A stretch of DNA of 64,000 nucleotides from Aestuariispira insulae (GTDB taxonomy: Bacteria; Pseudomonadota; Alphaproteobacteria; UBA8366; Aestuariispiraceae): assembly GCF_003385955.1 (NCBI RefSeq), contig NZ_QRDW01000009.1, positions 1 to 64,000 on the forward strand. Reading direction: 5' to 3'. The number at the start of each line of letters is the position of its first letter. The stretch's first letter is position 1. This document shows, one piece after another, positions 1-64,000 of this stretch. The notes under the pieces were generated by a model. It worked only from the letters and a program-made list of their open reading frames with translations. It was not told the DNA's origin and ran no database searches. A program made the translations under genes and the position numbers.

Positions 1-285
1 CAAGGGAAGTTTATCACGGATGCCTGCCGCTCTCCGGCCCGGGCTATCGCCCGGTCCTCCAAGCGGCAGACAGGGCAGCATAGTCAGTAATCATGGAGAA
101 CCGATCAGAGAGCATGTTTGTAGCTTAAACTGCGGCTGGATCTGTCCAACAAATGGGGACTAGTTCACCTCTCAATCCGATCTGCCATATTTATCCCCTA
201 GTTAATTGCGCTTAACCATCATACCACTTTTAGTTTAATTTCGAGCGAAAACCTCATTTTTGTTTCAACAGGCAATAAAAAGAAT
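1..285. other. Intergenic/left edge, no confident gene
   Basis: No confident gene is visible. The first ~90 bases are GC-rich with a small hairpin (CCGGGC...GCCCGG around 39-54). One frame stays open from the left edge to a stop at 81-83, so the tail of a gene outside the window is possible but cannot be recognised. From about 90 on the DNA is AT-rich and looks non-coding, ending in the terminator at 286-311. Confidence 0.4.
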
Positions 286-311
286 GGGGCCAAACGGCCC
301 CGTTTTTTATT
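286..311. terminator. Bidirectional Rho-independent terminator
   Basis: Perfect 6-bp stem GGGGCC/GGCCCC (286-291 / 296-301) with a four-base loop, followed by GTTTTTTAT on the plus strand. It is preceded by AATAAAAAGAAT, which gives a T-rich tail on the minus strand. It lies just downstream of the minus-strand PEP-CTERM gene and probably ends that transcript and anything arriving from the left. Confidence 0.8.
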
Positions 312-323
312 TCTCAATGAGGC

Positions 324-983
324 TCAAGACCGGCGGCGGCGCCAGCCGATGGCAATGAGGCCCAGCCCCAGCAGCAAGACCAATGGCGGCTCCGGCACCA
401 GGACCACTTCCAGATTCAATCGGTCCAGCTCGCCGGACAGGTGGATGCGGTCAAAGGGGTCGTTAGCCGGGTTCACCACATGAAGCTGGAAATCGCGGCC
501 CTCAAAATCCTCCACGGCCGGCAGGCTTTGCGGCGGCAGATCATCAGCCAGCGCCTGATGGTCAAAATCCAGCAGGCCGATGGAGACAAAATCCAGCAGG
601 AAACCGGCGAGAGTCTCCGCCCCGGCGAAGGAGGATTTGATCCGCAACTGGTCCTGGCTGCCGTTCAGATCATCCAGCACACGCATGGAATTATTCAGGA
701 CCGGATTTTGGAAATCCCGGCCATTGATGGTGAATTCAAAAGAGCGGATGATATCCTGGCGATAGGTGGTGATCTGACCGACCCGATTGGGCAAGGCATC
801 CGTATCGTAAATGAAATGGCCCGAAAAATGGTCGCCCATGGCGAAATCCGACGCCAGCCTGGCGTCAACCTGATCCAGGCGTCCTTCGAAACTTCCCATG
901 ACCAGGGTAGCCTCCGCCCCGCTTCCCCAACCCGGCACAAACCCGGCCAAAGCCGGCAGCGCGGCAACAGCAAGGCGTTTCAT
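324..983 (-). CDS. PEP-CTERM sorting-domain surface protein
   Basis: Predicted exported protein of 219 residues. The chosen ATG gives a signal peptide starting MKRLAVAALPALAGF. The C-terminal 24 residues form a PEP-CTERM signal: VPEP, a hydrophobic helix of about 15 residues, and a terminal WRRRRS cluster (about 196-219). In the known family this tail is processed by an exosortase, releasing the protein to the surface or matrix. No exosortase gene is in the window. The middle is acidic, predicted beta-rich and unrecognised. A longer in-frame start at 1070 would put 29 residues before the signal peptide and is unlikely. It follows the Gly/Asn-repeat gene on the same strand, separated by a terminator. 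Confidence 0.85.
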   Translation of the reverse strand: MKRLAVAALPALAGFVPGWGSGAEATLVMGSFEGRLDQVDARLASDFAMGDHFSGHFIYDTDALPNRVGQITTYRQDIIRSFEFTINGRDFQNPVLNNSMRVLDDLNGSQDQLRIKSSFAGAETLAGFLLDFVSIGLLDFDHQALADDLPPQSLPAVEDFEGRDFQLHVVNPANDPFDRIHLSGELDRLNLEVVLVPEPPLVLLLGLGLIAIGWRRRRS

Positions 984-1173
984 GATTTTTTTGAACACTT
1001 CAGCCCCCGGCAGTTTTTCTGATTTAGGGCCATTGTTAGCAATCTTTATGCCCTTTGACGAAACCCGCACAATCCTGCGAATTTTCGCGTTAAAGAGGTA
1101 ACTAATAAATCTGTAGTTGTAAAAAATACCGTCAGGTCTGAGGAGAAACCTGCGGCCCCTTCACGGTTGCCCC
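984..1173. other. Promoter region of PEP-CTERM gene
   Basis: Non-coding gap between the PEP-CTERM gene and the terminator of the upstream Gly/Asn-repeat gene. It contains an AT-rich tract (about 1085-1130) that could hold the minus-strand promoter. No clear -35/-10 pair could be assigned. Confidence 0.35.
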
Positions 1174-1206
1174 GAAAAATTGGGGCGGAAGAAAACCTCC
1201 CGCCCC
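1174..1206 (-). terminator. Terminator of the Gly/Asn-repeat gene
   Basis: Read on the minus strand, GGGGCGG pairs with CCGCCCC (1200-1206 / 1182-1188) around an 11-base loop and is followed by AATTTTT. It lies 29 bases after the stop codon of the minus-strand Gly/Asn-repeat gene. Confidence 0.8.
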
Positions 1207-1234
1207 GTTGAACAATTATGCCAGCTGACGGTGA

Positions 1235-2167
1235 TCAGCTTTTCTTCCCGCCGCCATTGCCGCCACCATTGCCGCCGCCGTTACCGCCGCCGTTGCCGCC
1301 GCCGTTACCGCCGCCATTACCGCCGCCATTACCGCCGCTATTGCCATTGCCGCCGCTATTGCCGTTGCCGCCGCTATTGCCGTTGCCGCCGCTATTGCCG
1401 TTGCCGGCCGCCGAGCTGCTGGCGGATTTGCTCAGCCCCAGGGCCTTGCCGTTGGAGCCGCCATTGCCATTTGAGCTTGCCGCGCCAGATTTCATATCCC
1501 GGCCTGTGCTCTTGCCTTTGCCATTACCGGTATCGAGCGAAGCGCTCGCCATTGCCTTTTTGGTGCGGCCCAGCCCCAAAACAGACGGGTGCACACCCAA
1601 TTCATGGGCAATCTCCCCCCATCCCATGCCGGCAGAGCGCATATCGGCAATCGCGCCAACATCAACAGAGGCCGCATCGGCAAGGACCGAATCCACATTG
1701 GCCTCTGCTTCCGCCAATGCGGCTTCTGCCTCAGCAAGGGCAGCTTCGGCCAGGGCGATGGCTTCCGGATCTTCCGACGCCAAAGCAGCCTCCAACGCGG
1801 CTTCAGCGTCTGCGACCGATTCCGCGGCAGCATCCGCATCCGCTTCCGCTTCCGCTAGCGCCGCTTCGTTTTCCGCCGCAGCAGCATCAGCCGCGGCAGC
1901 GGCCAGGTTTTCCGCACGGGTCGCCTGGGCTGCATTTTCGAAGGCAGGTTCATCGCCGTCACCGGTGCCATCACCAGTACCATCACCCGCATCGCCGACA
2001 TCGCCGGTGTCACCGGTGCCTGCGGCCCCGTCATCACCTGTTTCCGATGTTCCTGTGCCGTCATCCGCGGTCTGGGCCATGGCCGGTGCCCCACCCAGGA
2101 AGGTAAAAACGGCTGCTGCGGCCATCGCAAGCTTCAGTTTCGTCTCAAATTCCTGTCCTGTCATCAT
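1235..2167 (-). CDS. Secreted Gly/Asn-repeat low-complexity protein
   Basis: About 310 residues. A signal peptide ends at APAMA-Q. It is followed by an acidic Gly/Thr/Asp linker, then a long Ala/Glu-rich segment that reads as a coiled coil, then a short ordered block (MRSAGMGWGEIAHELGVHPS) that resembles a small helix-turn-helix-like repeat of unknown role. The C-terminus is four GNGNSG units followed by seven GNGG units and a KKS tail. Such Gly/Asn arrays suggest a surface or matrix structural protein (inference). The start is taken at an ATG preceded by a GA-rich tract; an upstream TTG (2185) is also possible. It lies 44 bases after the TPR lipoprotein gene, so the two are probably cotranscribed. 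Confidence 0.75.
   Translation of the reverse strand: MMTGQEFETKLKLAMAAAAVFTFLGGAPAMAQTADDGTGTSETGDDGAAGTGDTGDVGDAGDGTGDGTGDGDEPAFENAAQATRAENLAAAAADAAAAENEAALAEAEADADAAAESVADAEAALEAALASEDPEAIALAEAALAEAEAALAEAEANVDSVLADAASVDVGAIADMRSAGMGWGEIAHELGVHPSVLGLGRTKKAMASASLDTGNGKGKSTGRDMKSGAASSNGNGGSNGKALGLSKSASSSAAGNGNSGGNGNSGGNGNSGGNGNSGGNGGGNGGGNGGGNGGGNGGGNGGGNGGGKKS
1240..1405 (-). repeat. In-frame 12/18-bp tandem repeats (GNGG / GNGNSG)
   Basis: Tandem in-frame repeats encode seven GNGG units (12 bp each) and four GNGNSG units (18 bp each) at the end of the secreted repeat protein. Units are near-identical at the DNA level (GCCGCCGTTACC-type on the plus strand), so copy number may vary by slippage without shifting frame. 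Confidence 0.85.
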
Positions 2168-2211
2168 ACTCTCACTCTCTTTCAACGATAGGGAGGGTTG
2201 CCTTCACCCCC

Positions 2212-3168
2212 TTATTCAACTGCCGTTATGAAACGTACCGATTCATTCAGTGTGATATTGCCATTGGCGCTTTCAATCATCTCCGGTTCCGCGAACCAGC
2301 TCAGCAACAGCCGATCCGCACCAATATCCGGTTCTTCACCAAGAATATAGTCACGCACCGCAATCACGCGTTGCCGGGCCAGCGCCCGGTCGCCCGCCAC
2401 GTGAACAACCAGATGAAGTTTTAGGGACGCGTTATCGCTCAAAACTGTGGCAAGAATTGGGAGCGCCTGGAATCCTTCATCAACCGGTTCTGCCGCGCCA
2501 CGGCGAAACTCCACCGACTTAAGCGGCAGATTCCGGTTGCCGATCAGGAAATTCCGATAGCGATAGTCGCCCAGCGCATTCAGTGCACTGGTCGCCCGGA
2601 TGGCATAGGCCCCATAAGAATAGCGTTCCAAAAAGGTCTCAAGCGCCTCAACGGCCTCTTTATCCTTATTCAGCTGGACCAGGGTCCGGGCCCGGTTATA
2701 AAGCGCAGATCTGTTCCAATCATAAAGAGAGAGAACATGATCATATCTCTCCAGCGCCAGGGCCCATTGCTTGCTGTCGAAATAGTTATGCCCAAGATAC
2801 AGGCTGGATGGCAGATGATCAGGCTCCAATTCCAGCGCCCTTAAATAGGATGCCCGCTCCAGATCCGGCTTTTTCTGCCCCCAATAAGCAATGCCCAGCC
2901 AGAAGCGATAATCGGCACTATCCCCTTTCAGTTGCACCGCCTTTTCCATATAGGGCAATGCCTTACCGCTCTCAGAGAGCGCCAGATGCATTCGGCCCAG
3001 GAAATAGGCCGCCCGGGCATCAGCAGGATTTTCCCGATACATGGGTTCCAGGGCGGCAATACCATCCCGGTATTCACCGGCTTTGAGGTAATAATTGCCT
3101 TTCACATCGCTGCAGCCGACCAGCATCAGTGCGGCCAGCAAAAACAGCGTGATATCGCGTAAATTCAA
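2212..3168 (-). CDS. TPR-repeat lipoprotein
   Basis: 318 residues. A type II signal peptide ends in the lipobox LVGC (Cys19), so it is probably an outer-membrane-anchored periplasmic protein. Residues about 25-200 are a run of TPR-like helices (YFLGRMHLALSESGKALPYME and similar). The last 70 residues (RALARQRVIAVRDYI ... RLLLSWFAEPE) resemble the end of OmpA-like peptidoglycan-associated domains, a weak similarity. The start codon is TTG, set by a perfect AGGAGG at 3173-3178 five bases upstream; no ATG fits. It heads a probable operon with the Gly/Asn-repeat gene. TPR lipoproteins often accompany secreted matrix or PEP-CTERM systems, so a shared assembly role is inferred. Confidence 0.8.
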   Translation of the reverse strand: MNLRDITLFLLAALMLVGCSDVKGNYYLKAGEYRDGIAALEPMYRENPADARAAYFLGRMHLALSESGKALPYMEKAVQLKGDSADYRFWLGIAYWGQKKPDLERASYLRALELEPDHLPSSLYLGHNYFDSKQWALALERYDHVLSLYDWNRSALYNRARTLVQLNKDKEAVEALETFLERYSYGAYAIRATSALNALGDYRYRNFLIGNRNLPLKSVEFRRGAAEPVDEGFQALPILATVLSDNASLKLHLVVHVAGDRALARQRVIAVRDYILGEEPDIGADRLLLSWFAEPEMIESANGNITLNESVRFITAVE

Positions 3169-3239
3169 ATCATCCTCCTATCAGGCGCCTGCATGATACA
3201 ACAAATCCTCAGTTTATTAGAGAATTATCAATTAGCTTT

Positions 3240-4313
3240 TTATGCAAATTTCGAGGTGTTTTCCCCGCATCCATCCGAGGCAGCTTCCGCATAACCACCT
3301 TGAAAAATGCTTCGGAGATCGACACTGGATTGCTGCCCGATCTTATCAAAATGCGCATCCAGCCATCGCTCCGCCGCGGCGTGCCCCATCCGGAACAGAT
3401 GTTTGAAAAAGCGCCATTCCGTATTCATCTTGCTGGACGCCCCAAGCGGCAGGATCTCTTCTTCCGCTTCAATCATATGCATCTGAAGCCGACGATAACG
3501 CCGTTCATCCAGGCGCCCCTCATCCAAAAGGCGCTGGACAAATTCAATGGCCCGCAATTCCTTCATCAGGCTTCCATTGAAGGTGATTTCATTCACCCGG
3601 TCGAGAATTTCACGGGCGCTTTTCGGCGTGCCGGGCCGGGTCATGGGATTGATCTGGACGATCACAATGTCACTGCTTTCGCATGTGGAATAGAATGGAA
3701 ACAGGACGGGGTTGCCCATATAACCACCATCCCAATAGGGCACGCCGTCAATCTCAACCGCCTGAAACAAAAACGGCAAACAGGCCGAAGCCATGATTTT
3801 TTCCACGGTCAGATTGCCGTGACGGAAAATTTTTACCCGCCCGGTTTCCACATTGGTGGCCGACACCATCACCCTCACCTTATCGCAGGCGCGGACGGCG
3901 TCAAAATCCACCCGGCTCTCCAATATCTCGCGCAAAGGATTGAGATTATGGGGGTTGAGATCATAGGGCGAGGCCAAGCGATTTATAAGATCGAAAAAGA
4001 GATAGGCCGGGCTGTTTTCCATCCCCCAATGACCCAGCCAGACATCCAGGGGGCCGCGTTGGATCGGGTTCATCCGCCCGGCATCGCTGATCGCTTTCCA
4101 AAAATCATGCAGTGCCTTCCTGGCGGCATCCTCGCCCCCCTTCATCAGGCCATCCGCCAGAACAACCGCATTCATAGCCCCAGCCGATGTGCCGCTGATC
4201 GCTTCGATCGCAATGCGCCCGTCTGCCAGCAGGCAATCCAGCACCCCCCAGGTGAAGGCGCCATGGGCTCCGCCTCCCTGCAATGCAAGATTGACCGGTT
4301 TGCGATTTGCCAT
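3240..4313 (-). CDS. Patatin-like phospholipase family protein
   Basis: 357 residues, a probable cytoplasmic serine acyl hydrolase acting on phospholipids or other acyl esters. The patatin signatures are all present: oxyanion loop GGGAHG (13-18), nucleophile elbow GTSAG (Ser43) and catalytic Asp in WDGG (Asp195). The start is the ATG at 4313, which places the beta strand and glycine loop at the usual distance; an in-frame extension to 4373 is not supported. There is no signal peptide. It is divergent from the isochorismatase-like gene, with a roughly 105-base shared promoter gap. Confidence 0.9.
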   Translation of the reverse strand: MANRKPVNLALQGGGAHGAFTWGVLDCLLADGRIAIEAISGTSAGAMNAVVLADGLMKGGEDAARKALHDFWKAISDAGRMNPIQRGPLDVWLGHWGMENSPAYLFFDLINRLASPYDLNPHNLNPLREILESRVDFDAVRACDKVRVMVSATNVETGRVKIFRHGNLTVEKIMASACLPFLFQAVEIDGVPYWDGGYMGNPVLFPFYSTCESSDIVIVQINPMTRPGTPKSAREILDRVNEITFNGSLMKELRAIEFVQRLLDEGRLDERRYRRLQMHMIEAEEEILPLGASSKMNTEWRFFKHLFRMGHAAAERWLDAHFDKIGQQSSVDLRSIFQGGYAEAASDGCGENTSKFA

Positions 4314-4419
4314 ATGATCCCCGTGAAGTGGATTGAACCCCCGGCATGGTAAACCGGGACGAGAGAATTTCAAACAATCAAAACAGGTTAACCTCCCCGC
4401 TGCAGGAGACTATTTTTCA

Positions 4420-4959
4420 ATGAAAACTGCCATATTGGTCATTGATATCCAATGCGCCCTGACCGACCCGGAACCCCGTCCGGACGATATCGATGCCGTG
4501 ATCAATCGGATCAATCTTATCACCGGAAAGGCCCGAAAGGCGGAGTTGCCGGTGTTTTTTATTCAACATGAAGCGCCAGACAGCCCGGTTGCCTACGGCA
4601 GCCCCGGATGGAGATTGCCCGAAAAACTGGCCGTCGAAGATGGGGATCGGTTCATCCGCAAAACCACACCGGATTCCTTCCTCAAGACAGATCTCCATGA
4701 CCAGTTACAGGCGCTCGGCATCAAACAGCTGGTGATCTGCGGATATGCCAGCGAATTTTGTGTCGACACCACCACAAGACGCGCCGCAGGTCTCGGTTAT
4801 GCGATCAAGCTGGTAACTGATGGCCACACCACCCATGATAAACCCCATGCCGCGGCAACAGAAATTCGCGCGCATCACAATGCGACCCTGACCGTGATCC
4901 AATCCTTTTCGGTGCCAATCAAAGGCATCGCCGCCGCAGATCTCCAATTCACCGGCTAA
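4420..4959 (+). CDS. Isochorismatase-like cysteine hydrolase
   Basis: 179 residues, single-domain member of the cysteine hydrolase family that includes nicotinamidases, ureidoacrylate and N-carbamoyl hydrolases. The catalytic triad can be placed at Asp9 (VIDIQ), Lys81 (RKTTPDSF) and Cys114 (YASEFCVDTT). The exact substrate cannot be told from sequence. The start is fixed by GCAGGAGAC about 11 bases upstream of the ATG. It is followed by a weak terminator and stands as a single gene. Confidence 0.88.
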   Translation: MKTAILVIDIQCALTDPEPRPDDIDAVINRINLITGKARKAELPVFFIQHEAPDSPVAYGSPGWRLPEKLAVEDGDRFIRKTTPDSFLKTDLHDQLQALGIKQLVICGYASEFCVDTTTRRAAGLGYAIKLVTDGHTTHDKPHAAATEIRAHHNATLTVIQSFSVPIKGIAAADLQFTG

Positions 4960-4995
4960 CTGCCTTCTCACCCGGCCCGCCACACAAAAGCCGAG

Positions 4996-5025
4996 GCGGC
5001 ACACCAACGGGATGTGCCGCTTTAG
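4996..5025 (+). terminator. Probable weak terminator
   Basis: Perfect 8-bp inverted repeat GCGGCACA/TGTGCCGC (4996-5003 / 5013-5020) followed by only TTTA. It lies after the isochorismatase-like gene. The short T tract makes intrinsic termination uncertain. Confidence 0.5.
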
Positions 5026-5085
5026 GCGCAAAACCATTACTGTGCTATCATTTGCCGATCAACCTTGACCGGCGGAGTGAGCAAG

Positions 5086-5871
5086 ATGATATGGAACCGG
5101 CTGCCGGCTCTCAAATGTCTAGTCATAATCTCATTCTGCCTGGAGGTGATGCACGCGGTGAAGGCCGAACCTCTGCGCCTGACAACCGGTGACGATTTCC
5201 CGCCCTATACCGGTGCAGAACTGCCTGAAGGCGGCTTGGCCAGCGCAATTGTCATTGCGGCTTTTGCCTGGATGAACCAGGAGGTTGCCCTCGAATACCG
5301 GCCCTGGAAACGGGGTTACGAGGAAACCAAGGCCGGACAATATCTGGCCACATATCCTTATGTGAAATCCCGGGACCGGCTGGTTGATTTCCATTTTTCC
5401 GATCCGATCTTCCAATATGAGCGCATTTTGTTCGAGCGCCGTCATCCAAACGCAAGTCAATGGCCGGATACCCTGAGGGGTGAACGCCTGTGTCTGCCGG
5501 TCGGCTATGAGGTTCCTTCCGTCATCGAAGACAGAGTGATCAAAGGAACCTTAATCCTTATCAAACCATCGGACATGGATGCCTGCTTCAAACAGCTTTT
5601 GCGTAACCGGACCGATTATGTGCTGTCCGACCGAATCCTGGGCCAGTCAATTGCCAGCCACCATTTTGGGGCCGCACCGCAGCAACTCACCATGATCGAG
5701 CCGCCGGTCAGCAAACAAAGCGCCCATCTGATCATCGCCAAGAACCAACCAGACGCCATCAAGATCATCGCGGATTTCAACCGGGCACTGATCGCGCTCC
5801 GTGCTGATGGCACCCTAGATCATCTGGTCGCATTACCCAGTGAACAGTCATCCAAGCCAGTTTCCAAATGA
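5086..5871 (+). CDS. Periplasmic solute-binding protein (SBP_bac_3-like)
   Basis: 261 residues: signal peptide (cleavage near AVKA-EP), then a family 3 type solute-binding fold. Visible features are LRLTTGDDFPPYTG, the PWKRGYEETKAGQ lobe, YPYVKSRDRLVDFHFSDPIF and a C-terminal FNRALIALRADGTLDHL. Such proteins bind amino acids or related small polar molecules. No permease or ATPase genes are adjacent, so it may serve a distant transporter or a signalling role. Start ATG 5086 follows GGAG at 5074-5077; a TTG at 5065 is less likely. Confidence 0.85.
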   Translation: MIWNRLPALKCLVIISFCLEVMHAVKAEPLRLTTGDDFPPYTGAELPEGGLASAIVIAAFAWMNQEVALEYRPWKRGYEETKAGQYLATYPYVKSRDRLVDFHFSDPIFQYERILFERRHPNASQWPDTLRGERLCLPVGYEVPSVIEDRVIKGTLILIKPSDMDACFKQLLRNRTDYVLSDRILGQSIASHHFGAAPQQLTMIEPPVSKQSAHLIIAKNQPDAIKIIADFNRALIALRADGTLDHLVALPSEQSSKPVSK

Positions 5872-5891
5872 TATGATCCTAAGTGAGGCAC

Positions 5892-5918
5892 AAAAAAAGC
5901 GGAGCATGAATGCCCCGC
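5892..5918 (-). terminator. Terminator of the Lrp-family gene
   Basis: On the minus strand GCGGGGCAT pairs with ATGCTCCGC (5910-5918 / 5899-5907, one G-U pair) around a two-base spacer, followed by seven T. It lies 28 bases downstream of the minus-strand Lrp-family gene. Confidence 0.8.
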
Positions 5919-5945
5919 CCATAATACAGACCATGTTTGGTAAAA

Positions 5946-6464
5946 TCAGATATCCATGGCCTCTTCAGAACCATATTCGTCATCGCCTTCCTCCACATCA
6001 ATCGGCACGCCGAAGCTGCGCTTGGAGTTGCGGATCCCGATCGCGGATTTGACATGGGAGACATTATTGGCCGCCGTCAGTTCCTGGGTCAGGAACCGAT
6101 TATAACTGTCCAGGTCTTTTGCCACGATTTTCAACAGAAAATCGGTTTCCCCCTGCAGCATGTTGCATTCCCGTACCAGCGGCCAGCCTGAAACCTGGCT
6201 TTCAAACGCTTTCAGATCGGCTTCCGCCTGGCTCACCAGACCGACAAAGGCAAAGACGGTCACGCCATAGCCCAGCATTTCGGCATTCACATCGGCATGA
6301 TAACCCCGGATAAAACCATTTTCCTCCAGCGCCCGCACCCGGCGCAGACAGGGAGGGGCGGAAATCCCGGCCCTTTTGGCCAGCTCCACGTTGGTCATCC
6401 GGCCATCATCTTGCAGATCGGCCAGGATCTGACGATCGATTTTATCCAATTTTGTACGGCGCAT
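5946..6464 (-). CDS. Lrp/AsnC family transcriptional regulator
   Basis: 172 residues. The N-terminal winged helix-turn-helix (LDKIDRQILADLQDDGRMTN ... SAPPCLRRVRALEENG) is typical of Lrp/AsnC, and residues ~70-155 form the RAM ligand-binding domain. The C-terminal tail (VEEGDDEYGSEEAMDI) is acidic and longer than usual. These regulators bind DNA as octamers or larger and usually respond to amino acids. It is divergent from the ELM1-family gene, and the AT-rich region 6465-6600 probably holds its own operator. Confidence 0.93.
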   Translation of the reverse strand: MRRTKLDKIDRQILADLQDDGRMTNVELAKRAGISAPPCLRRVRALEENGFIRGYHADVNAEMLGYGVTVFAFVGLVSQAEADLKAFESQVSGWPLVRECNMLQGETDFLLKIVAKDLDSYNRFLTQELTAANNVSHVKSAIGIRNSKRSFGVPIDVEEGDDEYGSEEAMDI

Positions 6465-6676
6465 GGGTCTTCCCTTCTAATTAGCGAGGGGGAAATAAAA
6501 CAATATTCCACGGAAAAGCAAGAAAATTATAACGGTATTTCCCCGTAAAAACCAAGCCTCCGCCTTGTTTTCCGGGAAATTTCGGGGCATATAGCCTATC
6601 CATTCCTGGTTGACCAGCCCCCACACACCTGAAAATCTGTGGGCCAGTGACGCCACACCCCCGGGACATAAAAACA
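6465..6676. promoter_or_regulatory. Divergent promoter region with candidate Lrp operator
   Basis: AT-rich gap between divergent genes. It contains the imperfect palindrome GGAAATAAAACAATATTCC at 6491-6509, 27 bases upstream of the Lrp-family start, plus further A/T tracts. Lrp-family proteins favour short dyads of this type in AT-rich DNA, so autoregulation here is an inference. Confidence 0.4.
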
Positions 6677-7681
6677 GTGACTGAAAACAAAAGATGTTGG
6701 GTCATTACAGACGGCCGTGCCGGCATGGTGGCAGGCGCGCTTGGCCTGGCCGAAGCCGTGGCACGAGTGGCGCCGAAGGCGGGGGCCGGGGCATTCGACA
6801 TCGAAGAGAAGATTATTCGCCTGAAAGCACCCTGGCGCCAGCTGCCGCCGGTATTCTGGCCGCCCGGCATCCTGGGACTGGATCCGGCTGGCGCATCACT
6901 GACCCCGCCCTGGCCCGATCTGGTGATTTCCTGCGGCCGCCATGCGGTTGGCCCCGCCATTGAGATTCGCCGCCGATCCAAGGGTCGTACCTTTGCTGTC
7001 CATGTCCAGCATCCACGTGTCCCATGCCGTCATTTCGATATGATTGCCGCCCCGGTGCATGACCAATTGACCGGCCCGAATGTGATCCAGACCCATGGGG
7101 CTCTTGGCCGGGTGACGGCGGAACGGGTGGCAGCCGCGGCTCAGTCATTTGCCCGACCGGTTCAGTCCCTGGCCAAACCGGTTATCGCTGTCGCCATCGG
7201 CGGTGATAGCAAAACCCATCAGCTGCCGCCATTACGGGCCGCCGAGATCGGCCGCCAGTTGGCGGAGATGGCACGGGCGGAGGCTGCTAAGCTTTTGATC
7301 ACCGCCTCCCGGCGCACCCGGCCGGAATCGGAAAAAGCCCTGCGCGCCGCCCTGGCGGACATTCCCGGCGAATTCTGGAATGGCAGCGGCGACAATCCCT
7401 ATTTTGCCTATCTGGGCGCAGCGGATGCCATCATCGTGACCGGGGATTCAGTCAATATGGTCTCGGAAGCCTGCGCCACCGGCAAACCGGTCATGGTCAT
7501 CCATTTGCCATCGAACGGTAAAACAAAGTTTGATCTTTTCCATCAGGATATGGAAGAAGCCGGGGTGACAAGGCCGTTTCGCGGCCGGTTGGAACAATGG
7601 GATTATACCCCATTGCGGGAAACCGACCGGGTTGCCGAAGCCGTGATTGATGCCCTGCGTCAAAGGGGGGCGCGGGATTAG
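6677..7681 (+). CDS. ELM1-family (DUF1022) protein
   Basis: About 334 residues from a GTG at 6677 (GGGA lies nearby upstream; another GTG at 6647 is possible). It resembles the ELM1 family: N-terminal CWVITDGRAGM, central LVISCGRHAVGPAIEIRR, and the C-terminal nucleotide-sugar-binding-like segment AIIVTGDSVNMVSEACATGK. Plant ELM1 takes part in mitochondrial fission. The bacterial members are common in Alphaproteobacteria and have a GT-B-like fold; a glycosyltransferase-like role in the envelope is suspected but unproven. No membrane segment is seen. Confidence 0.85.
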   Translation: MTENKRCWVITDGRAGMVAGALGLAEAVARVAPKAGAGAFDIEEKIIRLKAPWRQLPPVFWPPGILGLDPAGASLTPPWPDLVISCGRHAVGPAIEIRRRSKGRTFAVHVQHPRVPCRHFDMIAAPVHDQLTGPNVIQTHGALGRVTAERVAAAAQSFARPVQSLAKPVIAVAIGGDSKTHQLPPLRAAEIGRQLAEMARAEAAKLLITASRRTRPESEKALRAALADIPGEFWNGSGDNPYFAYLGAADAIIVTGDSVNMVSEACATGKPVMVIHLPSNGKTKFDLFHQDMEEAGVTRPFRGRLEQWDYTPLRETDRVAEAVIDALRQRGARD

Positions 7682-7732
7682 CTTCACGGCGCTTGCGAAT
7701 CCCGTTAGTATTTTGAGTCTTATTGGATTTTT

Positions 7733-8641
7733 ATGAGTATTGTCATGCCTATGGATTGGGACAAATTGCGGATTTTTCATGCGGTCGCGGAGGCGGGCAG
7801 CTTCACCCATGCCGGGGAAAAGCTGAATCTCAGCCAATCCGCCATCAGCCGCCAGATCAGCGCGCTGGAAGATAGCGTGCAGACACCGCTTTTCCATCGG
7901 CATGCACGTGGCCTGATCCTCACCGAACAGGGTGAAACCCTGTTGCGCACCGTGAAGGATGTTTTCCATAAGCTGACCATGGTTCAAGCGCGGCTGTCCG
8001 AATCCAAGGATCGCCCCAGCGGTCCCTTGAAAGTCACCACCACCATCGCTTTCGGATCCACCTGGCTGACCTCCTGCATCAAGGAGTTTATCGAGCTTTA
8101 TCCCGAGGTGGAGGTGAGTCTTGTGCTTTCCGACCAGGAGCTGGATCTGGGCATGCGCGAGGCCGATGTGGCCATTCGCATGACGCCCCCCACCCAGCCC
8201 GACCTGATCCAGCGCCCGTTGATGACAGTCCACAGCCGGGTTTATGCGTCCAAGGAGTATTTAGCAGAGCGCGGCTTCCCACAAACGGTTGAGGACCTTG
8301 ATGACCATCGCCTGATCATCTTTGGCGAAGACAGCCCCCATCCCGTGCGCACCATCAACTGGCTGCTGCATGAGGGGGAACGGTCCGACAATCCGCGCCA
8401 TCCGGTTCTGCAAGTGAATAACATCTATGGCATTTACCGCGCCTGCCGCAGTGGCCTTGGCATTGCAGCCATGGCGGAATTCATGATCCCGGAAGAAAGC
8501 AACCTGGTGCATATCCTGCCCGAGTTGGAAGGCCCCCAGCATCACGCCTATTTCGTTTATCCGGAAGAAATGCGCAATTCCAAACGGATTACGGTTTTCC
8601 GCGACTTCCTGCTGCGTAAAGTGGCCGAATCCGATTTCTGA
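7733..8641 (+). CDS. LysR-family transcriptional regulator
   Basis: 302 residues. The N-terminal HTH_1 (WDKLRIFHAVAEAGSFTHAG ... LSQSAISRQISALE) is followed by a LysR substrate-binding domain (about 95-300; AFGSTWLTSCIKEFIELYPE). Starts at 7733, 7745 or 7751 are all ATG; the last best matches the family N-terminus, and no strong ribosome site separates them. It sits alone in the same orientation as its neighbours, so its target is not evident. Confidence 0.92.
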   Translation: MSIVMPMDWDKLRIFHAVAEAGSFTHAGEKLNLSQSAISRQISALEDSVQTPLFHRHARGLILTEQGETLLRTVKDVFHKLTMVQARLSESKDRPSGPLKVTTTIAFGSTWLTSCIKEFIELYPEVEVSLVLSDQELDLGMREADVAIRMTPPTQPDLIQRPLMTVHSRVYASKEYLAERGFPQTVEDLDDHRLIIFGEDSPHPVRTINWLLHEGERSDNPRHPVLQVNNIYGIYRACRSGLGIAAMAEFMIPEESNLVHILPELEGPQHHAYFVYPEEMRNSKRITVFRDFLLRKVAESDF

Positions 8642-8763
8642 CCGGACCGGACATTTTCCGACCCGGTCATTTCATAGCCCCATCAAGCGCATTAGATCCT
8701 TGTCCGCACGGCCAAGCTGTGGTCTTTTGGCGACCGTTAATTTTTTCTCGAACAGGCTTAGAC

Positions 8764-9645
8764 ATGACCATTTCCACCTTCCGTAAAATTACCGTCGGTC
8801 TGCTGGCTGGCTTAGCCCTGCTGGCCGTTCAGCCACTTGCCGCCCAGGATCCGTCCGGCGACCAGGTGATCGCCGTGGTGGAAGGGGAGAAAATCACACG
8901 CCAGGATTTCACCATCGCCTATTCCAGCCTGCCGCCGCGCGTGCGCCAGCAGGGCATGGAAACCCTCTATCCTCATGTTTTGGAATTGCTGATCCAGCAG
9001 GTCCTGATCGTGAAAAAGGGCCGCGAGGCAAACCTGGCAGCCGATCCGGAAGTCCAGGCACGGATGAAGGCTTTTGAGGACCGGACCATCCATAATGTCT
9101 ATCTCAACCGCGAGATCGAAAAGCGCCTAACCAATGAGTTGCTGCTGGCGGAATATGACAAATTCGTCGCCGCCAATCCGCCGCAGGAAGAAGTCCGCGC
9201 GCGCCACATCCTGGTCAATAGCGAAGCGGAAGCTCGTGAGATTATTAATCTGGTTGGCCAAGGTCAGCCTTTTGCCGAACTGGCGAAAACCCGTTCCCAG
9301 GGCCCCAGCAGTGCCCAGGGCGGCGATCTTGGCTTTTTCGCCCGCGGCAAGATGGTCAAGGAGTTTGAGGATATCGCCTTTGCCCTGGAGCCCAACACCT
9401 ATTCGATCGATCCGGTGAAAACGCAATATGGCTGGCATGTGATCCTGGTCGAAGAAAAGCGCGTCATCGATCCGCCCAGCTTTGACCAGATCAAACCCCG
9501 CCTGGCCCAGGCTGTCGGCCAGGCCATGGCCGGTGATGTGAAACAATCCATCGTGGATAATGCCAAAATCGAACGGTTCGACCTGGATGGGAAATCGATT
9601 AATCCTCCGGCCCAGGTCCTTCCCGAGTTGCTTGGCGTTCAATAA
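8764..9645 (+). CDS. Parvulin-type peptidyl-prolyl isomerase (PpiC/PrsA-like)
   Basis: 293 residues, probably periplasmic, assisting folding of exported and outer-membrane proteins. A signal peptide (FRKITVGLLAGLALLAVQPL, cleaved after LAA) is followed by an N-terminal helical chaperone region with a SurA-like feel (30-135). The rotamase domain (~140-235) carries RARHILV, the QGPSSAQGGDLGFF loop and TQYGWHVILVEE. Start ATG 8764 fits the signal peptide; an upstream extension to 8719 would spoil it. It lies 41 bases before argJ, and alphaproteobacterial argJ genes are often preceded by such a gene. Confidence 0.92.
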   Translation: MTISTFRKITVGLLAGLALLAVQPLAAQDPSGDQVIAVVEGEKITRQDFTIAYSSLPPRVRQQGMETLYPHVLELLIQQVLIVKKGREANLAADPEVQARMKAFEDRTIHNVYLNREIEKRLTNELLLAEYDKFVAANPPQEEVRARHILVNSEAEAREIINLVGQGQPFAELAKTRSQGPSSAQGGDLGFFARGKMVKEFEDIAFALEPNTYSIDPVKTQYGWHVILVEEKRVIDPPSFDQIKPRLAQAVGQAMAGDVKQSIVDNAKIERFDLDGKSINPPAQVLPELLGVQ

Positions 9646-9686
9646 TCCCTGAAACCTCCTGCTTCTTACCTTCGGAGCAACAGATC

Positions 9687-10916
9687 ATGCTGAAACCCTC
9701 TCCTTTCGCCCCGGAATCCCTGCCCCATATCCCGGAGATCGCAGGCGTGCGCCTTGGTGCCGTCGCCGCGGGCATAAAATACAAGGACAGGACCGATCTG
9801 TTCCTGGCCGAACTGGCGGAAGACAGCCAGGTGGCGGGTGTTCTGACCCGGTCCCTGACCCGGTCCGCACCGGTTGACTGGTGCCGCAAGGTCCTGCCCG
9901 GTGGCACCGCTCGGGCGATCCTGGTCAATTCCGGCAATTCCAACGCCTTCACCGGCTCCAACGGGGTTGTGACCACGGAAAAAATGGTCGCCTCGGCCGC
10001 AGCGGCGGTGGGATGCGCCATGGAGGAAGTTCTCATTGCCTCCACCGGTGTGATCGGTGAGCAGTTGCCTGTCGAAAAAGTCGAGGCCGCCATGCCCGAC
10101 CTGACCAAAAGCCTGAAGGCGGATAACTGGGATCTGGCCGCCAAGACCATCATGACCACCGACACTTTCCCGAAGGCGGCCTTCCGGGACACCCGCATCG
10201 GGGATATTCCGGTCAGGATCGGCGGCATAGCCAAAGGATCCGGCATGATCGCGCCCGACATGGCCACCATGCTGTCCTTCCTGTTCACCGACGCCAATAT
10301 TCCGGCCCCGATTTTGCGCAGTCTGCTGAAAAAGGCGGTCGACCGCAGTTTCAACTGCATGACGGTGGATGGTGATACCTCCACCAGCGACACCCTGATC
10401 CTGGCGGCAACCGGCAAAGCCGGCAATATCGCCCCGACCAAAGCCGACGCCCCGGCACTGGATACCTTCTATGCCGATCTGGAAAGCCTGCTGATCGAAT
10501 TGGCGCAACTGGTTGCCAAGGATGGAGAAGGGGCCAGCAAATTCATCACCATCGATGTGAGCGGCGCGGAAAACGACCGGGCAGCAAAGGTGATTGCCCT
10601 GTCGATCGCCAATTCACCGCTGGTGAAAACCGCGATTGCCGGTGAGGACGCCAATTGGGGCCGTGTGGTCATGGCGGTTGGCAAGGCGGGTGAGCGCGCT
10701 GACCGGGACAAACTGTCCGTTTCCATCGGCGGCGTCACCATCGCCAAGGATGGCGAAGGGGTGTCCAGTTATGACGAGGCACCTGTCACCGCCCATCTCA
10801 AGGGCATGGAAATCAACATCGCGGTCGATGTCGGCATCGCAAATGGCAAGGCGCGGGTCTGGACCTGTGATCTGACCCACGGCTATATCGATATCAACGC
10901 CGATTACCGGAGTTAA
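9687..10916 (+). CDS. argJ: Bifunctional ornithine acetyltransferase / N-acetylglutamate synthase
   Basis: 409 residues, full length. It transfers acetyl from N-acetylornithine to glutamate (cyclic arginine pathway) and may also use acetyl-CoA. The precursor is cleaved autoproteolytically before the nucleophilic Thr in MIAPDMATML, here between Ala193 and Thr194. Other signatures are LVNSGNSNAFTG and the C-terminal ANWGRVVMAVGKAG. Start ATG 9687 follows CGGAGCAACAGATC. Six bases separate it from mutT, giving a PPIase-argJ-mutT operon. Confidence 0.97.
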   Translation: MLKPSPFAPESLPHIPEIAGVRLGAVAAGIKYKDRTDLFLAELAEDSQVAGVLTRSLTRSAPVDWCRKVLPGGTARAILVNSGNSNAFTGSNGVVTTEKMVASAAAAVGCAMEEVLIASTGVIGEQLPVEKVEAAMPDLTKSLKADNWDLAAKTIMTTDTFPKAAFRDTRIGDIPVRIGGIAKGSGMIAPDMATMLSFLFTDANIPAPILRSLLKKAVDRSFNCMTVDGDTSTSDTLILAATGKAGNIAPTKADAPALDTFYADLESLLIELAQLVAKDGEGASKFITIDVSGAENDRAAKVIALSIANSPLVKTAIAGEDANWGRVVMAVGKAGERADRDKLSVSIGGVTIAKDGEGVSSYDEAPVTAHLKGMEINIAVDVGIANGKARVWTCDLTHGYIDINADYRS

Positions 10917-10922
10917 AACCCG

Positions 10923-11390
10923 ATGGCAGAGATTATGTCAGAATCCGGTTGCTGGCAGGCCGGAGAACGCGATGCCCAAACCGACCAGCCTAAGCCCACG
11001 CTGCTGGTGGTGGCGGTCGCCCTGATTGATGCCGATGGGCGGGTGTTGATCGCCCAGCGGCCGGAAGGGAAATCCATGGCCGGCCTGTGGGAATTTCCCG
11101 GCGGCAAGGTCGACCCCGGCGAAACCCCGGAAGCAGCGCTCATCCGGGAATTGAAAGAAGAGCTGGATATCGACACGCGGGAAAGCTGCCTGGCGCCATT
11201 AACCTTTGCCAGCCACAGTTATGATGATTTCCATCTGCTGATGCCGCTTTATGCCTGCCGCACCTGGAAAGGCACCCCGCACCCGAAAGAAGGCCAGAAA
11301 CTGGCCTGGGCCCGGCCGGTGCGCCTGGGCGATTATCCAATGCCGCCCGCCGATATCCCTTTGATCGCGATGCTGCGGGATCTGCTCTGA
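10923..11390 (+). CDS. mutT: 8-oxo-dGTP diphosphatase (Nudix)
   Basis: 155 residues. It sanitises the nucleotide pool by hydrolysing 8-oxo-dGTP to the monophosphate. The Nudix box runs from GGKVDPGETPEAA through the REL.EE core (about 60-82), preceded by the MutT-type segment VLIAQRPEGKSMAGLWEFPG. The N-terminal 20 residues before the first beta strand are extra, so a start at the internal ATG at 10935 is possible. The argJ-mutT arrangement is common in Alphaproteobacteria. Confidence 0.93.
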   Translation: MAEIMSESGCWQAGERDAQTDQPKPTLLVVAVALIDADGRVLIAQRPEGKSMAGLWEFPGGKVDPGETPEAALIRELKEELDIDTRESCLAPLTFASHSYDDFHLLMPLYACRTWKGTPHPKEGQKLAWARPVRLGDYPMPPADIPLIAMLRDLL

Positions 11391-11398
11391 CACCCCTG

Positions 11399-12202
11399 TC
11401 AGGCGCGGGACCAGGACCGGTATCCAAACGACAGCATGCCAACAGCCAACGCCAGCCCGGCAAATTCCATGAAGTTCCCGATCAGTGACGACAGAAGAAA
11501 CAAGACCGGGCTTTCCAGGATCATGGCATCCGCAAAGATCATGCCCAACAGATAGTTGGCCGCCACAGGCAGGCCCAGCAGGAAAATATGGGAAATGAAG
11601 GCAAGGCCGGCAAAGGACCAGGCTTTATCCTTGCCGGTCCGGATCACCTCCGCCAGGGGCGTGGTATCACCGATCGTGCTGCCGATCTGCCACGGCGCCA
11701 GCCTTGCGTAGATATATAAGGCAACACCATAGCCCGCGGCCATGCCGAACAACTGTCCCGCTCCGCCGCCGATAATGGTGGCCAATACACCGGACAGGAT
11801 CACGCTGAAAGCAAATGCCAGCATCAGGATCGCCAGGCTCTTGAAAAGATATGCGCTCTTTTCCGGGCGCCATTTCAGGGCCTCCCAAACCGTCGGGCTC
11901 TCATCCGGCAGAAGCAGCTTGCGGTGCCATGCCACAGAAAACATAACGAACAGAGCAACCTTGATCAGGAAGACGAGCAACAGCCCCGGGCCGATGACCA
12001 AGGTTTGATGTTCCGGATTATAACCGAGGACAAATCCGGGGTTCACCGCCTGCAGCACCGCCGCAATCAGCGCCGGCACCACCGCCGGCAGAAAAACCAG
12101 GGACCGGAAGTCGCGAAACTCCGACCAAAAATGCTGCCAGGACAGGGCCACGCATGCGGTCATGGCAAGTTGCGGATTTTGGTGATCGTCAGATTGGTTC
12201 AT
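11399..12202 (-). CDS. Polytopic inner-membrane protein of unknown function
   Basis: 267 residues with about six hydrophobic helices (FLPAVVPALIAAVLQAV, LLLVFLIKVALFVMFSVAW, ILMLAFAFSVILSGVLATII, then three more) and no recognised catalytic motif. It has the look of small YIP1/DUF-type integral membrane proteins. It starts 9 bases after the upstream methyltransferase gene on the same strand, so the two are probably cotranscribed and convergent with mutT. Confidence 0.75.
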   Translation of the reverse strand: MNQSDDHQNPQLAMTACVALSWQHFWSEFRDFRSLVFLPAVVPALIAAVLQAVNPGFVLGYNPEHQTLVIGPGLLLVFLIKVALFVMFSVAWHRKLLLPDESPTVWEALKWRPEKSAYLFKSLAILMLAFAFSVILSGVLATIIGGGAGQLFGMAAGYGVALYIYARLAPWQIGSTIGDTTPLAEVIRTGKDKAWSFAGLAFISHIFLLGLPVAANYLLGMIFADAMILESPVLFLLSSLIGNFMEFAGLALAVGMLSFGYRSWSRA

Positions 12203-12211
12203 TTTCCTGCC

Positions 12212-13138
12212 TCAGCCTTCCGTTGCCCTGTTTCCGGTCTTGTCCGGAACGCTCACTTCATCCGTTTCCAGCGCATCCGCCAGCCGGGTCTTGGCGCTGC
12301 CGGGACGCATGGGTTTCTGCTGGGAATCATGCGGGGCCCAACCATGCAGGAAAATCATCTGGAAGGTGGCCGGAATGCGGCCGTCCTCGCCTTGGAACCG
12401 TTCCTGATACAATTCCGCTGCACGCATGAAAATGGCCCGGCGCGGGATGCCGCGCGCCTGCTGGATCAGCATGTTGGTTTCCCCCATGCCGCGCAGATCC
12501 GAAAGCAGGCGGAACATATTCTCATAGCGCACGGTAACGGTCTCGCTGTCGATCACGGGCAATGCAAATCCGGCACGCTGCATCAGCGAGCCCACATCCC
12601 GGATCTCGGCGAAAGGCGAGATGCGCGGGCTGACCCCGCCGGAGATATCAATCTCCGCCTGCATCAGGCATTCCCGCAACTCATACAGGGTATCCCCGCC
12701 CAGCAGCGCCCCGATGAACAGGCCGTCAGCTTTTAAGGCATGGTTGACCTGAATGAAGGCACCGGGCAGATCATTGACCCAATGAAGCGAGAGATTGCTG
12801 ATCACCAGATCCAGGCTTTCCGGCCGGATCGGCAGCCATTCTTCATCCGCGACCAGGGCAGGGCCATGGGCCTTTGCCTGCCTGGCATAGCCTTCCGCAA
12901 TATCCGACTGGATCACATGCCCGACCGACGGCAGATCGGCAACCTCCTCCGCGATACAGCCGCCATGGCTGCCCAGATCAAGGGCCAGCGGAAAACCACG
13001 CTGGATATCCAAAAGCCGGTCGGCAAGGCGGACCGCCCCTTCCCGGAACAGGAAATCGCACCCGTCGCCACTGCGCGCGGCCCGGTCCCGGCGCTTTTTC
13101 AACAGCGCCCGGTCAAAGATCAATTGCGTATCACTCAT
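12212..13138 (-). CDS. SAM-dependent methyltransferase, NDUFAF5/BioC-like
   Basis: 308 residues. Class I methyltransferase: SAM-binding motif LALDLGSHGG, then DLVISNLSLHWVNDLPGA and the tail (VRYENMFRLLSDLRGMGETN). These resemble the alphaproteobacterial homologues of NDUFAF5, the complex I assembly factor that hydroxylates an Arg. A malonyl-ACP methyltransferase (BioC-like) role is an alternative. Start ATG 13138 (MSDTQLIFDR) matches the family N-terminus. It is divergent from comF, an arrangement frequently seen in this class. Confidence 0.88.
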   Translation of the reverse strand: MSDTQLIFDRALLKKRRDRAARSGDGCDFLFREGAVRLADRLLDIQRGFPLALDLGSHGGCIAEEVADLPSVGHVIQSDIAEGYARQAKAHGPALVADEEWLPIRPESLDLVISNLSLHWVNDLPGAFIQVNHALKADGLFIGALLGGDTLYELRECLMQAEIDISGGVSPRISPFAEIRDVGSLMQRAGFALPVIDSETVTVRYENMFRLLSDLRGMGETNMLIQQARGIPRRAIFMRAAELYQERFQGEDGRIPATFQMIFLHGWAPHDSQQKPMRPGSAKTRLADALETDEVSVPDKTGNRATEG

Positions 13139-13232
13139 GACAGGGGAGATAGGCGCTCTTTGCTCAGATGGCAACGACTTAATTGAAGCTGTAGGCCCGG
13201 TACCCTAATCTTCTGTCGGAAAGGGGTGGACG

Positions 13233-14000
13233 ATGACAAGCCTGCAGAAAAACAGAGATCCGTTTCAATGGCCGCGAAAACTGATTGGGCAGGCCGTCAA
13301 CCTGATCCTGCCGCACCGCTGCATCGCCTGCGAAGAAATACTCTCCGACAAAAACGCCCTTTGCACCAACTGCTGGAACCAAATGACCTTCATAGGCGCC
13401 CCATTGTGCCATTGCTGTGGCTACCCGTTTGAAATCGGCGAGGCCGGAGACAATCTGTGTAACAGCTGCCTTGATCGGCGGCCCACCTTTGACCAGGCGC
13501 GCGCGGCAGTGCTTTATGATGACACCAGCCGAAGGATTATCCTGGCCTACAAGCATGGCGACCGAACTGATCTGGCCCCATCCCTGGCACAGTGGCTATT
13601 ACGCCCACTGCAAAGCCTGGACACGCCCCCGGACCTGGTCGCACCGGTGCCGCTGCATCGCTGGCGGCTGTTGCAACGGCGGTTTAATCAATCGGCCCTC
13701 CTGGCCAGACCCCTTTCCCAATTGACCGGCCTGCCCCTTGAACAGCGTTTGGTGCGGCGCCACCGGGCCACGCCGTCCCAGGGCCATCTGACACCGGGCC
13801 AGCGCCGCCGCAATGTCGCCCGGGCCTTTTCCATCCCCACGCGCGCGCAACAGAAAATACAAGGAAAGCATATCCTGCTGGTTGATGATGTTTTGACCAC
13901 CGGTGCCACAGCGGAGGAAATTGCAAATGCCTTGAAACAGGCCGGTGCGGCCCGTGTATCCCTAATCGCCCTGGCGCGTGCTCTGCGGCCGCGCCATTAA
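13233..14000 (+). CDS. comF: ComF-family phosphoribosyltransferase-like protein
   Basis: 255 residues. An N-terminal double zinc ribbon (CIACEEIL, CTNCW, CHCCGYPF, CNSCLDRRP) is followed by a type I phosphoribosyltransferase fold with the PRPP loop LLVDDVLTTGAT (about 215-226). ComF proteins act in DNA uptake in naturally competent bacteria, but in Alphaproteobacteria the role is uncertain. It is followed by grxC and nit in the conserved order. Confidence 0.93.
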   Translation: MTSLQKNRDPFQWPRKLIGQAVNLILPHRCIACEEILSDKNALCTNCWNQMTFIGAPLCHCCGYPFEIGEAGDNLCNSCLDRRPTFDQARAAVLYDDTSRRIILAYKHGDRTDLAPSLAQWLLRPLQSLDTPPDLVAPVPLHRWRLLQRRFNQSALLARPLSQLTGLPLEQRLVRRHRATPSQGHLTPGQRRRNVARAFSIPTRAQQKIQGKHILLVDDVLTTGATAEEIANALKQAGAARVSLIALARALRPRH

Positions 14001-14133
14001 TCCCACAAAACTGTGAAGAACGGCAGGGCTGGCATTTTTGCGCATACTTCCCTATATCAGGCGCAATGAGAACCGGACGCGGCGACGCCTCAGATCGACA
14101 GCGCCCTGTCCGGGCCGGATGTGAAAGGTATGA

Positions 14134-14400
14134 ATGATGGCCCTTGTTGAAGTATATGCCCGCCCGATGTGCGGTTTTTGCCACCAGGCAAAGAAACTGC
14201 TGGATTCCAAAGGTATCGCCTATACGGAATATGACATCTGGGCGGAAGGCCAGCGCAAGGCGGAGATGGTGCAGCGGGCCAACGGCCGCACAACGGTCCC
14301 GCAGATTTTCATCAATGATAACCATATTGGCGGCTGTGATGATCTGATGGCGCTGGAACGCACCGGCAAGCTGGACCAGCTGCTGGGAGATGCCGCATGA
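14134..14400 (+). CDS. grxC: Glutaredoxin 3 (class I, dithiol)
   Basis: 88 residues, cytoplasmic glutathione-dependent disulfide reductase. Dithiol active site MCGFC (Cys13, Cys16), cis-Pro motif TVPQIFI and glutathione-binding GGCDDL. The active site is CGFC rather than the usual CPYC, i.e. the spacer of monothiol glutaredoxins but with both cysteines kept. ATG at 14134 or 14137. The stop overlaps the nit start by ATGA, indicating translational coupling. Confidence 0.95.
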   Translation: MMALVEVYARPMCGFCHQAKKLLDSKGIAYTEYDIWAEGQRKAEMVQRANGRTTVPQIFINDNHIGGCDDLMALERTGKLDQLLGDAA

Positions 14401-15233
14401 CAAATGCCCGCCTCACCATCGGCCTGATCCAGCCCACCTCCACCACCAGTGTGGAACGGAATGCGGCCTTGAGCGAACCGATGATCCGTGAGGCGGCGGC
14501 CAAGGGCGCGCAGCTGATTTCCTTACCCGAAGTGGTCAATCTGGTGGATATCCGAAAAGGCCGCTCGATGCAGGAGGCACGGACCGAGGCGGATGATCCC
14601 TGCCTGGCCCTTTACCGCGCCCTGGCAAAGGAACTTGGCGTTTGGATCCATGTGGGTTCCCTGGCTTTACGGCTGGAAGATGAAGACCGCATGGCCAATC
14701 GGGCCTTCATGATTGATGACAAGGGCGAGATCCGCGCGCGCTATGACAAGATCCACATGTTTGACGTGGATCTGGACGGCGGCGAGAGCTATCGCGAGAG
14801 CAAATTGTTCCGTCCCGGTGAAAAGGCGGTCCTGGTGGACAGCCCCTGGGGCAAAATCGGCCTGGCGATCTGTTATGACCTGCGCTTTCCCCATCTGCAC
14901 CGAACCCTGGCTGAAAACGGTGCCCGGATCATCCTCAACCCGGCCGCCTTCACCCGCAAGACCGGCCAGGCCCATTGGCATACCCTTTTGACCGCACGCG
15001 CCATTGAAACCACCTGTTTTGTGGCGGCAGCAGCGCAATGCGGCGATCATGAAGATGGCCGGGAAACCTATGGCCATTCCCTGGTGGTCGCACCCTGGGG
15101 CGAAGTGATCGCCGATGGCGGTGAAACCCCCGGCATCGTGATTACGGAATTGGACCTGGGCGAAGTCGACAAGGTACGCGGCATGGTGCCATCCCTGTCC
15201 AACGGTCGGCCCTTCACACTGGAAGAAAAATAG
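14397..15233 (+). CDS. Carbon-nitrogen hydrolase, Nit1/Nit2 type
   Basis: 278 residues. The nitrilase-superfamily triad is visible: Glu45 (LPEVV), Lys118 (YDKIHMFDVD) and Cys159 (AICYDLRFP). Members of this branch are omega-amidases or deaminated-glutathione amidases, which fits the coupling with grxC (4-base overlap), so repair of deaminated glutathione is a reasonable inference. Convergent with the downstream methyltransferase-GNAT fusion, 19 bases away. Confidence 0.92.
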   Translation: MTNARLTIGLIQPTSTTSVERNAALSEPMIREAAAKGAQLISLPEVVNLVDIRKGRSMQEARTEADDPCLALYRALAKELGVWIHVGSLALRLEDEDRMANRAFMIDDKGEIRARYDKIHMFDVDLDGGESYRESKLFRPGEKAVLVDSPWGKIGLAICYDLRFPHLHRTLAENGARIILNPAAFTRKTGQAHWHTLLTARAIETTCFVAAAAQCGDHEDGRETYGHSLVVAPWGEVIADGGETPGIVITELDLGEVDKVRGMVPSLSNGRPFTLEEK

Positions 15234-15252
15234 ACCCCGCTAACGGCCGCAT

Positions 15253-16245
15253 TCAGTCCCGGCGCTTCAGGTGAAATTCCATATCCTCTTTCACCATGAT
15301 GCGCGGTGCATCCTCCGGCTCAACTGCGACAAAGCCGAATTTTTCATAAAGCCCGTGGGCGTCCCGGGTGACCAACATATGGCGTTTTAACCCCTGCAAA
15401 TCCGGATGGGTCATCAACGCCTCCATCAGGAAGGTGCCAAGCCCCTGCCCCTGGGCCTGCTCCAGGATAAAAACGTCGGCCAGATAGGCAAAAGTGGTGC
15501 GGTCGGTCACCATTCGAGCAAACCCGATCTGCGCCCCGTTGGGATCATAAAGACCGAAAGACAACGAGTGTTTGGCCGCCCTGGCAGCCGTTGCTTCCGC
15601 CAGCCCCCGATACCAATAGGATGACGCCAGATAGCCATGCATCACGGCAACATCCAGCCGGGCGGGATCATCGCTGACCGTATAGCCATCTTTGGACCGT
15701 TCAAAAACCGCTGGTCGGCGCCGGGCGGCGATCCGCTGTTTGACCGCGTCCGCCGGGTCGCCGGTGAGGCCTTCCTCAAATTGCAGGATCTCAAAATCGA
15801 TGGGCAGCCGGTCTTTTAGCTCGCCGCTTTGCAGCAGGAAATCAGGATTGGTGGGGCGGCCATAGGCTTCGTTGCCCGCCATGAAAGTCTCATAGAGCAG
15901 CATGCCGCCGGGGGCGACCAGCTCAAAGATATCCGCAAACCGCGCCCTATACAGGTAATTTGTCACCACCAGCAGATCAAATCGCTGCCCGGCCAGGGGC
16001 CAGGGGCCATCGGTTTCCAGATCGGCCGCCATCACGGTTGCGCCGGGCGCGCCGGCCAGGTCCATCACGCCGGTGATATCCCTGTCCAGGAAGGTTACCG
16101 GCCAGCCTTTTTCCAGGAAGGCCCGGCCATGGCGGCCGCTGCCGCAGGCCAGATCCAGGACTCCGCCTGCCATATAATGCACATCCAGCGCCTCAACCCA
16201 ACGGCGAATGAAGGGCAACGGTTCGGGATTTACTTGCATGGACAT
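15253..16245 (-). CDS. Methyltransferase-GNAT acetyltransferase fusion
   Basis: 330 residues with two domains. Residues ~1-185 are a class I SAM methyltransferase of TehB-like type (VLDLACGSGRHGRAFL at 29-44, DLLVVTNYLYRA, GGMLLYETFM). Residues ~190-330 are a GNAT acetyltransferase (FARMVTDRTTFAYLADVFI, acetyl-CoA loop GQGLG at 266-270, then LYEKFGFV). The GNAT half matches stand-alone proteins of about 140 residues. It lies on the opposite strand between nit and the DUF1178 gene, breaking an otherwise conserved order. Start at 16245; an extension to 16302 is less likely. Substrates are unknown. Confidence 0.85.
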   Translation of the reverse strand: MSMQVNPEPLPFIRRWVEALDVHYMAGGVLDLACGSGRHGRAFLEKGWPVTFLDRDITGVMDLAGAPGATVMAADLETDGPWPLAGQRFDLLVVTNYLYRARFADIFELVAPGGMLLYETFMAGNEAYGRPTNPDFLLQSGELKDRLPIDFEILQFEEGLTGDPADAVKQRIAARRRPAVFERSKDGYTVSDDPARLDVAVMHGYLASSYWYRGLAEATAARAAKHSLSFGLYDPNGAQIGFARMVTDRTTFAYLADVFILEQAQGQGLGTFLMEALMTHPDLQGLKRHMLVTRDAHGLYEKFGFVAVEPEDAPRIMVKEDMEFHLKRRD

Positions 16246-16382
16246 GGGCCGGATACCTGATTTTCGTGACAAATGCTTGTCTTTTGGATAAGAAATCGCC
16301 AAATCAATGGGCAGGGTCGGAAAAAATAGGACCCATTTTGGTCTTTTGAAAGGCTGATTATCGTTTCGTTGCAGGTCTTTTG

Positions 16383-16802
16383 ATGATTTCGTTCAATTTG
16401 AAATGTGAACATGAGCATGAGTTTGAAGGCTGGTTCAAGGATAGCGCCGCCTTCGCCAAACAGGCAGAGCAACAATTGCTTGAGTGCCCGCTTTGCGGCA
16501 CCAACAAGGTAAGCAAGGCGTTAAGCGCGCCCAATATTTCCACCAGCCGCAGCCAGGCCAAGGCCCAGAGTGAAATGGCCGTCCGCGCGCATCAGATGAT
16601 CGCCGAGATGCGGAAAACCGTCGAAGAGAATTGTGACAATGTCGGCGACAAATTCGCCGAAGAGGCCCGCAAGATCCATTATGGCGAGACCGAAGCCCGA
16701 GGCATCTACGGCCAGGCAACCGCCGATGAAGCCAAGGAACTGATCGAGGAAGGGGTGGATTTCACGCCGATGCCCTGGCTGGATGAAAAAGCCAAAAACT
16801 GA
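16383..16802 (+). CDS. DUF1178 family protein
   Basis: 139 residues. The N-terminus MISFNLKCEHEHEFEGWF ... LLECPLCGT is the DUF1178 signature and looks like a small zinc-binding ribbon using Cys/His pairs. The rest is an alpha-helical, charged segment. The family is widespread in Alphaproteobacteria, often next to grxC/nit, and has no established function. Start ATG 16383; an upstream TTG at 16380 is in frame but unneeded. Confidence 0.9.
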   Translation: MISFNLKCEHEHEFEGWFKDSAAFAKQAEQQLLECPLCGTNKVSKALSAPNISTSRSQAKAQSEMAVRAHQMIAEMRKTVEENCDNVGDKFAEEARKIHYGETEARGIYGQATADEAKELIEEGVDFTPMPWLDEKAKN

Positions 16803-16891
16803 TCCGGGGATAAATTTTTTTGCTCCCTCATGTCACACATCCGGTTTCAAAACCGTCCTTGGTTTTTCGATTAAACCAAGGATGAAAAATC

Positions 16892-17335
16892 ATGCAACCG
16901 AGACTGGATCCGTTCAGCACCCTCCCCTCAGCCTTTGAACCGATGATGGCGATGGAGAAATTCCTCGCCTCAAGCGGCTTGGAACACAGCCTGGTTGAGC
17001 TCTTGAAAATGCGCGCATCCCAGATCAATGGATGCGCCTATTGTCTGCATATGCACGCAACCGACGCCAGGGCCAACGGCGAGACGGAAAACCGGCTTTA
17101 TCTGCTGGATGCCTGGCGGGAAAGCCCGCTTTACACCGACCGGGAGCGCGCGGCTCTTGCCTGGTGCGAGGCGCTCACCCTGCTGCCCGATGGTCATGCC
17201 CCGGATGCGGTTTATGAACAGTTTCAGGCCTTGTTCTCTCCGGAAGAGCAGGTCAAAGTGACGCTGGTTATCACCAACATCAATGCATGGAACCGGATTG
17301 CCGTTGGCTTTCGTGCGTTGCATCCGACCGACTGA
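16892..17335 (+). CDS. Carboxymuconolactone decarboxylase family (AhpD-like) protein
   Basis: 147 residues. The AhpD-type redox motif is complete: Cys48-AY-Cys51 with His55 (GCAYCLHMHAT). Such proteins act as peroxidase-like antioxidants or decarboxylases. It lies 8 bases before an ECF41 sigma factor, and this pairing is a recognised hallmark of the ECF41 group, whose target is usually the adjacent gene. Ribosome site AAGGATG upstream of ATG 16892. A promoter under ECF41 control is therefore expected in 16803-16891. Confidence 0.92.
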   Translation: MQPRLDPFSTLPSAFEPMMAMEKFLASSGLEHSLVELLKMRASQINGCAYCLHMHATDARANGETENRLYLLDAWRESPLYTDRERAALAWCEALTLLPDGHAPDAVYEQFQALFSPEEQVKVTLVITNINAWNRIAVGFRALHPTD

Positions 17336-17343
17336 GGAACATC

Positions 17344-18237
17344 ATGACGGAACCGCGACCCGTAGCTGAGCATCCCGAACAGGTTTTCGAGCGCCTGCGC
17401 GCAAAACTGTTTGCGGTAGCCTATCAGATGCTGGGATCAGTCGGCGATGCAGAGGATATGGTCCAGGATTGTTACCTGCGCTGGCAGGCCCTGGACCCGT
17501 CTGAAATCCGCGACCCGGAAGCCTTTCTGGTGCGGGTGGTTAGCCGGCTGAGCCTGGATCATCTGAAATCCGCCCGGGTCAGGCGGGAGAACTATGTCGG
17601 GGAATGGCTGCCGGAACCGCTGATCACGGACCTGCAGCCTGATCCCGAGCCGATGGAAAAGGATGTTTCCTTCGCCCTGCTCTATGCCATGGAACGTTTG
17701 TCCCCGCTGGAGCGGACCGCCTTCATCCTGCATGATGTATTCGATCATTCCTTTGAAGAGGTGAGCAAGATCCTGCAACGCACGCCCTCCACCTGCCGGC
17801 AGCTGGCGGTCAGGGCGAGAAAGCATCTGCGGGACAACCGGCCCCGGTTTGACGTGCCGGAAGAAGAAGGCCAGCGCATTACACAGGCCTTTTTTGAAGC
17901 CGCCCGCAAAGGCGATGCTGACCGGCTGGGTGCACTGTTGGCGCCCGACGCGATCCTGATTTCCGACGGCGGCGGCAAAACCGGCGCGGCAATCAACCCG
18001 ATCTATGGTTCGGAAAAAGTCATCCGCCTGCTGACCAATCTGGCCCGGAAACGCGGCTATCAAATCCCCGGCCAATACCGGTTCCTTAAAATCAACCAGA
18101 TGCCGGGCATTCTCAATTTGGAAGAGGACGGGCTGGTGCAGACGACCGCCCTGGAGATACAGGACGGCAAAATCCAGACGGTCTATGTGACCCGCAATCC
18201 GGACAAGACCCGCCATCTTTCCCTCGCCACACATTGA
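17344..18237 (+). CDS. ECF41-type extracytoplasmic-function sigma factor
   Basis: 297 residues. Sigma region 2 (FAVAYQMLGSVGDAEDMVQD, ~22-80) and region 4 (SPLERTAFILHDVFDHSFEE, ~120-165) are followed by a C-terminal SnoaL-like domain. All three ECF41 marker motifs can be seen: WLPEP (88-92), DGGGK (208-212) and NPDK (285-288). In this group the fused domain takes the place of an anti-sigma factor and regulates activity. Start ATG 17344 lies just after the AhpD-like gene. Confidence 0.95.
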   Translation: MTEPRPVAEHPEQVFERLRAKLFAVAYQMLGSVGDAEDMVQDCYLRWQALDPSEIRDPEAFLVRVVSRLSLDHLKSARVRRENYVGEWLPEPLITDLQPDPEPMEKDVSFALLYAMERLSPLERTAFILHDVFDHSFEEVSKILQRTPSTCRQLAVRARKHLRDNRPRFDVPEEEGQRITQAFFEAARKGDADRLGALLAPDAILISDGGGKTGAAINPIYGSEKVIRLLTNLARKRGYQIPGQYRFLKINQMPGILNLEEDGLVQTTALEIQDGKIQTVYVTRNPDKTRHLSLATH

Positions 18238-18306
18238 TCGGGCTTGTCCTGTGCGGGCGGGCGGCTTAATGGAAATAGGCTAAGTCCTCGGCCTTGGAGT
18301 TCAAAT

Positions 18307-18690
18307 ATGAAAATCGCCACCGTCGCCCTGCTGGTGCCCGACTATGATGAAGGCATTGCATTTTATGTGGATAAACTGGGCTTTGACCTGCTGGAAGATA
18401 CCCAGATTGGCCCCGGCAAACGCTGGATCCGGGTCGCACCGAAAGGTGCAGAAACCGCCCTCGTACTGACCAAAACCACCAAACCGGAACAACAGGCAGC
18501 CCTTGGCAGACAGACCGGCGGCGGGGTCGGCTTTTTCCTGCAAACCGATGATTTCGCGCAAACCCATGCCGATTTTCTCAAGGCCGGAGTCGCCTTCCGG
18601 GAAAAACCGCGCAAAGAACCCTATGGCACGGTCGCGGTCTTTTCCGACCCCTGGGGCACCTGTTGGGATTTGATCGAGCCCACATCCTGA
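18307..18690 (+). CDS. VOC-superfamily (glyoxalase-like) protein
   Basis: 127 residues, a single vicinal-oxygen-chelate module pair: MKIATVALLVPDYDEGIAFY ... FDLLEDT, then VGFFLQTDDFAQTHADFLKA and PYGTVAVFSDPWGTCWDLIE. Related proteins are dioxygenases, glyoxalases or antibiotic-binding proteins; the substrate is unknown. It follows the ECF41 gene by 69 bases and may belong to its regulon. Confidence 0.85.
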   Translation: MKIATVALLVPDYDEGIAFYVDKLGFDLLEDTQIGPGKRWIRVAPKGAETALVLTKTTKPEQQAALGRQTGGGVGFFLQTDDFAQTHADFLKAGVAFREKPRKEPYGTVAVFSDPWGTCWDLIEPTS

Positions 18691-18787
18691 CAGATATTCA
18701 GGGATGTCACGGCTGACGCCGCGCACTAAGATCGAGCAAACGAAATCACATCGGCTGCCCCGACCAGCTTCCTGCTTAGAGATTGAC

Positions 18788-19507
18788 ATGACAAAAACCA
18801 CCGCCCTTGAATGCCGCTCCCTCATCCGCGCCCTCGACCGTGCAACGCTTGCCACCCGCATGGCCGGAGACCCGGAACAGCCCTATGCCTCATTGGTGCT
18901 GGCGGCCTGTGACCTGGAGGCGGCACCGCTGCTGTTTTTGAGCGATCTGGCCGAGCATACCAAGAATTTGAAAGCCGATGGCCGCGCATCCCTTTTGTTT
19001 GATGGCACCGGTGGATTGGACAATCCGCTGACCGGCAGCCGTATTACCGTGCAGGGCCGGTTCAAACGCAGTGATGATCCGATGCTGCTGGACCGCTATT
19101 GCCGCCGCCACCCCTCTGCGGAAGTCTATCGCGGCTTCAAGGATTTTCATCTCTACCGGATGGAGGTGAGCTGGGTTCATATGGTTGCCGGGTTCGGCCA
19201 GATTCATTGGGTAGAGGGCGACAAGGTCGTGTTTCCGGAAGACGGTGCAGACGCGCTCAACCGCGCGGAAGAAGGCATCATCAACCATATGAATGCCGAT
19301 CACAGCGACGCCATCGGGCTTTATGCCAATCGCCTATTGGGCCTGGACGGGGTTGGCTGGCGCATGACCGGGATCGATCCCGACGGCTGTGACCTGCGTC
19401 GCGGCGGCGAGACAGCGCGGGTAGGTTTTGACAAAAAAGTGCATAACGCGAAGGAAGCCCGTGATGAGCTGGTCCGTTTGACAAATCTTGCACGAAATGA
19501 CGACTGA
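18788..19507 (+). CDS. HugZ/pyridoxamine-phosphate-oxidase-like protein with DUF2470 tail
   Basis: 239 residues. An N-terminal split-barrel flavin/heme-binding domain (TLATRMAGDPEQPYASLVL ... ITVQGRFKR) is followed by a C-terminal DUF2470 domain (INHMNADHSDAIGLYANRL). This architecture is found in HugZ-type heme oxygenases and heme-utilisation proteins, so heme or flavin binding is expected but not shown. Start ATG 18788 fits the domain edge. A palindrome follows 31 bases after the stop. Confidence 0.85.
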   Translation: MTKTTALECRSLIRALDRATLATRMAGDPEQPYASLVLAACDLEAAPLLFLSDLAEHTKNLKADGRASLLFDGTGGLDNPLTGSRITVQGRFKRSDDPMLLDRYCRRHPSAEVYRGFKDFHLYRMEVSWVHMVAGFGQIHWVEGDKVVFPEDGADALNRAEEGIINHMNADHSDAIGLYANRLLGLDGVGWRMTGIDPDGCDLRRGGETARVGFDKKVHNAKEARDELVRLTNLARNDD

Positions 19508-19878
19508 CGCAGCTTCGCAACCATCATGAATATTATGCACCCGTCATGACAGTCATGACCGGGTGGAAAGAGTGCCTGACGGCTAAGATGCCCGTTATGG
19601 TCGCCTCTGCTTGTCTATACATCAGCCCAACCCGTTGTGGAATGGGCCTCTCCGGCAGCCGGGAAATAGGTGCATGTGAAACAGTTGCCCTAATGCCCCG
19701 GCCAAAGGGCTGAATTCGCCCTCGAATCATCGCTACCGCGACAAATTTAGCGCAAATTACGACTCGATTCTCGACGCCTACCCGGATATACAAGAGGCAC
19801 TTCCGAACGGGTAGTTATCATTGAGTGGGAACTTTCCTACCCGTTAGAATAGGGTCAAAATCACATCAGGAGGAAACC
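19508..19878. promoter_or_regulatory. pckA leader/promoter region with palindromes
   Basis: 371 non-coding bases. They contain (a) the dyad CACCCGTCATGA ... TCATGACCGGGTG at 19538-19565 with two TCATGA palindromes, and (b) three alternating copies of a heptamer: CTACCCG (19778-19784), CGGGTAG (19808-19814), CTACCCG (19837-19843). The second and third extend to a 9-bp perfect inverted repeat (19806-19814 / 19837-19845). The copies lie 29-30 bases apart. This could be an operator array or two mutually exclusive RNA hairpins controlling pckA. Confidence 0.55.
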
Positions 19879-19881
19879 TTG
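19868..19881 (+). promoter_or_regulatory. Ribosome-binding site that sets a TTG start for pckA
   Basis: A perfect AGGAGG (19868-19873) precedes TTG (19879-19881) by five bases. No ATG lies near the beginning of the conserved PckA sequence, so pckA translation most likely begins at this TTG. Confidence 0.85.
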
Positions 19882-21477
19882 GCTTCCCAGGGCAGCACTT
19901 ACGGTCTTCAGAATCACGGCGTCTTCAACGAGGGGGATGCTCTCTGGAACCTGGGCGCAGAGGCGCTTTACGAAGAGACGGTCCGCCAGGGCCTCGGCAC
20001 CATCACCAAGGGCGGCGCATTGACGGTTGAAACCGGCAAATTCACCGGCCGCTCCCCCAACGACAAATTCATCGTCGACGAATCCTCCAGCCGCGACAAT
20101 ATCTGGTGGGGCCAGGTCAACAAATCGACCACGGAAGAAGTGTTCGACAATCTGCACCGCCAGATGACCAGCTATTACCAGAATCGCAAACTTTATGTGC
20201 AGGATCTTTATGCCGGCGCATCGGAGAAATACCGCATCAAGGTGCGCGTGGTATCCGACAGCCCGTGGCACAGCCTGTTTGCGCGCAATATGTTCATTCG
20301 CCCGGCCCAGGAAAACCTGGCCGATTTTGAACCGGACTTCACCATTTTGCACGCGCCCCTGCTGCAGGCCGACCCGGCCCGCGACGGCACCAATTCAGAA
20401 GTGTTTGTCACCGTAAACTTTGCCAAGCGCATGGTTCTGATCGGCGGCACCCGCTATGCCGGCGAGATCAAGAAATCCATCTTCGGCGTGTTGAACTATC
20501 TGTTGCCGGAACAAGGCGTGCTGCCGATGCATTGCTCAGCAAACATTGGCGCCAAGGGCGACACCGCGATCTTCTTCGGCCTGTCCGGCACCGGCAAGAC
20601 CACCCTTTCCGCCGACGGCACCCGCACCCTGATCGGCGATGACGAGCATGGCTGGTCCGACGATGGCGTCTTCAATTTCGAGGGCGGCTGTTATGCCAAG
20701 GTGATCAACCTGAGCCCGGAGATGGAGCCGGAGATTTACGCCACTACACGGCGGTTCGGCACGATCCTGGAAAACACGGTGTTTGATCCCTTCACCCGCG
20801 AGATCGATTTTGCCGATAACAGCCTGGCGGAAAATACCCGTGCCTCTTATCCGATCGATTTCATCCCCAATGTGGAACCGACCGGCCAGGGCGGCCAGCC
20901 GGAAAACATCGTGATGCTGACCGCGGACGCTTTTGGCGTCCTGCCGCCGATTTCCGAGTTGACCCCGGAACAGGCCATGTATCATTTCCTGAGCGGTTAC
21001 ACCGCCCGCGTTGCCGGCACCGAGCGCGGCGTGACCGAGCCGCAGGCCACCTTCTCCACCTGTTTCGGCGCGCCCTTCATGCCGCGCCACCCCGGCGTCT
21101 ATGCCAAGATGCTGGGCGAGAAAATGGCCAAGACCGGTGCCAAATGCTGGCTGGTCAATACCGGCTGGTCCGGCGGCGCCTATGGCACCGGCAAACGGAT
21201 GAGCATTCATCATACCCGCGCCATGGTGCGCGCGGCCCTGGAGGGCAAGCTTTCCTCCATCGCCAAGGTCAGGGATGAGAATTTCGGCCTGTTCATCCCG
21301 GAAACCTGTCCGGATGTGCCGGCAGAGGTACTGCAGCCGAAAACCACCTGGGAAGATACCGGTGCCTATGACCAGGTCGCCCGTGACTTGCGCGGCCGGT
21401 TTGAGCAAAATTTCAAACAGTTTGAAAGCCACGTTTCCGAAGACGTGAAGAAATCAGGCATTTACGCAGCCGCGTGA
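19879..21477 (+). CDS. pckA: Phosphoenolpyruvate carboxykinase (ATP)
   Basis: 532 residues, full length. It converts oxaloacetate plus ATP to phosphoenolpyruvate, the first committed step of gluconeogenesis. The kinase-1a P-loop GLSGTGKT is at 234-241, with LIGDDEHGW (kinase-2) and the R/K-rich substrate loop preceding it (FAKRMVLIGGTRYAGEIKKS). It starts at TTG 19879, set by a perfect AGGAGG. It has a long leader with inverted repeats and a strong terminator, so it is monocistronic and probably regulated by carbon source. Confidence 0.97.
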   Translation: MASQGSTYGLQNHGVFNEGDALWNLGAEALYEETVRQGLGTITKGGALTVETGKFTGRSPNDKFIVDESSSRDNIWWGQVNKSTTEEVFDNLHRQMTSYYQNRKLYVQDLYAGASEKYRIKVRVVSDSPWHSLFARNMFIRPAQENLADFEPDFTILHAPLLQADPARDGTNSEVFVTVNFAKRMVLIGGTRYAGEIKKSIFGVLNYLLPEQGVLPMHCSANIGAKGDTAIFFGLSGTGKTTLSADGTRTLIGDDEHGWSDDGVFNFEGGCYAKVINLSPEMEPEIYATTRRFGTILENTVFDPFTREIDFADNSLAENTRASYPIDFIPNVEPTGQGGQPENIVMLTADAFGVLPPISELTPEQAMYHFLSGYTARVAGTERGVTEPQATFSTCFGAPFMPRHPGVYAKMLGEKMAKTGAKCWLVNTGWSGGAYGTGKRMSIHHTRAMVRAALEGKLSSIAKVRDENFGLFIPETCPDVPAEVLQPKTTWEDTGAYDQVARDLRGRFEQNFKQFESHVSEDVKKSGIYAAA

Positions 21478-21501
21478 TCCGCGCCCGGCTGTGTGACTAA
21501 C

Positions 21502-21536
21502 AGCGCCCCTGAGCAATCAGGGGCGCTCTTTTTATT
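21502..21536 (+). terminator. Strong terminator of pckA
   Basis: Perfect 11-bp stem AGCGCCCCTGA/TCAGGGGCGCT (21502-21512 / 21517-21527) with a GCAA loop and CTTTTTATTT tail, 25 bases after the pckA stop. Confidence 0.93.
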
Positions 21537-21552
21537 TCGAAGAGAACCAGCC

Positions 21553-22701
21553 TCAATCAATCACCCCGTCGAGCACCATTTCGCGGAACCGCTCGAAGAA
21601 GCCCGGTTCGATATGATGGCCCGCCATGGAGGCCATGATCTCCATGGATTTCTGCTTACTGAACGCTTTTTTGTAAGACCGTTTGTCGGTCAGGGCAGAA
21701 TAGATATCCATCATCATGGCAATCAGGCTGGGATCATCCATCTGTGCGCCTTTCAGCCCATAAGGATAGCCGGTGCCATCGATTTTTTCATGATGGCGCT
21801 CGGCGATATGGATCACTTCCCGGGGCACCTCGCCGCTGGCCCGCAGAATGCGGCCGGAATGTTCCACATGTTGCCGCATGATCTCCCATTCATCTTCATC
21901 CAGCACCGTTGGCTTATCCAGGAGATGCACAGCGGTCACCGCCTTGCCCACATCATGGACCAAGCCGCCCTGCGCCAACAACGCCAAGTCACCATCCTTC
22001 AGGCCGACCTGTTCCCCGAACAGGGCCATCAGGGCGGAAACCTTCAGCGCATGGCAGAAGGAATAGCTGTGATGATTCTTCAGCATGGTCAAAACGCCAT
22101 TGAGATCCTGAGAACGCGCCGCCTTGACCAGAGCCACCGAGCATTCCGACGATAATTTGGGATCCACCGCGCCATGGATTGCGGCTGAATCGAACAGCTT
22201 GATCAGGTTTTTCTTGGCGACTTTCAACACGCTGGACTGGATGTAATTCAGATCATCCCAGGCCCGTTCCATATAGACATCGCATACTTCCCAAAACCTG
22301 GTCAGGAAGGGGCTTGCCTCAAACGGGGCCAGCATATAGCCGTCGCAATAGGCCTTGATCCGTTCCACCGCGTCATGATCTTCCGCACGCCGGGCGACCA
22401 GCATCACCGGCAGGGTATAGCCTTTTTCATCCGGCTCCCGCTTCAAGCGGCGCGCCACATCGAAACCGCTCAGACCCGGCAGGTCCTCATCGATGATGGC
22501 TGCGATGTAATTGCCGGTCTTGGCCATCTCCAGCGCGGTCCAGCCCTCTTCGGCAAACGTCACATCCACATACCGGGTCAGCCCCGGCATGATTTCGGAA
22601 AATAATTTTGGATTGGCCGCCGCCAGCAGAATGCTGTTCTTCTCCACAGCCTTGATTGAGGCCACTTTGTCAGCAACCAGTTTATCCCAACCCGCACTCA
22701 A
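21553..22701 (-). CDS. HD-GYP domain protein with degenerate receiver
   Basis: 382 residues. Residues ~20-140 form a CheY-like receiver with the phospho-acceptor Asp71 kept (IIDEDLPG), but the usual KP near the end is AP (LAPFEA, 124-129), so phosphorylation signalling may be altered. Residues ~190-375 are an HD-GYP domain: His249-Asp250 (LVHDVGK), HHE at 303-305 and DGTGYP at 308-313. HD-GYP proteins hydrolyse cyclic di-GMP; the GYP motif and metal ligands look intact. The start is TTG, supported by GGGGGAG 8 bases upstream. No partner kinase is adjacent. Confidence 0.9.
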   Translation of the reverse strand: MSAGWDKLVADKVASIKAVEKNSILLAAANPKLFSEIMPGLTRYVDVTFAEEGWTALEMAKTGNYIAAIIDEDLPGLSGFDVARRLKREPDEKGYTLPVMLVARRAEDHDAVERIKAYCDGYMLAPFEASPFLTRFWEVCDVYMERAWDDLNYIQSSVLKVAKKNLIKLFDSAAIHGAVDPKLSSECSVALVKAARSQDLNGVLTMLKNHHSYSFCHALKVSALMALFGEQVGLKDGDLALLAQGGLVHDVGKAVTAVHLLDKPTVLDEDEWEIMRQHVEHSGRILRASGEVPREVIHIAERHHEKIDGTGYPYGLKGAQMDDPSLIAMMMDIYSALTDKRSYKKAFSKQKSMEIMASMAGHHIEPGFFERFREMVLDGVID

Positions 22702-22839
22702 CCCCGTTACTCCCCCGTGACCATCTCAGTCCCGAAGCCTGACCGCTTCGTAACCGGATCATCTTGGCAAAGGAAAGCGTTCGGAGCAACGAACAAGCGA
22801 TGATTGTTCACTAAAACGTGCGCAAAAACAACCCCAAGG

Positions 22840-23271
22840 CTATGCGATTATTTTCAACGCAATCAGAAGGATAAATAGATAGCGTCCTGTTTTTGCCAAC
22901 AGCACCAGCGGTAGGAAGATGATAAATCGAACACGCATGATGCCGGCGGCAAAGGTCAACGGATCCCCGATAAAAGGCGCCCAGGACAGCAGCAGCGACC
23001 AAAGCCCCCAGCGCTGAAACCGGTCCTGCGCCTTTACCAGTGCTCTCTGGCTGACCGGAAACCACCGGCGGTCCTGGAAATGCAGACACCAAAGGCCAAG
23101 CGCCCAATTGACAACGCTGCCCAATGTATTGCCGATCGAGGCCACCACCAACAATATCCAGGGATTAAGCGTGTCTTCGGTGAGAAACCCGATTAACACC
23201 GCCTCCGAATAAACCGGCAGAATGGTCGCCGCCAGAAAGGCGCTCAAAAACATGCTGCCATAGGCCAGCAT
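22840..23271 (-). CDS. YqaA-family (DedA/SNARE-associated) membrane protein
   Basis: 143 residues with about four membrane segments: MFLSAFLAATILPVYSEAVL, a GNTLGSVVNWALG motif, LLLSWAPFIGDPLTFAAGIM and LPLVLLAKTGRYLFILLIAL. The GNTLG and P.IGDPLT.AAG blocks are typical of the YqaA branch of the DedA superfamily, which is linked to envelope lipid handling and membrane potential. The AAGGAAA ribosome site precedes the ATG. It follows the lipoprotein gene by 30 bases on the same strand. Confidence 0.88.
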   Translation of the reverse strand: MLAYGSMFLSAFLAATILPVYSEAVLIGFLTEDTLNPWILLVVASIGNTLGSVVNWALGLWCLHFQDRRWFPVSQRALVKAQDRFQRWGLWSLLLSWAPFIGDPLTFAAGIMRVRFIIFLPLVLLAKTGRYLFILLIALKIIA

Positions 23272-23301
23272 CAGCCAGTTTCCTTTGAATTTCTGCGGTG
23301 T

Positions 23302-23907
23302 TTAAGGATCGATCCCGATCACCATTTTCGGTGTCGGCTCCGCCATGGAACGGATGATCCATTCATACATGGTCGGGTTGCCTTCCTGAACATAGCCGGC
23401 ATTGTGAAATTCCACATTGGCATCGCTCCAGACCCGGATTTTGCCCCAGCTGTCAAAACCGGTGGCGATCAGTTCATCACGATAATTCTTTGGCAGCTTA
23501 TTGCCCTGCAGCTCCACCACGCCGGGCTGATTGCGCAGGATGCGCATGAACCAGCCGTTGCGGCGTACGAAACTGTAACTCTTGCGTTCGTTGATATTGC
23601 CCTGGTGGCGGTATTTCACCCGGAAGCGCGCCTCGCCCACATAGTTGATCTCGCTAAATCCCCGGTCGCGCTTGAGATCCGCGATATAGATCTCTGCCTG
23701 TTTCTGTTCCTCCGCACTGCCCTGGGCCACTTCCTTTGTGCCCAGTTTCTGCAGGAAGCGCAGATGAATGAGATCTCCCTCATATTCATAGGCATAGCGC
23801 CCATCCTTGAGAATCTGGATCTTGAGATCATATTTGGTCGGCATATAGCAGCTGGCCAGAACCAGCGGCAGGATGACAACAGCAAGAAGGGCGATAATTT
23901 TTCTCAT
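23302..23907 (-). CDS. Uncharacterised lipoprotein
   Basis: 201 residues. Signal peptide MRKIIALLAVVILPLVLASC ends in a lipobox with Cys20, so the protein is lipid-anchored. The mature part is hydrophilic with beta-rich stretches (YDLKIQILKDGRYAYEYEGD, EARFRVKYRHQGNI) and no recognised domain. It lies upstream of the YqaA-type gene in a likely two-gene operon. Confidence 0.75.
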   Translation of the reverse strand: MRKIIALLAVVILPLVLASCYMPTKYDLKIQILKDGRYAYEYEGDLIHLRFLQKLGTKEVAQGSAEEQKQAEIYIADLKRDRGFSEINYVGEARFRVKYRHQGNINERKSYSFVRRNGWFMRILRNQPGVVELQGNKLPKNYRDELIATGFDSWGKIRVWSDANVEFHNAGYVQEGNPTMYEWIIRSMAEPTPKMVIGIDP

Positions 23908-23926
23908 GTCTGGCAGTCTATCAGGG

Positions 23927-23976
23927 TGATTTGAAAAGAAAAGAACCGCTGAACCCTTTCCGGATCACAGCGGTTC
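23927..23976 (-). terminator. Terminator of cobT
   Basis: On the minus strand GAACCGCTG pairs with CAGCGGTTC (23968-23976 / 23943-23951), 9 bp, followed by TTTTCTTTTC. It lies 32 bases after the cobT stop and may also serve the opposite strand weakly. Confidence 0.8.
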
Positions 23977-24008
23977 ATCTTGTGATACGCAGATCATCCG
24001 CCCCGGGA

Positions 24009-25031
24009 TCAGGCGCCGCTGACACCGGCCTCGGCAAAGGTCGCCATGCCGTTATGGCAGGCCAGCGCCGACTTCACGATGCCCAAAGCCACCGCCGCCC
24101 CACTGGCCTCGCCCAGGCGCATGTTCAGATTGACCAAAGGCTGTTTGCCGATCGCTTCCAGCAAGTGAATATGCGAAGGCTCCGCCGAAAGATGGCCGAC
24201 AATGCAGTGATCAAGCGCATGCGGGTCCATCTTAAAGAGGACGGACGCCGCCGCCGTGGTCGCATAGCCATCCAAAATCACCGGTACGCGGGCAATACGG
24301 GCCGCGATCACCGCGCCGACGATGGCCGCCAGCTCGAAACCGCCCAGATGGCGCAGCACTTCCAACGGATCGGTCATCGCAGCCTGATGCAGCGCCACCG
24401 CCTCACCGACCACACGGACCTTGTTTTCAAAGGCCTCGCCCTGTACGCCGGTGCCGGGACCAACCCAGTCGCGGGCCTCGCCGCCGAACAGCGCATGGGC
24501 CAGCGCCGCGCCGCTGGTGGAATTGGCGATGCCCATCTCACCCACACACAGGCAGTCCAGGCCGTCTTCCACCGCCATCATGCCGTAGGAAACCGCGGTT
24601 GCACATTCTTCTTCCGTCATGGCCGGAGCTTGCGTGAAATCCTCGGTCGGGTTTTCCAGCGCCATTTCATAAACGCGCAATTCCGCGTCATGAGCCTTGC
24701 ACAACTGGTTCACGGCAGCGCCGCCATGCTGGAAATTGGCCACCATCTGAACGGTCACTTCCTGCGGAAAGGCGGAAACGCCCTGGGCCGCGACACCATG
24801 GTTACCGGCAAAAACCGCCACGCGCGGCCGCTTGATTTCCGGCCGGTCCTTGCCCTGCCAGCTGGCAAACCATTCGGAAACTTCCTCCAGGCGGCCCAAA
24901 GCGCCAGGCGGCTTGGTCAGCTGCCCTTCGCGCTCGCGGGCAAAATTGCGCGCAGTTTCATTGGCACCCGGAAAATGTGAAATCAGTTCCCGCAATTCTG
25001 CAAATGTGGCTTTTGACGGATTTTCGCTCAT
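24009..25031 (-). CDS. cobT: Nicotinate-nucleotide:dimethylbenzimidazole phosphoribosyltransferase
   Basis: 340 residues. It makes alpha-ribazole phosphate from nicotinate mononucleotide and a lower-ligand base such as dimethylbenzimidazole, for the nucleotide loop of cobalamin. Signatures are LTKPPGALGRLE, VFAGNHGVAAQGVSAFP, GEMGIANSTSGAA and the catalytic Glu in NMRLGEASGAA (Glu308). It is divergent from cobS with only 55 bases between starts, so the promoters overlap. Confidence 0.97.
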   Translation of the reverse strand: MSENPSKATFAELRELISHFPGANETARNFAREREGQLTKPPGALGRLEEVSEWFASWQGKDRPEIKRPRVAVFAGNHGVAAQGVSAFPQEVTVQMVANFQHGGAAVNQLCKAHDAELRVYEMALENPTEDFTQAPAMTEEECATAVSYGMMAVEDGLDCLCVGEMGIANSTSGAALAHALFGGEARDWVGPGTGVQGEAFENKVRVVGEAVALHQAAMTDPLEVLRHLGGFELAAIVGAVIAARIARVPVILDGYATTAAASVLFKMDPHALDHCIVGHLSAEPSHIHLLEAIGKQPLVNLNMRLGEASGAAVALGIVKSALACHNGMATFAEAGVSGA

Positions 25032-25086
25032 GCACGTCGGCCTTTATCTAGTGGTGTCATCCCCGCAAGGGATATAACGTGGCACC

Positions 25087-25950
25087 ATGACAAGCGAAAG
25101 TGAAAATACCAGCAAGGGGGCCATCCCCCCGGAATCAGTGCCGGAAGTGACGGGCTTTGCCCCGCTCACCGATCTGAATATCGGCCTGATGTTCCTGACC
25201 CGCCTGCCAACCGCCCCCTGGCGCAACCGGCCCCTGGCCCGTGCGGCCTGGTGCTTTCCCTTGATCGGTACCCTGGTCGGCCTGTTGGGTGGCTTGATAT
25301 ATTGGGGCGCGCTTCTTCTGTTGCCCAGCGGCTGGATCGCGGCCCTGTTGGCCATCGCCGCAACCGCGATTGTGACTGGAGCCCTGCATGAAGACGGCTT
25401 TTCCGACGCATTCGACGGGCTATGGGGCGGGCATGAACCGGCGCGGCGGCTGGAAATCATGCGCGATTCCAATATCGGCGGCTATGGGGCGCTGGCGCTG
25501 ATGATCAATGTCGGCCTGCGTGCCTCCGCCCTTGTCTTCCTCTTTGATCCGAAACTGGTTCTGCTGGCCATGGTCGCCGCCCATGCGCTTTCCCGCGCCC
25601 AGGTGGTCTGGTGCATGAATGTTATGCCGCTGGCCGGCAAACCGGGTTTGGCCGCGCGTGCCGGACGCCCCAACAGCAAGGTTACCCTGATCGCCTTGGT
25701 CCTGGGACTGGGGATGGCCATCTGGATCCTGCATCTTTTACTGGAGCCAATATTGATTCTGGCGGTTTGCGGATCCAGCCTGCTGGCAGGCTGGCTGTTC
25801 ATGGCACTGGTCCGTCGCAAGATGGGTGGCTATAACGGCGACACGCTGGGGGCCGCACAGCAGATCACCGAGATCGCCTTGTTCCTCGCCCTGGCCTCGG
25901 CTTATCATTGGTCCCTTACCGGACTAAATCTGCCTAAGGTGTTTTCATGA
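25087..25950 (+). CDS. cobS: Adenosylcobinamide-GDP ribazoletransferase (cobalamin synthase)
   Basis: 287 residues, integral membrane enzyme joining adenosylcobinamide-GDP and alpha-ribazole (phosphate). Signatures are FLTRLPTAPW, GALHEDGFSDAFDGLWGG and IMRDSNIGGYGALAL. There are about six hydrophobic helices after residue 100. The stop overlaps the start of cobC (ATGA). First gene of the plus-strand B12 operon running to the terminator after cobW. Also called cobV in aerobic-pathway naming. Confidence 0.95.
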   Translation: MTSESENTSKGAIPPESVPEVTGFAPLTDLNIGLMFLTRLPTAPWRNRPLARAAWCFPLIGTLVGLLGGLIYWGALLLLPSGWIAALLAIAATAIVTGALHEDGFSDAFDGLWGGHEPARRLEIMRDSNIGGYGALALMINVGLRASALVFLFDPKLVLLAMVAAHALSRAQVVWCMNVMPLAGKPGLAARAGRPNSKVTLIALVLGLGMAIWILHLLLEPILILAVCGSSLLAGWLFMALVRRKMGGYNGDTLGAAQQITEIALFLALASAYHWSLTGLNLPKVFS

Positions 25951-26582
25951 CGACAGTAACCCGATGGTGGTGGGTGCGCCACGCCCCCGTCACCGAACAT
26001 AACGGCACCATTTATGGCCAAATGGACCTGCCCTGCGATTGTTCCGATCAGGCGACCTTCCAGGCGCTGGCCGGTATGTTGCCCGTCGGTGCCGCATTGG
26101 TGCGCACTCCCTTGCAGCGCACCGCCCAGACGGCCGAGGCAATCGCTGTCCAAGGTCTTGATTTCAGTGAGTCCCTGATCGAACCCGATTTCAAGGAACA
26201 ATCCTTTGGCGACTGGCAGGGCGTCAGCTATGAGGATTTCGACAAAATCCGCGACGGCATAGCCCATCGATACTGGCTGGCACCGGCCTATGAGCGCGCG
26301 CCCAACGGCGAGAGCTTTACCGACCTGATCGCCAGGACCGTTCCCGCCATTACCAAACTCACCGCCAGCCATGCGGGCCGGGACATCATCGCCGTTACCC
26401 ATGGCGGGACAATCCGCGCCGCTATTAGCTTCGCGCTTGGGCTGGATCCGGAACGGGTGTTGGCTTTTTCGATCGATAATTGCTCGGTCACCAGGCTGGA
26501 TCACATCGATCATGAGGGCCAGCATCACTGGCGGGTGGGTTTCATCAACTGGCTGCCGCGCAGCAAGGGGGATCAATCATGA
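25947..26582 (+). CDS. cobC: Histidine-phosphatase family protein, probable alpha-ribazole phosphatase
   Basis: 211 residues, phosphoglycerate-mutase fold. Catalytic RHA motif (WWVRHAPV) instead of the common RHG, second Arg in LVRTPLQRTAQTA, and His in VTHGGTIRA. Position within the cobS operon (4-base overlaps both sides) argues for dephosphorylation of alpha-ribazole 5'-phosphate or adenosylcobalamin 5'-phosphate. Function is inferred from context; the family is broad. Confidence 0.85.
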   Translation: MTTVTRWWWVRHAPVTEHNGTIYGQMDLPCDCSDQATFQALAGMLPVGAALVRTPLQRTAQTAEAIAVQGLDFSESLIEPDFKEQSFGDWQGVSYEDFDKIRDGIAHRYWLAPAYERAPNGESFTDLIARTVPAITKLTASHAGRDIIAVTHGGTIRAAISFALGLDPERVLAFSIDNCSVTRLDHIDHEGQHHWRVGFINWLPRSKGDQS

Positions 26583-27139
26583 ATTTCGGCGAATTCTTGA
26601 GCAGTGATCTGATCATCGGCGCCCTGCTGCTGATCATGTTCCTGGTGATGATGCGGCGGCTTCGCAAGAATCCGCAGCTGGTCAAGCTGGAATGGGATCT
26701 GGCCTATGATTATGTCAGCGAACCCCGGGAAAGCGACAATGGCGACTTTGTCGCCACCTTCACCGGCGATCTGCCGCCCCATGGCGAAGATGTGCATCTA
26801 ATCCGGCTGGCCTTTCTCAACAAAGGCCGCAATAAGGTTTCAGAAGGTGATTTCAACGGGCCGGTCACCATCACCTTTGCCGAAGGCACGGACGTGATCA
26901 GCGCCAGTTACAATGATGCGGTCAAGACCGCCCCTCTTGAGAACCATAAGATCCAGATCGATGGCAACCGCCTAACGATCGATCCATTCTCTATCGAATC
27001 AGACGGGGTTCTGGTGTTCAATCTGGTCGCCAAAGGCTCATCCGCGGCAGAGCCGGAAAGCCTGGCCGGATCGTTGAAAGAACAGGAAATCATCCGCAGG
27101 CTTGGCCTGAAATTCCGCTATGTGAGCAAAGGCAAATGA
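26579..27139 (+). CDS. Uncharacterised membrane-anchored protein in the cob operon
   Basis: 186 residues. One N-terminal membrane helix (LIIGALLLIMFLVMMRRL) is followed by a soluble beta-rich domain (LIRLAFLNKGRNKVSEGDFN, PVTITFAEGTDVISASYND) that looks like a small immunoglobulin-like or adhesin-type sandwich. No known B12 enzyme matches. It overlaps both cobC and cobU by ATGA, so it is translationally coupled into the operon and probably relevant to it, perhaps at the membrane where CobS acts (inference). Confidence 0.75.
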   Translation: MNFGEFLSSDLIIGALLLIMFLVMMRRLRKNPQLVKLEWDLAYDYVSEPRESDNGDFVATFTGDLPPHGEDVHLIRLAFLNKGRNKVSEGDFNGPVTITFAEGTDVISASYNDAVKTAPLENHKIQIDGNRLTIDPFSIESDGVLVFNLVAKGSSAAEPESLAGSLKEQEIIRRLGLKFRYVSKGK

Positions 27140-27675
27140 CCGGAATCATCTATGTCTGTGGCGGCGCACGCTCGGGCAAAACCGGCTATGCGCAAAAGAT
27201 GGTGGAAGAAATCGCCGCCACTGCGGGGCTGGCAAAAATCTATATTGCCACCGCCCAGGCCTGGGATGCGGAGATGGCGGACCGTATCCAGCGCCATCAG
27301 AGCGAGCGCGGCCCGGACTGGCAAACGGCCGAAGCGCCCATGGACCTGCCCGAAAAGATCCTGGAACTCAGCAATCCGGAGACCATCCTGCTGGTGGATT
27401 GCCTGACCTTGTGGCTGACCAATATCCTGCTGGCGGAACGCAATATTGACGCGCAGAGAATAGCCCTGGTCGCCGCCATTGAGGGCGCGAAAGGTCCGGT
27501 TGTGCTGGTATCCAATGAAGTGGGCATGGGGATCGTGCCTGAAAACGCACTGGCGCGCCGGTTTCGCGATGAAGCCGGATGGGTCAATCAGGCGGTTGCC
27601 AAAGCGGCGGACAAAGCGGTATTGGTCGCTTCAGGACTTCCTGTCATCCTCAAAGACAACAACGTTACCGAATAA
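27136..27675 (+). CDS. cobU: Adenosylcobinamide kinase / adenosylcobinamide-phosphate guanylyltransferase
   Basis: 179 residues, bifunctional enzyme (CobP in aerobic naming) that phosphorylates adenosylcobinamide and adds GMP. P-loop GGARSGKT near residue 9, guanylylated His in RIQRHQSERG, LLVDCLTLWLTN and VSNEVGMGIVP are all present. Overlaps its upstream neighbour by four bases and precedes cobW by 13. Confidence 0.96.
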   Translation: MTGIIYVCGGARSGKTGYAQKMVEEIAATAGLAKIYIATAQAWDAEMADRIQRHQSERGPDWQTAEAPMDLPEKILELSNPETILLVDCLTLWLTNILLAERNIDAQRIALVAAIEGAKGPVVLVSNEVGMGIVPENALARRFRDEAGWVNQAVAKAADKAVLVASGLPVILKDNNVTE

Positions 27676-27688
27676 GGGTTTCCCGCCA

Positions 27689-28750
27689 ATGGCAAAGAAA
27701 ATTCCAGCCACCGTCATCACCGGCTTCCTGGGTGCCGGTAAAACCAGCCTGATCCGCCATATGATCGAGAATGCCAATGGCAAAAAGCTGGCATTCCTGA
27801 TCAATGAATTTGGCGATCTGGGCATCGACCGGGAAATGCTGCTGGGCTGCGGCATCGAAGGCTGCACCGAAGATGATATTGTGGAATTGGCCAATGGCTG
27901 CATCTGCTGCACAGTGGCCGATGATTTCCTGCCCGCCATCGAAGGTATCCTGGACCGGGAAGACAAGCCGGACCATATCCTGATCGAAACCTCGGGCCTG
28001 GCCCTGCCCAAGCCGCTGGTCAAGGCCTTCAACTGGCCGGAAGTGCGCGCCCAGGTGACGGTTGACGGCGTGATCACCGTGGTCGATTCGAAAGCGGTGA
28101 AAGAAGGCCGCTTTGCCGATGATGAAGACGCGGTCCAGGCCCAGCGCGAGGCGGATGAAAATCTCGACCATGAAAACCCGCTGGAAGAAGTGTTCGAGGA
28201 CCAGCTGCTCTGTGCCGACATGGTTGTTCTGAACAAAGCAGATCTGTTGGACGGTGATGAGATACGCGAAATCGAAAGTGAACTGGCCAAGAGCCTGCGT
28301 GACGGGGTCCGTTTCCTGCATGCCTCCAACGCCGCTGTAGACCCGGCGATCCTGCTGGGCCTGGAAGCGGCTGCGGAAGACGATCTGGACGCGCGCCCGT
28401 CCCATCATGACCACCATCATGATGACGATGATGATCATGATCACGACCATGACGACCATAATCATGATGAATTTGATAGCTTCACCGTGCATCTGAACCT
28501 GGTAGAGGATGCCGACGCACTGGAAGAAAAGCTGATCAATGTGGTCAAGGCCCATGATGTGCTGCGGGTCAAAGGTTTCCTGCTGCGGCCCAATGCGGAT
28601 CGCCGCGAAGTGATCCAGGGGGTGGGCCCGCGTTTCAACCGCTATTTCGACCGCGCCTGGAAAGACGGCGAAGCCAAACGGTCGCAATTGGTGGTCATCG
28701 GCCGCAAGGGTCTGGATCGGGCCGCTATTGAACAGGCGATCACCGCCTGA
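27689..28750 (+). CDS. cobW: CobW-type G3E GTPase (metal chaperone)
   Basis: 353 residues. Walker A GFLGAGKT (12-19), INEFGD, the metal-binding CICC (71-74), and NKAD for guanine recognition. A His/Asp-rich metal loop spans about 239-260. The C-terminal CobW_C domain ends with a conserved IGRKGLD. CobW is thought to handle cobalt (or Zn) for cobalamin synthesis. An upstream in-frame extension lies inside cobU and is not used; ATG 27689 starts directly before the first beta strand. Confidence 0.94.
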   Translation: MAKKIPATVITGFLGAGKTSLIRHMIENANGKKLAFLINEFGDLGIDREMLLGCGIEGCTEDDIVELANGCICCTVADDFLPAIEGILDREDKPDHILIETSGLALPKPLVKAFNWPEVRAQVTVDGVITVVDSKAVKEGRFADDEDAVQAQREADENLDHENPLEEVFEDQLLCADMVVLNKADLLDGDEIREIESELAKSLRDGVRFLHASNAAVDPAILLGLEAAAEDDLDARPSHHDHHHDDDDDHDHDHDDHNHDEFDSFTVHLNLVEDADALEEKLINVVKAHDVLRVKGFLLRPNADRREVIQGVGPRFNRYFDRAWKDGEAKRSQLVVIGRKGLDRAAIEQAITA

Positions 28751-28778
28751 CCATAAGGCCACTTAAAGGTGCGTCAAT

Positions 28779-28807
28779 CGGCCCGCCCCCCGGCGGGCCG
28801 TTTTGAT
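28779..28807 (+). terminator. Terminator of the cobS-cobW operon
   Basis: Perfect 9-bp stem CGGCCCGCC/GGCGGGCCG (28779-28787 / 28792-28800), CCCC loop, tail TTTTGATTT. It lies 28 bases after cobW and separates it from regB. Confidence 0.92.
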
Positions 28808-28873
28808 TTGCAGCCGCCCCTGGCCGGATATATCACTTTGGATCAGTTCAGATTTTCAAGTGAGTCCGGCCCC

Positions 28874-30142
28874 ATGCCCCAGAATTCCACCGGCATTCGT
28901 CCCCAGACCCTGGTGCTGTTGCGATGGATCGCAGCCGCCGGCCAGTCGGCGGCGGTTCTGGCCACCAGTTATCTGCTGGGATTTGAGCTGCCGGTTTTTG
29001 AATGCCTGGGCGTGATTGGCATGCTGGTCCTATCCAACCTGGTGATCGGGATGGGCCGGACCCGGCTGACCGGCTACCACGTGACCCGGATCCTGGTTTT
29101 TGATATTGCCCAGCTGACCGCCCTGATCTATCTGACCGGGGGATTGCAGAACCCGTTCTCCCTGTTGATCCTGGTGCCAGTCACGGTTTCCGCAACCATG
29201 CTCTCGAAAAAAGCCACGATCGGTTTGAGCGTGGTTGCCCTGCTGGCGGTCTCTTTCCTGGCATTCCAGCACCGCCCTCTGCCATGGTCTGGAACGCCCC
29301 TGGAAATACCGATGATCTACGTGATCGGGATCTGGACCGCGGTTTCCGTCGCCATTGTTTTCACCACCATTTATCTCTGGTCCCTGATGGAGGAATCCCG
29401 GCGCACCGCCAAGGCGCTGGCCGAAGCGGAATCCGCCCTCACCCGACAGCAGCGCATGTCCGACCTGGGCGGGCTGGCCGCCGCCGCTGCCCATGAGCTG
29501 GGATCCCCCCTGGCCACCATTGCGGTCGTCGCCAAGGAATTGTCCAATGATGTGCCGGAGGACAGCCCGCTGGCCGAGGATATCGAACTGCTGATCAGCC
29601 AGTCCGACCGCTGTCGCGAGATCCTGGCCTCCCTGCGCCAGCGGCCGGAAACCAAAGGCGGCGCGCCTTATGAACAGGTGTTGCTAACCGATCTCGCCCA
29701 GGAAATCCTGGACACCTATCTGCCAGACGGCGTCACAGCAGATCTCGCGATCGAAGCTGATAACCAGGGCGGGGAGCCGGAATTCACCCGCAAGCCGGAA
29801 TTGGTCCAGGGACTTGGCAATGTGATCCAGAATGCTGGCCAATTCGCAAAAAACACTGTGAGCCTGCAGCTTTTTTGGAATGAAGATGAGGTGCGCATCA
29901 CCATCCGGGATGACGGCCCCGGATTTCCACGCCAGGTGCTGGACAGTATCGGGGAACCCTATATTTCAACCCGGACCAGTACCGGCAATCATATGGGCCT
30001 TGGAATTTTCATTGCCAAGACCCTGCTGGAACGGGTTGGCGCACGTGTGCTGTTTCGCAACCTGGTTGCCGGTAACGGCATGCAGGCCGGCGGTGCGCAG
30101 GTGATGATTCGCTGGAAACGCGATGTCTTCGACACTAAATAA
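28874..30142 (+). CDS. regB: Redox sensor histidine kinase RegB/PrrB
   Basis: 422 residues, inner membrane. Six N-terminal hydrophobic segments include the quinone-linked motif GGLQNPF (89-95). The H-box is AAAAHELGSPLATI with His207, and Cys247 (SDRCREI) lies exactly 40 residues later, the same spacing as His225-Cys265 of Rhodobacter RegB, whose Cys is the redox switch. The ATP-binding domain has NVIQNAGQFA and DDGPGFP. It signals via RegA to respiration, photosynthesis and carbon or nitrogen fixation genes. Start ATG 28874. Confidence 0.93.
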   Translation: MPQNSTGIRPQTLVLLRWIAAAGQSAAVLATSYLLGFELPVFECLGVIGMLVLSNLVIGMGRTRLTGYHVTRILVFDIAQLTALIYLTGGLQNPFSLLILVPVTVSATMLSKKATIGLSVVALLAVSFLAFQHRPLPWSGTPLEIPMIYVIGIWTAVSVAIVFTTIYLWSLMEESRRTAKALAEAESALTRQQRMSDLGGLAAAAAHELGSPLATIAVVAKELSNDVPEDSPLAEDIELLISQSDRCREILASLRQRPETKGGAPYEQVLLTDLAQEILDTYLPDGVTADLAIEADNQGGEPEFTRKPELVQGLGNVIQNAGQFAKNTVSLQLFWNEDEVRITIRDDGPGFPRQVLDSIGEPYISTRTSTGNHMGLGIFIAKTLLERVGARVLFRNLVAGNGMQAGGAQVMIRWKRDVFDTK

Positions 30143-30160
30143 CCGATAAGAAACAAGAAA

Positions 30161-30751
30161 ATGCTTGATGGACCCAATGCAGAAAGTGATGAGATGACCG
30201 ATTTTCCCTCCAGACCGGCAAGCGACCGGTCCCTGCTGATCATGGATGATGACATGCCGCTCAGGAACCGTCTGGTCCGGGCCATGGAAAAACGCGGATT
30301 TGACGTGACCGGCGTCGGCAGCGTGGGGGAAGCCCTCGAGACCTTGTCCGAACGCGCGCCTGCCTTTGCTGTCTTGGATTTGCGCCTGGAGGATGGCAGC
30401 GGGCTGGAAGTGGTCGAAGCCCTGATCGAATCCCGGCCCGACATCCGCATTATCATGCTGACCGGATATGGCAATATCGCCAGCGCCGTCTCTGCCATCA
30501 AGGCCGGTGCCATCGATTATCTGTCCAAGCCCGCCGACGCGGACCAGATTGAAGCCGCTCTTCTGACCAAGGACAACACCCTGCCGCCACCGCCGGAAAA
30601 TCCCATGAGCGCCGACCGGGTCCGCTGGGAACATATCCAGCGGGTGTTCGAGCAATGCGATCATAATGTCTCCGAAACCGCCAGGCGCTTGAAAATGCAC
30701 CGCAGGACCCTGCAGCGCATCCTGAACAAACACGCGCCGCGGGAAGACTGA
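30161..30751 (+). CDS. regA: Response regulator RegA/PrrA/ActR
   Basis: 196 residues. Receiver domain with acidic pocket MDDD (28-31), phospho-acceptor Asp73 (VLDLRLEDGSG) and KP at the end (LSKPAD). A proline linker (LPPPPENPMSADRVRWEHIQ) precedes a Fis-type helix-turn-helix (HNVSETARRLKMHRRTLQRI). Linker and HTH are near-invariant in RegA proteins. Partner of regB, 19 bases upstream. Start may be ATG 30161 or 30194. Confidence 0.95.
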   Translation: MLDGPNAESDEMTDFPSRPASDRSLLIMDDDMPLRNRLVRAMEKRGFDVTGVGSVGEALETLSERAPAFAVLDLRLEDGSGLEVVEALIESRPDIRIIMLTGYGNIASAVSAIKAGAIDYLSKPADADQIEAALLTKDNTLPPPPENPMSADRVRWEHIQRVFEQCDHNVSETARRLKMHRRTLQRILNKHAPRED

Positions 30752-30756
30752 CCGTC

Positions 30757-31401
30757 ATGCCCCAGACCGGAGAGATACTATTTTACGGTGCCGGATACAG
30801 TGTGTATTCCCGGATCGTGGAAATGGTGCTCCTGGAAAAAGGGCTCTCTTATCAACAGGTTTCGGTGGATATCTTTTCGCCAGAGAAGATACCCGCCGGA
30901 TATGCCGAAATTCACCCATTCAACCGCATTCCGGCCATTGATCATGACGGTTTCAAATTATTTGAAACCGGCGCCATCACCCGGTATCTGGACCGATTGA
31001 CCGAAGATCCCAGTTTAACCCCGACCGACCACAAGCGCGCCAGCCGTATGGATCAGGTTATTGCGATCATCGATTCATATGCCTACCGCACCTTGGTATG
31101 GGATATCTATGTTGAGCAAATGGAGCGGGAAACGCCGGATCTCGAGAAAATCACACCGGCCATCCAGCAAGCCCATAAATGCCTGGCGCAGCTGACAAAA
31201 ATAAAAAACGGAAAATCGTTCCTGGCCGGAACATATGCCCCCTCTCTCGCAGATTTCCACGCCTATCCTGTGCTGGCCTATCTGGCAAAGGCTCCGGAAG
31301 GGAAAAATATATTGGCATCATACCCAGAGCTGCAAAACTGGATCCAATTGATGCAATCCCGGAAATCCGTTGCCCAGACAGATTTCACCCAAGATGTCTG
31401 A
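30757..31401 (+). CDS. Glutathione S-transferase family protein
   Basis: 214 residues. N-terminal thioredoxin-like domain (ILFYGAGYSVYSRIVEMVLL; cis-Pro in NRIPAIDHDG; LFETGAITRYLD) and all-helical C-terminal domain (FLAGTYAPSLADFHAYPVL). Substrate unknown. Only five bases separate it from regA, so it may be cotranscribed with regBA. Confidence 0.9.
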   Translation: MPQTGEILFYGAGYSVYSRIVEMVLLEKGLSYQQVSVDIFSPEKIPAGYAEIHPFNRIPAIDHDGFKLFETGAITRYLDRLTEDPSLTPTDHKRASRMDQVIAIIDSYAYRTLVWDIYVEQMERETPDLEKITPAIQQAHKCLAQLTKIKNGKSFLAGTYAPSLADFHAYPVLAYLAKAPEGKNILASYPELQNWIQLMQSRKSVAQTDFTQDV

Positions 31402-31408
31402 ATAGGTT

Positions 31409-31921
31409 TCAACGCCTCGCCCGCTGGCGGTGGGCTTCGATATAATCCACAACGATCATCAGCATATCGACCCTTTGCCCGTCACTGGCCAGCGGCAGGT
31501 TGATCTGACAGGTGGCCAGAAAATCGCGATGCGGACCGACATAGGGAATCGAGCGACAACTGGGTTGGCCGGTTTCCGCAACCAATCTGCAGTTGGACCA
31601 GACTTTGCTGGGTTCCCGGCGTTCGGGAATTTCGCTCATCCATTTACCGGTATTGTATTTCTGGGAATGCCGGTCGATTTCAGTCCCGATCAGACGGTAA
31701 TAGAAATCCAGTGGCTCCGCACGCACAGACAATAAAACGATATTGGGCAGGATCGGTTTCATCTCAAGCGGATCCAGATCGGCCCGGCCAGGCAAACGCC
31801 CGTCGCGGATCTTGCCTTTCCAATAATCATAGGCCCAGCGCACAAGCGGGCTCAGGGATTTGAGATCCAAATCCTCTTCCCGATACGGCAGTTCTCTATG
31901 TTCAATACCTGCTTCAGTCAC
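31409..31921 (-). CDS. Stand-alone PAS-like protein (PAS_5 type)
   Basis: 170 residues. Signatures such as LVRWAYDYWKGKIRDGRLPG, LDPLEMKPILPNIVLLSV and FYYRLIGTEID match the alphaproteobacterial PAS_5 type of small sensor-like proteins, which lack an output domain. The start is GTG 31921 with GTGAGGG upstream; no ATG is available nearby. Convergent with the GST gene. The ligand is unknown. Confidence 0.82.
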   Translation of the reverse strand: MTEAGIEHRELPYREEDLDLKSLSPLVRWAYDYWKGKIRDGRLPGRADLDPLEMKPILPNIVLLSVRAEPLDFYYRLIGTEIDRHSQKYNTGKWMSEIPERREPSKVWSNCRLVAETGQPSCRSIPYVGPHRDFLATCQINLPLASDGQRVDMLMIVVDYIEAHRQRARR

Positions 31922-32222
31922 TGTCGTGAACCCTCACCCAGTAACCTGCCCCGGCGGGACATTAACCGAACTGGACCGGATAAAGCCAGTTGAATCATGC
32001 GGACAAGCTCTACCCGTATAAGATACCTTTCTGGTGTGGCTTTGCAACCAAGCCGTTTTTCGGACAGGATGCGGCGGATATATTGCTGACAGAGGCGGCA
32101 AAGGGTGATAGTTCCTTGGCCATTCGCACCCTGGGCCGGGGCAAATAGACTCAAGGGCCGGAAAAAATCCGGTCCAATTGAAACCGTAATTCATGAGAAC
32201 CCATAATCAGAACGGGGCAAAT
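31922..32222. other. Intergenic, cbiX leader region
   Basis: 301 bases between the PAS-like gene and cbiX. A 7-bp hairpin (GGGCCGG/CCGGTCC, 32155-32161 / 32169-32175, A-rich loop) lies about 48 bases before cbiX. A short stretch CAGTAACCTGCC near 31939 resembles part of a B12 box but no further cobalamin-riboswitch elements accompany it. No confident promoter was assigned. Confidence 0.4.
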
Positions 32223-33392
<1,170 letters not shown>

Positions 33393-33403
33393 GGCAAGCG
33401 GCC

Positions 33404-34303
33404 ATGCCGGCCTTTGACTGCTATCTCACCGTGGACTGGAGTGCTGCCAACAGCCCAAAGAAAGGCAAAGACAGCATCTGGTTCACGGAACTGGCCCGAA
33501 AGGACGGCCGCCTGGTGCAGACCTGCCTGGAAAATCCAAGCACCAGGGATGCCGCGACCAGGCAGCTTGCGGATCTTCTGGGCGAGAGAGTGGCACAAGG
33601 GAAGCGGGTCTTGGCGGGGTTCGATTTTCCTTTCGGCTATCCCACCGGAACCGTAACCAGCCTGGGGCATACCGGCCTTCTCTGGCGCAAGATCTGGTCG
33701 GAGCTGGATGACGGTCTGGTTGATGGCCCTGACAATCATAACAACCGGTTCGACCTGGCCGAACGGTTGAATGAGCGGATCAGCGGCGAGGCTTTCCCTT
33801 TCTGGGGCAGCACCGAGAGACGGCACCGGCCGTTCCTAAAATATAAAGGCCGCCGTCCCCATGGCCCCGGCGACCTGGCGGAACGACGGTTGGTGGAACA
33901 CCGGATCCGCACCACCCAGCCCTGCTGGAAACTGGCCTATAATGGGGCCGTGGGCAGCCAGGCTCTGACCGGTATTCCAAGGGTCTGGCAATTGCGCACT
34001 GACCCCAGGATTGCCTTTGCCACGGCGATCTGGCCGTTTGAGACTGGATTGTCGGACCAGGCCGAAGCACAGGTTATATTGGCGGAAGCCTATCCGTCAC
34101 TGGTGAAACCGGAAGAGATCCCCGGCAAACCGAAAGATGCGGGACAGGTGGTGGCACTGGCGCGACATTATGCCGACCTGGATGAAGTAGACCGGCTAGG
34201 AACGCTGTTTGAAGCAGATCCGGCCCTGACAGAAGAAGAAAAACAAAAGGTCGAGGCTGAAGAAGCCTGGATCTTAGGCGTGACGGGAGAAAAGAGGCCA
34301 TGA
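33404..34303 (+). CDS. Uncharacterised RNase H-fold-like (DUF429-type) protein of cob operons
   Basis: 299 residues. N-terminal TVDWSAANSPKKGKDSIWF and GFDFPFGYPTG resemble the acidic strands of DUF429/RNase H-like proteins; later blocks are CWKLAYNGAVGSQALTGIP and IAFATAIWPFETG. Similar proteins sit next to cobH in several alphaproteobacterial B12 clusters, where they carry vague 'cobalamin biosynthesis' labels; no reaction is established. The stop overlaps cobH by ATGA. Confidence 0.75.
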   Translation: MPAFDCYLTVDWSAANSPKKGKDSIWFTELARKDGRLVQTCLENPSTRDAATRQLADLLGERVAQGKRVLAGFDFPFGYPTGTVTSLGHTGLLWRKIWSELDDGLVDGPDNHNNRFDLAERLNERISGEAFPFWGSTERRHRPFLKYKGRRPHGPGDLAERRLVEHRIRTTQPCWKLAYNGAVGSQALTGIPRVWQLRTDPRIAFATAIWPFETGLSDQAEAQVILAEAYPSLVKPEEIPGKPKDAGQVVALARHYADLDEVDRLGTLFEADPALTEEEKQKVEAEEAWILGVTGEKRP

Positions 34304-34944
34304 GCCTGAAATTTGACTATATCCGTGATCCTATGGCGATCTATGAAGCCTCCTTCAAACAGATCCGCCAGGAAACAGATCTGACCCGCCTGCCGGAGAG
34401 CCTGCATGCGCTGGCGATCCGCGTGGTTCATGCCGCCGCTAACCCGGAGATTGTCGAATTGATTGACTGGTCGGACGGCGCCGCTGAAGCCGGGATGGAG
34501 GCGCTTCAATCCGGCAAGCCGGTCCTGACCGATGCCCAAATGGTCGTACATGGTATTATTCGCACGAAACTACCGAACAAGAATGAAGTGATCTGCACTC
34601 TGCGGATGGATGGGGTACCCGGCATGGCACAACGGTTGGACACCACGCGATCCGCCGCCGCGGTTGAGCTGTGGCAGCCCTGGGTCGAGGGCGCAGTGGT
34701 CGCCGTCGGCAATGCGCCGACTGCACTTTTCCACCTGATGGAACGGATCAGTGAGGGCTGGCCAAAGCCGGCAGTGATCTTGGGTTTCCCCGTGGGTTTC
34801 ATCGGAGCAGCAGAATCCAAGCGCGCCCTGGCCGACCATGCGGCGGAACTAGGGGTTCCCTATATCACATTGCACAGTCGCCTTGGTGGCAGCGCCATGG
34901 CGGCTGCCGCCGTCAATGCGCTGGCCGGGGGAAATGAAGAATGA
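34300..34944 (+). CDS. cobH: Precorrin-8X methylmutase (CbiC/CobH)
   Basis: 214 residues. Moves the C-11 methyl to C-12 giving (cobalt-)hydrogenobyrinate. Catalytic His44 in AIRVVHAAANPE; other marks are VLTDAQMVVHGI and AVILGFPVGFIGAAESK. ATGA overlaps couple it to both neighbours. In this pathway the cobalt-containing substrate (cobalt-precorrin-8) is expected. Confidence 0.96.
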   Translation: MSLKFDYIRDPMAIYEASFKQIRQETDLTRLPESLHALAIRVVHAAANPEIVELIDWSDGAAEAGMEALQSGKPVLTDAQMVVHGIIRTKLPNKNEVICTLRMDGVPGMAQRLDTTRSAAAVELWQPWVEGAVVAVGNAPTALFHLMERISEGWPKPAVILGFPVGFIGAAESKRALADHAAELGVPYITLHSRLGGSAMAAAAVNALAGGNEE

Positions 34945-36149
34945 AGAAATGGCTCTCTGTCATCGGCATCGGAGAAGACGGCCTGTCCGGTGTTTCACCA
35001 CAAGGACGGGCCCTGATTGATGCGGCCGAAGTGGTGATTGGCGGGGAACGTCATCTGGCCATGCTGCCGGACAGCCACGGGGCCACACGCATGACCTGGA
35101 AATCCCCGCTGACCGACACCATCGACGATATCCGGGCACTGGAAGGCAAGCCGGTCGTGGTTCTGGCCACCGGCGATCCGATGAGTTTCGGGATCGGCGT
35201 CACCCTGGGCAAAGCTTTTGGGCATGAACCGCTGACCGTCCTGCCGGCCATTGGTGCCTTTTCCCTGGCCGCCGCCCGGCTCGGCTGGCCCCTTCAGGCC
35301 GCCGATGTAGATTGTTTGACCTTGCATGGCAGGCCGCTTGCCATGGTCAACCTGCATATACGGCCCGGTGCCCGGCTGCTGATCCTGGCGGAAGACGGCG
35401 GCACGGCTGAGATTCTGGCACGCCATTTAACCGCGATGGGCTATGGTGACAGCCAGATTACAGTCCTGGAACATCTGGACGGCACGAAGGAAAAGCATAT
35501 TTCCGGCATCGCCCGCGACTGGAGCCATCCGAGAGGGGCCGATCTCAACACCATCGCCATCATCTGCCTGGCCGATCCGGAAAACAGGCCGCTCAGTCGC
35601 TTGGCGGGCCTGCCGGACGATGCCTTTGCCCATGATGGCCAGTTGACCAAACGTGAAGTGCGCGCCGCCACTCTGGCTTCCCTGGCGCCACAGCCGGGCC
35701 AGCTGCTCTGGGATGTGGGCGGCGGCTGCGGGTCGGTCGCGATTGAATGGATGCGCGCCGGTGGTCGGGCAATTACAATCGAAAAAAACCCCGCTCGTAT
35801 CGCAATGATTCGCGAAAATGCGGATCGGCTTGGGGTACCACTCCTAAAAATCATAGAAGGCGAAGCACCCAAGGTGCTGAAAGACCTGCCCCGGCCAGAT
35901 GCCATTTTCATCGGCGGTGGCCTGACCGCAAATGACATGTTTGAAAGCTGTTGGAAGGCGTTATCGGCTGGCGGACGCCTGGCCGCCAATGCGGTCACCC
36001 TGGAAGGGGAGGCAAAACTGCTGGAATCGCGCGAAAAATGGGGTGGCCAGATGAGCCGGATTGCGGTATCCCGCGAACAGGCCGTTGGACCGCTCAAAGG
36101 GTGGAAACCTCTCATGGCCGTGACCCATCTCATCGCCTTCAAAGGATAA
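34941..36149 (+). CDS. cobL: Precorrin-6Y C5,15-methyltransferase, CbiE-CbiT fusion
   Basis: 402 residues. The N-terminal CbiE-type tetrapyrrole methylase (GIGEDGLSGVSPQGRALIDA ... VLATGDPMSFGIG, 1-~200) methylates C-5. The C-terminal CbiT-type Rossmann methyltransferase (LLWDVGGGCGSVAIEWMRAG ... DAIFIGGGL, ~215-400) methylates C-15 and decarboxylates. The fused form is the usual alphaproteobacterial arrangement. Overlaps cobH by four bases. Confidence 0.95.
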   Translation: MKKWLSVIGIGEDGLSGVSPQGRALIDAAEVVIGGERHLAMLPDSHGATRMTWKSPLTDTIDDIRALEGKPVVVLATGDPMSFGIGVTLGKAFGHEPLTVLPAIGAFSLAAARLGWPLQAADVDCLTLHGRPLAMVNLHIRPGARLLILAEDGGTAEILARHLTAMGYGDSQITVLEHLDGTKEKHISGIARDWSHPRGADLNTIAIICLADPENRPLSRLAGLPDDAFAHDGQLTKREVRAATLASLAPQPGQLLWDVGGGCGSVAIEWMRAGGRAITIEKNPARIAMIRENADRLGVPLLKIIEGEAPKVLKDLPRPDAIFIGGGLTANDMFESCWKALSAGGRLAANAVTLEGEAKLLESREKWGGQMSRIAVSREQAVGPLKGWKPLMAVTHLIAFKG

Positions 36150-36153
36150 ATCC

Positions 36154-36513
36154 GTGGCCAACCTCTGCGACCAGTATCAGGATTCCAAACTCTGGAAAGA
36201 CGTCTTTGCCCTCAGTCAGATCGCGGTTGAATCGGTCAGCCAGAACAGTCATCCGCTGAACCCGGCCACGGCAGAGATCGCGGCCCGGCTGCCCGCGACC
36301 CTGGCCAACGCGGCGCTGGCCCCAGCCACCGATATTGTCGCCTGCCTGGGCCAGGTCCTGGAAGATCTGGTGCTGCTGGAACATCACGCGGCGCTAACCG
36401 GCATTAAACTGCCGCCTGCAAAACTGGATGATTTGAAAAACCGCGTTATCACCCTGTTGGAAGATGAAGAGGATGGGGATGATGACGATTATTACGATGA
36501 AGACGAGGATTAA
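36154..36513 (+). CDS. Small helical protein with acidic tail, unknown
   Basis: 119 residues, GTG start with AAAGGA upstream. All-helical pattern (LWKDVFALSQIAVESV, AEIAARLPATLANAAL, LGQVLEDLVLLEHHAALTGI) ending in an Asp/Glu/Tyr run (LLEDEEDGDDDDYYDEDED). It faintly recalls 'four helix bundle' (S23-type) proteins. Sits tightly between cobL (4 bases) and cobI (6 bases), so it belongs to the operon. Function unknown; the acidic tail could bind cobalt or a partner (inference). Confidence 0.7.
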   Translation: MANLCDQYQDSKLWKDVFALSQIAVESVSQNSHPLNPATAEIAARLPATLANAALAPATDIVACLGQVLEDLVLLEHHAALTGIKLPPAKLDDLKNRVITLLEDEEDGDDDDYYDEDED

Positions 36514-36519
36514 GCGGCT

Positions 36520-37254
36520 ATGAGTATCGCCGAAGAACAAGGAACGACCACTAAAGGCACGCTCTATGGCGTCGGTGTCGGCCCTGGCGACCCGGAATTG
36601 ATCACCCTGAAGGCATTGCGGGTCATTCGTGACGTGCCGGTTCTGGCCTGGCCCGCGCCATTGGAGGGTGAATCCATGGCGCGCACCATCGCCGCCGATC
36701 ATCTGGACGGTCATCACAAGGAAATCCCGATCCGCATGCCCATGGAAGTGGCCCGTTTCCCGGCCCAGCAGGTCTATGATACCGCCGCGGTCGAGATTGC
36801 CGCTGAATTGGACAAGGGCCATGACGTCGCGGTTCTGTGCGAGGGCGACCCCTTCTTTTACGGGTCCTTCATGTATCTGTTTGGCCGCATCGCCGAAGAT
36901 TATCCGGTCCAGGTCGTGCCCGGTGTCTCCTCCCTGATGGCAACCGCCGCCGCTATCGGATCGCCGTTGGCCAGCCGCAATGACGTGATGACCGTCATGC
37001 CCGGCCCCATTGAAGAAGACCTGCTCGAACGCAGGCTAACGCAAGTGGAAAGCGCGGCCATCATCAAGGTCGGCCGCCATCTGCCCAAGATCCGGCGCGT
37101 CATCGAGCGTTTGGATTTGATGAATGAGGCCCGCTATATCAGCCATGCCACCATGGAAAACCAGGTGGTCTCCAGTTTAAGTGAAGTTGATCTGGAAAAA
37201 GCCCCGTATTTCTCCATGATCCTTGTCCATAAGAGAGGCGAAGCCTGGAAATGA
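36520..37254 (+). CDS. cobI: Precorrin-2 C20-methyltransferase
   Basis: 244 residues. Tetrapyrrole methylase using SAM at C-20 of (cobalt-)precorrin-2. Motifs are GVGVGPGDPELITLKALRVI, LCEGDPFFYGSFMYLFGRI and VVPGVSSLMATAAAIG. CbiL is the anaerobic name. Overlaps the cbiG-cobJ gene by four bases. Confidence 0.96.
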   Translation: MSIAEEQGTTTKGTLYGVGVGPGDPELITLKALRVIRDVPVLAWPAPLEGESMARTIAADHLDGHHKEIPIRMPMEVARFPAQQVYDTAAVEIAAELDKGHDVAVLCEGDPFFYGSFMYLFGRIAEDYPVQVVPGVSSLMATAAAIGSPLASRNDVMTVMPGPIEEDLLERRLTQVESAAIIKVGRHLPKIRRVIERLDLMNEARYISHATMENQVVSSLSEVDLEKAPYFSMILVHKRGEAWK

Positions 37255-39041
37255 CCATTGCCGTCATCGCACTGACCCAGTCAGCATTTGAAACCGCAAA
37301 AGAGATCGCGGGCCATCTGGAAAACGCTTCTGTCCATGGCCTGGCCAAACGCCTGCCCGATGCGGACGTCACCTTTGACAATACCATGGATCATATCCGC
37401 ACCCTGTTTGCGGAAAAGACCACCATCATTGGGGTTTGCGCCTCCGCAATCCTGATCCGGGCACTCGCCCCGGTTTTGGGCGACAAACGGGATGAATCCC
37501 CGGTCCTGTCCGTGCCGGAAGACAAATCCGCCGTGATCCCGCTGCTGGGCGGGCATCGGGGTGCCAACGCCCTGACCCGTGAGCTGGCGGGCAAGCTGGA
37601 GACGTTGGCCGCCGTCACCACCGCAAGCGACCTGTGCCACGGCTTCTCGCTGGATGAGCCGCCCGTTGGCTGGGTTCTGGAAAACCCGGACATGATGAAA
37701 CCGGTCACCGCCGCCATGCTGGCAGGCGAACCGGTGAAGCTGGTGATCGAAGCAGGTGACGAGAGCTGGCCGCCTGCGGACAAATTCGCCGATGAGGGTG
37801 AGTTTACCGTGCTGATCACCGACCAGGCCGATTGTACCGATGAAAAGACCCTTGTGATCCACCCGCCGGTATTGACCATCGGAGTTGGCTGCGAGCGCGG
37901 TGCGCCTGCCGGTGATTTGACCGGGATGGTCAAAGCCGCCCTTTATGATCAGGGCCTTTCCGCCCAGTCCGTTGCCGCCATCGGTTCAATCGACATCAAG
38001 GGCGATGAACCGGCCATGCATCATCTGGCAGCGGATCTCAATAAACCTTTCCGCCTGTTCGAGGCCGCAACATTGGAAGCGGAGACCCCGCGCCTGGCCA
38101 ATCCGTCCGACGTGGTCTTTGCCGAAACCGGCTGTCATGGCGTGGCGGAAGGATCCGCCCTGGCGCTGGCCGGGCCAGAGGGCGAATTGATCCTGCCGAA
38201 ACAGAAAGACCCGAAACATACAGTGGCGATTGCGCGTGCGCCCCTGGTCGACCTGACTGGCAAAGGCCGGTCACGGGGCAAACTGTTTGTGGTTGGCATC
38301 GGCCCCGGAAACCTCGAATGGCGCACAGCAGAAAGCGTCGCGGCGTTGAAAGCAGCGGACGAGATTGTCGGCTACCAGCTTTATCTGGATCTTTGCGCCG
38401 ACCTGATCGCTGGCAAGCCAACCCATAATTCCGAACTGGGTGAGGAAGAGGCGCGCGCCCGGCGCGCACTGGAACTGGCGGCCGAGGGCCGCGACGTGGC
38501 GCTGGTCTGTTCTGGCGACCCCGGCATTTATGCCCTGGCAACCCTGGTGTTCGAACTGATCGACCGCAAGGATGACCGTGCCTGGAACGGGGTTGAGGTG
38601 ACGGTTGTGCCCGGCATTTCCGCCTTCCAGGCAGCGGCCGCCCGCATCGGCGCGCCGATCAACCATGATTTCTGTACCATCAGCCTGTCTGACCTGCTGA
38701 CCCCGCGCGACCATATCCTGAAACGCCTGGAAGCGGCCGGCCAGGGGGATTTCGTGATTTCGTTCTATAACCCGCAAAGCCTGCGCCGCCGCACGCTTTT
38801 GGGCGAAGCGCGAACCATCCTGTTGAACCACCGCCCGGAAACAACCCCGGTCCTGATCGCCCGGAATCTGGGCCGCGTGGATGAGACCATCAAGGTGGTC
38901 ACCCTGGCCGATTTCGATCCGGAAGAAGTGGACATGCTGACATTGGTAATGATCGGCAATTCCGAAACCCGCTTTGTTGAGCGCGGCGGGCGCAATATCG
39001 TTTACACCCCGCGTGGCTATGCCAAGAAAATGGAAGACTGA
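37251..39041 (+). CDS. cobJ: CbiG-CobJ fusion: cobalt-precorrin-5A hydrolase / precorrin-3B C17-methyltransferase
   Basis: 596 residues, two enzymes in one chain. Residues ~1-335 are CbiG-like: IIGVCASAILIRALAPVLGDKRDESPVL, VIPLLGGHRGANALTREL, then a C-terminal CbiG part (IGVGCERGAPAG ... FAETGCHGVAEGSALA). CbiG opens the delta-lactone of cobalt-precorrin-5A. Residues ~343-596 are CobJ/CbiH: LFVVGIGPGNLEWRTAES, CSGDPGIYALATLVFEL, VVPGISAFQAAAARIGAP, FYNPQSLRRR. CobJ makes the ring-contracted product. Such fusions are known in bacteria with the early-cobalt route. Confidence 0.95.
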   Translation: MTIAVIALTQSAFETAKEIAGHLENASVHGLAKRLPDADVTFDNTMDHIRTLFAEKTTIIGVCASAILIRALAPVLGDKRDESPVLSVPEDKSAVIPLLGGHRGANALTRELAGKLETLAAVTTASDLCHGFSLDEPPVGWVLENPDMMKPVTAAMLAGEPVKLVIEAGDESWPPADKFADEGEFTVLITDQADCTDEKTLVIHPPVLTIGVGCERGAPAGDLTGMVKAALYDQGLSAQSVAAIGSIDIKGDEPAMHHLAADLNKPFRLFEAATLEAETPRLANPSDVVFAETGCHGVAEGSALALAGPEGELILPKQKDPKHTVAIARAPLVDLTGKGRSRGKLFVVGIGPGNLEWRTAESVAALKAADEIVGYQLYLDLCADLIAGKPTHNSELGEEEARARRALELAAEGRDVALVCSGDPGIYALATLVFELIDRKDDRAWNGVEVTVVPGISAFQAAAARIGAPINHDFCTISLSDLLTPRDHILKRLEAAGQGDFVISFYNPQSLRRRTLLGEARTILLNHRPETTPVLIARNLGRVDETIKVVTLADFDPEEVDMLTLVMIGNSETRFVERGGRNIVYTPRGYAKKMED

Positions 39042-39053
39042 GGAGCCTGACCG

Positions 39054-39827
39054 ATGACTGTATATTTTATTGGTGCCGGCCCCGGTGCCGCCGATCTGAT
39101 CACCGTGCGCGGTTTGAAACTGATCCAGGAAAGCCCGGTCTGTCTTTATGCCGGATCCCTCGTCCCGGAAGAAATCGTCAAAGCAGCACCAGAAGGCGCC
39201 CGCGTGATCGATACCGCGCCCATGCATCTTGATGAGATCATGGAAGAGATCAAGGCCGCCCATGCCAAAGGGCAGGATGTTGCCCGGGTTCATTCCGGCG
39301 ATCCCTGCCTTTATGGCGCGATCGCCGAACAGATCCGTCGTCTGAAAGAACTGGATATCCCGTTCAACGTGACACCCGGTGTCTCCGCCTATGCGGGCAT
39401 GGCGGCAGAGCTGGAATCCGAACTGACACTGGCCGGTGTTTCCCAGTCGATCGTGCTGACACGTACAGCCGTACGCGCCTCATCCATGCCGGAAGGGGAA
39501 ACGTTGGAAAACTTCGCCAAAACCGGCGCGACCTTGGCGATCCATCTCTCCATCAACAACCTGGCCAAGGTGATCAAGGAATTGAAACCCCATTATGGCG
39601 AGGATTGCCCGGTGGTAGTCGGTTACCGGGTCACTTGGCCGGACCAGCAGTTCGTCCATGGCACATTGGCCGATATCCGCGACAAGGTGAAACCACTGGG
39701 CATCACGCGGACCGCCCTGATTCTGGTCGGGCGCGTGCTCAGCCAAGATAACTTTGCCGACAGCCATCTATACCATGCCGACCATACCCACGTGCTGCGG
39801 CCAGCCGCGGACGGATCGATAGACTAA
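39054..39827 (+). CDS. cobM: Precorrin-4 C11-methyltransferase (CbiF/CobM)
   Basis: 257 residues. SAM methylase acting at C-11. Motifs are VYFIGAGPGAADLITVRGLK, VHSGDPCLYGAIAEQIRRL, VTPGVSAYAGMAAELESELT and the family-specific LTRTAVRASSMPEGE. Last gene of the operon, followed by a hairpin terminator. The 8-gene run from cbiX is tightly packed throughout. Confidence 0.96.
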   Translation: MTVYFIGAGPGAADLITVRGLKLIQESPVCLYAGSLVPEEIVKAAPEGARVIDTAPMHLDEIMEEIKAAHAKGQDVARVHSGDPCLYGAIAEQIRRLKELDIPFNVTPGVSAYAGMAAELESELTLAGVSQSIVLTRTAVRASSMPEGETLENFAKTGATLAIHLSINNLAKVIKELKPHYGEDCPVVVGYRVTWPDQQFVHGTLADIRDKVKPLGITRTALILVGRVLSQDNFADSHLYHADHTHVLRPAADGSID

Positions 39828-39860
39828 ACCCTATCGAGAACAGTTGAATGCTATGTATGA

Positions 39861-39892
39861 GGGGGCCCATAAAAAACGGGCCCCCTTGTCGT
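39861..39892. terminator. Terminator after cobM
   Basis: Perfect 8-bp stem GGGGGCCC/GGGCCCCC (39861-39868 / 39878-39885) with an A-rich nine-base loop. The T-run is modest (TTGTCGTT). It lies 33 bases after cobM and probably ends the cob operon, also limiting transcription from the right. Confidence 0.75.
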
Positions 39893-39971
39893 TCAGGGGC
39901 CCGGACAAATAATGCGCAAAATTCTTGGGCGGGGTGTTTGAGGCTTGCAGTCGATCCGACGTGTGGTTCCG

Positions 39972-40073
39972 TCAGAGAAGAAGACCGAAGGCTGCTTCCA
40001 TGAAAATCATCGAAAGACCCAGCAGAATACCGCCTGCCATGCCGATTGAGATATTCCTGACGCTGCCAACCAT
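39972..40073 (-). CDS. Small hydrophobic ORF, 33 residues
   Basis: Candidate single-membrane-helix mini-protein beginning MVGSVRNISIGMAGG and continuing with a strongly hydrophobic stretch to a stop. The ATG is preceded by GAGGAA at about nine bases and by AGGAG further up, a convincing ribosome site for an otherwise empty region. Codon use looks normal. No homologue is recognised. It lies alone between the cobM terminator and the promoter of the exported hydrolase. Confidence 0.5.
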   Translation of the reverse strand: MVGSVRNISIGMAGGILLGLSMIFMEAAFGLLL

Positions 40074-40297
40074 GGGTCTATTCCTCGCTCCTGATCCCAT
40101 ATCCAGGGTGTTTATGTGATTATGAATAACAAACCGGTTGGCTGTCCGAAGTGATCGCCGTCACAAAATCAATATTTTTGGGAATAAATTGGATCCTGGC
40201 CGCGCCAACAGCGCCATATACCCATTTATACGGGTATCTTTCTTTAGATTTTCCCGGATAATGATCCGAAATCCATTGAAACAGGGGAAGTAGATCC
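40074..40297. promoter_or_regulatory. Promoter region with CRP/FNR-like dyad and hairpin
   Basis: Contains GTGATCGCCGTCAC at 40151-40164 (GTGA-N6-TCAC, the core of a CRP-family site) in AT-rich DNA. Downstream, ATACCC/GGGTAT (40218-40223 / 40232-40237) is followed by CTTTCTTT, which resembles a weak terminator or attenuator 60 bases before the hydrolase start. Function is inferred. Confidence 0.45.
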
Positions 40298-41491
40298 ATG
40301 CGCACCGGACAACGGTTTCCGGGCATTGCCCGGCTGTATCTGTTTATCTTAGCCATTTTCATTTCAACCATCTCCTTTGCCAGAGCCGATGAGACCCCGC
40401 CACTTTTGACCGAAAAGAAGGTTTTCCAGATGGAAAGCTACCAGACGGTGGGCGGTGCCGTGATCAGGGATGTCAAAGTAGGATGGGAATCTTATGGCAA
40501 CCTGAATCAGGATAAATCCAATGCGATTTTGATCGCCCATTATTTTTCCGGCAATTCCCACGCGGCCGGCAAATATGCGCCGGATGATAAGGCGGCGGGT
40601 TATTGGGACAATATCATCGGTCCGGGCAAGGCCATTGATACGGACAAATATTTCGTGATCAGTGCCGATACCCTGGTCAATCTGGGTGTTCATAATCCCC
40701 AGGTCACCACCACCGGCCCGGCCAGCATCAATCCCGACACCGGCAAGCCATATGGCCTCACTTTCCCGGTGGTCACCATTGAGGATTTTGTCCATGTGCA
40801 AAAAGCACTGCTGGACAGCCTTGGCATCAAGAAGCTGCATGGGGTGGCAGGTGCCTCCATGGGATCCTTGCAGACATTGGTTTGGGCCGCGAAATATCCC
40901 GAGATGGTGCCGCGCGCCATGCCGGTGATCTCGCCGGGCGCCTCCGGCACGCCCTATCTGATTGGCATGCTGAAAACCTGGGCCGACCCGATCAAGCTGG
41001 ATGCCAACTGGAATGGCGGGGATTATTATGGCAAGGACCTGCCCAAGGCGGGCCTGGGCGTGGCCCTGCAATCGGTCACCATGGATGCCTTCCAGGCCGG
41101 CTGGGTCGCCAAACATGACAATCAATGGGCCGACCAAACACAAGACCCGGCGTTGAATCTGAAAGCGCTCTATTCCGTGGAAAAGATGCTGAATGAACGT
41201 GGCCAGTCCCGGGCGGCCATCGCGGATGCCAACCATTTCCTGTATCTGGTACGCGCCTGCCAAACCTATGACATCCGGGCGGACCTGGACAAGATCAAGG
41301 CCAAATTCCTGTTCCTGCCCGCCGAAGGCGACCTGATCTTCCCGCCAGAAGAATCCATGAAATTGGCCGAAACCCTCAAAAACCAGGGCAATGAGGTGGA
41401 TCTGCAGGTGATCACCGGCCCCTTGGGCCATATCAACGGCGTGGTCTTCCTGCCCCAGGCGGAAGAGAAGATTCGCGCCTGGCTGGAATAA
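40298..41491 (+). CDS. Exported MetX-like alpha/beta hydrolase
   Basis: 397 residues. Signal peptide (FPGIARLYLFILAIFISTI, cleavage near ARA-DE), then a homoserine-acetyltransferase-like fold. Nucleophile Ser187 in VAGASMGSLQ, Asp in LPAEGDLIFPP and His in GPLGHINGV give a full triad. Cytoplasmic MetX has no signal peptide, so this is a periplasmic relative of unknown substrate, probably an esterase or acyltransferase. ATG 40298 follows AGGGGAAG. Single gene, convergent with a small DUF gene. Confidence 0.85.
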   Translation: MRTGQRFPGIARLYLFILAIFISTISFARADETPPLLTEKKVFQMESYQTVGGAVIRDVKVGWESYGNLNQDKSNAILIAHYFSGNSHAAGKYAPDDKAAGYWDNIIGPGKAIDTDKYFVISADTLVNLGVHNPQVTTTGPASINPDTGKPYGLTFPVVTIEDFVHVQKALLDSLGIKKLHGVAGASMGSLQTLVWAAKYPEMVPRAMPVISPGASGTPYLIGMLKTWADPIKLDANWNGGDYYGKDLPKAGLGVALQSVTMDAFQAGWVAKHDNQWADQTQDPALNLKALYSVEKMLNERGQSRAAIADANHFLYLVRACQTYDIRADLDKIKAKFLFLPAEGDLIFPPEESMKLAETLKNQGNEVDLQVITGPLGHINGVVFLPQAEEKIRAWLE

Positions 41492-41494
41492 CGC

Positions 41495-41713
41495 TTACTG
41501 ACCGGCCTGCACCATATCCCGGATCTTCACGGCTTTTTCGAAATGATCAAGCTGGTGGGTCCGGATCCACCATGTGGCGGCTTCCATCAACAGATCCGGG
41601 TCGTCATTGCGGTTCTTGAAAAAGGCATAGAAGGAAACGCCCACCCCTTCGCCCTTGGCCGCAATCTTGGTATTGCAGACCTCGATGATTTTCTGTCTCA
41701 AACTGTCGCGCAT
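41495..41713 (-). CDS. Small conserved protein, DUF6500-like
   Basis: 72 residues: MRDSLRQKIIEVCNTKIAAK, GVGVSFYAFFKNRNDDPDLL, WWIRTHQLDHFEKAVKIRDM. I associate this pattern with the DUF6500 family, but this was not checked. Cytoplasmic, helical, unknown function. It immediately follows the Bcr/CflA exporter gene (three bases). Confidence 0.7.
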   Translation of the reverse strand: MRDSLRQKIIEVCNTKIAAKGEGVGVSFYAFFKNRNDDPDLLMEAATWWIRTHQLDHFEKAVKIRDMVQAGQ

Positions 41714-41716
41714 CTC

Positions 41717-42925
41717 TTACACCGCCTCTTCCGCCGGTTCGCTGACACCGCGGATCATCAGGAAATAACAAAGGAAGCTCGCCAACCCCATGAAGGCGAT
41801 GGCCAGGGCCATGGGGATCTGGCTGTCGTTGAAGGCATGGCCGACCGCATAGCCGATGGCCGCCGCAATGGAATATTGGCAAAAGCCCAGCAGGCTGGAG
41901 GCCGCGCCCGCCATTTTCGGGAACGGCCCGATGCTGCCCGCCGCCGAGTTGGGCAGCACCAGCCCCATGCCGACCATATAGAGGATCATGGGCGCCAGAA
42001 CCGCCGCCACGGAACTGACACCCATAATGGCAAAAGCCGCCATGGCCAGCCCCGCCACCGCGGAAATCACCGCGCCCCATTGCACCATGGCCTTGATGCC
42101 AAAGCGGGTGACCGAGCGCCCCCCGATTTGGGTGCCGGCCATATAGCCCAGCACGATGGCCGCAAAACAATAGCCATATTGATCCGCGGTCAGACCAAGC
42201 ACCTTGATGAAGACAAAAGAAGAGCCGGAAATGAAGGCAAACAGACCGGAATAGCTAAATGCGGAGGTAAACAGATAACCGCGATAGCCGCCATGGCCCA
42301 AGAGGCTCTTGAAATTGCGCAGCATCTGCGGCGGGTTGAAGGCGGTCGGATCAGTGTCGTGATGGGTTTCCGGCAGCAGGAAGATAAGCCCCATCAGGCA
42401 GGCCCCGCCAAAAATGCTCAACACAACAAAATTTGCCTGCCAGCCAAAGGCCACGGTCAGATACCCGCCCAAAATCGGCCCCAAAGCCGGGGCCAGCGCC
42501 ATGGCCGTCCCCATGTAGGAGAGCAGCTTCGCCGCCCGGGTCGCGCCATAAACATCGCGCACCACCGCCCGCGCCACCACCACACCGGAACAGCCACCCA
42601 GCGCCTGAAACAGCCGGGCCGCCACCAGCTGCTCAACGGATTGCGCAAAGACGCAAGCCACCGAGGCCGCCGCATAAATGCCAACCCCTAAGATCAGCAC
42701 CCGTCGGCGCCCAAACCGGTCCGACAGCGGTCCATAGACCAGTTGGCAGACCGCAAAGGCGATCAGATAGACCGACAAGGTCAGTTGAACGGTTGGCACA
42801 TCGGTCAGGAAGGCCGCCTGGATCGACGGCAGGGAGGGCAGGTATAAATCAGTCGAGATCGGCCCCAATGCGGTCAGCATGGTCAGCAGGATCGTGATCG
42901 CCAGGCTTTCCGGGCGGATGGTCAT
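41717..42925 (-). CDS. Bcr/CflA-family MFS drug-efflux transporter
   Basis: 402 residues, about twelve membrane helices. Signature segments are LGPISTDLYLPSLPSIQAAF (helix 1), YGPLSDRFGRRRVLILG (loop 2-3 motif A) and VVARAVVRDVYG plus PALGPILGGYL (motif C region). Bcr/CflA proteins export bicyclomycin, chloramphenicol and similar compounds by proton antiport. Start ATG 42925. Probably cotranscribed with the DUF6500-like gene. Confidence 0.93.
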   Translation of the reverse strand: MTIRPESLAITILLTMLTALGPISTDLYLPSLPSIQAAFLTDVPTVQLTLSVYLIAFAVCQLVYGPLSDRFGRRRVLILGVGIYAAASVACVFAQSVEQLVAARLFQALGGCSGVVVARAVVRDVYGATRAAKLLSYMGTAMALAPALGPILGGYLTVAFGWQANFVVLSIFGGACLMGLIFLLPETHHDTDPTAFNPPQMLRNFKSLLGHGGYRGYLFTSAFSYSGLFAFISGSSFVFIKVLGLTADQYGYCFAAIVLGYMAGTQIGGRSVTRFGIKAMVQWGAVISAVAGLAMAAFAIMGVSSVAAVLAPMILYMVGMGLVLPNSAAGSIGPFPKMAGAASSLLGFCQYSIAAAIGYAVGHAFNDSQIPMALAIAFMGLASFLCYFLMIRGVSEPAEEAV

Positions 42926-43032
42926 GGATGTGCAGCCTTGTTGATGGTTGTGTTTTCAACAAATTGGCGCAGGCGACGGGGGCTTGCAAGCCTTTGCCTC
43001 TCCGTTCTTGTCCACCTCGCGTAAAAGCCTGA

Positions 43033-43494
43033 TCAGCAATCACTCTTTTCCTGTGTCTCCAGATATTCCTGGACGATCAGGAAAGTTCCGTCCACCTGCC
43101 GCTTCACCCGCTGGAAATAGCCCCTGTCGGTGTAACAGAGTAGGTGGGACGTGCGTTCCGCCTTGATCTTGTAGGTGCCGTCGCCTTCATCGATCACATC
43201 GGTGATGGTGAAATCGGTCTTATCCTGGCGGATTTTTCCCAGCTGCATGGCGAGCACCATAATGCGTTTCCATTTCAAGGCATGATGGCTGACCCGATGC
43301 GGGCCGCCTTCGGCGTCGGTGCGCAGGGTGATGATTTTAGCCTCCTCAGAATAAAGGTCGGCCACCCCCTGGTCATAGTCATTCACCTTGGCGGCGAACC
43401 CCTCAAAAAAGGTGCGGGCCTGGGCCGCGTCATCGGCCTGGGCAGCGGTGGCCAGCAACAGGGACGCAATAACGGTCATCAGCAGTTTATTCAT
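43033..43494 (-). CDS. Exported SnoaL/NTF2-like protein
   Basis: 153 residues with a cleavable signal peptide (MNKLLMTVIASLLLATAAQA). The mature part (ARTFFEGFAAKVNDYDQGVADLYSEEAKI ... TITDVIDEGDGTYKIKAERT) has the helix-then-curved-sheet pattern of the NTF2-like fold; a single Cys pair near the C-terminus may form a disulfide. Substrate unknown. It lies 12 bases after the Lrp-family gene. Confidence 0.75.
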   Translation of the reverse strand: MNKLLMTVIASLLLATAAQADDAAQARTFFEGFAAKVNDYDQGVADLYSEEAKIITLRTDAEGGPHRVSHHALKWKRIMVLAMQLGKIRQDKTDFTITDVIDEGDGTYKIKAERTSHLLCYTDRGYFQRVKRQVDGTFLIVQEYLETQEKSDC

Positions 43495-43506
43495 CAGGGC
43501 AGTCTC

Positions 43507-43971
43507 TCAGGCGAATTTGAAGGTGGTGCGGTTACAGACGGTGCGGAGCGCGAAGTTGGACCGGATCCGGTCCACATAAGGCAAGCGCGCCAGATAGCTT
43601 TTATGGATATGTTCATATTCCGTGGCCCCGCTGACGGCAATGCGGATCATGTAATCATAGTCACCCGACATCAGATGGCAGCTCATGACACCGGGGCATT
43701 TGGCCACCGCCGCCTCAAATTCGTTCAGGCTTTCCTCCGACTGTGATTTCAGCGTGATCTCAACAAAAATATTGGAGGTCCGCCCGATCGCCTTGGGATT
43801 CAGGATCATGGCATAGCGGTCGATAACCCCGTCATCCTCCAGCCGCCGTACCCGGCGCAGGCAGGCGCTGGCCGATAGATTGATCTTCTCCGCCAGCTCC
43901 GCATTGGACATGCGGCCATCCTGCTGCAACAGGCTCAGGATCTTACGATCCACCTCATCTAGCTCAATCAA
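43507..43971 (-). CDS. Lrp/AsnC-family regulator divergent from ald (AldR-like)
   Basis: 154 residues. wHTH (LDEVDRKILSLLQQDGRMSN ... SASACLRRVRRLEDDG) and RAM domain. The start is TTG with AAGGAT eight bases upstream. Divergent from alanine dehydrogenase, the classic position of the AldR/Lrp-type activator responding to alanine. The 170-base gap carries an inverted repeat (TTTGTCGCC / GGCGACAAA). Confidence 0.92.
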   Translation of the reverse strand: MIELDEVDRKILSLLQQDGRMSNAELAEKINLSASACLRRVRRLEDDGVIDRYAMILNPKAIGRTSNIFVEITLKSQSEESLNEFEAAVAKCPGVMSCHLMSGDYDYMIRIAVSGATEYEHIHKSYLARLPYVDRIRSNFALRTVCNRTTFKFA

Positions 43972-44142
43972 CGCAATATCCTTCGAAGATTTCTCTTATT
44001 TTGACGATTTTATGCGAAATTTGTCGCCAAATCACCCAAAAATAGCAAGCACATTCGGCGCGCCATCCAATAGAGTCAGGCTTGGGAATAACTGGACCGC
44101 AGTGAGGCGACAAAACCCCTGCGGCCATTCGGGAGAGAAAAG
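43972..44142. promoter_or_regulatory. Divergent lrp-ald operator region
   Basis: Nine-base inverted repeat TTTGTCGCC (44020-44028) and GGCGACAAA (44106-44114) flanking a centre near 44067, about 77 bases apart. The first copy sits in an AT-rich palindromic patch. Paired distant sites fit looping or wrapping by an octameric Lrp-family regulator (inference). Confidence 0.5.
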
Positions 44143-45258
44143 ATGTTTATCGGTGTACCCAAGGAAATCAAGAACAACGAATTTCGTGTCGGCATGACCC
44201 CGACCAGCGTGCGCGAAGTGGTTGCACGCGGCCATAAGGTGGTTGTCGAAACCAATGCCGGCATCGGCATCGGCTGCACGGATGAGGATTATATCAAGGT
44301 CGGCGCCACCATCGCCCAGACCGCCGAAGAAATCTTCGCCAGCGCCGAAATGATCGTGAAAGTAAAAGAGCCGCAGCCGGTTGAATGCAAAATGCTGCGC
44401 GAAGGCCAGCTGCTGTTCACCTACCTGCATCTGGCGCCCGATCCGACCCAGACCGAACTGCTGCAGGAAAGCGGTTGCACCGCGATTGCTTACGAAACCA
44501 TCACCGATGCCAAGGGCGGTCTGCCGCTGTTGGCGCCGATGTCCGAAGTTGCCGGCCGCATGTCCATCCAGGTGGGCGCAGTTGCCCTGCAGAAAGCCAA
44601 TGGCGGCCTGGGCACTTTGCTTGGCGGCGTTCCGGGCGTTGCCCCTGGCAAGGTTGTTGTCATCGGCGGCGGTGTTGTCGGCTTGAACGCGGCCCGCATG
44701 GCGATCGGCCTGGGCGCGGATGTCACCGTTCTGGACCGGTCCCTGCCGCGTCTCGCCTATATCGATGATGTTTTCGGCCCGCGCTTGAAAACCCAGTATG
44801 CCACCATTGATGCAACCGAAGAGCTGGTCCTGCAGGCCGATCTGGTTGTGGGTGCGGTTCTGGTGCCGGGTGCGGCTGCGCCGAAACTGATCAAGAAAGC
44901 CCAGCTTTCCCAGATGAAACCGGGCGCGGTTCTGGTTGACGTCGCCATCGACCAGGGCGGCTGTTTCGAGACCTCCAAGGCAACCACCCATGCAGAACCG
45001 ACCTATGTGGTGGACGATATCGTCCATTACTGTGTGGCCAACATGCCGGGTGCGGTGGCACGGACCTCCACCTTCGCGCTCAATAACGCAACCCTGCCCT
45101 TCACCCTGGCGCTGGCCGACAAAGGCTGGAAACAGGCATGTGCCGATGATGCGCATCTGCTGAACGGGCTCAACGTCCATGCTGGCCAGATCACCTACGA
45201 GGCGGTCTCCGAGGCCCTGGGCAAAGAATTTGCCGATCCGAAAAGCTTCATCGGCTAA
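44143..45258 (+). CDS. ald: Alanine dehydrogenase
   Basis: 371 residues, the standard length. NAD-dependent interconversion of L-alanine with pyruvate and ammonia. [20 protein letters not shown] is diagnostic, with substrate/catalytic K and H in [10 protein letters not shown] and [11 protein letters not shown], and the Rossmann motif [17 protein letters not shown] 44143, ribosome site GGGAGAG. Followed by a strong terminator. Confidence 0.98.
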
Positions 45259-45319
45259 GAAGCTCTCGAGCTTCACCCAATTCTCTGATGGAACGATTCC
45301 CTCGTTCCTTCCCCTTGCT

Positions 45320-45353
45320 GGGGCGGTGTTCTTTCACCGCCCCGCTTTTTTTT
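45320..45353 (+). terminator. Terminator of ald
   Basis: Perfect 9-bp stem GGGGCGGTG/CACCGCCCC (45320-45328 / 45335-45343), TTCTTT loop, tail GCTTTTTTTTT. Confidence 0.95.
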
Positions 45354-45426
45354 GTGATGCTTTATTTGCGCTCCATTAACTGAGCTGTGATAGCCTCTAC
45401 CCGTTTGGAAGACAGGAGAATACCGC

Positions 45427-46167
45427 ATGCAGCCCGCCCCGCCGCCGCCCCATAAAGCCGTCTGTGCCGCCAGCAACCAGCTATTGGCCCGCTCGACCCA
45501 GGAAGAGCTGGAGAAAATGCTGGCTGCGGGAGAGCGGATCCTGGAAAGCTACCGCGTGCTGAAAAAGGGCAATGACAATGTGGTTTCCGAGGTGCTGAAA
45601 GGCCAGGGCACCTTTTATGAGATGGATCATTACCCCAAGGGGGACGCCTATGATCCAGAAAGTCATAGCCAGTATTATTACCATTCCCACCGCCCGGACG
45701 AGCATGGTCATTTTCACCTATTCCTGCGCGAGGCGGGGATGAGCACCGAATTCCAGCCATCCGAACAATCCCAAGCGGATTACATGGATAAACGCGATGA
45801 CAACATCAGCCATCTGATCGCCATCTCCATGGATAAATACGGCTTTCCTGTTGGCCTGTTCACCACCAACCGATGGGTCACGGCGGAAAACTGGTATCGG
45901 GCCGGGGATGTGATTGCCATGCTGGATCATTTCGAGATGGATCTGGCCCGGCCCAGCTGGCCGGTCAATATCTGGATCACCGACATGGTCCGCCTGTTCC
46001 GGCCTCAGATCGAAAACCTGATCCGGATGCGCGATCAGACCATTGCCATCTGGACCCGCGACCATCCCGACCGGGATGTGTTCGAGGACCGGGCGTTGGA
46101 GGTTACCTCCGAGCAGCCGATCTCGGTTGAGGAGCAGATCCGGCTGGTCCGCGCCGCCTTGGCATGA
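45427..46167 (+). CDS. Uncharacterised protein (DUF6969-like)
   Basis: 246 residues. Conserved-looking block YYYHSHRPDEHGHFHLFLRE has many His residues and could bind a metal. Other segments are FYEMDHYPKGD, HLIAISMDKYGFPVGLFTTN and VNIWITDMVRLFRPQIE. I tentatively connect it with DUF6969. AGGAG lies eight bases before the ATG. Located between the ald terminator and the solute-binding-protein gene. Confidence 0.7.
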   Translation: MQPAPPPPHKAVCAASNQLLARSTQEELEKMLAAGERILESYRVLKKGNDNVVSEVLKGQGTFYEMDHYPKGDAYDPESHSQYYYHSHRPDEHGHFHLFLREAGMSTEFQPSEQSQADYMDKRDDNISHLIAISMDKYGFPVGLFTTNRWVTAENWYRAGDVIAMLDHFEMDLARPSWPVNIWITDMVRLFRPQIENLIRMRDQTIAIWTRDHPDRDVFEDRALEVTSEQPISVEEQIRLVRAALA

Positions 46168-46266
46168 CGGCTGTCACAATCGATTGTGACCTCACGGTTT
46201 AATCCGCTGTTAAGAGATGCGTTTTATAGTGTTCTTCGGGAAACTGGGAGAAACGGTGAGTTGGTG

Positions 46267-47046
46267 TTGAACAAATATTCTCTATGCTTACTGCCAACGC
46301 TTTTGGGCGTGTTCGCGCCCCTTTTGATCACGGGGACAGCGCTTGCTGAATGCCGAGAATTGCGGGTGAATGGCACCAATGACTGGTTTCCGGTCATGAT
46401 ACGGGAGGAAAACACCAACAACCTGTCCGGCATCCTGCCCGACCTGGCCGTCGAGATCGGCAGCCAACTTGATATTCAGATCATACCCCAACCACAAGTC
46501 AGCTGGAAAAGCCTGTTCCTGCAGATGGAACAAGGCGAGCTGGACGTCATCATGGGGGTCTATTGGACCCAGGACCGGGCCAACCGCTTCCTCTATTCCA
46601 AACCCGTGCTGCAAGATGAGGTTGCAATTTTTGTCCGCAAAGGGCGCGAGTTTCCCCTACAGCGCCTGGAGGACTTGGTGGGCCGAGTCGGCCTGCGGCC
46701 ACAGGGCGGCTCTTATGGCGAGAGTTTCGATTCATTCGCCAAGGAAAACCTGCTCTTCAAACATGTGCCTTCCCGGGACCGGAACAAGATCATGCGCATG
46801 CTCGCCTCCGATGTCGCCGATTATGCGGTTCTTGGCCGGTTTGACGGATTGGAAGATATCCAAAGCAGCGGTTATCAGGGCGAAATTGTCGACCTGCCCT
46901 GGGCAGTCACCTCAAACGGCGTGCATTTCCTGTTCAGTGGCCATACGGAATGCGCGGGCCTGGTGGAGGACTTCAACAAAGAGATCGGCCGTATGATGAA
47001 GGATGGCACAATCGCCAAGCTGGAACAGAAATATATCATCCGCTGA
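46267..47046 (+). CDS. Solute-binding protein (SBP_bac_3-like)
   Basis: About 259 residues. Signal peptide NKYSLCLLPTLLGVFAPLLI (cleaved after ALA), then LRVNGTNDWFPVMIREENTN, LDVIMGVYWTQDRANRFLYS and FNKEIGRMMKDGTIAKLEQK, typical of family 3 binding proteins. The start is uncertain: TTG/GTG/TTG codons lie at 46261-46269, the last with GGTGAG six bases upstream; no good ATG exists. No transport partners adjacent. Confidence 0.8.
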   Translation: MNKYSLCLLPTLLGVFAPLLITGTALAECRELRVNGTNDWFPVMIREENTNNLSGILPDLAVEIGSQLDIQIIPQPQVSWKSLFLQMEQGELDVIMGVYWTQDRANRFLYSKPVLQDEVAIFVRKGREFPLQRLEDLVGRVGLRPQGGSYGESFDSFAKENLLFKHVPSRDRNKIMRMLASDVADYAVLGRFDGLEDIQSSGYQGEIVDLPWAVTSNGVHFLFSGHTECAGLVEDFNKEIGRMMKDGTIAKLEQKYIIR

Positions 47047-47142
47047 TGATCTTTGGCCTTAAACGGGCAAAAGAGCAATTTCATTCAATATTTCACGGTG
47101 CAATCGCCCTACAGTCGCCCCTGTTTTACCAGGAGAGCGCCG

Positions 47143-47757
47143 TTGCTATCAGTCATCCTACCCATGTCCGCTTTTTTGCTGGTCGCCGCCATCACACCGG
47201 GACCGGTCAATATCATCGCCACCAGCACCGGGGCCGCACATGGTTTTCGGCGCGCCCTGCCACATGTTTTCGGGGCTTCCGCTTCCTATTGCCTAATCTG
47301 CCTGTTGGCCGGAACGGGATTAAGCGGTTTTCTATCCGGCAATCCAAAGATCGCCCAGGCCATGCAACTGGCCGGTGGGGCCTTTCTGCTTTATCTGGCC
47401 TGGCGCATTGCCAGTGCGCCGGTAGAGGCTTTGCCGTCGGACGACAAGCCGACACCGCCAGAGCTAACACAGGGTTTCCTCAACGGGTTTCTGGCCCAGG
47501 GTCTAAATCCCAAGGCTTGGCTGGCTGCCCTTTCCGGGGCTGGTCTGTTTCTGGCGGGCAGCCCGCAGCCCTTTCTTTCTCTTATGCTATATTGCGGGCT
47601 GGCATTTACCATCTGTGTCGGGTCAATCGGCACCTGGGCTGGTCTGGGCAGTCTATTACAGGCTTTCCTTGCCCGGCCCAAACGGGCTAAATTCTTCAAC
47701 CTTATTATGGCGGGCCTTCTTGCAGCCTGTGTGATTATGATGTTTTTTCAGGGATGA
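47143..47757 (+). CDS. LysE/RhtB-family amino-acid exporter
   Basis: 204 residues with about six membrane helices. The family signature AITPGPVNIIATSTGAAHG is followed by HVFGASASYC and GFLAQGLNPKAWLAALSGAG. The start is TTG 47143, set by AGGAG at 47131-47135; it yields the standard family length, whereas the ATG further in would remove helix 1. Exports an amino acid or related compound. Followed within 30 bases by an AraC regulator. Confidence 0.88.
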   Translation: MLSVILPMSAFLLVAAITPGPVNIIATSTGAAHGFRRALPHVFGASASYCLICLLAGTGLSGFLSGNPKIAQAMQLAGGAFLLYLAWRIASAPVEALPSDDKPTPPELTQGFLNGFLAQGLNPKAWLAALSGAGLFLAGSPQPFLSLMLYCGLAFTICVGSIGTWAGLGSLLQAFLARPKRAKFFNLIMAGLLAACVIMMFFQG

Positions 47758-47787
47758 GGCCCAATCATTTTGGCAGTAACCGGCACT

Positions 47788-48591
47788 ATGAATTTCTGGA
47801 AATGCCCGGCGCTTCCCTTTGTGGAATTGCGGGAAGCCAAGGAATCCCATGCCTGTTTCCAACCCCACAGCCATGACGAATTTTCCTTCGGCATGCTGAA
47901 AGGCCGCGCCCTCTATCAGAATATGGGCGAAAGCCAAACAATCGGCGACGGCACATTGGTGACGATCAATCCGGGTGACGCCCATTCCTGCAACCCGATC
48001 GGCGACCATTGGTCCTATCGGATGCTGTTCATCGATGCCCAATGGATTGGGGAATGGCAGGACAGCCGGTTTGACATGCACGGCCTGGATTACCTCCCCT
48101 TCCGGGAAAGCGCCAGCCAATTGCCCGGCATCAGTCGGGATTTCCAGCATCTTTTTGACGGACTGGCCTATGAGACAGACGCTTTTGCCGCAGAATGTCT
48201 GCTGTTGGAAAAACTGGACACGGTTTTCGGTTCCTTGATGAAAGACCAGCCGGAGGAGCCCCGGTGGCGTTCTGCTGCTGCCAAACTGTCCCTTGCCGCC
48301 GAACTGTTGCAGGATCGGCTGGAAGAGAATGTGTCATTGGACGATCTGGCCATCGCCACGGGCCTCAGCCGCTATCACCTGGTGCGGGCGTTCAAGAAAC
48401 ATTACGGGCTCACCCCGCATGGCTATCAGCTGGACCTTAGGATCAAACAGGCAAAAAAGATGCTGGTCCGGGGAGCGCGACTGGCCGAAACCGCACATGG
48501 GCTGGGCTTTGCCGACCAGGCGCATTTCCAGCGTTCTTTCAAGCAGAGACTGGCGGTAACCCCCCGACAGTATCAGGGGTTCTTCAGGTAA
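47788..48591 (+). CDS. AraC-family transcriptional regulator
   Basis: 267 residues. N-terminal cupin-like sensor domain (ACFQPHSHDEFSFGMLKG, LVTINPGDAHSCNP) and C-terminal double HTH (LDDLAIATGLSRYHLVRAFK ... AHGLGFADQAHFQRSFKQ). This 'AraC with LysE neighbour' pairing is frequent, and the exporter is its probable target. ATG 47788 or TTG 47770 could be the start. Confidence 0.9.
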   Translation: MNFWKCPALPFVELREAKESHACFQPHSHDEFSFGMLKGRALYQNMGESQTIGDGTLVTINPGDAHSCNPIGDHWSYRMLFIDAQWIGEWQDSRFDMHGLDYLPFRESASQLPGISRDFQHLFDGLAYETDAFAAECLLLEKLDTVFGSLMKDQPEEPRWRSAAAKLSLAAELLQDRLEENVSLDDLAIATGLSRYHLVRAFKKHYGLTPHGYQLDLRIKQAKKMLVRGARLAETAHGLGFADQAHFQRSFKQRLAVTPRQYQGFFR

Positions 48592-48651
48592 AACCGCAAA
48601 TAACCCCGCCACCCCGGGCGTGATCCGGGCATCCACCCGGAGAGGCCTTGA

Positions 48652-50304
48652 TCACTCCGCCGCCGTAACCTCTTTCACTTCGGTCTTTTGCAATAGCTGT
48701 CCCTGCTTCTTGCTGGCCAGCAGGCTGCGGGCTTTTTCATAAATCGGATCATTCCAGAACATCAGGCAACCATTGCAGCCTTTGCCACAGCAACCTTCGG
48801 TGCCGACACGCGGCGTGCGGAATGTGCGGTCCGCATTATTGTCCGCCAATGCCCCCTGCAGTGCCTTGGTCTTTTTGTCGTAAGAAAGATCAGACCCTTT
48901 CCCCAGTTCGATCCGCTGGGCTTCCTTGTCCAGCTTCATGCGGTTGCGCTGCACTTCGGTCAGCGGCTTTTCTTTGCGCAGGATGGTATAGGGCGGAATT
49001 TCATTCCTGAGGCTTGCCAGCTCTTCCTGGTCAAACAAAGACCAGGCGATACGGATCTTCGGCTTTTTGCCCGGCTGAACCACGGTGACCGGTTCATCCA
49101 CACCAACCTCGTCAAAATCATAGAGCCGGATCAGGATCGGTTCACGCCTGTGGGGAGAGACAATTTCCAGAACGTCGCCCGCTTCCAGTTTTGCTTTCAC
49201 ATCAACGGTGAAACCCGCGTCATCCGCCTCTTCAACAATGCCAGCGAACTCATATTCCGCCACATTGCCGCCTTCGTCGAAATTGTGGGCATGATTGGTC
49301 AGGCGCCCTTCGTGGAACGCAAAGGTATAGCCCCGGTTCGGCACTTTGGCCAATTCATCCATATAATCCTGAGGATCCCAGTTTTCCGGGTCTTTGTACC
49401 AATCATCAATCGCCATGCGATAGGCACGGGCTACAATGCCGGCATAAAACGGGCTTTTGCCGCGCCCCTCAACCTTCAGGCTGTCGACACCGATGGAGAG
49501 ATAATCCTCCAGTTTCGGCATGATGCACAAATCCTTGGAATTGAGGATATAGGTGCCGCGGTCATCCTCCTGGATCGGCATCAGCTCGCCACCGCGATGC
49601 TCTTCCTCCAGGAAAAACTCAAACAGGTCCATATTCTCTTCCGTCAGGTTCAGTTCTTTGACGGTGCCATCTTTCAGCTTGATATGGACCTTGTATTTCC
49701 AGCGGCAGCTGTTGGCGCAGGCCCCCTGGTTCGCGCCGCGCTCAACCATGAAGTTTGAGAGCATGCACCGCCCGGAATAGGTCATGCACATGGAGCCATG
49801 CACAAAGGCCTCCAATTTGATATCCGGGCATTTTTCCCGGATTTCAGCCAGCTCGGCAAAAGAGACCTCACGGGCCAGCACCACCAGTTTCGCCCCCAGA
49901 TCCTGCCAAAATTTAACCGACTGCCAGGAACAGACATTGGCCTGTGTGGAAACATGCAGTTCCAATTCCGGGGCATGTTCCTTGACAAACATGAAGACAC
50001 CGGGATCGGCCACGATCAAACCGTCGGGTTTGACCTTGCGCACGGTCTCGACATATTGCGGCAGCTTGTCGATATCCTTGTTATGGGAAAAGAGATTGAG
50101 GGTAAGATAAACCCGCTTGCCATGGGCATGGGCAAATTCAATTCCCTCAACCACATCTTCCAATGTCAGATCGGATTTGGTGCGAAGGGACATGTCCGGT
50201 GTGCCCATATAGACCGCATCGGCGCCATAAAGGATGGCGACCTTGAGTTTCTGCAGAGAGCCTGCAGGCATCAGTAATTCGGAACGTCGGGTTGGCACGG
50301 TCAT
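48652..50304 (-). CDS. U32 peptidase-family protein (tRNA/rRNA hydroxylation type)
   Basis: 550 residues. N-terminal TIM-barrel U32 domain (MPAGSLQKLKVAILYGADAV, FVHGSMCMTYSGRCMLSNFM, GACANSCRWKY) whose Cys residues fit an iron-sulfur-type site, then a beta-barrel extension and a Cys-rich tail GCCGKGCNGCLMFWND (about 508-523). U32 relatives TrhP and RlhA act in tRNA U34 and 23S rRNA hydroxylation; UbiU/V in O2-independent ubiquinone synthesis. Which applies here is undecided. Likely its own transcription unit. Confidence 0.85.
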   Translation of the reverse strand: MTVPTRRSELLMPAGSLQKLKVAILYGADAVYMGTPDMSLRTKSDLTLEDVVEGIEFAHAHGKRVYLTLNLFSHNKDIDKLPQYVETVRKVKPDGLIVADPGVFMFVKEHAPELELHVSTQANVCSWQSVKFWQDLGAKLVVLAREVSFAELAEIREKCPDIKLEAFVHGSMCMTYSGRCMLSNFMVERGANQGACANSCRWKYKVHIKLKDGTVKELNLTEENMDLFEFFLEEEHRGGELMPIQEDDRGTYILNSKDLCIMPKLEDYLSIGVDSLKVEGRGKSPFYAGIVARAYRMAIDDWYKDPENWDPQDYMDELAKVPNRGYTFAFHEGRLTNHAHNFDEGGNVAEYEFAGIVEEADDAGFTVDVKAKLEAGDVLEIVSPHRREPILIRLYDFDEVGVDEPVTVVQPGKKPKIRIAWSLFDQEELASLRNEIPPYTILRKEKPLTEVQRNRMKLDKEAQRIELGKGSDLSYDKKTKALQGALADNNADRTFRTPRVGTEGCCGKGCNGCLMFWNDPIYEKARSLLASKKQGQLLQKTEVKEVTAAE

Positions 50305-50401
50305 GGCCCTGATTATACCTCATCTGGGAAAAGCGCGCCTTACATAAGGCGAAAACCGCAGAAATACAAGTATTCCGCCATTTCCATACCCTCTGGAAAA
50401 C

Positions 50402-51655
50402 CTATAGCCTGGAAAACAGATCGGTCAGCCAGTCTGCCGCGACCGCGTAGCGCACATCCTTGTCCGGACAATGGCCCTGCTCATACAAAATAACCGTATG
50501 GCTGTTGCGGGCGGCCTGGACCAATGGTTTCAGATCACTCAACGGCGCAACCGGGTCCGCATGGGTGGTCACAACCAGCAGGGGCGTCTCCGCCGACTGA
50601 CCATATATCCCCTGTTGTGCCAGGGAAAAAGATCTGAACCGCTCACTGAATTGCTCCCAGGCCACTTCTTTGGAAAATCCCAACCGATCCTTAACCGCAT
50701 CCAGGGTCATTTCCGGTAGTTTCGCGTAATCGTCCTCTTCCATCAGGAAAGCGCTGTCCAGGGGTCCGCAAATTGAAACGCTGCCAGCCAGTGACAATTC
50801 TTTGCGGAATAGAATTCTTGCCGCCGGATGGCCGCCAAAACTCGCCCCCATAACGGCGATACGATCGCCATCCACGGACGGGTGACGGCGCATCGCCCTG
50901 ACCGCCGCCACATGGAGAATGTCGCTGCTGGCCGTCAACGGGAAGGCACCGCTTTCACCAATGCCTGGCATATCAATGGATAGCATGGCAATGCCGCGCG
51001 GTGCCAGATGGCGGCTGAAAACACCCAAGGCCTGTTCCTTGACAACATCCGATCCCATGGATTGCACGACCAGCGGATGCGGCCCCGGCCCCTTCGGCAG
51101 ATGCAGATAGGCATTGAAAGCATGCTGTCCATGGCGGATCCGAACCGTTTGCAGCGGCACCTCAAGCAAGCGCCCTCCGGCCTGATAAGACAGCCTGGCC
51201 TTGTTGAGCGCCCTCATCGCCAACGCATCATTTTTCAAATGCGGATAGGAAGCGGTCGTGTAATAGCTTGACGCTTCGAAAAAGAGCTTCCGCGCACGTG
51301 CCGTTTCGCCCGTCTGTTCTGCCTTCCTTGCAAAATCCAGGACCTGATCACCGGCCGTTTCCCATTCAAAGACCCAATGACCGGGACCATAATCCTTCAC
51401 ACTGTCCAACAGGTTCGGATCGCGCCGGGCATTTTTGGAACTGGCAATCCTGGCCAGCACCCGTTCTATCACTTCCGGGTCCGCGCCCTGCCAGGCCCAG
51501 CTGTCCCGTGAAATATTGTGATACCAGTTTTCGTTTTCTTCTTCTTCCGTTTCAAAATGGTGCCTGTCGCCCTCAATGACCATACAGGCGGTAATCACCA
51601 ACATGCATAGAAACGCCGCCCCGGTTCGGAGCGCTGTTGTCTTTGAATTCAGCAT
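50402..51655 (-). CDS. FrsA-like alpha/beta hydrolase lipoprotein
   Basis: 417 residues. Lipobox ITAC places Cys24 at the mature end, so it is membrane-anchored outside the cytoplasm. FrsA/YafA-like hydrolase: IAVMGASFGGHPAARIL (nucleophile Ser), DMPGIGESGAF, acidic partner in TTHADPVAPL and His in YEQGHCPDKD. Known FrsA is cytoplasmic, so the lipoprotein form is unusual. Probably in one operon with mipA (12-base gap), giving an envelope esterase plus outer-membrane protein. Confidence 0.85.
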   Translation of the reverse strand: MLNSKTTALRTGAAFLCMLVITACMVIEGDRHHFETEEEENENWYHNISRDSWAWQGADPEVIERVLARIASSKNARRDPNLLDSVKDYGPGHWVFEWETAGDQVLDFARKAEQTGETARARKLFFEASSYYTTASYPHLKNDALAMRALNKARLSYQAGGRLLEVPLQTVRIRHGQHAFNAYLHLPKGPGPHPLVVQSMGSDVVKEQALGVFSRHLAPRGIAMLSIDMPGIGESGAFPLTASSDILHVAAVRAMRRHPSVDGDRIAVMGASFGGHPAARILFRKELSLAGSVSICGPLDSAFLMEEDDYAKLPEMTLDAVKDRLGFSKEVAWEQFSERFRSFSLAQQGIYGQSAETPLLVVTTHADPVAPLSDLKPLVQAARNSHTVILYEQGHCPDKDVRYAVAADWLTDLFSRL

Positions 51656-51667
51656 CTTGTTCTCCCG

Positions 51668-52483
51668 TCACCACTTGTAAACCAGGCCGAAAATCGCACT
51701 CATCTGATTGGCGGATCCCTGATCTTTGACCAGCGGGCTGTCGGCAGCCTCACTCATCAACCGGCTATAATCCACCCGGGCCAGAGCCAGAACGTTATCA
51801 GTCACCGGATACCCCACACCCAGCGTGAGCCCGACATCACGCAAACCCGCCGCCGGATCATATTGGGCCAGCCCCAGGGTGGAGCTCGCCGCCTGGCTGG
51901 CGGTGATGCCGAAGGAATTGTCCATGTAGTCTTCGTTGACCCAGGTCAGATGTGGTGCGATGGTCAATCGGGCCTGGCCGTTGAATACCGGCATGGCATA
52001 TTCCGCTTCCAGGGTCGCAGCCGTGCCTTTGCGATCTCCACCCAGGTCATGCGCAAGTTCCAGGCCAATCTCCATCGGCCCCATTTCATAGCTGACAGCC
52101 CCCACGGCGACCGCCCCGACATCCATGTTACCAAGACCGCCCAAGGCATCATTGTCGCTTGCCTCGCGCCCACCTTCATAGCGGATGCCGAGATCCACCC
52201 GGAAATCCTCCGTGCCATAGGCCTTTGCATACAGCCCCGGACCGCCATAGGTCGTCAGTGTGATCCGGTCATTCCAGGAGATTTCCAACAAAGGCACCGG
52301 GGCGATTTCGTAATCATCGGATCCTTCATAGTCCGGTGCATACATAGCCGCCAATCCGGTTTCAAAGGACCATTCCTCTGTGCCTTGATCCTCCGCAATG
52401 GCCGAATGAGGAACGAAAGCTGCCGCTGCAGCAGTGGCCATCCCGGCAATGATCAACGGTGAGAACAGATTGGTTTTCTTCAT
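51668..52483 (-). CDS. MipA/OmpV-family outer-membrane protein
   Basis: 271 residues. Signal peptide ends near HSAIA-ED. MYAPDYEGSDDYEIAPVPLL is the family signature, followed by amphipathic beta strands and a terminal aromatic (FGLVYKW), as expected for an outer-membrane barrel. MipA/OmpV proteins scaffold murein enzymes or affect polymyxin and osmotic responses. ATG 52483 chosen; a TTG at 52492 is in frame. Divergent from a two-component system across a striking inverted repeat. Confidence 0.9.
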   Translation of the reverse strand: MKKTNLFSPLIIAGMATAAAAAFVPHSAIAEDQGTEEWSFETGLAAMYAPDYEGSDDYEIAPVPLLEISWNDRITLTTYGGPGLYAKAYGTEDFRVDLGIRYEGGREASDNDALGGLGNMDVGAVAVGAVSYEMGPMEIGLELAHDLGGDRKGTAATLEAEYAMPVFNGQARLTIAPHLTWVNEDYMDNSFGITASQAASSTLGLAQYDPAAGLRDVGLTLGVGYPVTDNVLALARVDYSRLMSEAADSPLVKDQGSANQMSAIFGLVYKW

Positions 52484-52545
52484 TGTCTTCAAACCTTATT
52501 GTGTTTTGAAATTCACGTTTGTCGGAGACGGTTTTAAGCGGCCTG

Positions 52546-52596
52546 CCTGAATAAAACCTGAACCGGTTGAAGGGCTCGATTCAGGTTTTATTCAGG
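52546..52596. promoter_or_regulatory. 17-bp inverted repeat of tandem TTCAGG half-sites
   Basis: Perfect 17-bp arms CCTGAATAAAACCTGAA (52546-52562) and TTCAGGTTTTATTCAGG (52580-52596). Each arm is itself a direct repeat of TTCAGG separated by five bases, i.e. an 11-bp period as in OmpR/PhoB/QseB operators. It lies between the divergent mipA and response-regulator genes (46 bases from the latter) and probably binds that regulator on both sides. Confidence 0.75.
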
Positions 52597-52641
52597 TTCG
52601 TTCCCTCTGAATGATGCCAGGAAATAAGTGAAGCGGATGTT

Positions 52642-53301
52642 ATGCGAATATTACTAGTTGAAGATGACCCCCTGATTGGCGACGCCATCCGGGGCAGTTT
52701 TTCCCGAGCCGGAGATACCGTTGACTGGATCACCGACGGGGCCGATGCTTCGGAACTGCCGGAAATCGATGGTTTTGACATGATGATCCTGGATCTGGGA
52801 CTGCCCGGAAAAGACGGTATGGATATTCTTCAAGAAATCCGGGGCCGTGGCCATTTTCTGCCCATCCTGATCCTGACCGCCCGCTATGAGATGGATAACC
52901 GCGTGCGCGGCCTGGATCTCGGGGCCGACGATTATCTGGTCAAACCTTTTGCCATGGAAGAATTGATGGCGCGCTGCAGGGCCCTGGCCCGGCGCCGCGA
53001 AACCAAACAAAGTCACCGGTTGACCTATCGCGACCTGGTCATCGATCCGGCGGCGCTCACCGTATCCAAGAGCGACCGTGACATCCCGCTGACGCCCAAG
53101 GTTTTCGGTCTGCTGCGGCTTTTGCTGGAAAACCAGGGGCGGGTTCTCACCCGGCGCACTTTGGAAGATCATCTTTACGGCTGGGACGGCGAAGCGGAGA
53201 GCAACACGCTTGAGGTTTTTATCTCCCAGATCCGACGCAAGCTTGGTGCTGATCTGATCCAAACCATCCGGGGTGTCGGCTATGTTCTTCCCAAGGAATG
53301 A
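52642..53301 (+). CDS. OmpR-family response regulator (QseB/TctD-like)
   Basis: 219 residues. Receiver (LLVEDDPLIGDAIRGSFSRA; phospho-Asp in MMILDLGLPGKDG; KPF at 106-108) and C-terminal winged helix (LTPKVFGLLRLLLENQGRVL ... IRRKLGADLIQTIRGVGYVL). ATG 52642. Overlaps the kinase gene by ~20 bases. Predicted to act at the TTCAGG repeats upstream, regulating itself and mipA-frsA. Confidence 0.95.
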   Translation: MRILLVEDDPLIGDAIRGSFSRAGDTVDWITDGADASELPEIDGFDMMILDLGLPGKDGMDILQEIRGRGHFLPILILTARYEMDNRVRGLDLGADDYLVKPFAMEELMARCRALARRRETKQSHRLTYRDLVIDPAALTVSKSDRDIPLTPKVFGLLRLLLENQGRVLTRRTLEDHLYGWDGEAESNTLEVFISQIRRKLGADLIQTIRGVGYVLPKE

Positions 53302-54667
53302 AGCCACCAACGCTGGTGATCCCCCACCGTCCATAAAAGCGCATCTCTTTAAAAAGCTTGCCTGGTCGATGGCTGCCATCTGGCTTATCACCGCCATGCT
53401 TATCCTCATATTCGCACCGGTTGAATATCAGGAATCTTTGGACCGGCGCGCGGTCAGGACCGCCCAGATGGTTCTGGCTTTTGCCTCCGTCATGCCGGAC
53501 CGTGTGGTCCAGCAGCCGACTCTGGATGACGTTCTGTCCGATAAATTGGAACTGGAAGAATTTCTGATCGTGATCAGACGTGACGGCCATCCAATCTATT
53601 CTTCCCTGGCCGGGGGATTGCGTCTGGACATAACCCTGCCCTTGGACGGCACTGCCCGAATCGGTTCGGAAACGTATGACCTATTTGGCTTAGAGGACCG
53701 GGCCACCCGGACAGAAGTCATCGTCGGTGTCAGCAAGGCAGAAGCATTTTTTGCTTCTGTGGAAATCGCCGGCCTCGCAATCGGGCTATTGACCATCGCC
53801 ATGTTTTTTGTCCTGAGCGCCGTTCGAATGGGGATTCGATCCGGCCTTGAACCGCTGGATTCCTTTGCAAAAAATGTCGAACAGCGGGATGGCCGCGACC
53901 TGACCCCGCTCGGGACGGAAGCCACCCCCATTGAGATGAAACCCATCGCGATGGCACTGAACGGTTTCATGGGCCGCCTCAAGCAGGTTATGGACCAGGA
54001 GCGTGAGTTTATTTCCAACGCAGCCCATGAATTGCGAACGCCGTTGACCGCGATCCGTGCCCAGGTCGAACAGATTGATCCTGATCCGGAACACCCGACC
54101 GAAAGCCAGGCCATCGGCAATGTCATGATCGCCATTGATCGTGCAGACAGGCTGGTCCATCAACTTTTGGACCTTTCCCGCTCGCAAAGCGCCAATCTCG
54201 GCCATATGCCGGAGACCCGGTTCGACCTTGCGGTTCATCTGCAGGAATTGATGGCTGATTTGGTGCCGATTGCGGAAAAGCGCCAAGTCGAGCTTTCCCT
54301 GGATGCACCGGACAATCTGTTCACGCGCTGCCAACAGGATCTTTTGCGGGTGATACTCCGGAATCTGCTGGAAAACGCCATCAAATATTCCTCCGAACAA
54401 GGCCTGGTCGCTGTCAGTGTGAGACAGGCTGACAATGGCAGGCTGAAAATTGACGTTCACGACAATGGGCCAGGATTAACCCCGGAGGAGTTTGAACGGG
54501 CCGGCGACCGGTTTCAACGGCTGGGCCGCACCGACCGTCAGGGGGCCGGTCTGGGTCTGGCCATCGTCTTTGAACTTTGCGAGAAATTAGGTTTCACTTT
54601 GACCCGCATTTCAAAACCCACTTTAGGCGGACTATCCCTTGAACTGGACATACCCGGTCCTCATTGA
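53282..54667 (+). CDS. Sensor histidine kinase (QseC/TctE-like)
   Basis: 461 residues. Two membrane helices (residues ~25-45 and ~165-185) bracket a periplasmic 2CSK_N-type sensor domain. A short linker (EPLDSFAKNVEQRDGRDLTP) leads to the H-box FISNAAHELRTPLTAIRAQV and ATPase motifs NLLENAIKYSS, DNGPGLTPEE and GAGLGLAIV. The start is likely ATG 53282; GTG 53273 is possible. Partner of the response regulator upstream. Confidence 0.93.
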   Translation: MFFPRNEATNAGDPPPSIKAHLFKKLAWSMAAIWLITAMLILIFAPVEYQESLDRRAVRTAQMVLAFASVMPDRVVQQPTLDDVLSDKLELEEFLIVIRRDGHPIYSSLAGGLRLDITLPLDGTARIGSETYDLFGLEDRATRTEVIVGVSKAEAFFASVEIAGLAIGLLTIAMFFVLSAVRMGIRSGLEPLDSFAKNVEQRDGRDLTPLGTEATPIEMKPIAMALNGFMGRLKQVMDQEREFISNAAHELRTPLTAIRAQVEQIDPDPEHPTESQAIGNVMIAIDRADRLVHQLLDLSRSQSANLGHMPETRFDLAVHLQELMADLVPIAEKRQVELSLDAPDNLFTRCQQDLLRVILRNLLENAIKYSSEQGLVAVSVRQADNGRLKIDVHDNGPGLTPEEFERAGDRFQRLGRTDRQGAGLGLAIVFELCEKLGFTLTRISKPTLGGLSLELDIPGPH

Positions 54668-54706
54668 TCAAGGTGGGAACCGCCCGCCACGTTCCCTCCG
54701 GTAAGG

Positions 54707-56023
54707 TCAGGCGGCTCCCATCCGCTGTTCCGGGCCAGCATAATCCAAAGCCACCTGCAAGAGTGCGGGTGCCCCATCCTCGAAATAGACCCGGAGCAGC
54801 AGGGCCGCATATTGAAAGATTTGATCCCGCCCTTCCAAATCCCTGCGCCTCGTTTCAACCTGATACAGCTTTGGCTCGCCGAATTCCAATACCTCTTTGA
54901 ACGGACCGAAGGTGACCCGGTTATAGTCCGAACCAATCCCTCCCGGCACAAAGACCGCACCGATTTTGGCCCTGCGCCATGGGTCTCCAAAGATAGAAAC
55001 ACTGGCATGGCGGGCACCGATATGGGCCATGACCAAACTCTCCGTCGGCATCAGGGGACGCAGGACCATGCCATAATCCATGAAGGCATCGAGCCCCTCC
55101 CGGGAGAGGATAGGGCTTTTCCGCCATGCAGCCAGGGCCCGGGCGAATAATCCGCTCCGATCCACCTCCTCCATCTCAGCCATATTATGGTGAATAATCC
55201 TTGTATGGCTGGGTGGCCGCTGGGCCGGAAATTTAATCCCATCCACCATGACCGTGATCAAGGGGCCTTTCGGATCCTGCGCACGCAAGACCAGGCGTTG
55301 ATAATGCTCGACACGGTATTCACCATTCTTATTGGCAATATAGCATTCCACCAGATCCAGTACCGGCTCTCCGGTTTCATAAGCCAGATGAAAACTTTTC
55401 ATGATGTCATAATCATAGACATTATAGCTGTTTGTCGGCTGGGCACGGTCAGCATATCGGCCAATCACTTCCTTCGACAGTTTTAGCCCAAAATGATTGG
55501 CATAGCTTGAACGTCGGCCAAAGAAATCAAAGACCCAGCGTCCCTGGTGCAATCGATAGTTGTTCGCCAGCGCGAGAAGCGCATGACTTCTGGTACCCGG
55601 ATGGAAACAATAGTCATCCGCCGCCAAACGCCGATGGAAATCTGCAATCCTTGGATGCGCCTGCTCCAGCGGCAGTCGCTCAATAATCGGTTCCTGGTCC
55701 GAGATATAGCTTGGCACAAGGTCGCTGAACATCTTCCGGATTTTGATCAGATATTGTTCACCGGCTTCGGTTCTTTCCATCGGTCGCCCTTTGCGTGCCC
55801 GATGAAACAGTCTGGTTCCCAACTGATCTTCCAGGGATTTGATATGCAGCGACACCGACCCTTTTGACAAGCCGAGCAAATCCGCAGCCAAAGAGTAATT
55901 CCGGCATTCCGCCACTACGATGAAAGTCTGGAGACTGCGCAGGCCCGGTATTTCAGGCGGCAGAATTGGTGGCAGCTGATCCAAATGCAATTTCCCGATA
56001 ATTCGTTTAGCTTTTTTTAACAA
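54707..56023 (-). CDS. LysR-type HTH fused to PAS-like sensor region
   Basis: 438 residues. N-terminal LysR-type HTH (LRSLQTFIVVAECRNYSLAA, SKGSVSLHIKSLEDQLGTRL, about 28-85) lacks the usual periplasmic-binding-protein effector domain. Residues ~140-430 instead contain two PAS-like blocks: one with HQGRWVFDFFGRRSSYANHF ... VEHYQRLVLRAQDPKGPLIT, and one with LVMAHIGARHASVSIFGDPW ... QIFQYAALLLRV. Similar to alphaproteobacterial PAS_5 sequences by eye. The start is TTG; no ATG. A dyad GGAACTA-N4-TAGTTTC (56030-56047) just upstream could be its own operator. Confidence 0.75.
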   Translation of the reverse strand: MLKKAKRIIGKLHLDQLPPILPPEIPGLRSLQTFIVVAECRNYSLAADLLGLSKGSVSLHIKSLEDQLGTRLFHRARKGRPMERTEAGEQYLIKIRKMFSDLVPSYISDQEPIIERLPLEQAHPRIADFHRRLAADDYCFHPGTRSHALLALANNYRLHQGRWVFDFFGRRSSYANHFGLKLSKEVIGRYADRAQPTNSYNVYDYDIMKSFHLAYETGEPVLDLVECYIANKNGEYRVEHYQRLVLRAQDPKGPLITVMVDGIKFPAQRPPSHTRIIHHNMAEMEEVDRSGLFARALAAWRKSPILSREGLDAFMDYGMVLRPLMPTESLVMAHIGARHASVSIFGDPWRRAKIGAVFVPGGIGSDYNRVTFGPFKEVLEFGEPKLYQVETRRRDLEGRDQIFQYAALLLRVYFEDGAPALLQVALDYAGPEQRMGAA

Positions 56024-56204
56024 ATATAGGGAACTAGTAGTAGTTTCAACGATTCCCGCCCACTATTATTCCACTACTCGATTCGGGGTAGGAAACATGC
56101 TTGACCAGTGTGGGGGGAAGGCATGTTAGGAACATCCGCGGTGCAGGATTGCGTCGCGGATGTTCTTATTTGGACTGATGCATTCAATCCTTCCGGCAAT
56201 TGTT
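56024..56204. promoter_or_regulatory. Intergenic with dyad and 11-bp hairpin
   Basis: Contains the imperfect dyad GGAACTA-N4-TAGTTTC (56030-56047) beside the LysR-like gene and a perfect 11-bp inverted repeat GAACATCCGCG/CGCGGATGTTC (56130-56140 / 56155-56165) without a strong T-run. A 10-codon ORF beginning ATGCTTGACCAG near 56097 has a fair ribosome site (GGTAGGAAAC). A small RNA or leader peptide is possible but unproven. Confidence 0.4.
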
Positions 56205-56957
56205 CTATCCGATACGGTGCAGATGGTTGCCATGCCGCTTCAACCAAGTGCGCCAGCGCTTCATCTCCGGCTGGATCTGTTCCACAACCGCCCAGAAAGC
56301 CGGACTGTGATTATGTTGGGCCAGATGGGCCACTTCATGAGCAACCACATAATCAAGCACCTCCGGCGGGGCCATGATCAATCGCCAATTGAAAGACAGG
56401 TCGCCTTTGGCGGAACAGCTGCCCCAGCGGGTTTTCTGGTCGCGGATGGAAATACGCCCAACCGTCTTGCCGATCTGATCCGCGTAATCCTTGGCCAGCG
56501 GAACAATCCGGGCCTTTGCCTCCTTTTTTAGATGATCCCGCAGCCTTCTGGATAAATGCTCTTCCGGTCCGGCCACCGCCAGGCCGGGGCCTTCGGTCAC
56601 GCGGACACCATAGCGGCGATCAGGATCGTGGCGGATCACATGATCAACCCCTTGGTAGGGGATGGAAATGCCAACCTGAAATGACAGTCGTTCGGGCAGT
56701 GAACGGATCTGGTCGAGCAGCCAGTCCTGATGTTGTTCAACAAAGGCAAACCCCCTTTTTTCGGAAATGCCGCGCGGCAGGACCAGCACCGCCATGTCCT
56801 TTTTAGAGTCATATTTCAAGGATAGGTTCCGCGCCCGCTCCGACTGCCGGACAAGAATATCGATCACGACATCGCCCAGCCGGATCCCGGCAATCCGGGA
56901 CCGGTTCATTCCCTTGCGGGTCTCCGTTTTTCGATCAAATATCCGAAGCAGATCCAT
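56205..56957 (-). CDS. YgjP-like (DUF45/M48-type) metallopeptidase
   Basis: 250 residues. Catalytic zinc motif HEVAH (207-211) in DYVVAHEVAHLAQHNHSPAF, with TRWGSCSAKGDLSFNWRLI as second signature. Function of this family is poorly known. Start ATG 56957; no signal peptide. The upstream gap to the divergent gene at 57133 is about 175 bases. Confidence 0.92.
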   Translation of the reverse strand: MDLLRIFDRKTETRKGMNRSRIAGIRLGDVVIDILVRQSERARNLSLKYDSKKDMAVLVLPRGISEKRGFAFVEQHQDWLLDQIRSLPERLSFQVGISIPYQGVDHVIRHDPDRRYGVRVTEGPGLAVAGPEEHLSRRLRDHLKKEAKARIVPLAKDYADQIGKTVGRISIRDQKTRWGSCSAKGDLSFNWRLIMAPPEVLDYVVAHEVAHLAQHNHSPAFWAVVEQIQPEMKRWRTWLKRHGNHLHRIG

Positions 56958-57132
56958 GGCGCTATATTTGGGCTGATTCTGTTACAGCCACAAGCGCGCA
57001 GGACGGAAAATTCGATATGATGAAAAAGCAATCCTTCCATCCGTTATTGCCGCCCCCCTCTCTTCTATCCTGTTCAAAATGCTCCATGCCACCTAGACTG
57101 GGAGCAATCCCTGTCTATCCATCGGACAATGA

Positions 57133-58185
57133 ATGACTTTTTCGCCCGAAGACCTGACCCTTGCCCTTACGGATTTTCCCGACCTTGACCATGCGCTTTA
57201 TCAGCAGCTGGCTCCCACGATCGTGGCTGGATGGAACCAGATGGTCGCCCATCACAAGGCCTGTTACCAGGATGCCTGGGCCAGCTATACCGGTCTGATC
57301 GATGCAACAGGCACAATCAGCGGTATGGATCTCGACGCCGCCGTAACCATTCTCGATGGCAAAGGCAGCGCAACCACAGGCGGCCTGCCCGACTGGATTA
57401 GCCGCCAGATCCCAGTCGACCTGGGCAACTTCGCGGATGTTCCTGATAATAAAAAAATCTATGCGCTCGACGGGCGCTATCAATTGGGTGATGAGGAGAT
57501 GCACCGCGCGAGCCTGATGCGGCATTTACGCCCCTTGCTGCGGCCCGAAACCCAGGCAGTGATCGAATTGGGCGCCGGATGCGGCCGCAATCTCGGGCGC
57601 CTGCTCGCGCAAACCGGACGCCGTGACATCACCTATATCAGCTGTGAACAGTCACCATCCGGCTTGGCGGTATTCCGCGGATTGCTTGCTGCCCAGGAAG
57701 ATGTCGCCCACCGGGCGGTTCCGTTTGATTTTAATGAACCGGATCTGGAGTGCCTGACGGGGTTTGACCATATCCTGGTTTTTACTTGTGCGGCGATCGA
57801 ACAGATCCCCTTTCTCCGGCAAAGCCTGATCACGGATATTCTGGCGGTTGCACCTCAGGTGGATCTGGCCTTTTTTGAACCTGTCGGCTGGCAGCGATTT
57901 GGCAATATCGCCACCTTCGTCGCAGACGGGTTTTGCCGCGAACTTTCCGGGCAGGTGCCGCAAAGCCAATTCCACAAGGCCGGTTTCACCTATCGGCTGC
58001 AGGATGATTGCTTTATCGATAATGCCGCTAGCTGGGCATTGGCCGGGCGCTATAATATGAACCTGGTGCCGTTGGTGCAAAAAGCGCTGAATGCAAAGGT
58101 TGCATCCATGACCAGTCTTGCCTGGGATTCCTTTGGCTCCAACCCGTTCAATCCCATGAGTTTCCTCAGCCTGAGCAAAATCTGA
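57133..58185 (+). CDS. Putative SAM-dependent (sugar O-methyltransferase-like) protein
   Basis: 350 residues. SAM-binding VIELGAGCGRN (143-153) within a methyltransferase fold, followed by DHILVFTCAAIEQIPFLRQS. Surrounding segments resemble 'putative sugar O-methyltransferase' proteins found in cell-surface loci, but no surface-glycan genes are nearby. Substrate unknown. Convergent with the ycgN-like gene. Confidence 0.7.
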   Translation: MTFSPEDLTLALTDFPDLDHALYQQLAPTIVAGWNQMVAHHKACYQDAWASYTGLIDATGTISGMDLDAAVTILDGKGSATTGGLPDWISRQIPVDLGNFADVPDNKKIYALDGRYQLGDEEMHRASLMRHLRPLLRPETQAVIELGAGCGRNLGRLLAQTGRRDITYISCEQSPSGLAVFRGLLAAQEDVAHRAVPFDFNEPDLECLTGFDHILVFTCAAIEQIPFLRQSLITDILAVAPQVDLAFFEPVGWQRFGNIATFVADGFCRELSGQVPQSQFHKAGFTYRLQDDCFIDNAASWALAGRYNMNLVPLVQKALNAKVASMTSLAWDSFGSNPFNPMSFLSLSKI

Positions 58186-58215
58186 ACGAACGGAAAAGAA
58201 GCGCTGCGCCCACTG

Positions 58216-58692
58216 TCAGCGGTCAAAAGGATTGTTGCCGTCCAGGATCCAACCGGTCACATGATCTTCCAGATCATCAATCTCCACTTCGGAGACCGCA
58301 TTGTCCCGAACAGAGATACCTGCTTTATGGACGCTGTCCGCATCCCCGCTCAGCAACGGGTGCCAGTCATGGAGATCTTTGCCTTCCGCCAGCAGCCGAT
58401 AGGCGCAGGTTTCCGGCAACCAGCCCAGATCCGATGCCTTTTCCGGTGTCAGCTGGACACAGTCCGGCACAAAATCCCAGCGGTTGGCATAGGAGGAACA
58501 ACGGCAGCTTTTCATATCCAGCAGTTTGCAGGCAACGTTGGTGACCGCGATTTCACCGCTGTCGACATCTTCAAGCTTATGCAGACAGCATTGCCCGCAG
58601 CCGTCGCACAGGGATTCCCATTCGGCCTCACTCATCTCATAAAGACGCTTGGTCCGCCAGAAGGGCTGTTTTTCTTTATCCGTCTCAGTCAT
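58216..58692 (-). CDS. UPF0260 (YcgN/YkgJ-type) cysteine-cluster protein
   Basis: 158 residues. [15 protein letters not shown] with Cys29, 32, 35, 36 plus later Cys ([19 protein letters not shown]) is the family signature and suggests metal or Fe-S binding. Function unknown. Its start overlaps the cobB stop by 8 bases, so it rides on the cobA-cobB transcript. Confidence 0.9.
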
Positions 58693-59995
58693 CGGCGCGG
58701 TCTATCAGATGCAGGAAGGACCCGGCAACAGAATTCACCTTCAATCCAGCCTCCGTCCCGGACTGGTCCAACGCATCACGCATCCTGAATAGCCGGTCGG
58801 CCGCGCCCTCTTCCACGATGCTGGCATAATGGAACTCATGCCCGCGCCAATATTGACCGGTCCGGCCCAGCGGGCTGTCCGACAGACTCACCGCCTTGCG
58901 GTAGCCAAGATGCAGCCGGCGTTTCTGGAACGAGGTTTCTAGGGGCAGTAGACCCGCCATCTCGTGGCGCTGTCCTTCCGCGTCGACCAACCCTTGCCCC
59001 AAGGTCATATAACCACCGCATTCGCCAAACACAAAGGCACGCCGTGCAGCCGCCGACTGTAATCCGTTCATGAAATTCTGATTGCCGGCCAAACACCCGG
59101 CATGAAGCTCCGGATAGCCACCCGGCAGATAGATGGCATCGGCATGGCCATCAGGGGCTTCATCAGCCAGGGGGGAAAAGAAGGAGATCTCCGCACCCGC
59201 CTGCCGCCAGCCATCCAACACCTCCTGATAGGTAAAGGCAAAGGCCTCATCCTTGGCAACCGCAATCCGCTGTCCCAATGGCGGCAGGGGTCCTTCGTTT
59301 CCGGGCACCAGGTCAGCCGCCGTTGCAATCGCCACCAACCGGTCCAGATCAACAGCTGCACCCGCCCATTCGGCAGCCTGTTCCAGGAAATGGTCCAAAT
59401 CCGCATTTTCCACCGCCTGAACCAGCCCCAGATGCCGTTCCGGCATGACCAAATCCGCCTGTTTCGGCAAAAAGCCCAAGACCGGGATTTCCGGGAGATG
59501 TTCAGCCATGGCCTGCGACAGGATATCCACATGCCCTTTGCCGCCAACCCGGTTGAAAATCACGCCAGAGAGGCGAAGATCGGTTCTGAAACGGGCAAAC
59601 CCTTGAACCATAGCGGCCGCTGAAGCCGCCTGCCCCTTCACATCCACCACCAGGACAACCGGCCAACCCAGCATCACCGCCAGATCGGCGGTCGAACCGG
59701 TGCCGTCACGCGCACCATCAAACAGCCCCATCACCCCTTCGGCGACAATCAGATCCGCGCCTTCTGCCAAGGCATGAACCGCATGGCTAATGGTTTGAAC
59801 CCGCATGGCCCAGGGATCCAGGTTGCGGCAGGGCCGGCCACTGGCCGCCGAATGGAAAGCCGGATCGATATAATCCGGGCCGGTCTTGGCCGAGGCGACG
59901 CGGCAGCCCCTATTCTTCAGGGCGCGTAACAGCGCCAGAGTCACCAGCGTCTTACCGCTTCCCGATGACGGCGCGGCGATGACCAGCCCTTTCAT
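58685..59995 (-). CDS. cobB: Cobyrinate a,c-diamide synthase (CbiA/CobB)
   Basis: 436 residues. ATP- and glutamine-dependent amidation of the a and c carboxylates of (hydrogeno)cobyrinate. N-terminal P-loop [20 protein letters not shown] and C-terminal glutamine amidotransferase with nucleophile Cys326 ([16 protein letters not shown]). Start ATG 59995, overlapping the cobA stop by one base (TGATG). An in-frame extension to 60046 lies within cobA. Confidence 0.95.
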
Positions 59996-60819
59996 CAGAC
60001 AGGGTCCGCGGCTTTTGCCTGCCATTCCGCCGCCTTGCCGAGCCAATCGAGCTGCTCACGCAACTTAACCACAGGCCCAACCACAACAATCGCCGGAGGA
60101 GACACTTTTTTTGCCACCTCTGCAGCCGTATCCAAGGTGCAGACATGGACCTTCTGATCCGCCGTGGTGGCGCTGGCGACAAAGGCAACGGGCTCATCGG
60201 CGGGCCGCCCGCATTCTTGCAGTTTTTCCGCGATGCGGCCGAAATGTTTGATCGCCATATAGAAGATCAATACAGGCGCGCCATTGGTCACCGCATCCCA
60301 ATTCAAGTTGTCCGGCACCTCACCGGTCATGGAATGGCCGGTAATGAACGTCACCGCCGAATTGGCATCCCGGTGGGTCGCCGGCATTCCGGCATAGGCG
60401 GTTCCGGCAATGGCAGCCGTCACACCCGGCACGACGCGGAAGGGTACACCCGCCCCGACCAGCGCCAACGCCTCTTCGCCGCCGCGCCCAAAGACAAAGG
60501 GATCGCCACCTTTCAAACGCAACACCCGGTGGCCGGCCTTGGCCAATTCCACCAGCCGTTCGGAAATCGACGTTTGGGTCGGGGATGGTTTACCGCCGCG
60601 TTTGCCTGCAAAGATACGCTCGGCATGGGGTTTAGCCATATCCAGGATACGTGTATCGACCAGGGCGTCATAGACAATGACATCCGCCTGGGCGAGGGCA
60701 TTGACCCCATGAAGCGTGATCAGCCCCGGGTCTCCGGGACCTGCACCCACCAACCAAACCCAGCCCGGTTCAAAAACCGGCAGGCCTTTCGGGGGAACAA
60801 TATTTGTTTGCCAAGTCAT
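59995..60819 (-). CDS. cobA: Uroporphyrinogen-III C-methyltransferase
   Basis: 274 residues. Methylates uroporphyrinogen III at C-2 and C-7, giving precorrin-2. Signatures are VGAGPGDPGLITLHGVNALA, YDALVDTRIL, RLKGGDPFVFGRGGEEALAL and VVPGVTAAIAGTAYAGMPAT. No fused dehydrogenase/chelatase (SirC-type) domain, so the dehydrogenase must be elsewhere. Start ATG 60819; first gene of the cobA-cobB-ycgN unit, divergent from cbiD. Confidence 0.95.
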   Translation of the reverse strand: MTWQTNIVPPKGLPVFEPGWVWLVGAGPGDPGLITLHGVNALAQADVIVYDALVDTRILDMAKPHAERIFAGKRGGKPSPTQTSISERLVELAKAGHRVLRLKGGDPFVFGRGGEEALALVGAGVPFRVVPGVTAAIAGTAYAGMPATHRDANSAVTFITGHSMTGEVPDNLNWDAVTNGAPVLIFYMAIKHFGRIAEKLQECGRPADEPVAFVASATTADQKVHVCTLDTAAEVAKKVSPPAIVVVGPVVKLREQLDWLGKAAEWQAKAADPV

Positions 60820-61010
60820 GAGGCGTATCCTATCGACAAATACCATACAGAAGCGCTTGGGCCTTTATGCCGTCGCTTCAACCTAATGTGCCTCGCGGGA
60901 AGCGACGGAGAAAGACAGGATTGCGGCAACGAGATGCGGCAAACTGTCTGATTTCATCGCGGCCCTTGGGGCTTCACAGTCTAATGCGCGATGTTAATAC
61001 TGCTGAATCT
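60820..61010 (+). promoter_or_regulatory. Structured leader between cobA and cbiD
   Basis: 191 bases hold three successive hairpins: CCGTCGCTTC/GAAGCGACGG (60870-60879 / 60899-60908, 10 bp perfect), GACAG/CTGTC (60914-60918 / 60944-60948) with a TGCGGCAA direct repeat in its loop, and CATCGCG/CGCGATG (60955-60961 / 60987-60993) near the cbiD start. No canonical B12 box seen. May be an operator or cis-acting RNA. Confidence 0.5.
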
Positions 61011-62114
61011 ATGGCAAGAAAACCCGAAGGTGAACTGAAAAAAGGCTGGACCACTGGTGCATGCGCCTGTGCAGCGGCAACTGCGGCCTATGAGGCCTTG
61101 CTGTCCGGGGCTTTCCCGGACCCGGTTTCCATTACCCTGCCCAAGGGCCAGACACCGGCTTTTGACCTGCTATCGTCCCGTATCGACGGGGTGGTGGGCC
61201 ATGCTGCGGTCATCAAGGATGCGGGCGATGATCCGGACGTGACCCATGGGGCCACCATCCGTGCCGCCGTGCGCCTTCTGGACGAAGGGGAAGGGTTGGT
61301 TTTCAAGGCTGGCCCCGGGGTCGGTATGGTCACCAAGCCTGGCCTGCCGATCGAGCCGGGCGAACCGGCGATCAATCCAGGCCCGCGCAAGATGATCCGC
61401 GACAATATGGATGTGGTGGCCGCACGCCACGGCATGGATTTGAACGCGGAAGTGACCATCGCCATCGACAAGGGAGAAGAAATCGCCCAGAAGACCTGGA
61501 ATCCCAGGCTCGGAATTGTCGGCGGCCTTTCGGTCCTGGGCACCACCGGCGTGGTCATTCCGTTTTCCTGCAGCGCCTGGATCCATTCCATTCACCGGGG
61601 CATTGATGTTGCCAGGGCCACGGGGCTGACCCATGTAGCGGGTTCCACCGGCAAAGTGTCGGAAGAGACCGTCCAAAAGACATTCAACCTTCCTGACGAA
61701 GCCTTGCTCGATATGGGGGATTTCGCCGGCGGGCTGCTCAAATACCTGCGCAAGCACCCCCTGCCCCGCCTGACCATTTCAGGTGGCTTTGCCAAATTGC
61801 TCAAAATGGCCCAGGGCCATCTCGATCTTCACAGTTCCCGCAGCCAGGTGGATTTCGAAAAGCTGGCGGCCCTGGTGGAAAAGCTGGGTGGCAGTGATGA
61901 CCAGGTTGCCATGGCGCGCGAGGCCAACACCGCCAAACAGGTTCTGGACGGCTGCCCAGATCTGCCGCTTGCCGAAATAATAGGGCGCCAGGCACGGGAA
62001 ACCGCACTGGCAACGCTTGCCGGCCAGACCCGGGTTGATATCCTGGTGATAGACCGAAAAGGGACAATTCTTGCCCATGTCGGAGCCCCCGATGGTGAAT
62101 CCGCCGATGATTAA
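61011..62114 (+). CDS. cbiD: Cobalt-precorrin-5B C1-methyltransferase
   Basis: 367 residues. Anaerobic-pathway SAM enzyme methylating C-1. Signatures are LKKGWTTGACACAAATAAYE, VSITLPKGQTPAF, the NPGPRKMI loop and TTGVVIPFSCSAWIHSIHRG, GSTGKVSEE. Start taken as ATG 61011; ATG 60984 is a longer option inside the third leader hairpin. It overlaps cobK by 8 bases. Its presence marks the early-cobalt-insertion route. Confidence 0.95.
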   Translation: MARKPEGELKKGWTTGACACAAATAAYEALLSGAFPDPVSITLPKGQTPAFDLLSSRIDGVVGHAAVIKDAGDDPDVTHGATIRAAVRLLDEGEGLVFKAGPGVGMVTKPGLPIEPGEPAINPGPRKMIRDNMDVVAARHGMDLNAEVTIAIDKGEEIAQKTWNPRLGIVGGLSVLGTTGVVIPFSCSAWIHSIHRGIDVARATGLTHVAGSTGKVSEETVQKTFNLPDEALLDMGDFAGGLLKYLRKHPLPRLTISGGFAKLLKMAQGHLDLHSSRSQVDFEKLAALVEKLGGSDDQVAMAREANTAKQVLDGCPDLPLAEIIGRQARETALATLAGQTRVDILVIDRKGTILAHVGAPDGESADD

Positions 62115-62859
62115 ACATCCTGCGATCCTGATTCTTGGCGGCACCGGTGAGGCCAGGGACCTGGCGGCAAAGCTATCGGAGCTGCCCGTGCGGGTGATCA
62201 CTTCACTGGCCGGCCGAACGAGAAAACCGGCTGATATCCCCGGCGAAATTCATGCAGGTGGATTTGGCGGCGTTGCAGGCCTGTCCCGGTTTTTAGCCGT
62301 CGAGGATATCAATCTGGTGGTTGACGCCACCCATCCCTTCGCCGAAAAGATCAGCCGCAACGCCATGCTGGCCTGCGCCGAATGGCAAGTGGCGCGGCTG
62401 CGGCTGGAACGTCCAGCATGGCAGCCACAACCCGGCGATCATTGGCTTCACGCAGCCAGCCTGGAAGAGGCCGCCCGCCTGTTGCCATCCCTTTGCAAGC
62501 GGCCCCTGATCACAGTGGGATCCAACGATTTTCATTTTTTCCGGGACGTTCAAGGGGTTGAAATTTTCGCCCGTATGATCGAAGAACCGCCCTTTGCCGA
62601 ACGGCCACCGAAATGCCAGCTCATTCTGGAACGGGGACCATTTGACCATACACACGAAATGGCGCTATTTTCGCGCCACAGAATAGATCTTCTGGTGACA
62701 AAAAACAGTGGTGGCTCAATGATTGATGCCAAACTGGACGCTGCCAGAGAGCGGGGCCTCCCCGTATTGATGATTGACCGCCCAGTTGCTTTGCCTGGCC
62801 CCTGCGCCACGACAGCAACAGAGGCGTTGGATTGGCTTAAAACTAAATTGGACTTCTAA
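62107..62859 (+). CDS. cobK: (Cobalt-)precorrin-6A reductase
   Basis: 250 residues. NAD(P)H-dependent reduction of the precorrin-6A macrocycle (CbiJ in the anaerobic route). N-terminal nucleotide-binding ILILGGTGEARDLAAKLS, then LVVDATHPFAEKISRNAM and VTKNSGGSMIDAKLDAARER. Start ATG 62107 overlaps the cbiD stop; earlier in-frame ATGs (62071, 62092) would overlap more. Immediately followed by the ankyrin gene. Confidence 0.94.
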   Translation: MIKHPAILILGGTGEARDLAAKLSELPVRVITSLAGRTRKPADIPGEIHAGGFGGVAGLSRFLAVEDINLVVDATHPFAEKISRNAMLACAEWQVARLRLERPAWQPQPGDHWLHAASLEEAARLLPSLCKRPLITVGSNDFHFFRDVQGVEIFARMIEEPPFAERPPKCQLILERGPFDHTHEMALFSRHRIDLLVTKNSGGSMIDAKLDAARERGLPVLMIDRPVALPGPCATTATEALDWLKTKLDF

Positions 62860-63423
62860 ATGTTTCGTCGCTTGTTTACCGCTTTGATCTTCACCACCGC
62901 AAGCTTGGCCGCCGGGCAGGCTCTGGGCCAAATTTCCCTTTTGGAGAAAAACGAAATCGTCGAAAAAACGGTAAGCGGAGATTACGATGGTGTGCGCTTG
63001 CTGCTCTTGCGCGGCGGCAATGCAAACAGCACTGACAGCAACGGAAAAACCGCGCTTTTTGAGGCTGCTTCCAATCAAGATCTTTCCATCATGGAATTGC
63101 TGATGGAGTTTGATGCGGATGCGGATTGGAGCGATGATCTCGGCAATACTGCCCTTTATTATTCCGTCGAGCAGGCCCGGTATGAATCCGTGCAGTTCCT
63201 GCTGGATGCCAATGCCAACGTCAATCATTCCAACAAACGCGGGGTAACCCCCGTAATGATGGCGGCACGGGTCGGGGATCCCGATATTTTCATGATGCTG
63301 ATGGATGCGGGTGCAGATCCGAGCCTGCGGGATTATTCCGGCAATACAATCATGGATCACGCCCGCCAGTCCCGGAACGGCAATATGGTGAATGTTGCCC
63401 GCCGCGCCGGCATCACGGACTAA
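62860..63423 (+). CDS. Exported ankyrin-repeat protein
   Basis: 187 residues. Signal peptide (RLFTALIFTTASLAAGQALG), then about four ankyrin repeats: YDGVRLLLLRGGNANSTDSN, QDLSIMELLMEFDADADWSD, YESVQFLLDANANVNHSNKR, DIFMMLMDAGADPSLRDYSG. Probably a periplasmic interaction protein. It abuts cobK (ATG follows the stop directly), although a B12 role is not evident. Confidence 0.85.
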   Translation: MFRRLFTALIFTTASLAAGQALGQISLLEKNEIVEKTVSGDYDGVRLLLLRGGNANSTDSNGKTALFEAASNQDLSIMELLMEFDADADWSDDLGNTALYYSVEQARYESVQFLLDANANVNHSNKRGVTPVMMAARVGDPDIFMMLMDAGADPSLRDYSGNTIMDHARQSRNGNMVNVARRAGITD

Positions 63424-63468
63424 AACGCCCATTCGCAGGGACGTCTATACCCGGCGCAGCCTACTATA

Positions 63469-64000
63469 TCAGGGTTCAAGTGCGCCGGATACGGACCGGC
63501 TCCATAGCTGGGCCGGCAGATTGCCGCCGCCCACATTTTTCATCGGCGATGAATCATCATTGCCGAACCAGACACCGGCCACTAGATCATCCGCATAACC
63601 TATGAACCAGGCGTCTCTGTAATTTTGGGTCGTACCGGTTTTTCCGCGCACAACGCGCCCATCGATCCCGGCCCTTTTACCGGTTCCCCAGGCAACAACC
63701 GCCCGCAGGAGATCCCCCATCTGCGCAACCCTGACAGGTTCGACAACCAACGCACCTGTTGTCCGTTCCGACTGGAACAGAACCGCGCCCGCCGCGTCGG
63801 TCACCCGCTCAATCGCATAAGGCCAAACGGAACGGCCGCCATTGGCAAATACACTGTAGGCCGCGGTTAGTTCCAGCAGAGTTACCTCATGCACCCCGAG
63901 GGCCAATGCCGGATCCGCCTCCATCGGCGTGGAAATGCCCAGTCGCCTGGCCGCCTGTATCACCTTGCCCCGGCCCACCTGTTCCATGAGGGCCACTGCC
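63469..64000 (-). CDS. Penicillin-binding protein C-terminal part, cut by window edge
   Basis: At least 177 residues of the C-terminal transpeptidase domain; the gene continues beyond 64000. The KTG motif is GKTGTTQNYRDAWFIGYADD. Upstream block VALMEQVGRGKVIQAARRLG and LGVHEVTLLELTAAYSVFAN match bifunctional class A PBPs (PBP1A/1C type), which cross-link peptidoglycan. N-terminal glycosyltransferase cannot be seen. Confidence 0.88.
   Translation of the reverse strand, partial: AVALMEQVGRGKVIQAARRLGISTPMEADPALALGVHEVTLLELTAAYSVFANGGRSVWPYAIERVTDAAGAVLFQSERTTGALVVEPVRVAQMGDLLRAVVAWGTGKRAGIDGRVVRGKTGTTQNYRDAWFIGYADDLVAGVWFGNDDSSPMKNVGGGNLPAQLWSRSVSGALEP

Follow-up and report, generated by a model that had tools for sequence, protein, structure and literature searches.

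Genes and repeats at the locus

The locus examined here lies in a window of 64,000 nucleotides, the whole stretch of DNA that was analysed, from the alphaproteobacterium Aestuariispira insulae (contig NZ_QRDW01000009.1 of assembly GCF_003385955.1). A pair of oppositely oriented repeats separates a gene for an outer-membrane protein from the divergent genes of a two-component system, and the region is organized as follows.

50402 to 51655, minus strand: FrsA-like alpha/beta hydrolase gene (Pfam PF06500), 12 bp downstream of mipA
51668 to 52492, minus strand: mipA, for an outer-membrane protein of the MltA-interacting protein family (Pfam PF06629)
52546 to 52562, minus strand: mipA-facing tandem box TTCAGG-TTTTA-TTCAGG, assigned from its sequence and from a box of the same orientation before mipA in 12 of 12 loci
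52563 to 52579, no strand: inter-arm gap of 17 nt, whose length is not conserved among relatives
52580 to 52596, plus strand: response regulator-facing tandem box of the same sequence, assigned likewise and from its presence in 12 of 12 response regulator orthologues of at least 60% identity
52642 to 53301, plus strand: PmrA/QseB-like response regulator with a receiver domain and a winged-helix DNA-binding domain (domain and family profiles)
53273 to 54667, plus strand: QseC/PmrB-like sensor histidine kinase, overlapping the stop codon of the response regulator and of uncertain start codon (open reading frame and profiles)

On the plus strand, positions 52546-52562 read CCTGAATAAAACCTGAA and positions 52580-52596 read TTCAGGTTTTATTCAGG. 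These arms form a perfect 17-bp inverted repeat that extends to 20 nt at 95%, and each arm is itself a direct repeat, TTCAGG-N5-TTCAGG, with an 11-bp period. The window contains the exact tandem motif twice, whereas 100 dinucleotide shuffles average 0.03 copies; it also holds one perfect 17-bp inverted repeat whose gap is at most 60, and none of the 100 shuffles has any. Both counts bear out the initial annotation, which had described the repeat in these terms. No other exact copy of TTCAGG-N5-TTCAGG exists among the 4,823,716 bases of the genome.

The response regulator belongs to the OmpR/PhoB family, as its Response_reg (89.7 bits) and Trans_reg_C (78.8 bits) domains both score above cut-off. 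Its nearest NCBIfam families are QseB and then PmrA, but it falls below the cut-offs of both equivalogs (228.9 bits against 345 for NF007663, and 210.6 bits against 330 for NF007928). Its relatives of solved structure include PmrA/BasR. The FrsA-like hydrolase carries a lipobox-like signal, VITAC, that was read by eye, and a hydrolase-type lipoprotein adjoining MipA recalls MipB of Pseudomonas.

Conservation of the tandem boxes

Orthologous loci were collected by a scan of genome contigs and by searches of 59 genomes comprising the window genome and its relatives, 82 genomes from the family of an Azospirillum locus, 17 from the family of the L044 genome, and 43 from the order of the window genome. 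The resulting set of response regulator orthologues with at least 60% identity holds 12 loci (the window, L039-L045, L139, L144, L145, and L148), whereas L010 (the same as L045), L138, L140-L143, and L147 were left out as repeats of loci already counted. A single family, the one to which the Azospirillum loci belong, supplies most of these orthologues, and the counts given below are therefore not independent. The system is also sparse: only eight of the 82 genomes of that family encode an orthologue at 69% identity or above.

A box facing the response regulator gene is found in all 12 loci, matching 9-12 of 12 consensus bases, and a mipA-facing box is present in the same 12 genomes, the divergent gene of L039 being cut by the contig end. 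Spacing within the boxes is equally consistent: among same-strand pairs of TCAG in the 12 upstream regions, 22 lie 11 bp apart, and no other spacing is represented by more than three. The arms stand back to back in 10 loci (the window, L039-L045, L139, and L148). The initial annotation had proposed a search for the repeat upstream of orthologous mipA and response regulator pairs, and this search thus returned 10 back-to-back loci, with divergent mipA confirmed at nine; the contig of the tenth, L039, stops 227 bp upstream.

Among 70 control response regulator loci, a plus-strand box matching at least 10 bases is found in six and a minus-strand box in 12. Two have both orientations at 9, none has both at 10 or more, and none has a 12-of-12 box. 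For two more distant relatives of the regulator, L046 (55% identity, its 7.6-kb locus lacking mipA) and L146 (48% identity), a search of 300 bp showed no such box. When 385 genomes of the class were scanned for the double-headed pattern, three matched (the window genome, G216, and G311) and controls gave none, while a stricter Azospirillum-type pattern matched none of the 385.

Two peculiar records were encountered along the way. Locus L136 (Arenibaculum), at the start of a contig, contains a second copy of the mipA-facing box followed by a broken-looking response regulator start, which could represent either a duplication in decay or an overlap in the assembly. The L044 record is labelled Mycobacterium sp. 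KBS0706 but carries a locus of alphaproteobacterial type (response regulator 71% identical), and its name looks wrong.

One box for each gene

The most instructive loci are those in which mipA and the response regulator gene have come to lie apart. Genomes G445 and G446 encode the regulator (69-70% identity) without a divergent mipA, and only the box facing the regulator gene is present upstream of it. In both genomes a gene identified as MipA by Pfam lies on the same strand a few kilobases away (664-1578 with the regulator from 4821 in L178; 9594-10418 with the regulator at 6231-6893 in L177), with its own tandem box ahead of it (TTCAGGTCCCATTCAGC and TTCAGGTCCGATTCAGC). Because each of the separated genes keeps its own facing box, one arm belongs to each gene. 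A hairpin or a single palindromic site is thereby excluded as the conserved element, and the arm spacers of relatives agree at only 0-4 of 5 positions, such that the exact palindrome is local to the window. Judged by this comparison of sequences, the arms are two single-promoter boxes, in keeping with the two opposed tandem operators, one per side, that had been proposed initially.

Promoter geometry

Each box precedes a -10-like hexamer at +10 to +15 from the box end, the distance (9 nt after the box) being the same on both sides.

52531 to 52536, minus strand: putative -10 hexamer of mipA, TAAAAC, with A at the second position in 12 of 12 loci
52606 to 52611, plus strand: putative -10 position of the response regulator promoter, TCTGAA, a poor match in the window, with A second in 10 of 12 loci

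The mipA-side hexamer is CAGGGT or CAAGGT in most loci, and that on the response regulator side is GATCTT, GATGCT, TATCCC, GACCTT, or similar. The A at +11 is missing on the latter side from the window and L045. Mean A frequencies for comparison are 0.24 (mipA side) and 0.18 (response regulator side), and no probability is given for this enrichment because the loci are related.

A consensus scan of positions 52400-52700 revealed no sigma-70 promoter, which suggests that an activator is needed. As described in the available text on architecture I of Salmonella PhoP, the PhoP box lies 11-12 nt from the -10 element and over the -35 region, and PhoP also activates phoP itself (PMC3335776). The present boxes appear to be similarly arranged in that a directly oriented box sits about one turn upstream of the putative -10 position and probably over the -35 region, although they differ from that description in the distance (9 nt rather than 11-12 nt), the motif, and the placement of two boxes back to back (PMC3335776). 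By this analogy in spacing, activation of both promoters appears more likely than repression.

Predicted regulation and competing explanations

These observations can be accommodated by a simple scheme, which we regard as quite probable, wherein the two arms serve as independent activator boxes of the OmpR/PhoB type through which the PmrA/QseB-like regulator activates mipA, perhaps with the FrsA-like gene, as well as its own operon with the kinase. A phosphorylated dimer of the product of 52642-53301 would bind each arm head to tail, with one monomer for each TTCAGG. With each box about 9 nt upstream of the -10 position, where the -35 contact would be made, the bound regulator could recruit RNA polymerase in both directions, to mipA together with the FrsA-like lipoprotein gene and to the regulator-kinase operon. 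The outcome would be a positive loop in which an outer-membrane partner protein and the kinase of its own system are coupled. By analogy with the Pseudomonas ParRS system discussed below, the signal may be envelope stress or cationic antimicrobials.

Control of mipA, the FrsA-like gene, and the regulator gene by the regulator itself had been anticipated in the initial annotation. The conserved boxes support this proposal for mipA and the regulator gene. The case for the FrsA-like gene is weaker, since among the loci compared it adjoins mipA only in the window, so that its inclusion depends solely on the 12-bp gap. Overall, the evidence supports a reading of the predicted element as autoregulated control of a divergent envelope gene by an OmpR/PhoB-family regulator, which is a known kind of control and a fairly ordinary one. 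In E. coli, for example, cpxP encodes an envelope accessory protein and is transcribed divergently from cpxRA, the autoregulated two-component system to which it belongs; the likeness lies in the divergent layout, and the regulator, the motif, and the accessory protein differ.

The same boxes could instead allow the regulator to repress one or both promoters, including its own. The sign of regulation is not readable from sequence, and polymerase can equally be blocked by a box that covers the -35 region. However, the fixed 9-nt distance to the -10 position on both sides resembles that of activating PhoP boxes in the portion of the literature available (PMC3335776), and the absence of a consensus promoter suggests that an activator is needed, making repression unlikely.

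Another arrangement to be considered is a single four-site operator at which two regulator dimers co-operate across the gap. The arm-start offset is 33-35 in seven of the 10 double-arm loci, and the offset of the PepSY-linked systems described below is constant at 23, shorter by one helical turn. This regularity does not extend to three Azospirillum loci, whose offsets are 70, 83, and 85, or to the two genomes in which the boxes are fully separated, and co-operation of this kind is quite improbable.

Returning to two independent boxes, it must be asked which protein would bind them. Tandem sites with a period of about 11 bp, as bound by OmpR/PhoB-family regulators, are present and conserved, and binding by the adjacent regulator is predicted. 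According to the accessible descriptions, PmrA boxes consist of hexamer repeats with a 5-bp gap that are bound head to tail (PMC3973317, PMC10927774), and the arms share with the PmrA/BasR box the hexamer direct repeat, the 5-bp gap, and the 11-bp period (PMC3973317, PMC4660055, PMC10927774). The regulator is moreover of the same OmpR/PhoB-family branch as PmrA. In contrast, the core is TTCAG here rather than the TTAAG reported for PmrA, the regulator scores below the PmrA cut-off, and its recognition helix carries F193, S195, and Q196 in place of H193, H195, and N196. A recognition code pairing F193 with TTCAG and H193 with TTAAG was considered and is not supported, as 13 of 23 H193 loci, many of them from Streptomyces, also have a TTCA tandem; among loci below 55% identity, this tandem occurs at 11 of 16 with F193 compared to 24 of 85 others.

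A different regulator with tandem sites, such as CenR, could also be proposed, given that the reverse strand of the arm, CCTGAA-N5-CCTGAA, contains the TGA-N8-TGA reported for CenR (PMC9275681). The match involves six bases only, and the exact box occurs just 0-3 times per orthologue genome and tracks the regulator and mipA, whereas CenR is described as having dozens of promoters (PMC9275681); its involvement is very doubtful. UzcR of Caulobacter was dismissed as the binder because the motif given for it in the text available, CATTAC-N6-TTAA, does not match (PMC8963506).

Finally, the notion that the repeat acts as an RNA hairpin (a bidirectional terminator or attenuator) draws on the strong predicted RNA fold of the repeat in the window (-31.1 kcal/mol, z -6.2) and on the 13-15 of 17 positions still paired in relatives, but that pairing arises because both arms share half-sites, the gap ranges from 16 to 68 nt, the arm spacers diverge as noted above, transcription is inferred to start downstream of the arms, and both boxes persist in G445 and G446 where they are kilobases apart in the same orientation and can form no hairpin, and this notion is therefore rejected as exceedingly improbable.

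Relation to ParRS and MipBA of Pseudomonas

Useful hints regarding the role of this module come from Pseudomonas aeruginosa, where mipBA is activated by ParR and is itself required for ParRS to induce mexXY-oprA, and where MipA binds polymyxin, according to the available text of a 2024 paper that also finds most of the mipA loci it screened adjoining a two-component system (PMC10936184). In the window and in relatives, mipA likewise adjoins an OmpR-type two-component system. A second parallel is offered by RND pumps, since MexXY-OprA belongs to the ParR regulon (PMC10936184) and genes for a membrane-fusion protein and an AcrB-type RND protein come after mipA in five of the 10 mipA-bearing relatives (L040, L043, L175, L179, and L180), with no RND match after mipA in the other five (L042, L045, L174, L177, and L178). 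At L180, where the genes were checked by Pfam, mipA and the membrane-fusion and RND genes apparently form one operon (L180:6164-11497). The corresponding runs at L175, L179, L040, and L043 also appear to be single operons.

The differences are equally clear. The window has the FrsA-like lipoprotein gene (PF06500) after mipA instead of an RND pump, and it holds no MipB, which in Pseudomonas has a beta-lactamase fold and is encoded ahead of mipA, as far as the available text describes it (PMC10936184). Self-activation is predicted here, whereas parRS of P. aeruginosa is described in that text as not induced by polymyxin (PMC10936184). The module may work like ParRS-MipBA in outline, and with no MipB it is not the same system.

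A bolder proposal, which we offer tentatively and which could well prove wrong, is that alphaproteobacterial MipA serves as an outer-membrane co-sensor of a PmrA/QseB-like system, that the two are under mutual positive control through the paired TTCAGG boxes and joined to RND pumps in several lineages, and that this wiring was reached separately from ParRS-MipBA-MexXY of Pseudomonas. If so, MipA would act generally as a sensor of envelope stress and not as a scaffold for murein synthesis. The analysis predicts mipA/two-component wiring in another class, which makes the idea of MipA as a sensor testable outside Pseudomonas. For the family of mipA-adjacent two-component systems it also yields a DNA motif, a predicted regulon of small size, and a means of direct testing. 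Literature searches at the level of titles and abstracts, mostly without subscription journals, showed neither a TTCAGG box of a response regulator nor a MipA with a divergent two-component system.

Other boxes in the genome and a second set of systems

The relaxed pattern TTCAG-N6-TTCAG occurs 21 times in the window genome, two of these being the arms, and a rough gene-finder placed 18 of the other 19 sites, with 11 inside open frames and seven between them. One intergenic site precedes a gene for a PEMT/ICMT-like membrane methyltransferase (L164, G000:C2:435218-435838). A homologue with 46-48% identity (L045:6106-6798) adjoins this two-component system in Hwanghaeella, and the short stretch upstream of it contains a near-match to the box at 9 of 10 core bases, an association that counts in favour of the proposed scheme. 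Azospirillum-group genomes yielded no comparably strong homologue. The box at an OEP/TolC gene (L166) is probably due to chance, as none of its other matches (14 in 11 of 12 genomes, its own gene included) has a facing box with at least 9 of 10 core bases.

In a second set of systems, with QseB-like regulators, six loci (L012, L015, L016, L018, L120, and L132) carry outward-facing TTCAG tandem boxes at a constant offset of 23 bp, and the link of this set to PepSY genes was checked by Pfam at L132 and at the G216 locus (L181). Back-to-back boxes are therefore a recurring layout in this branch of response regulators.
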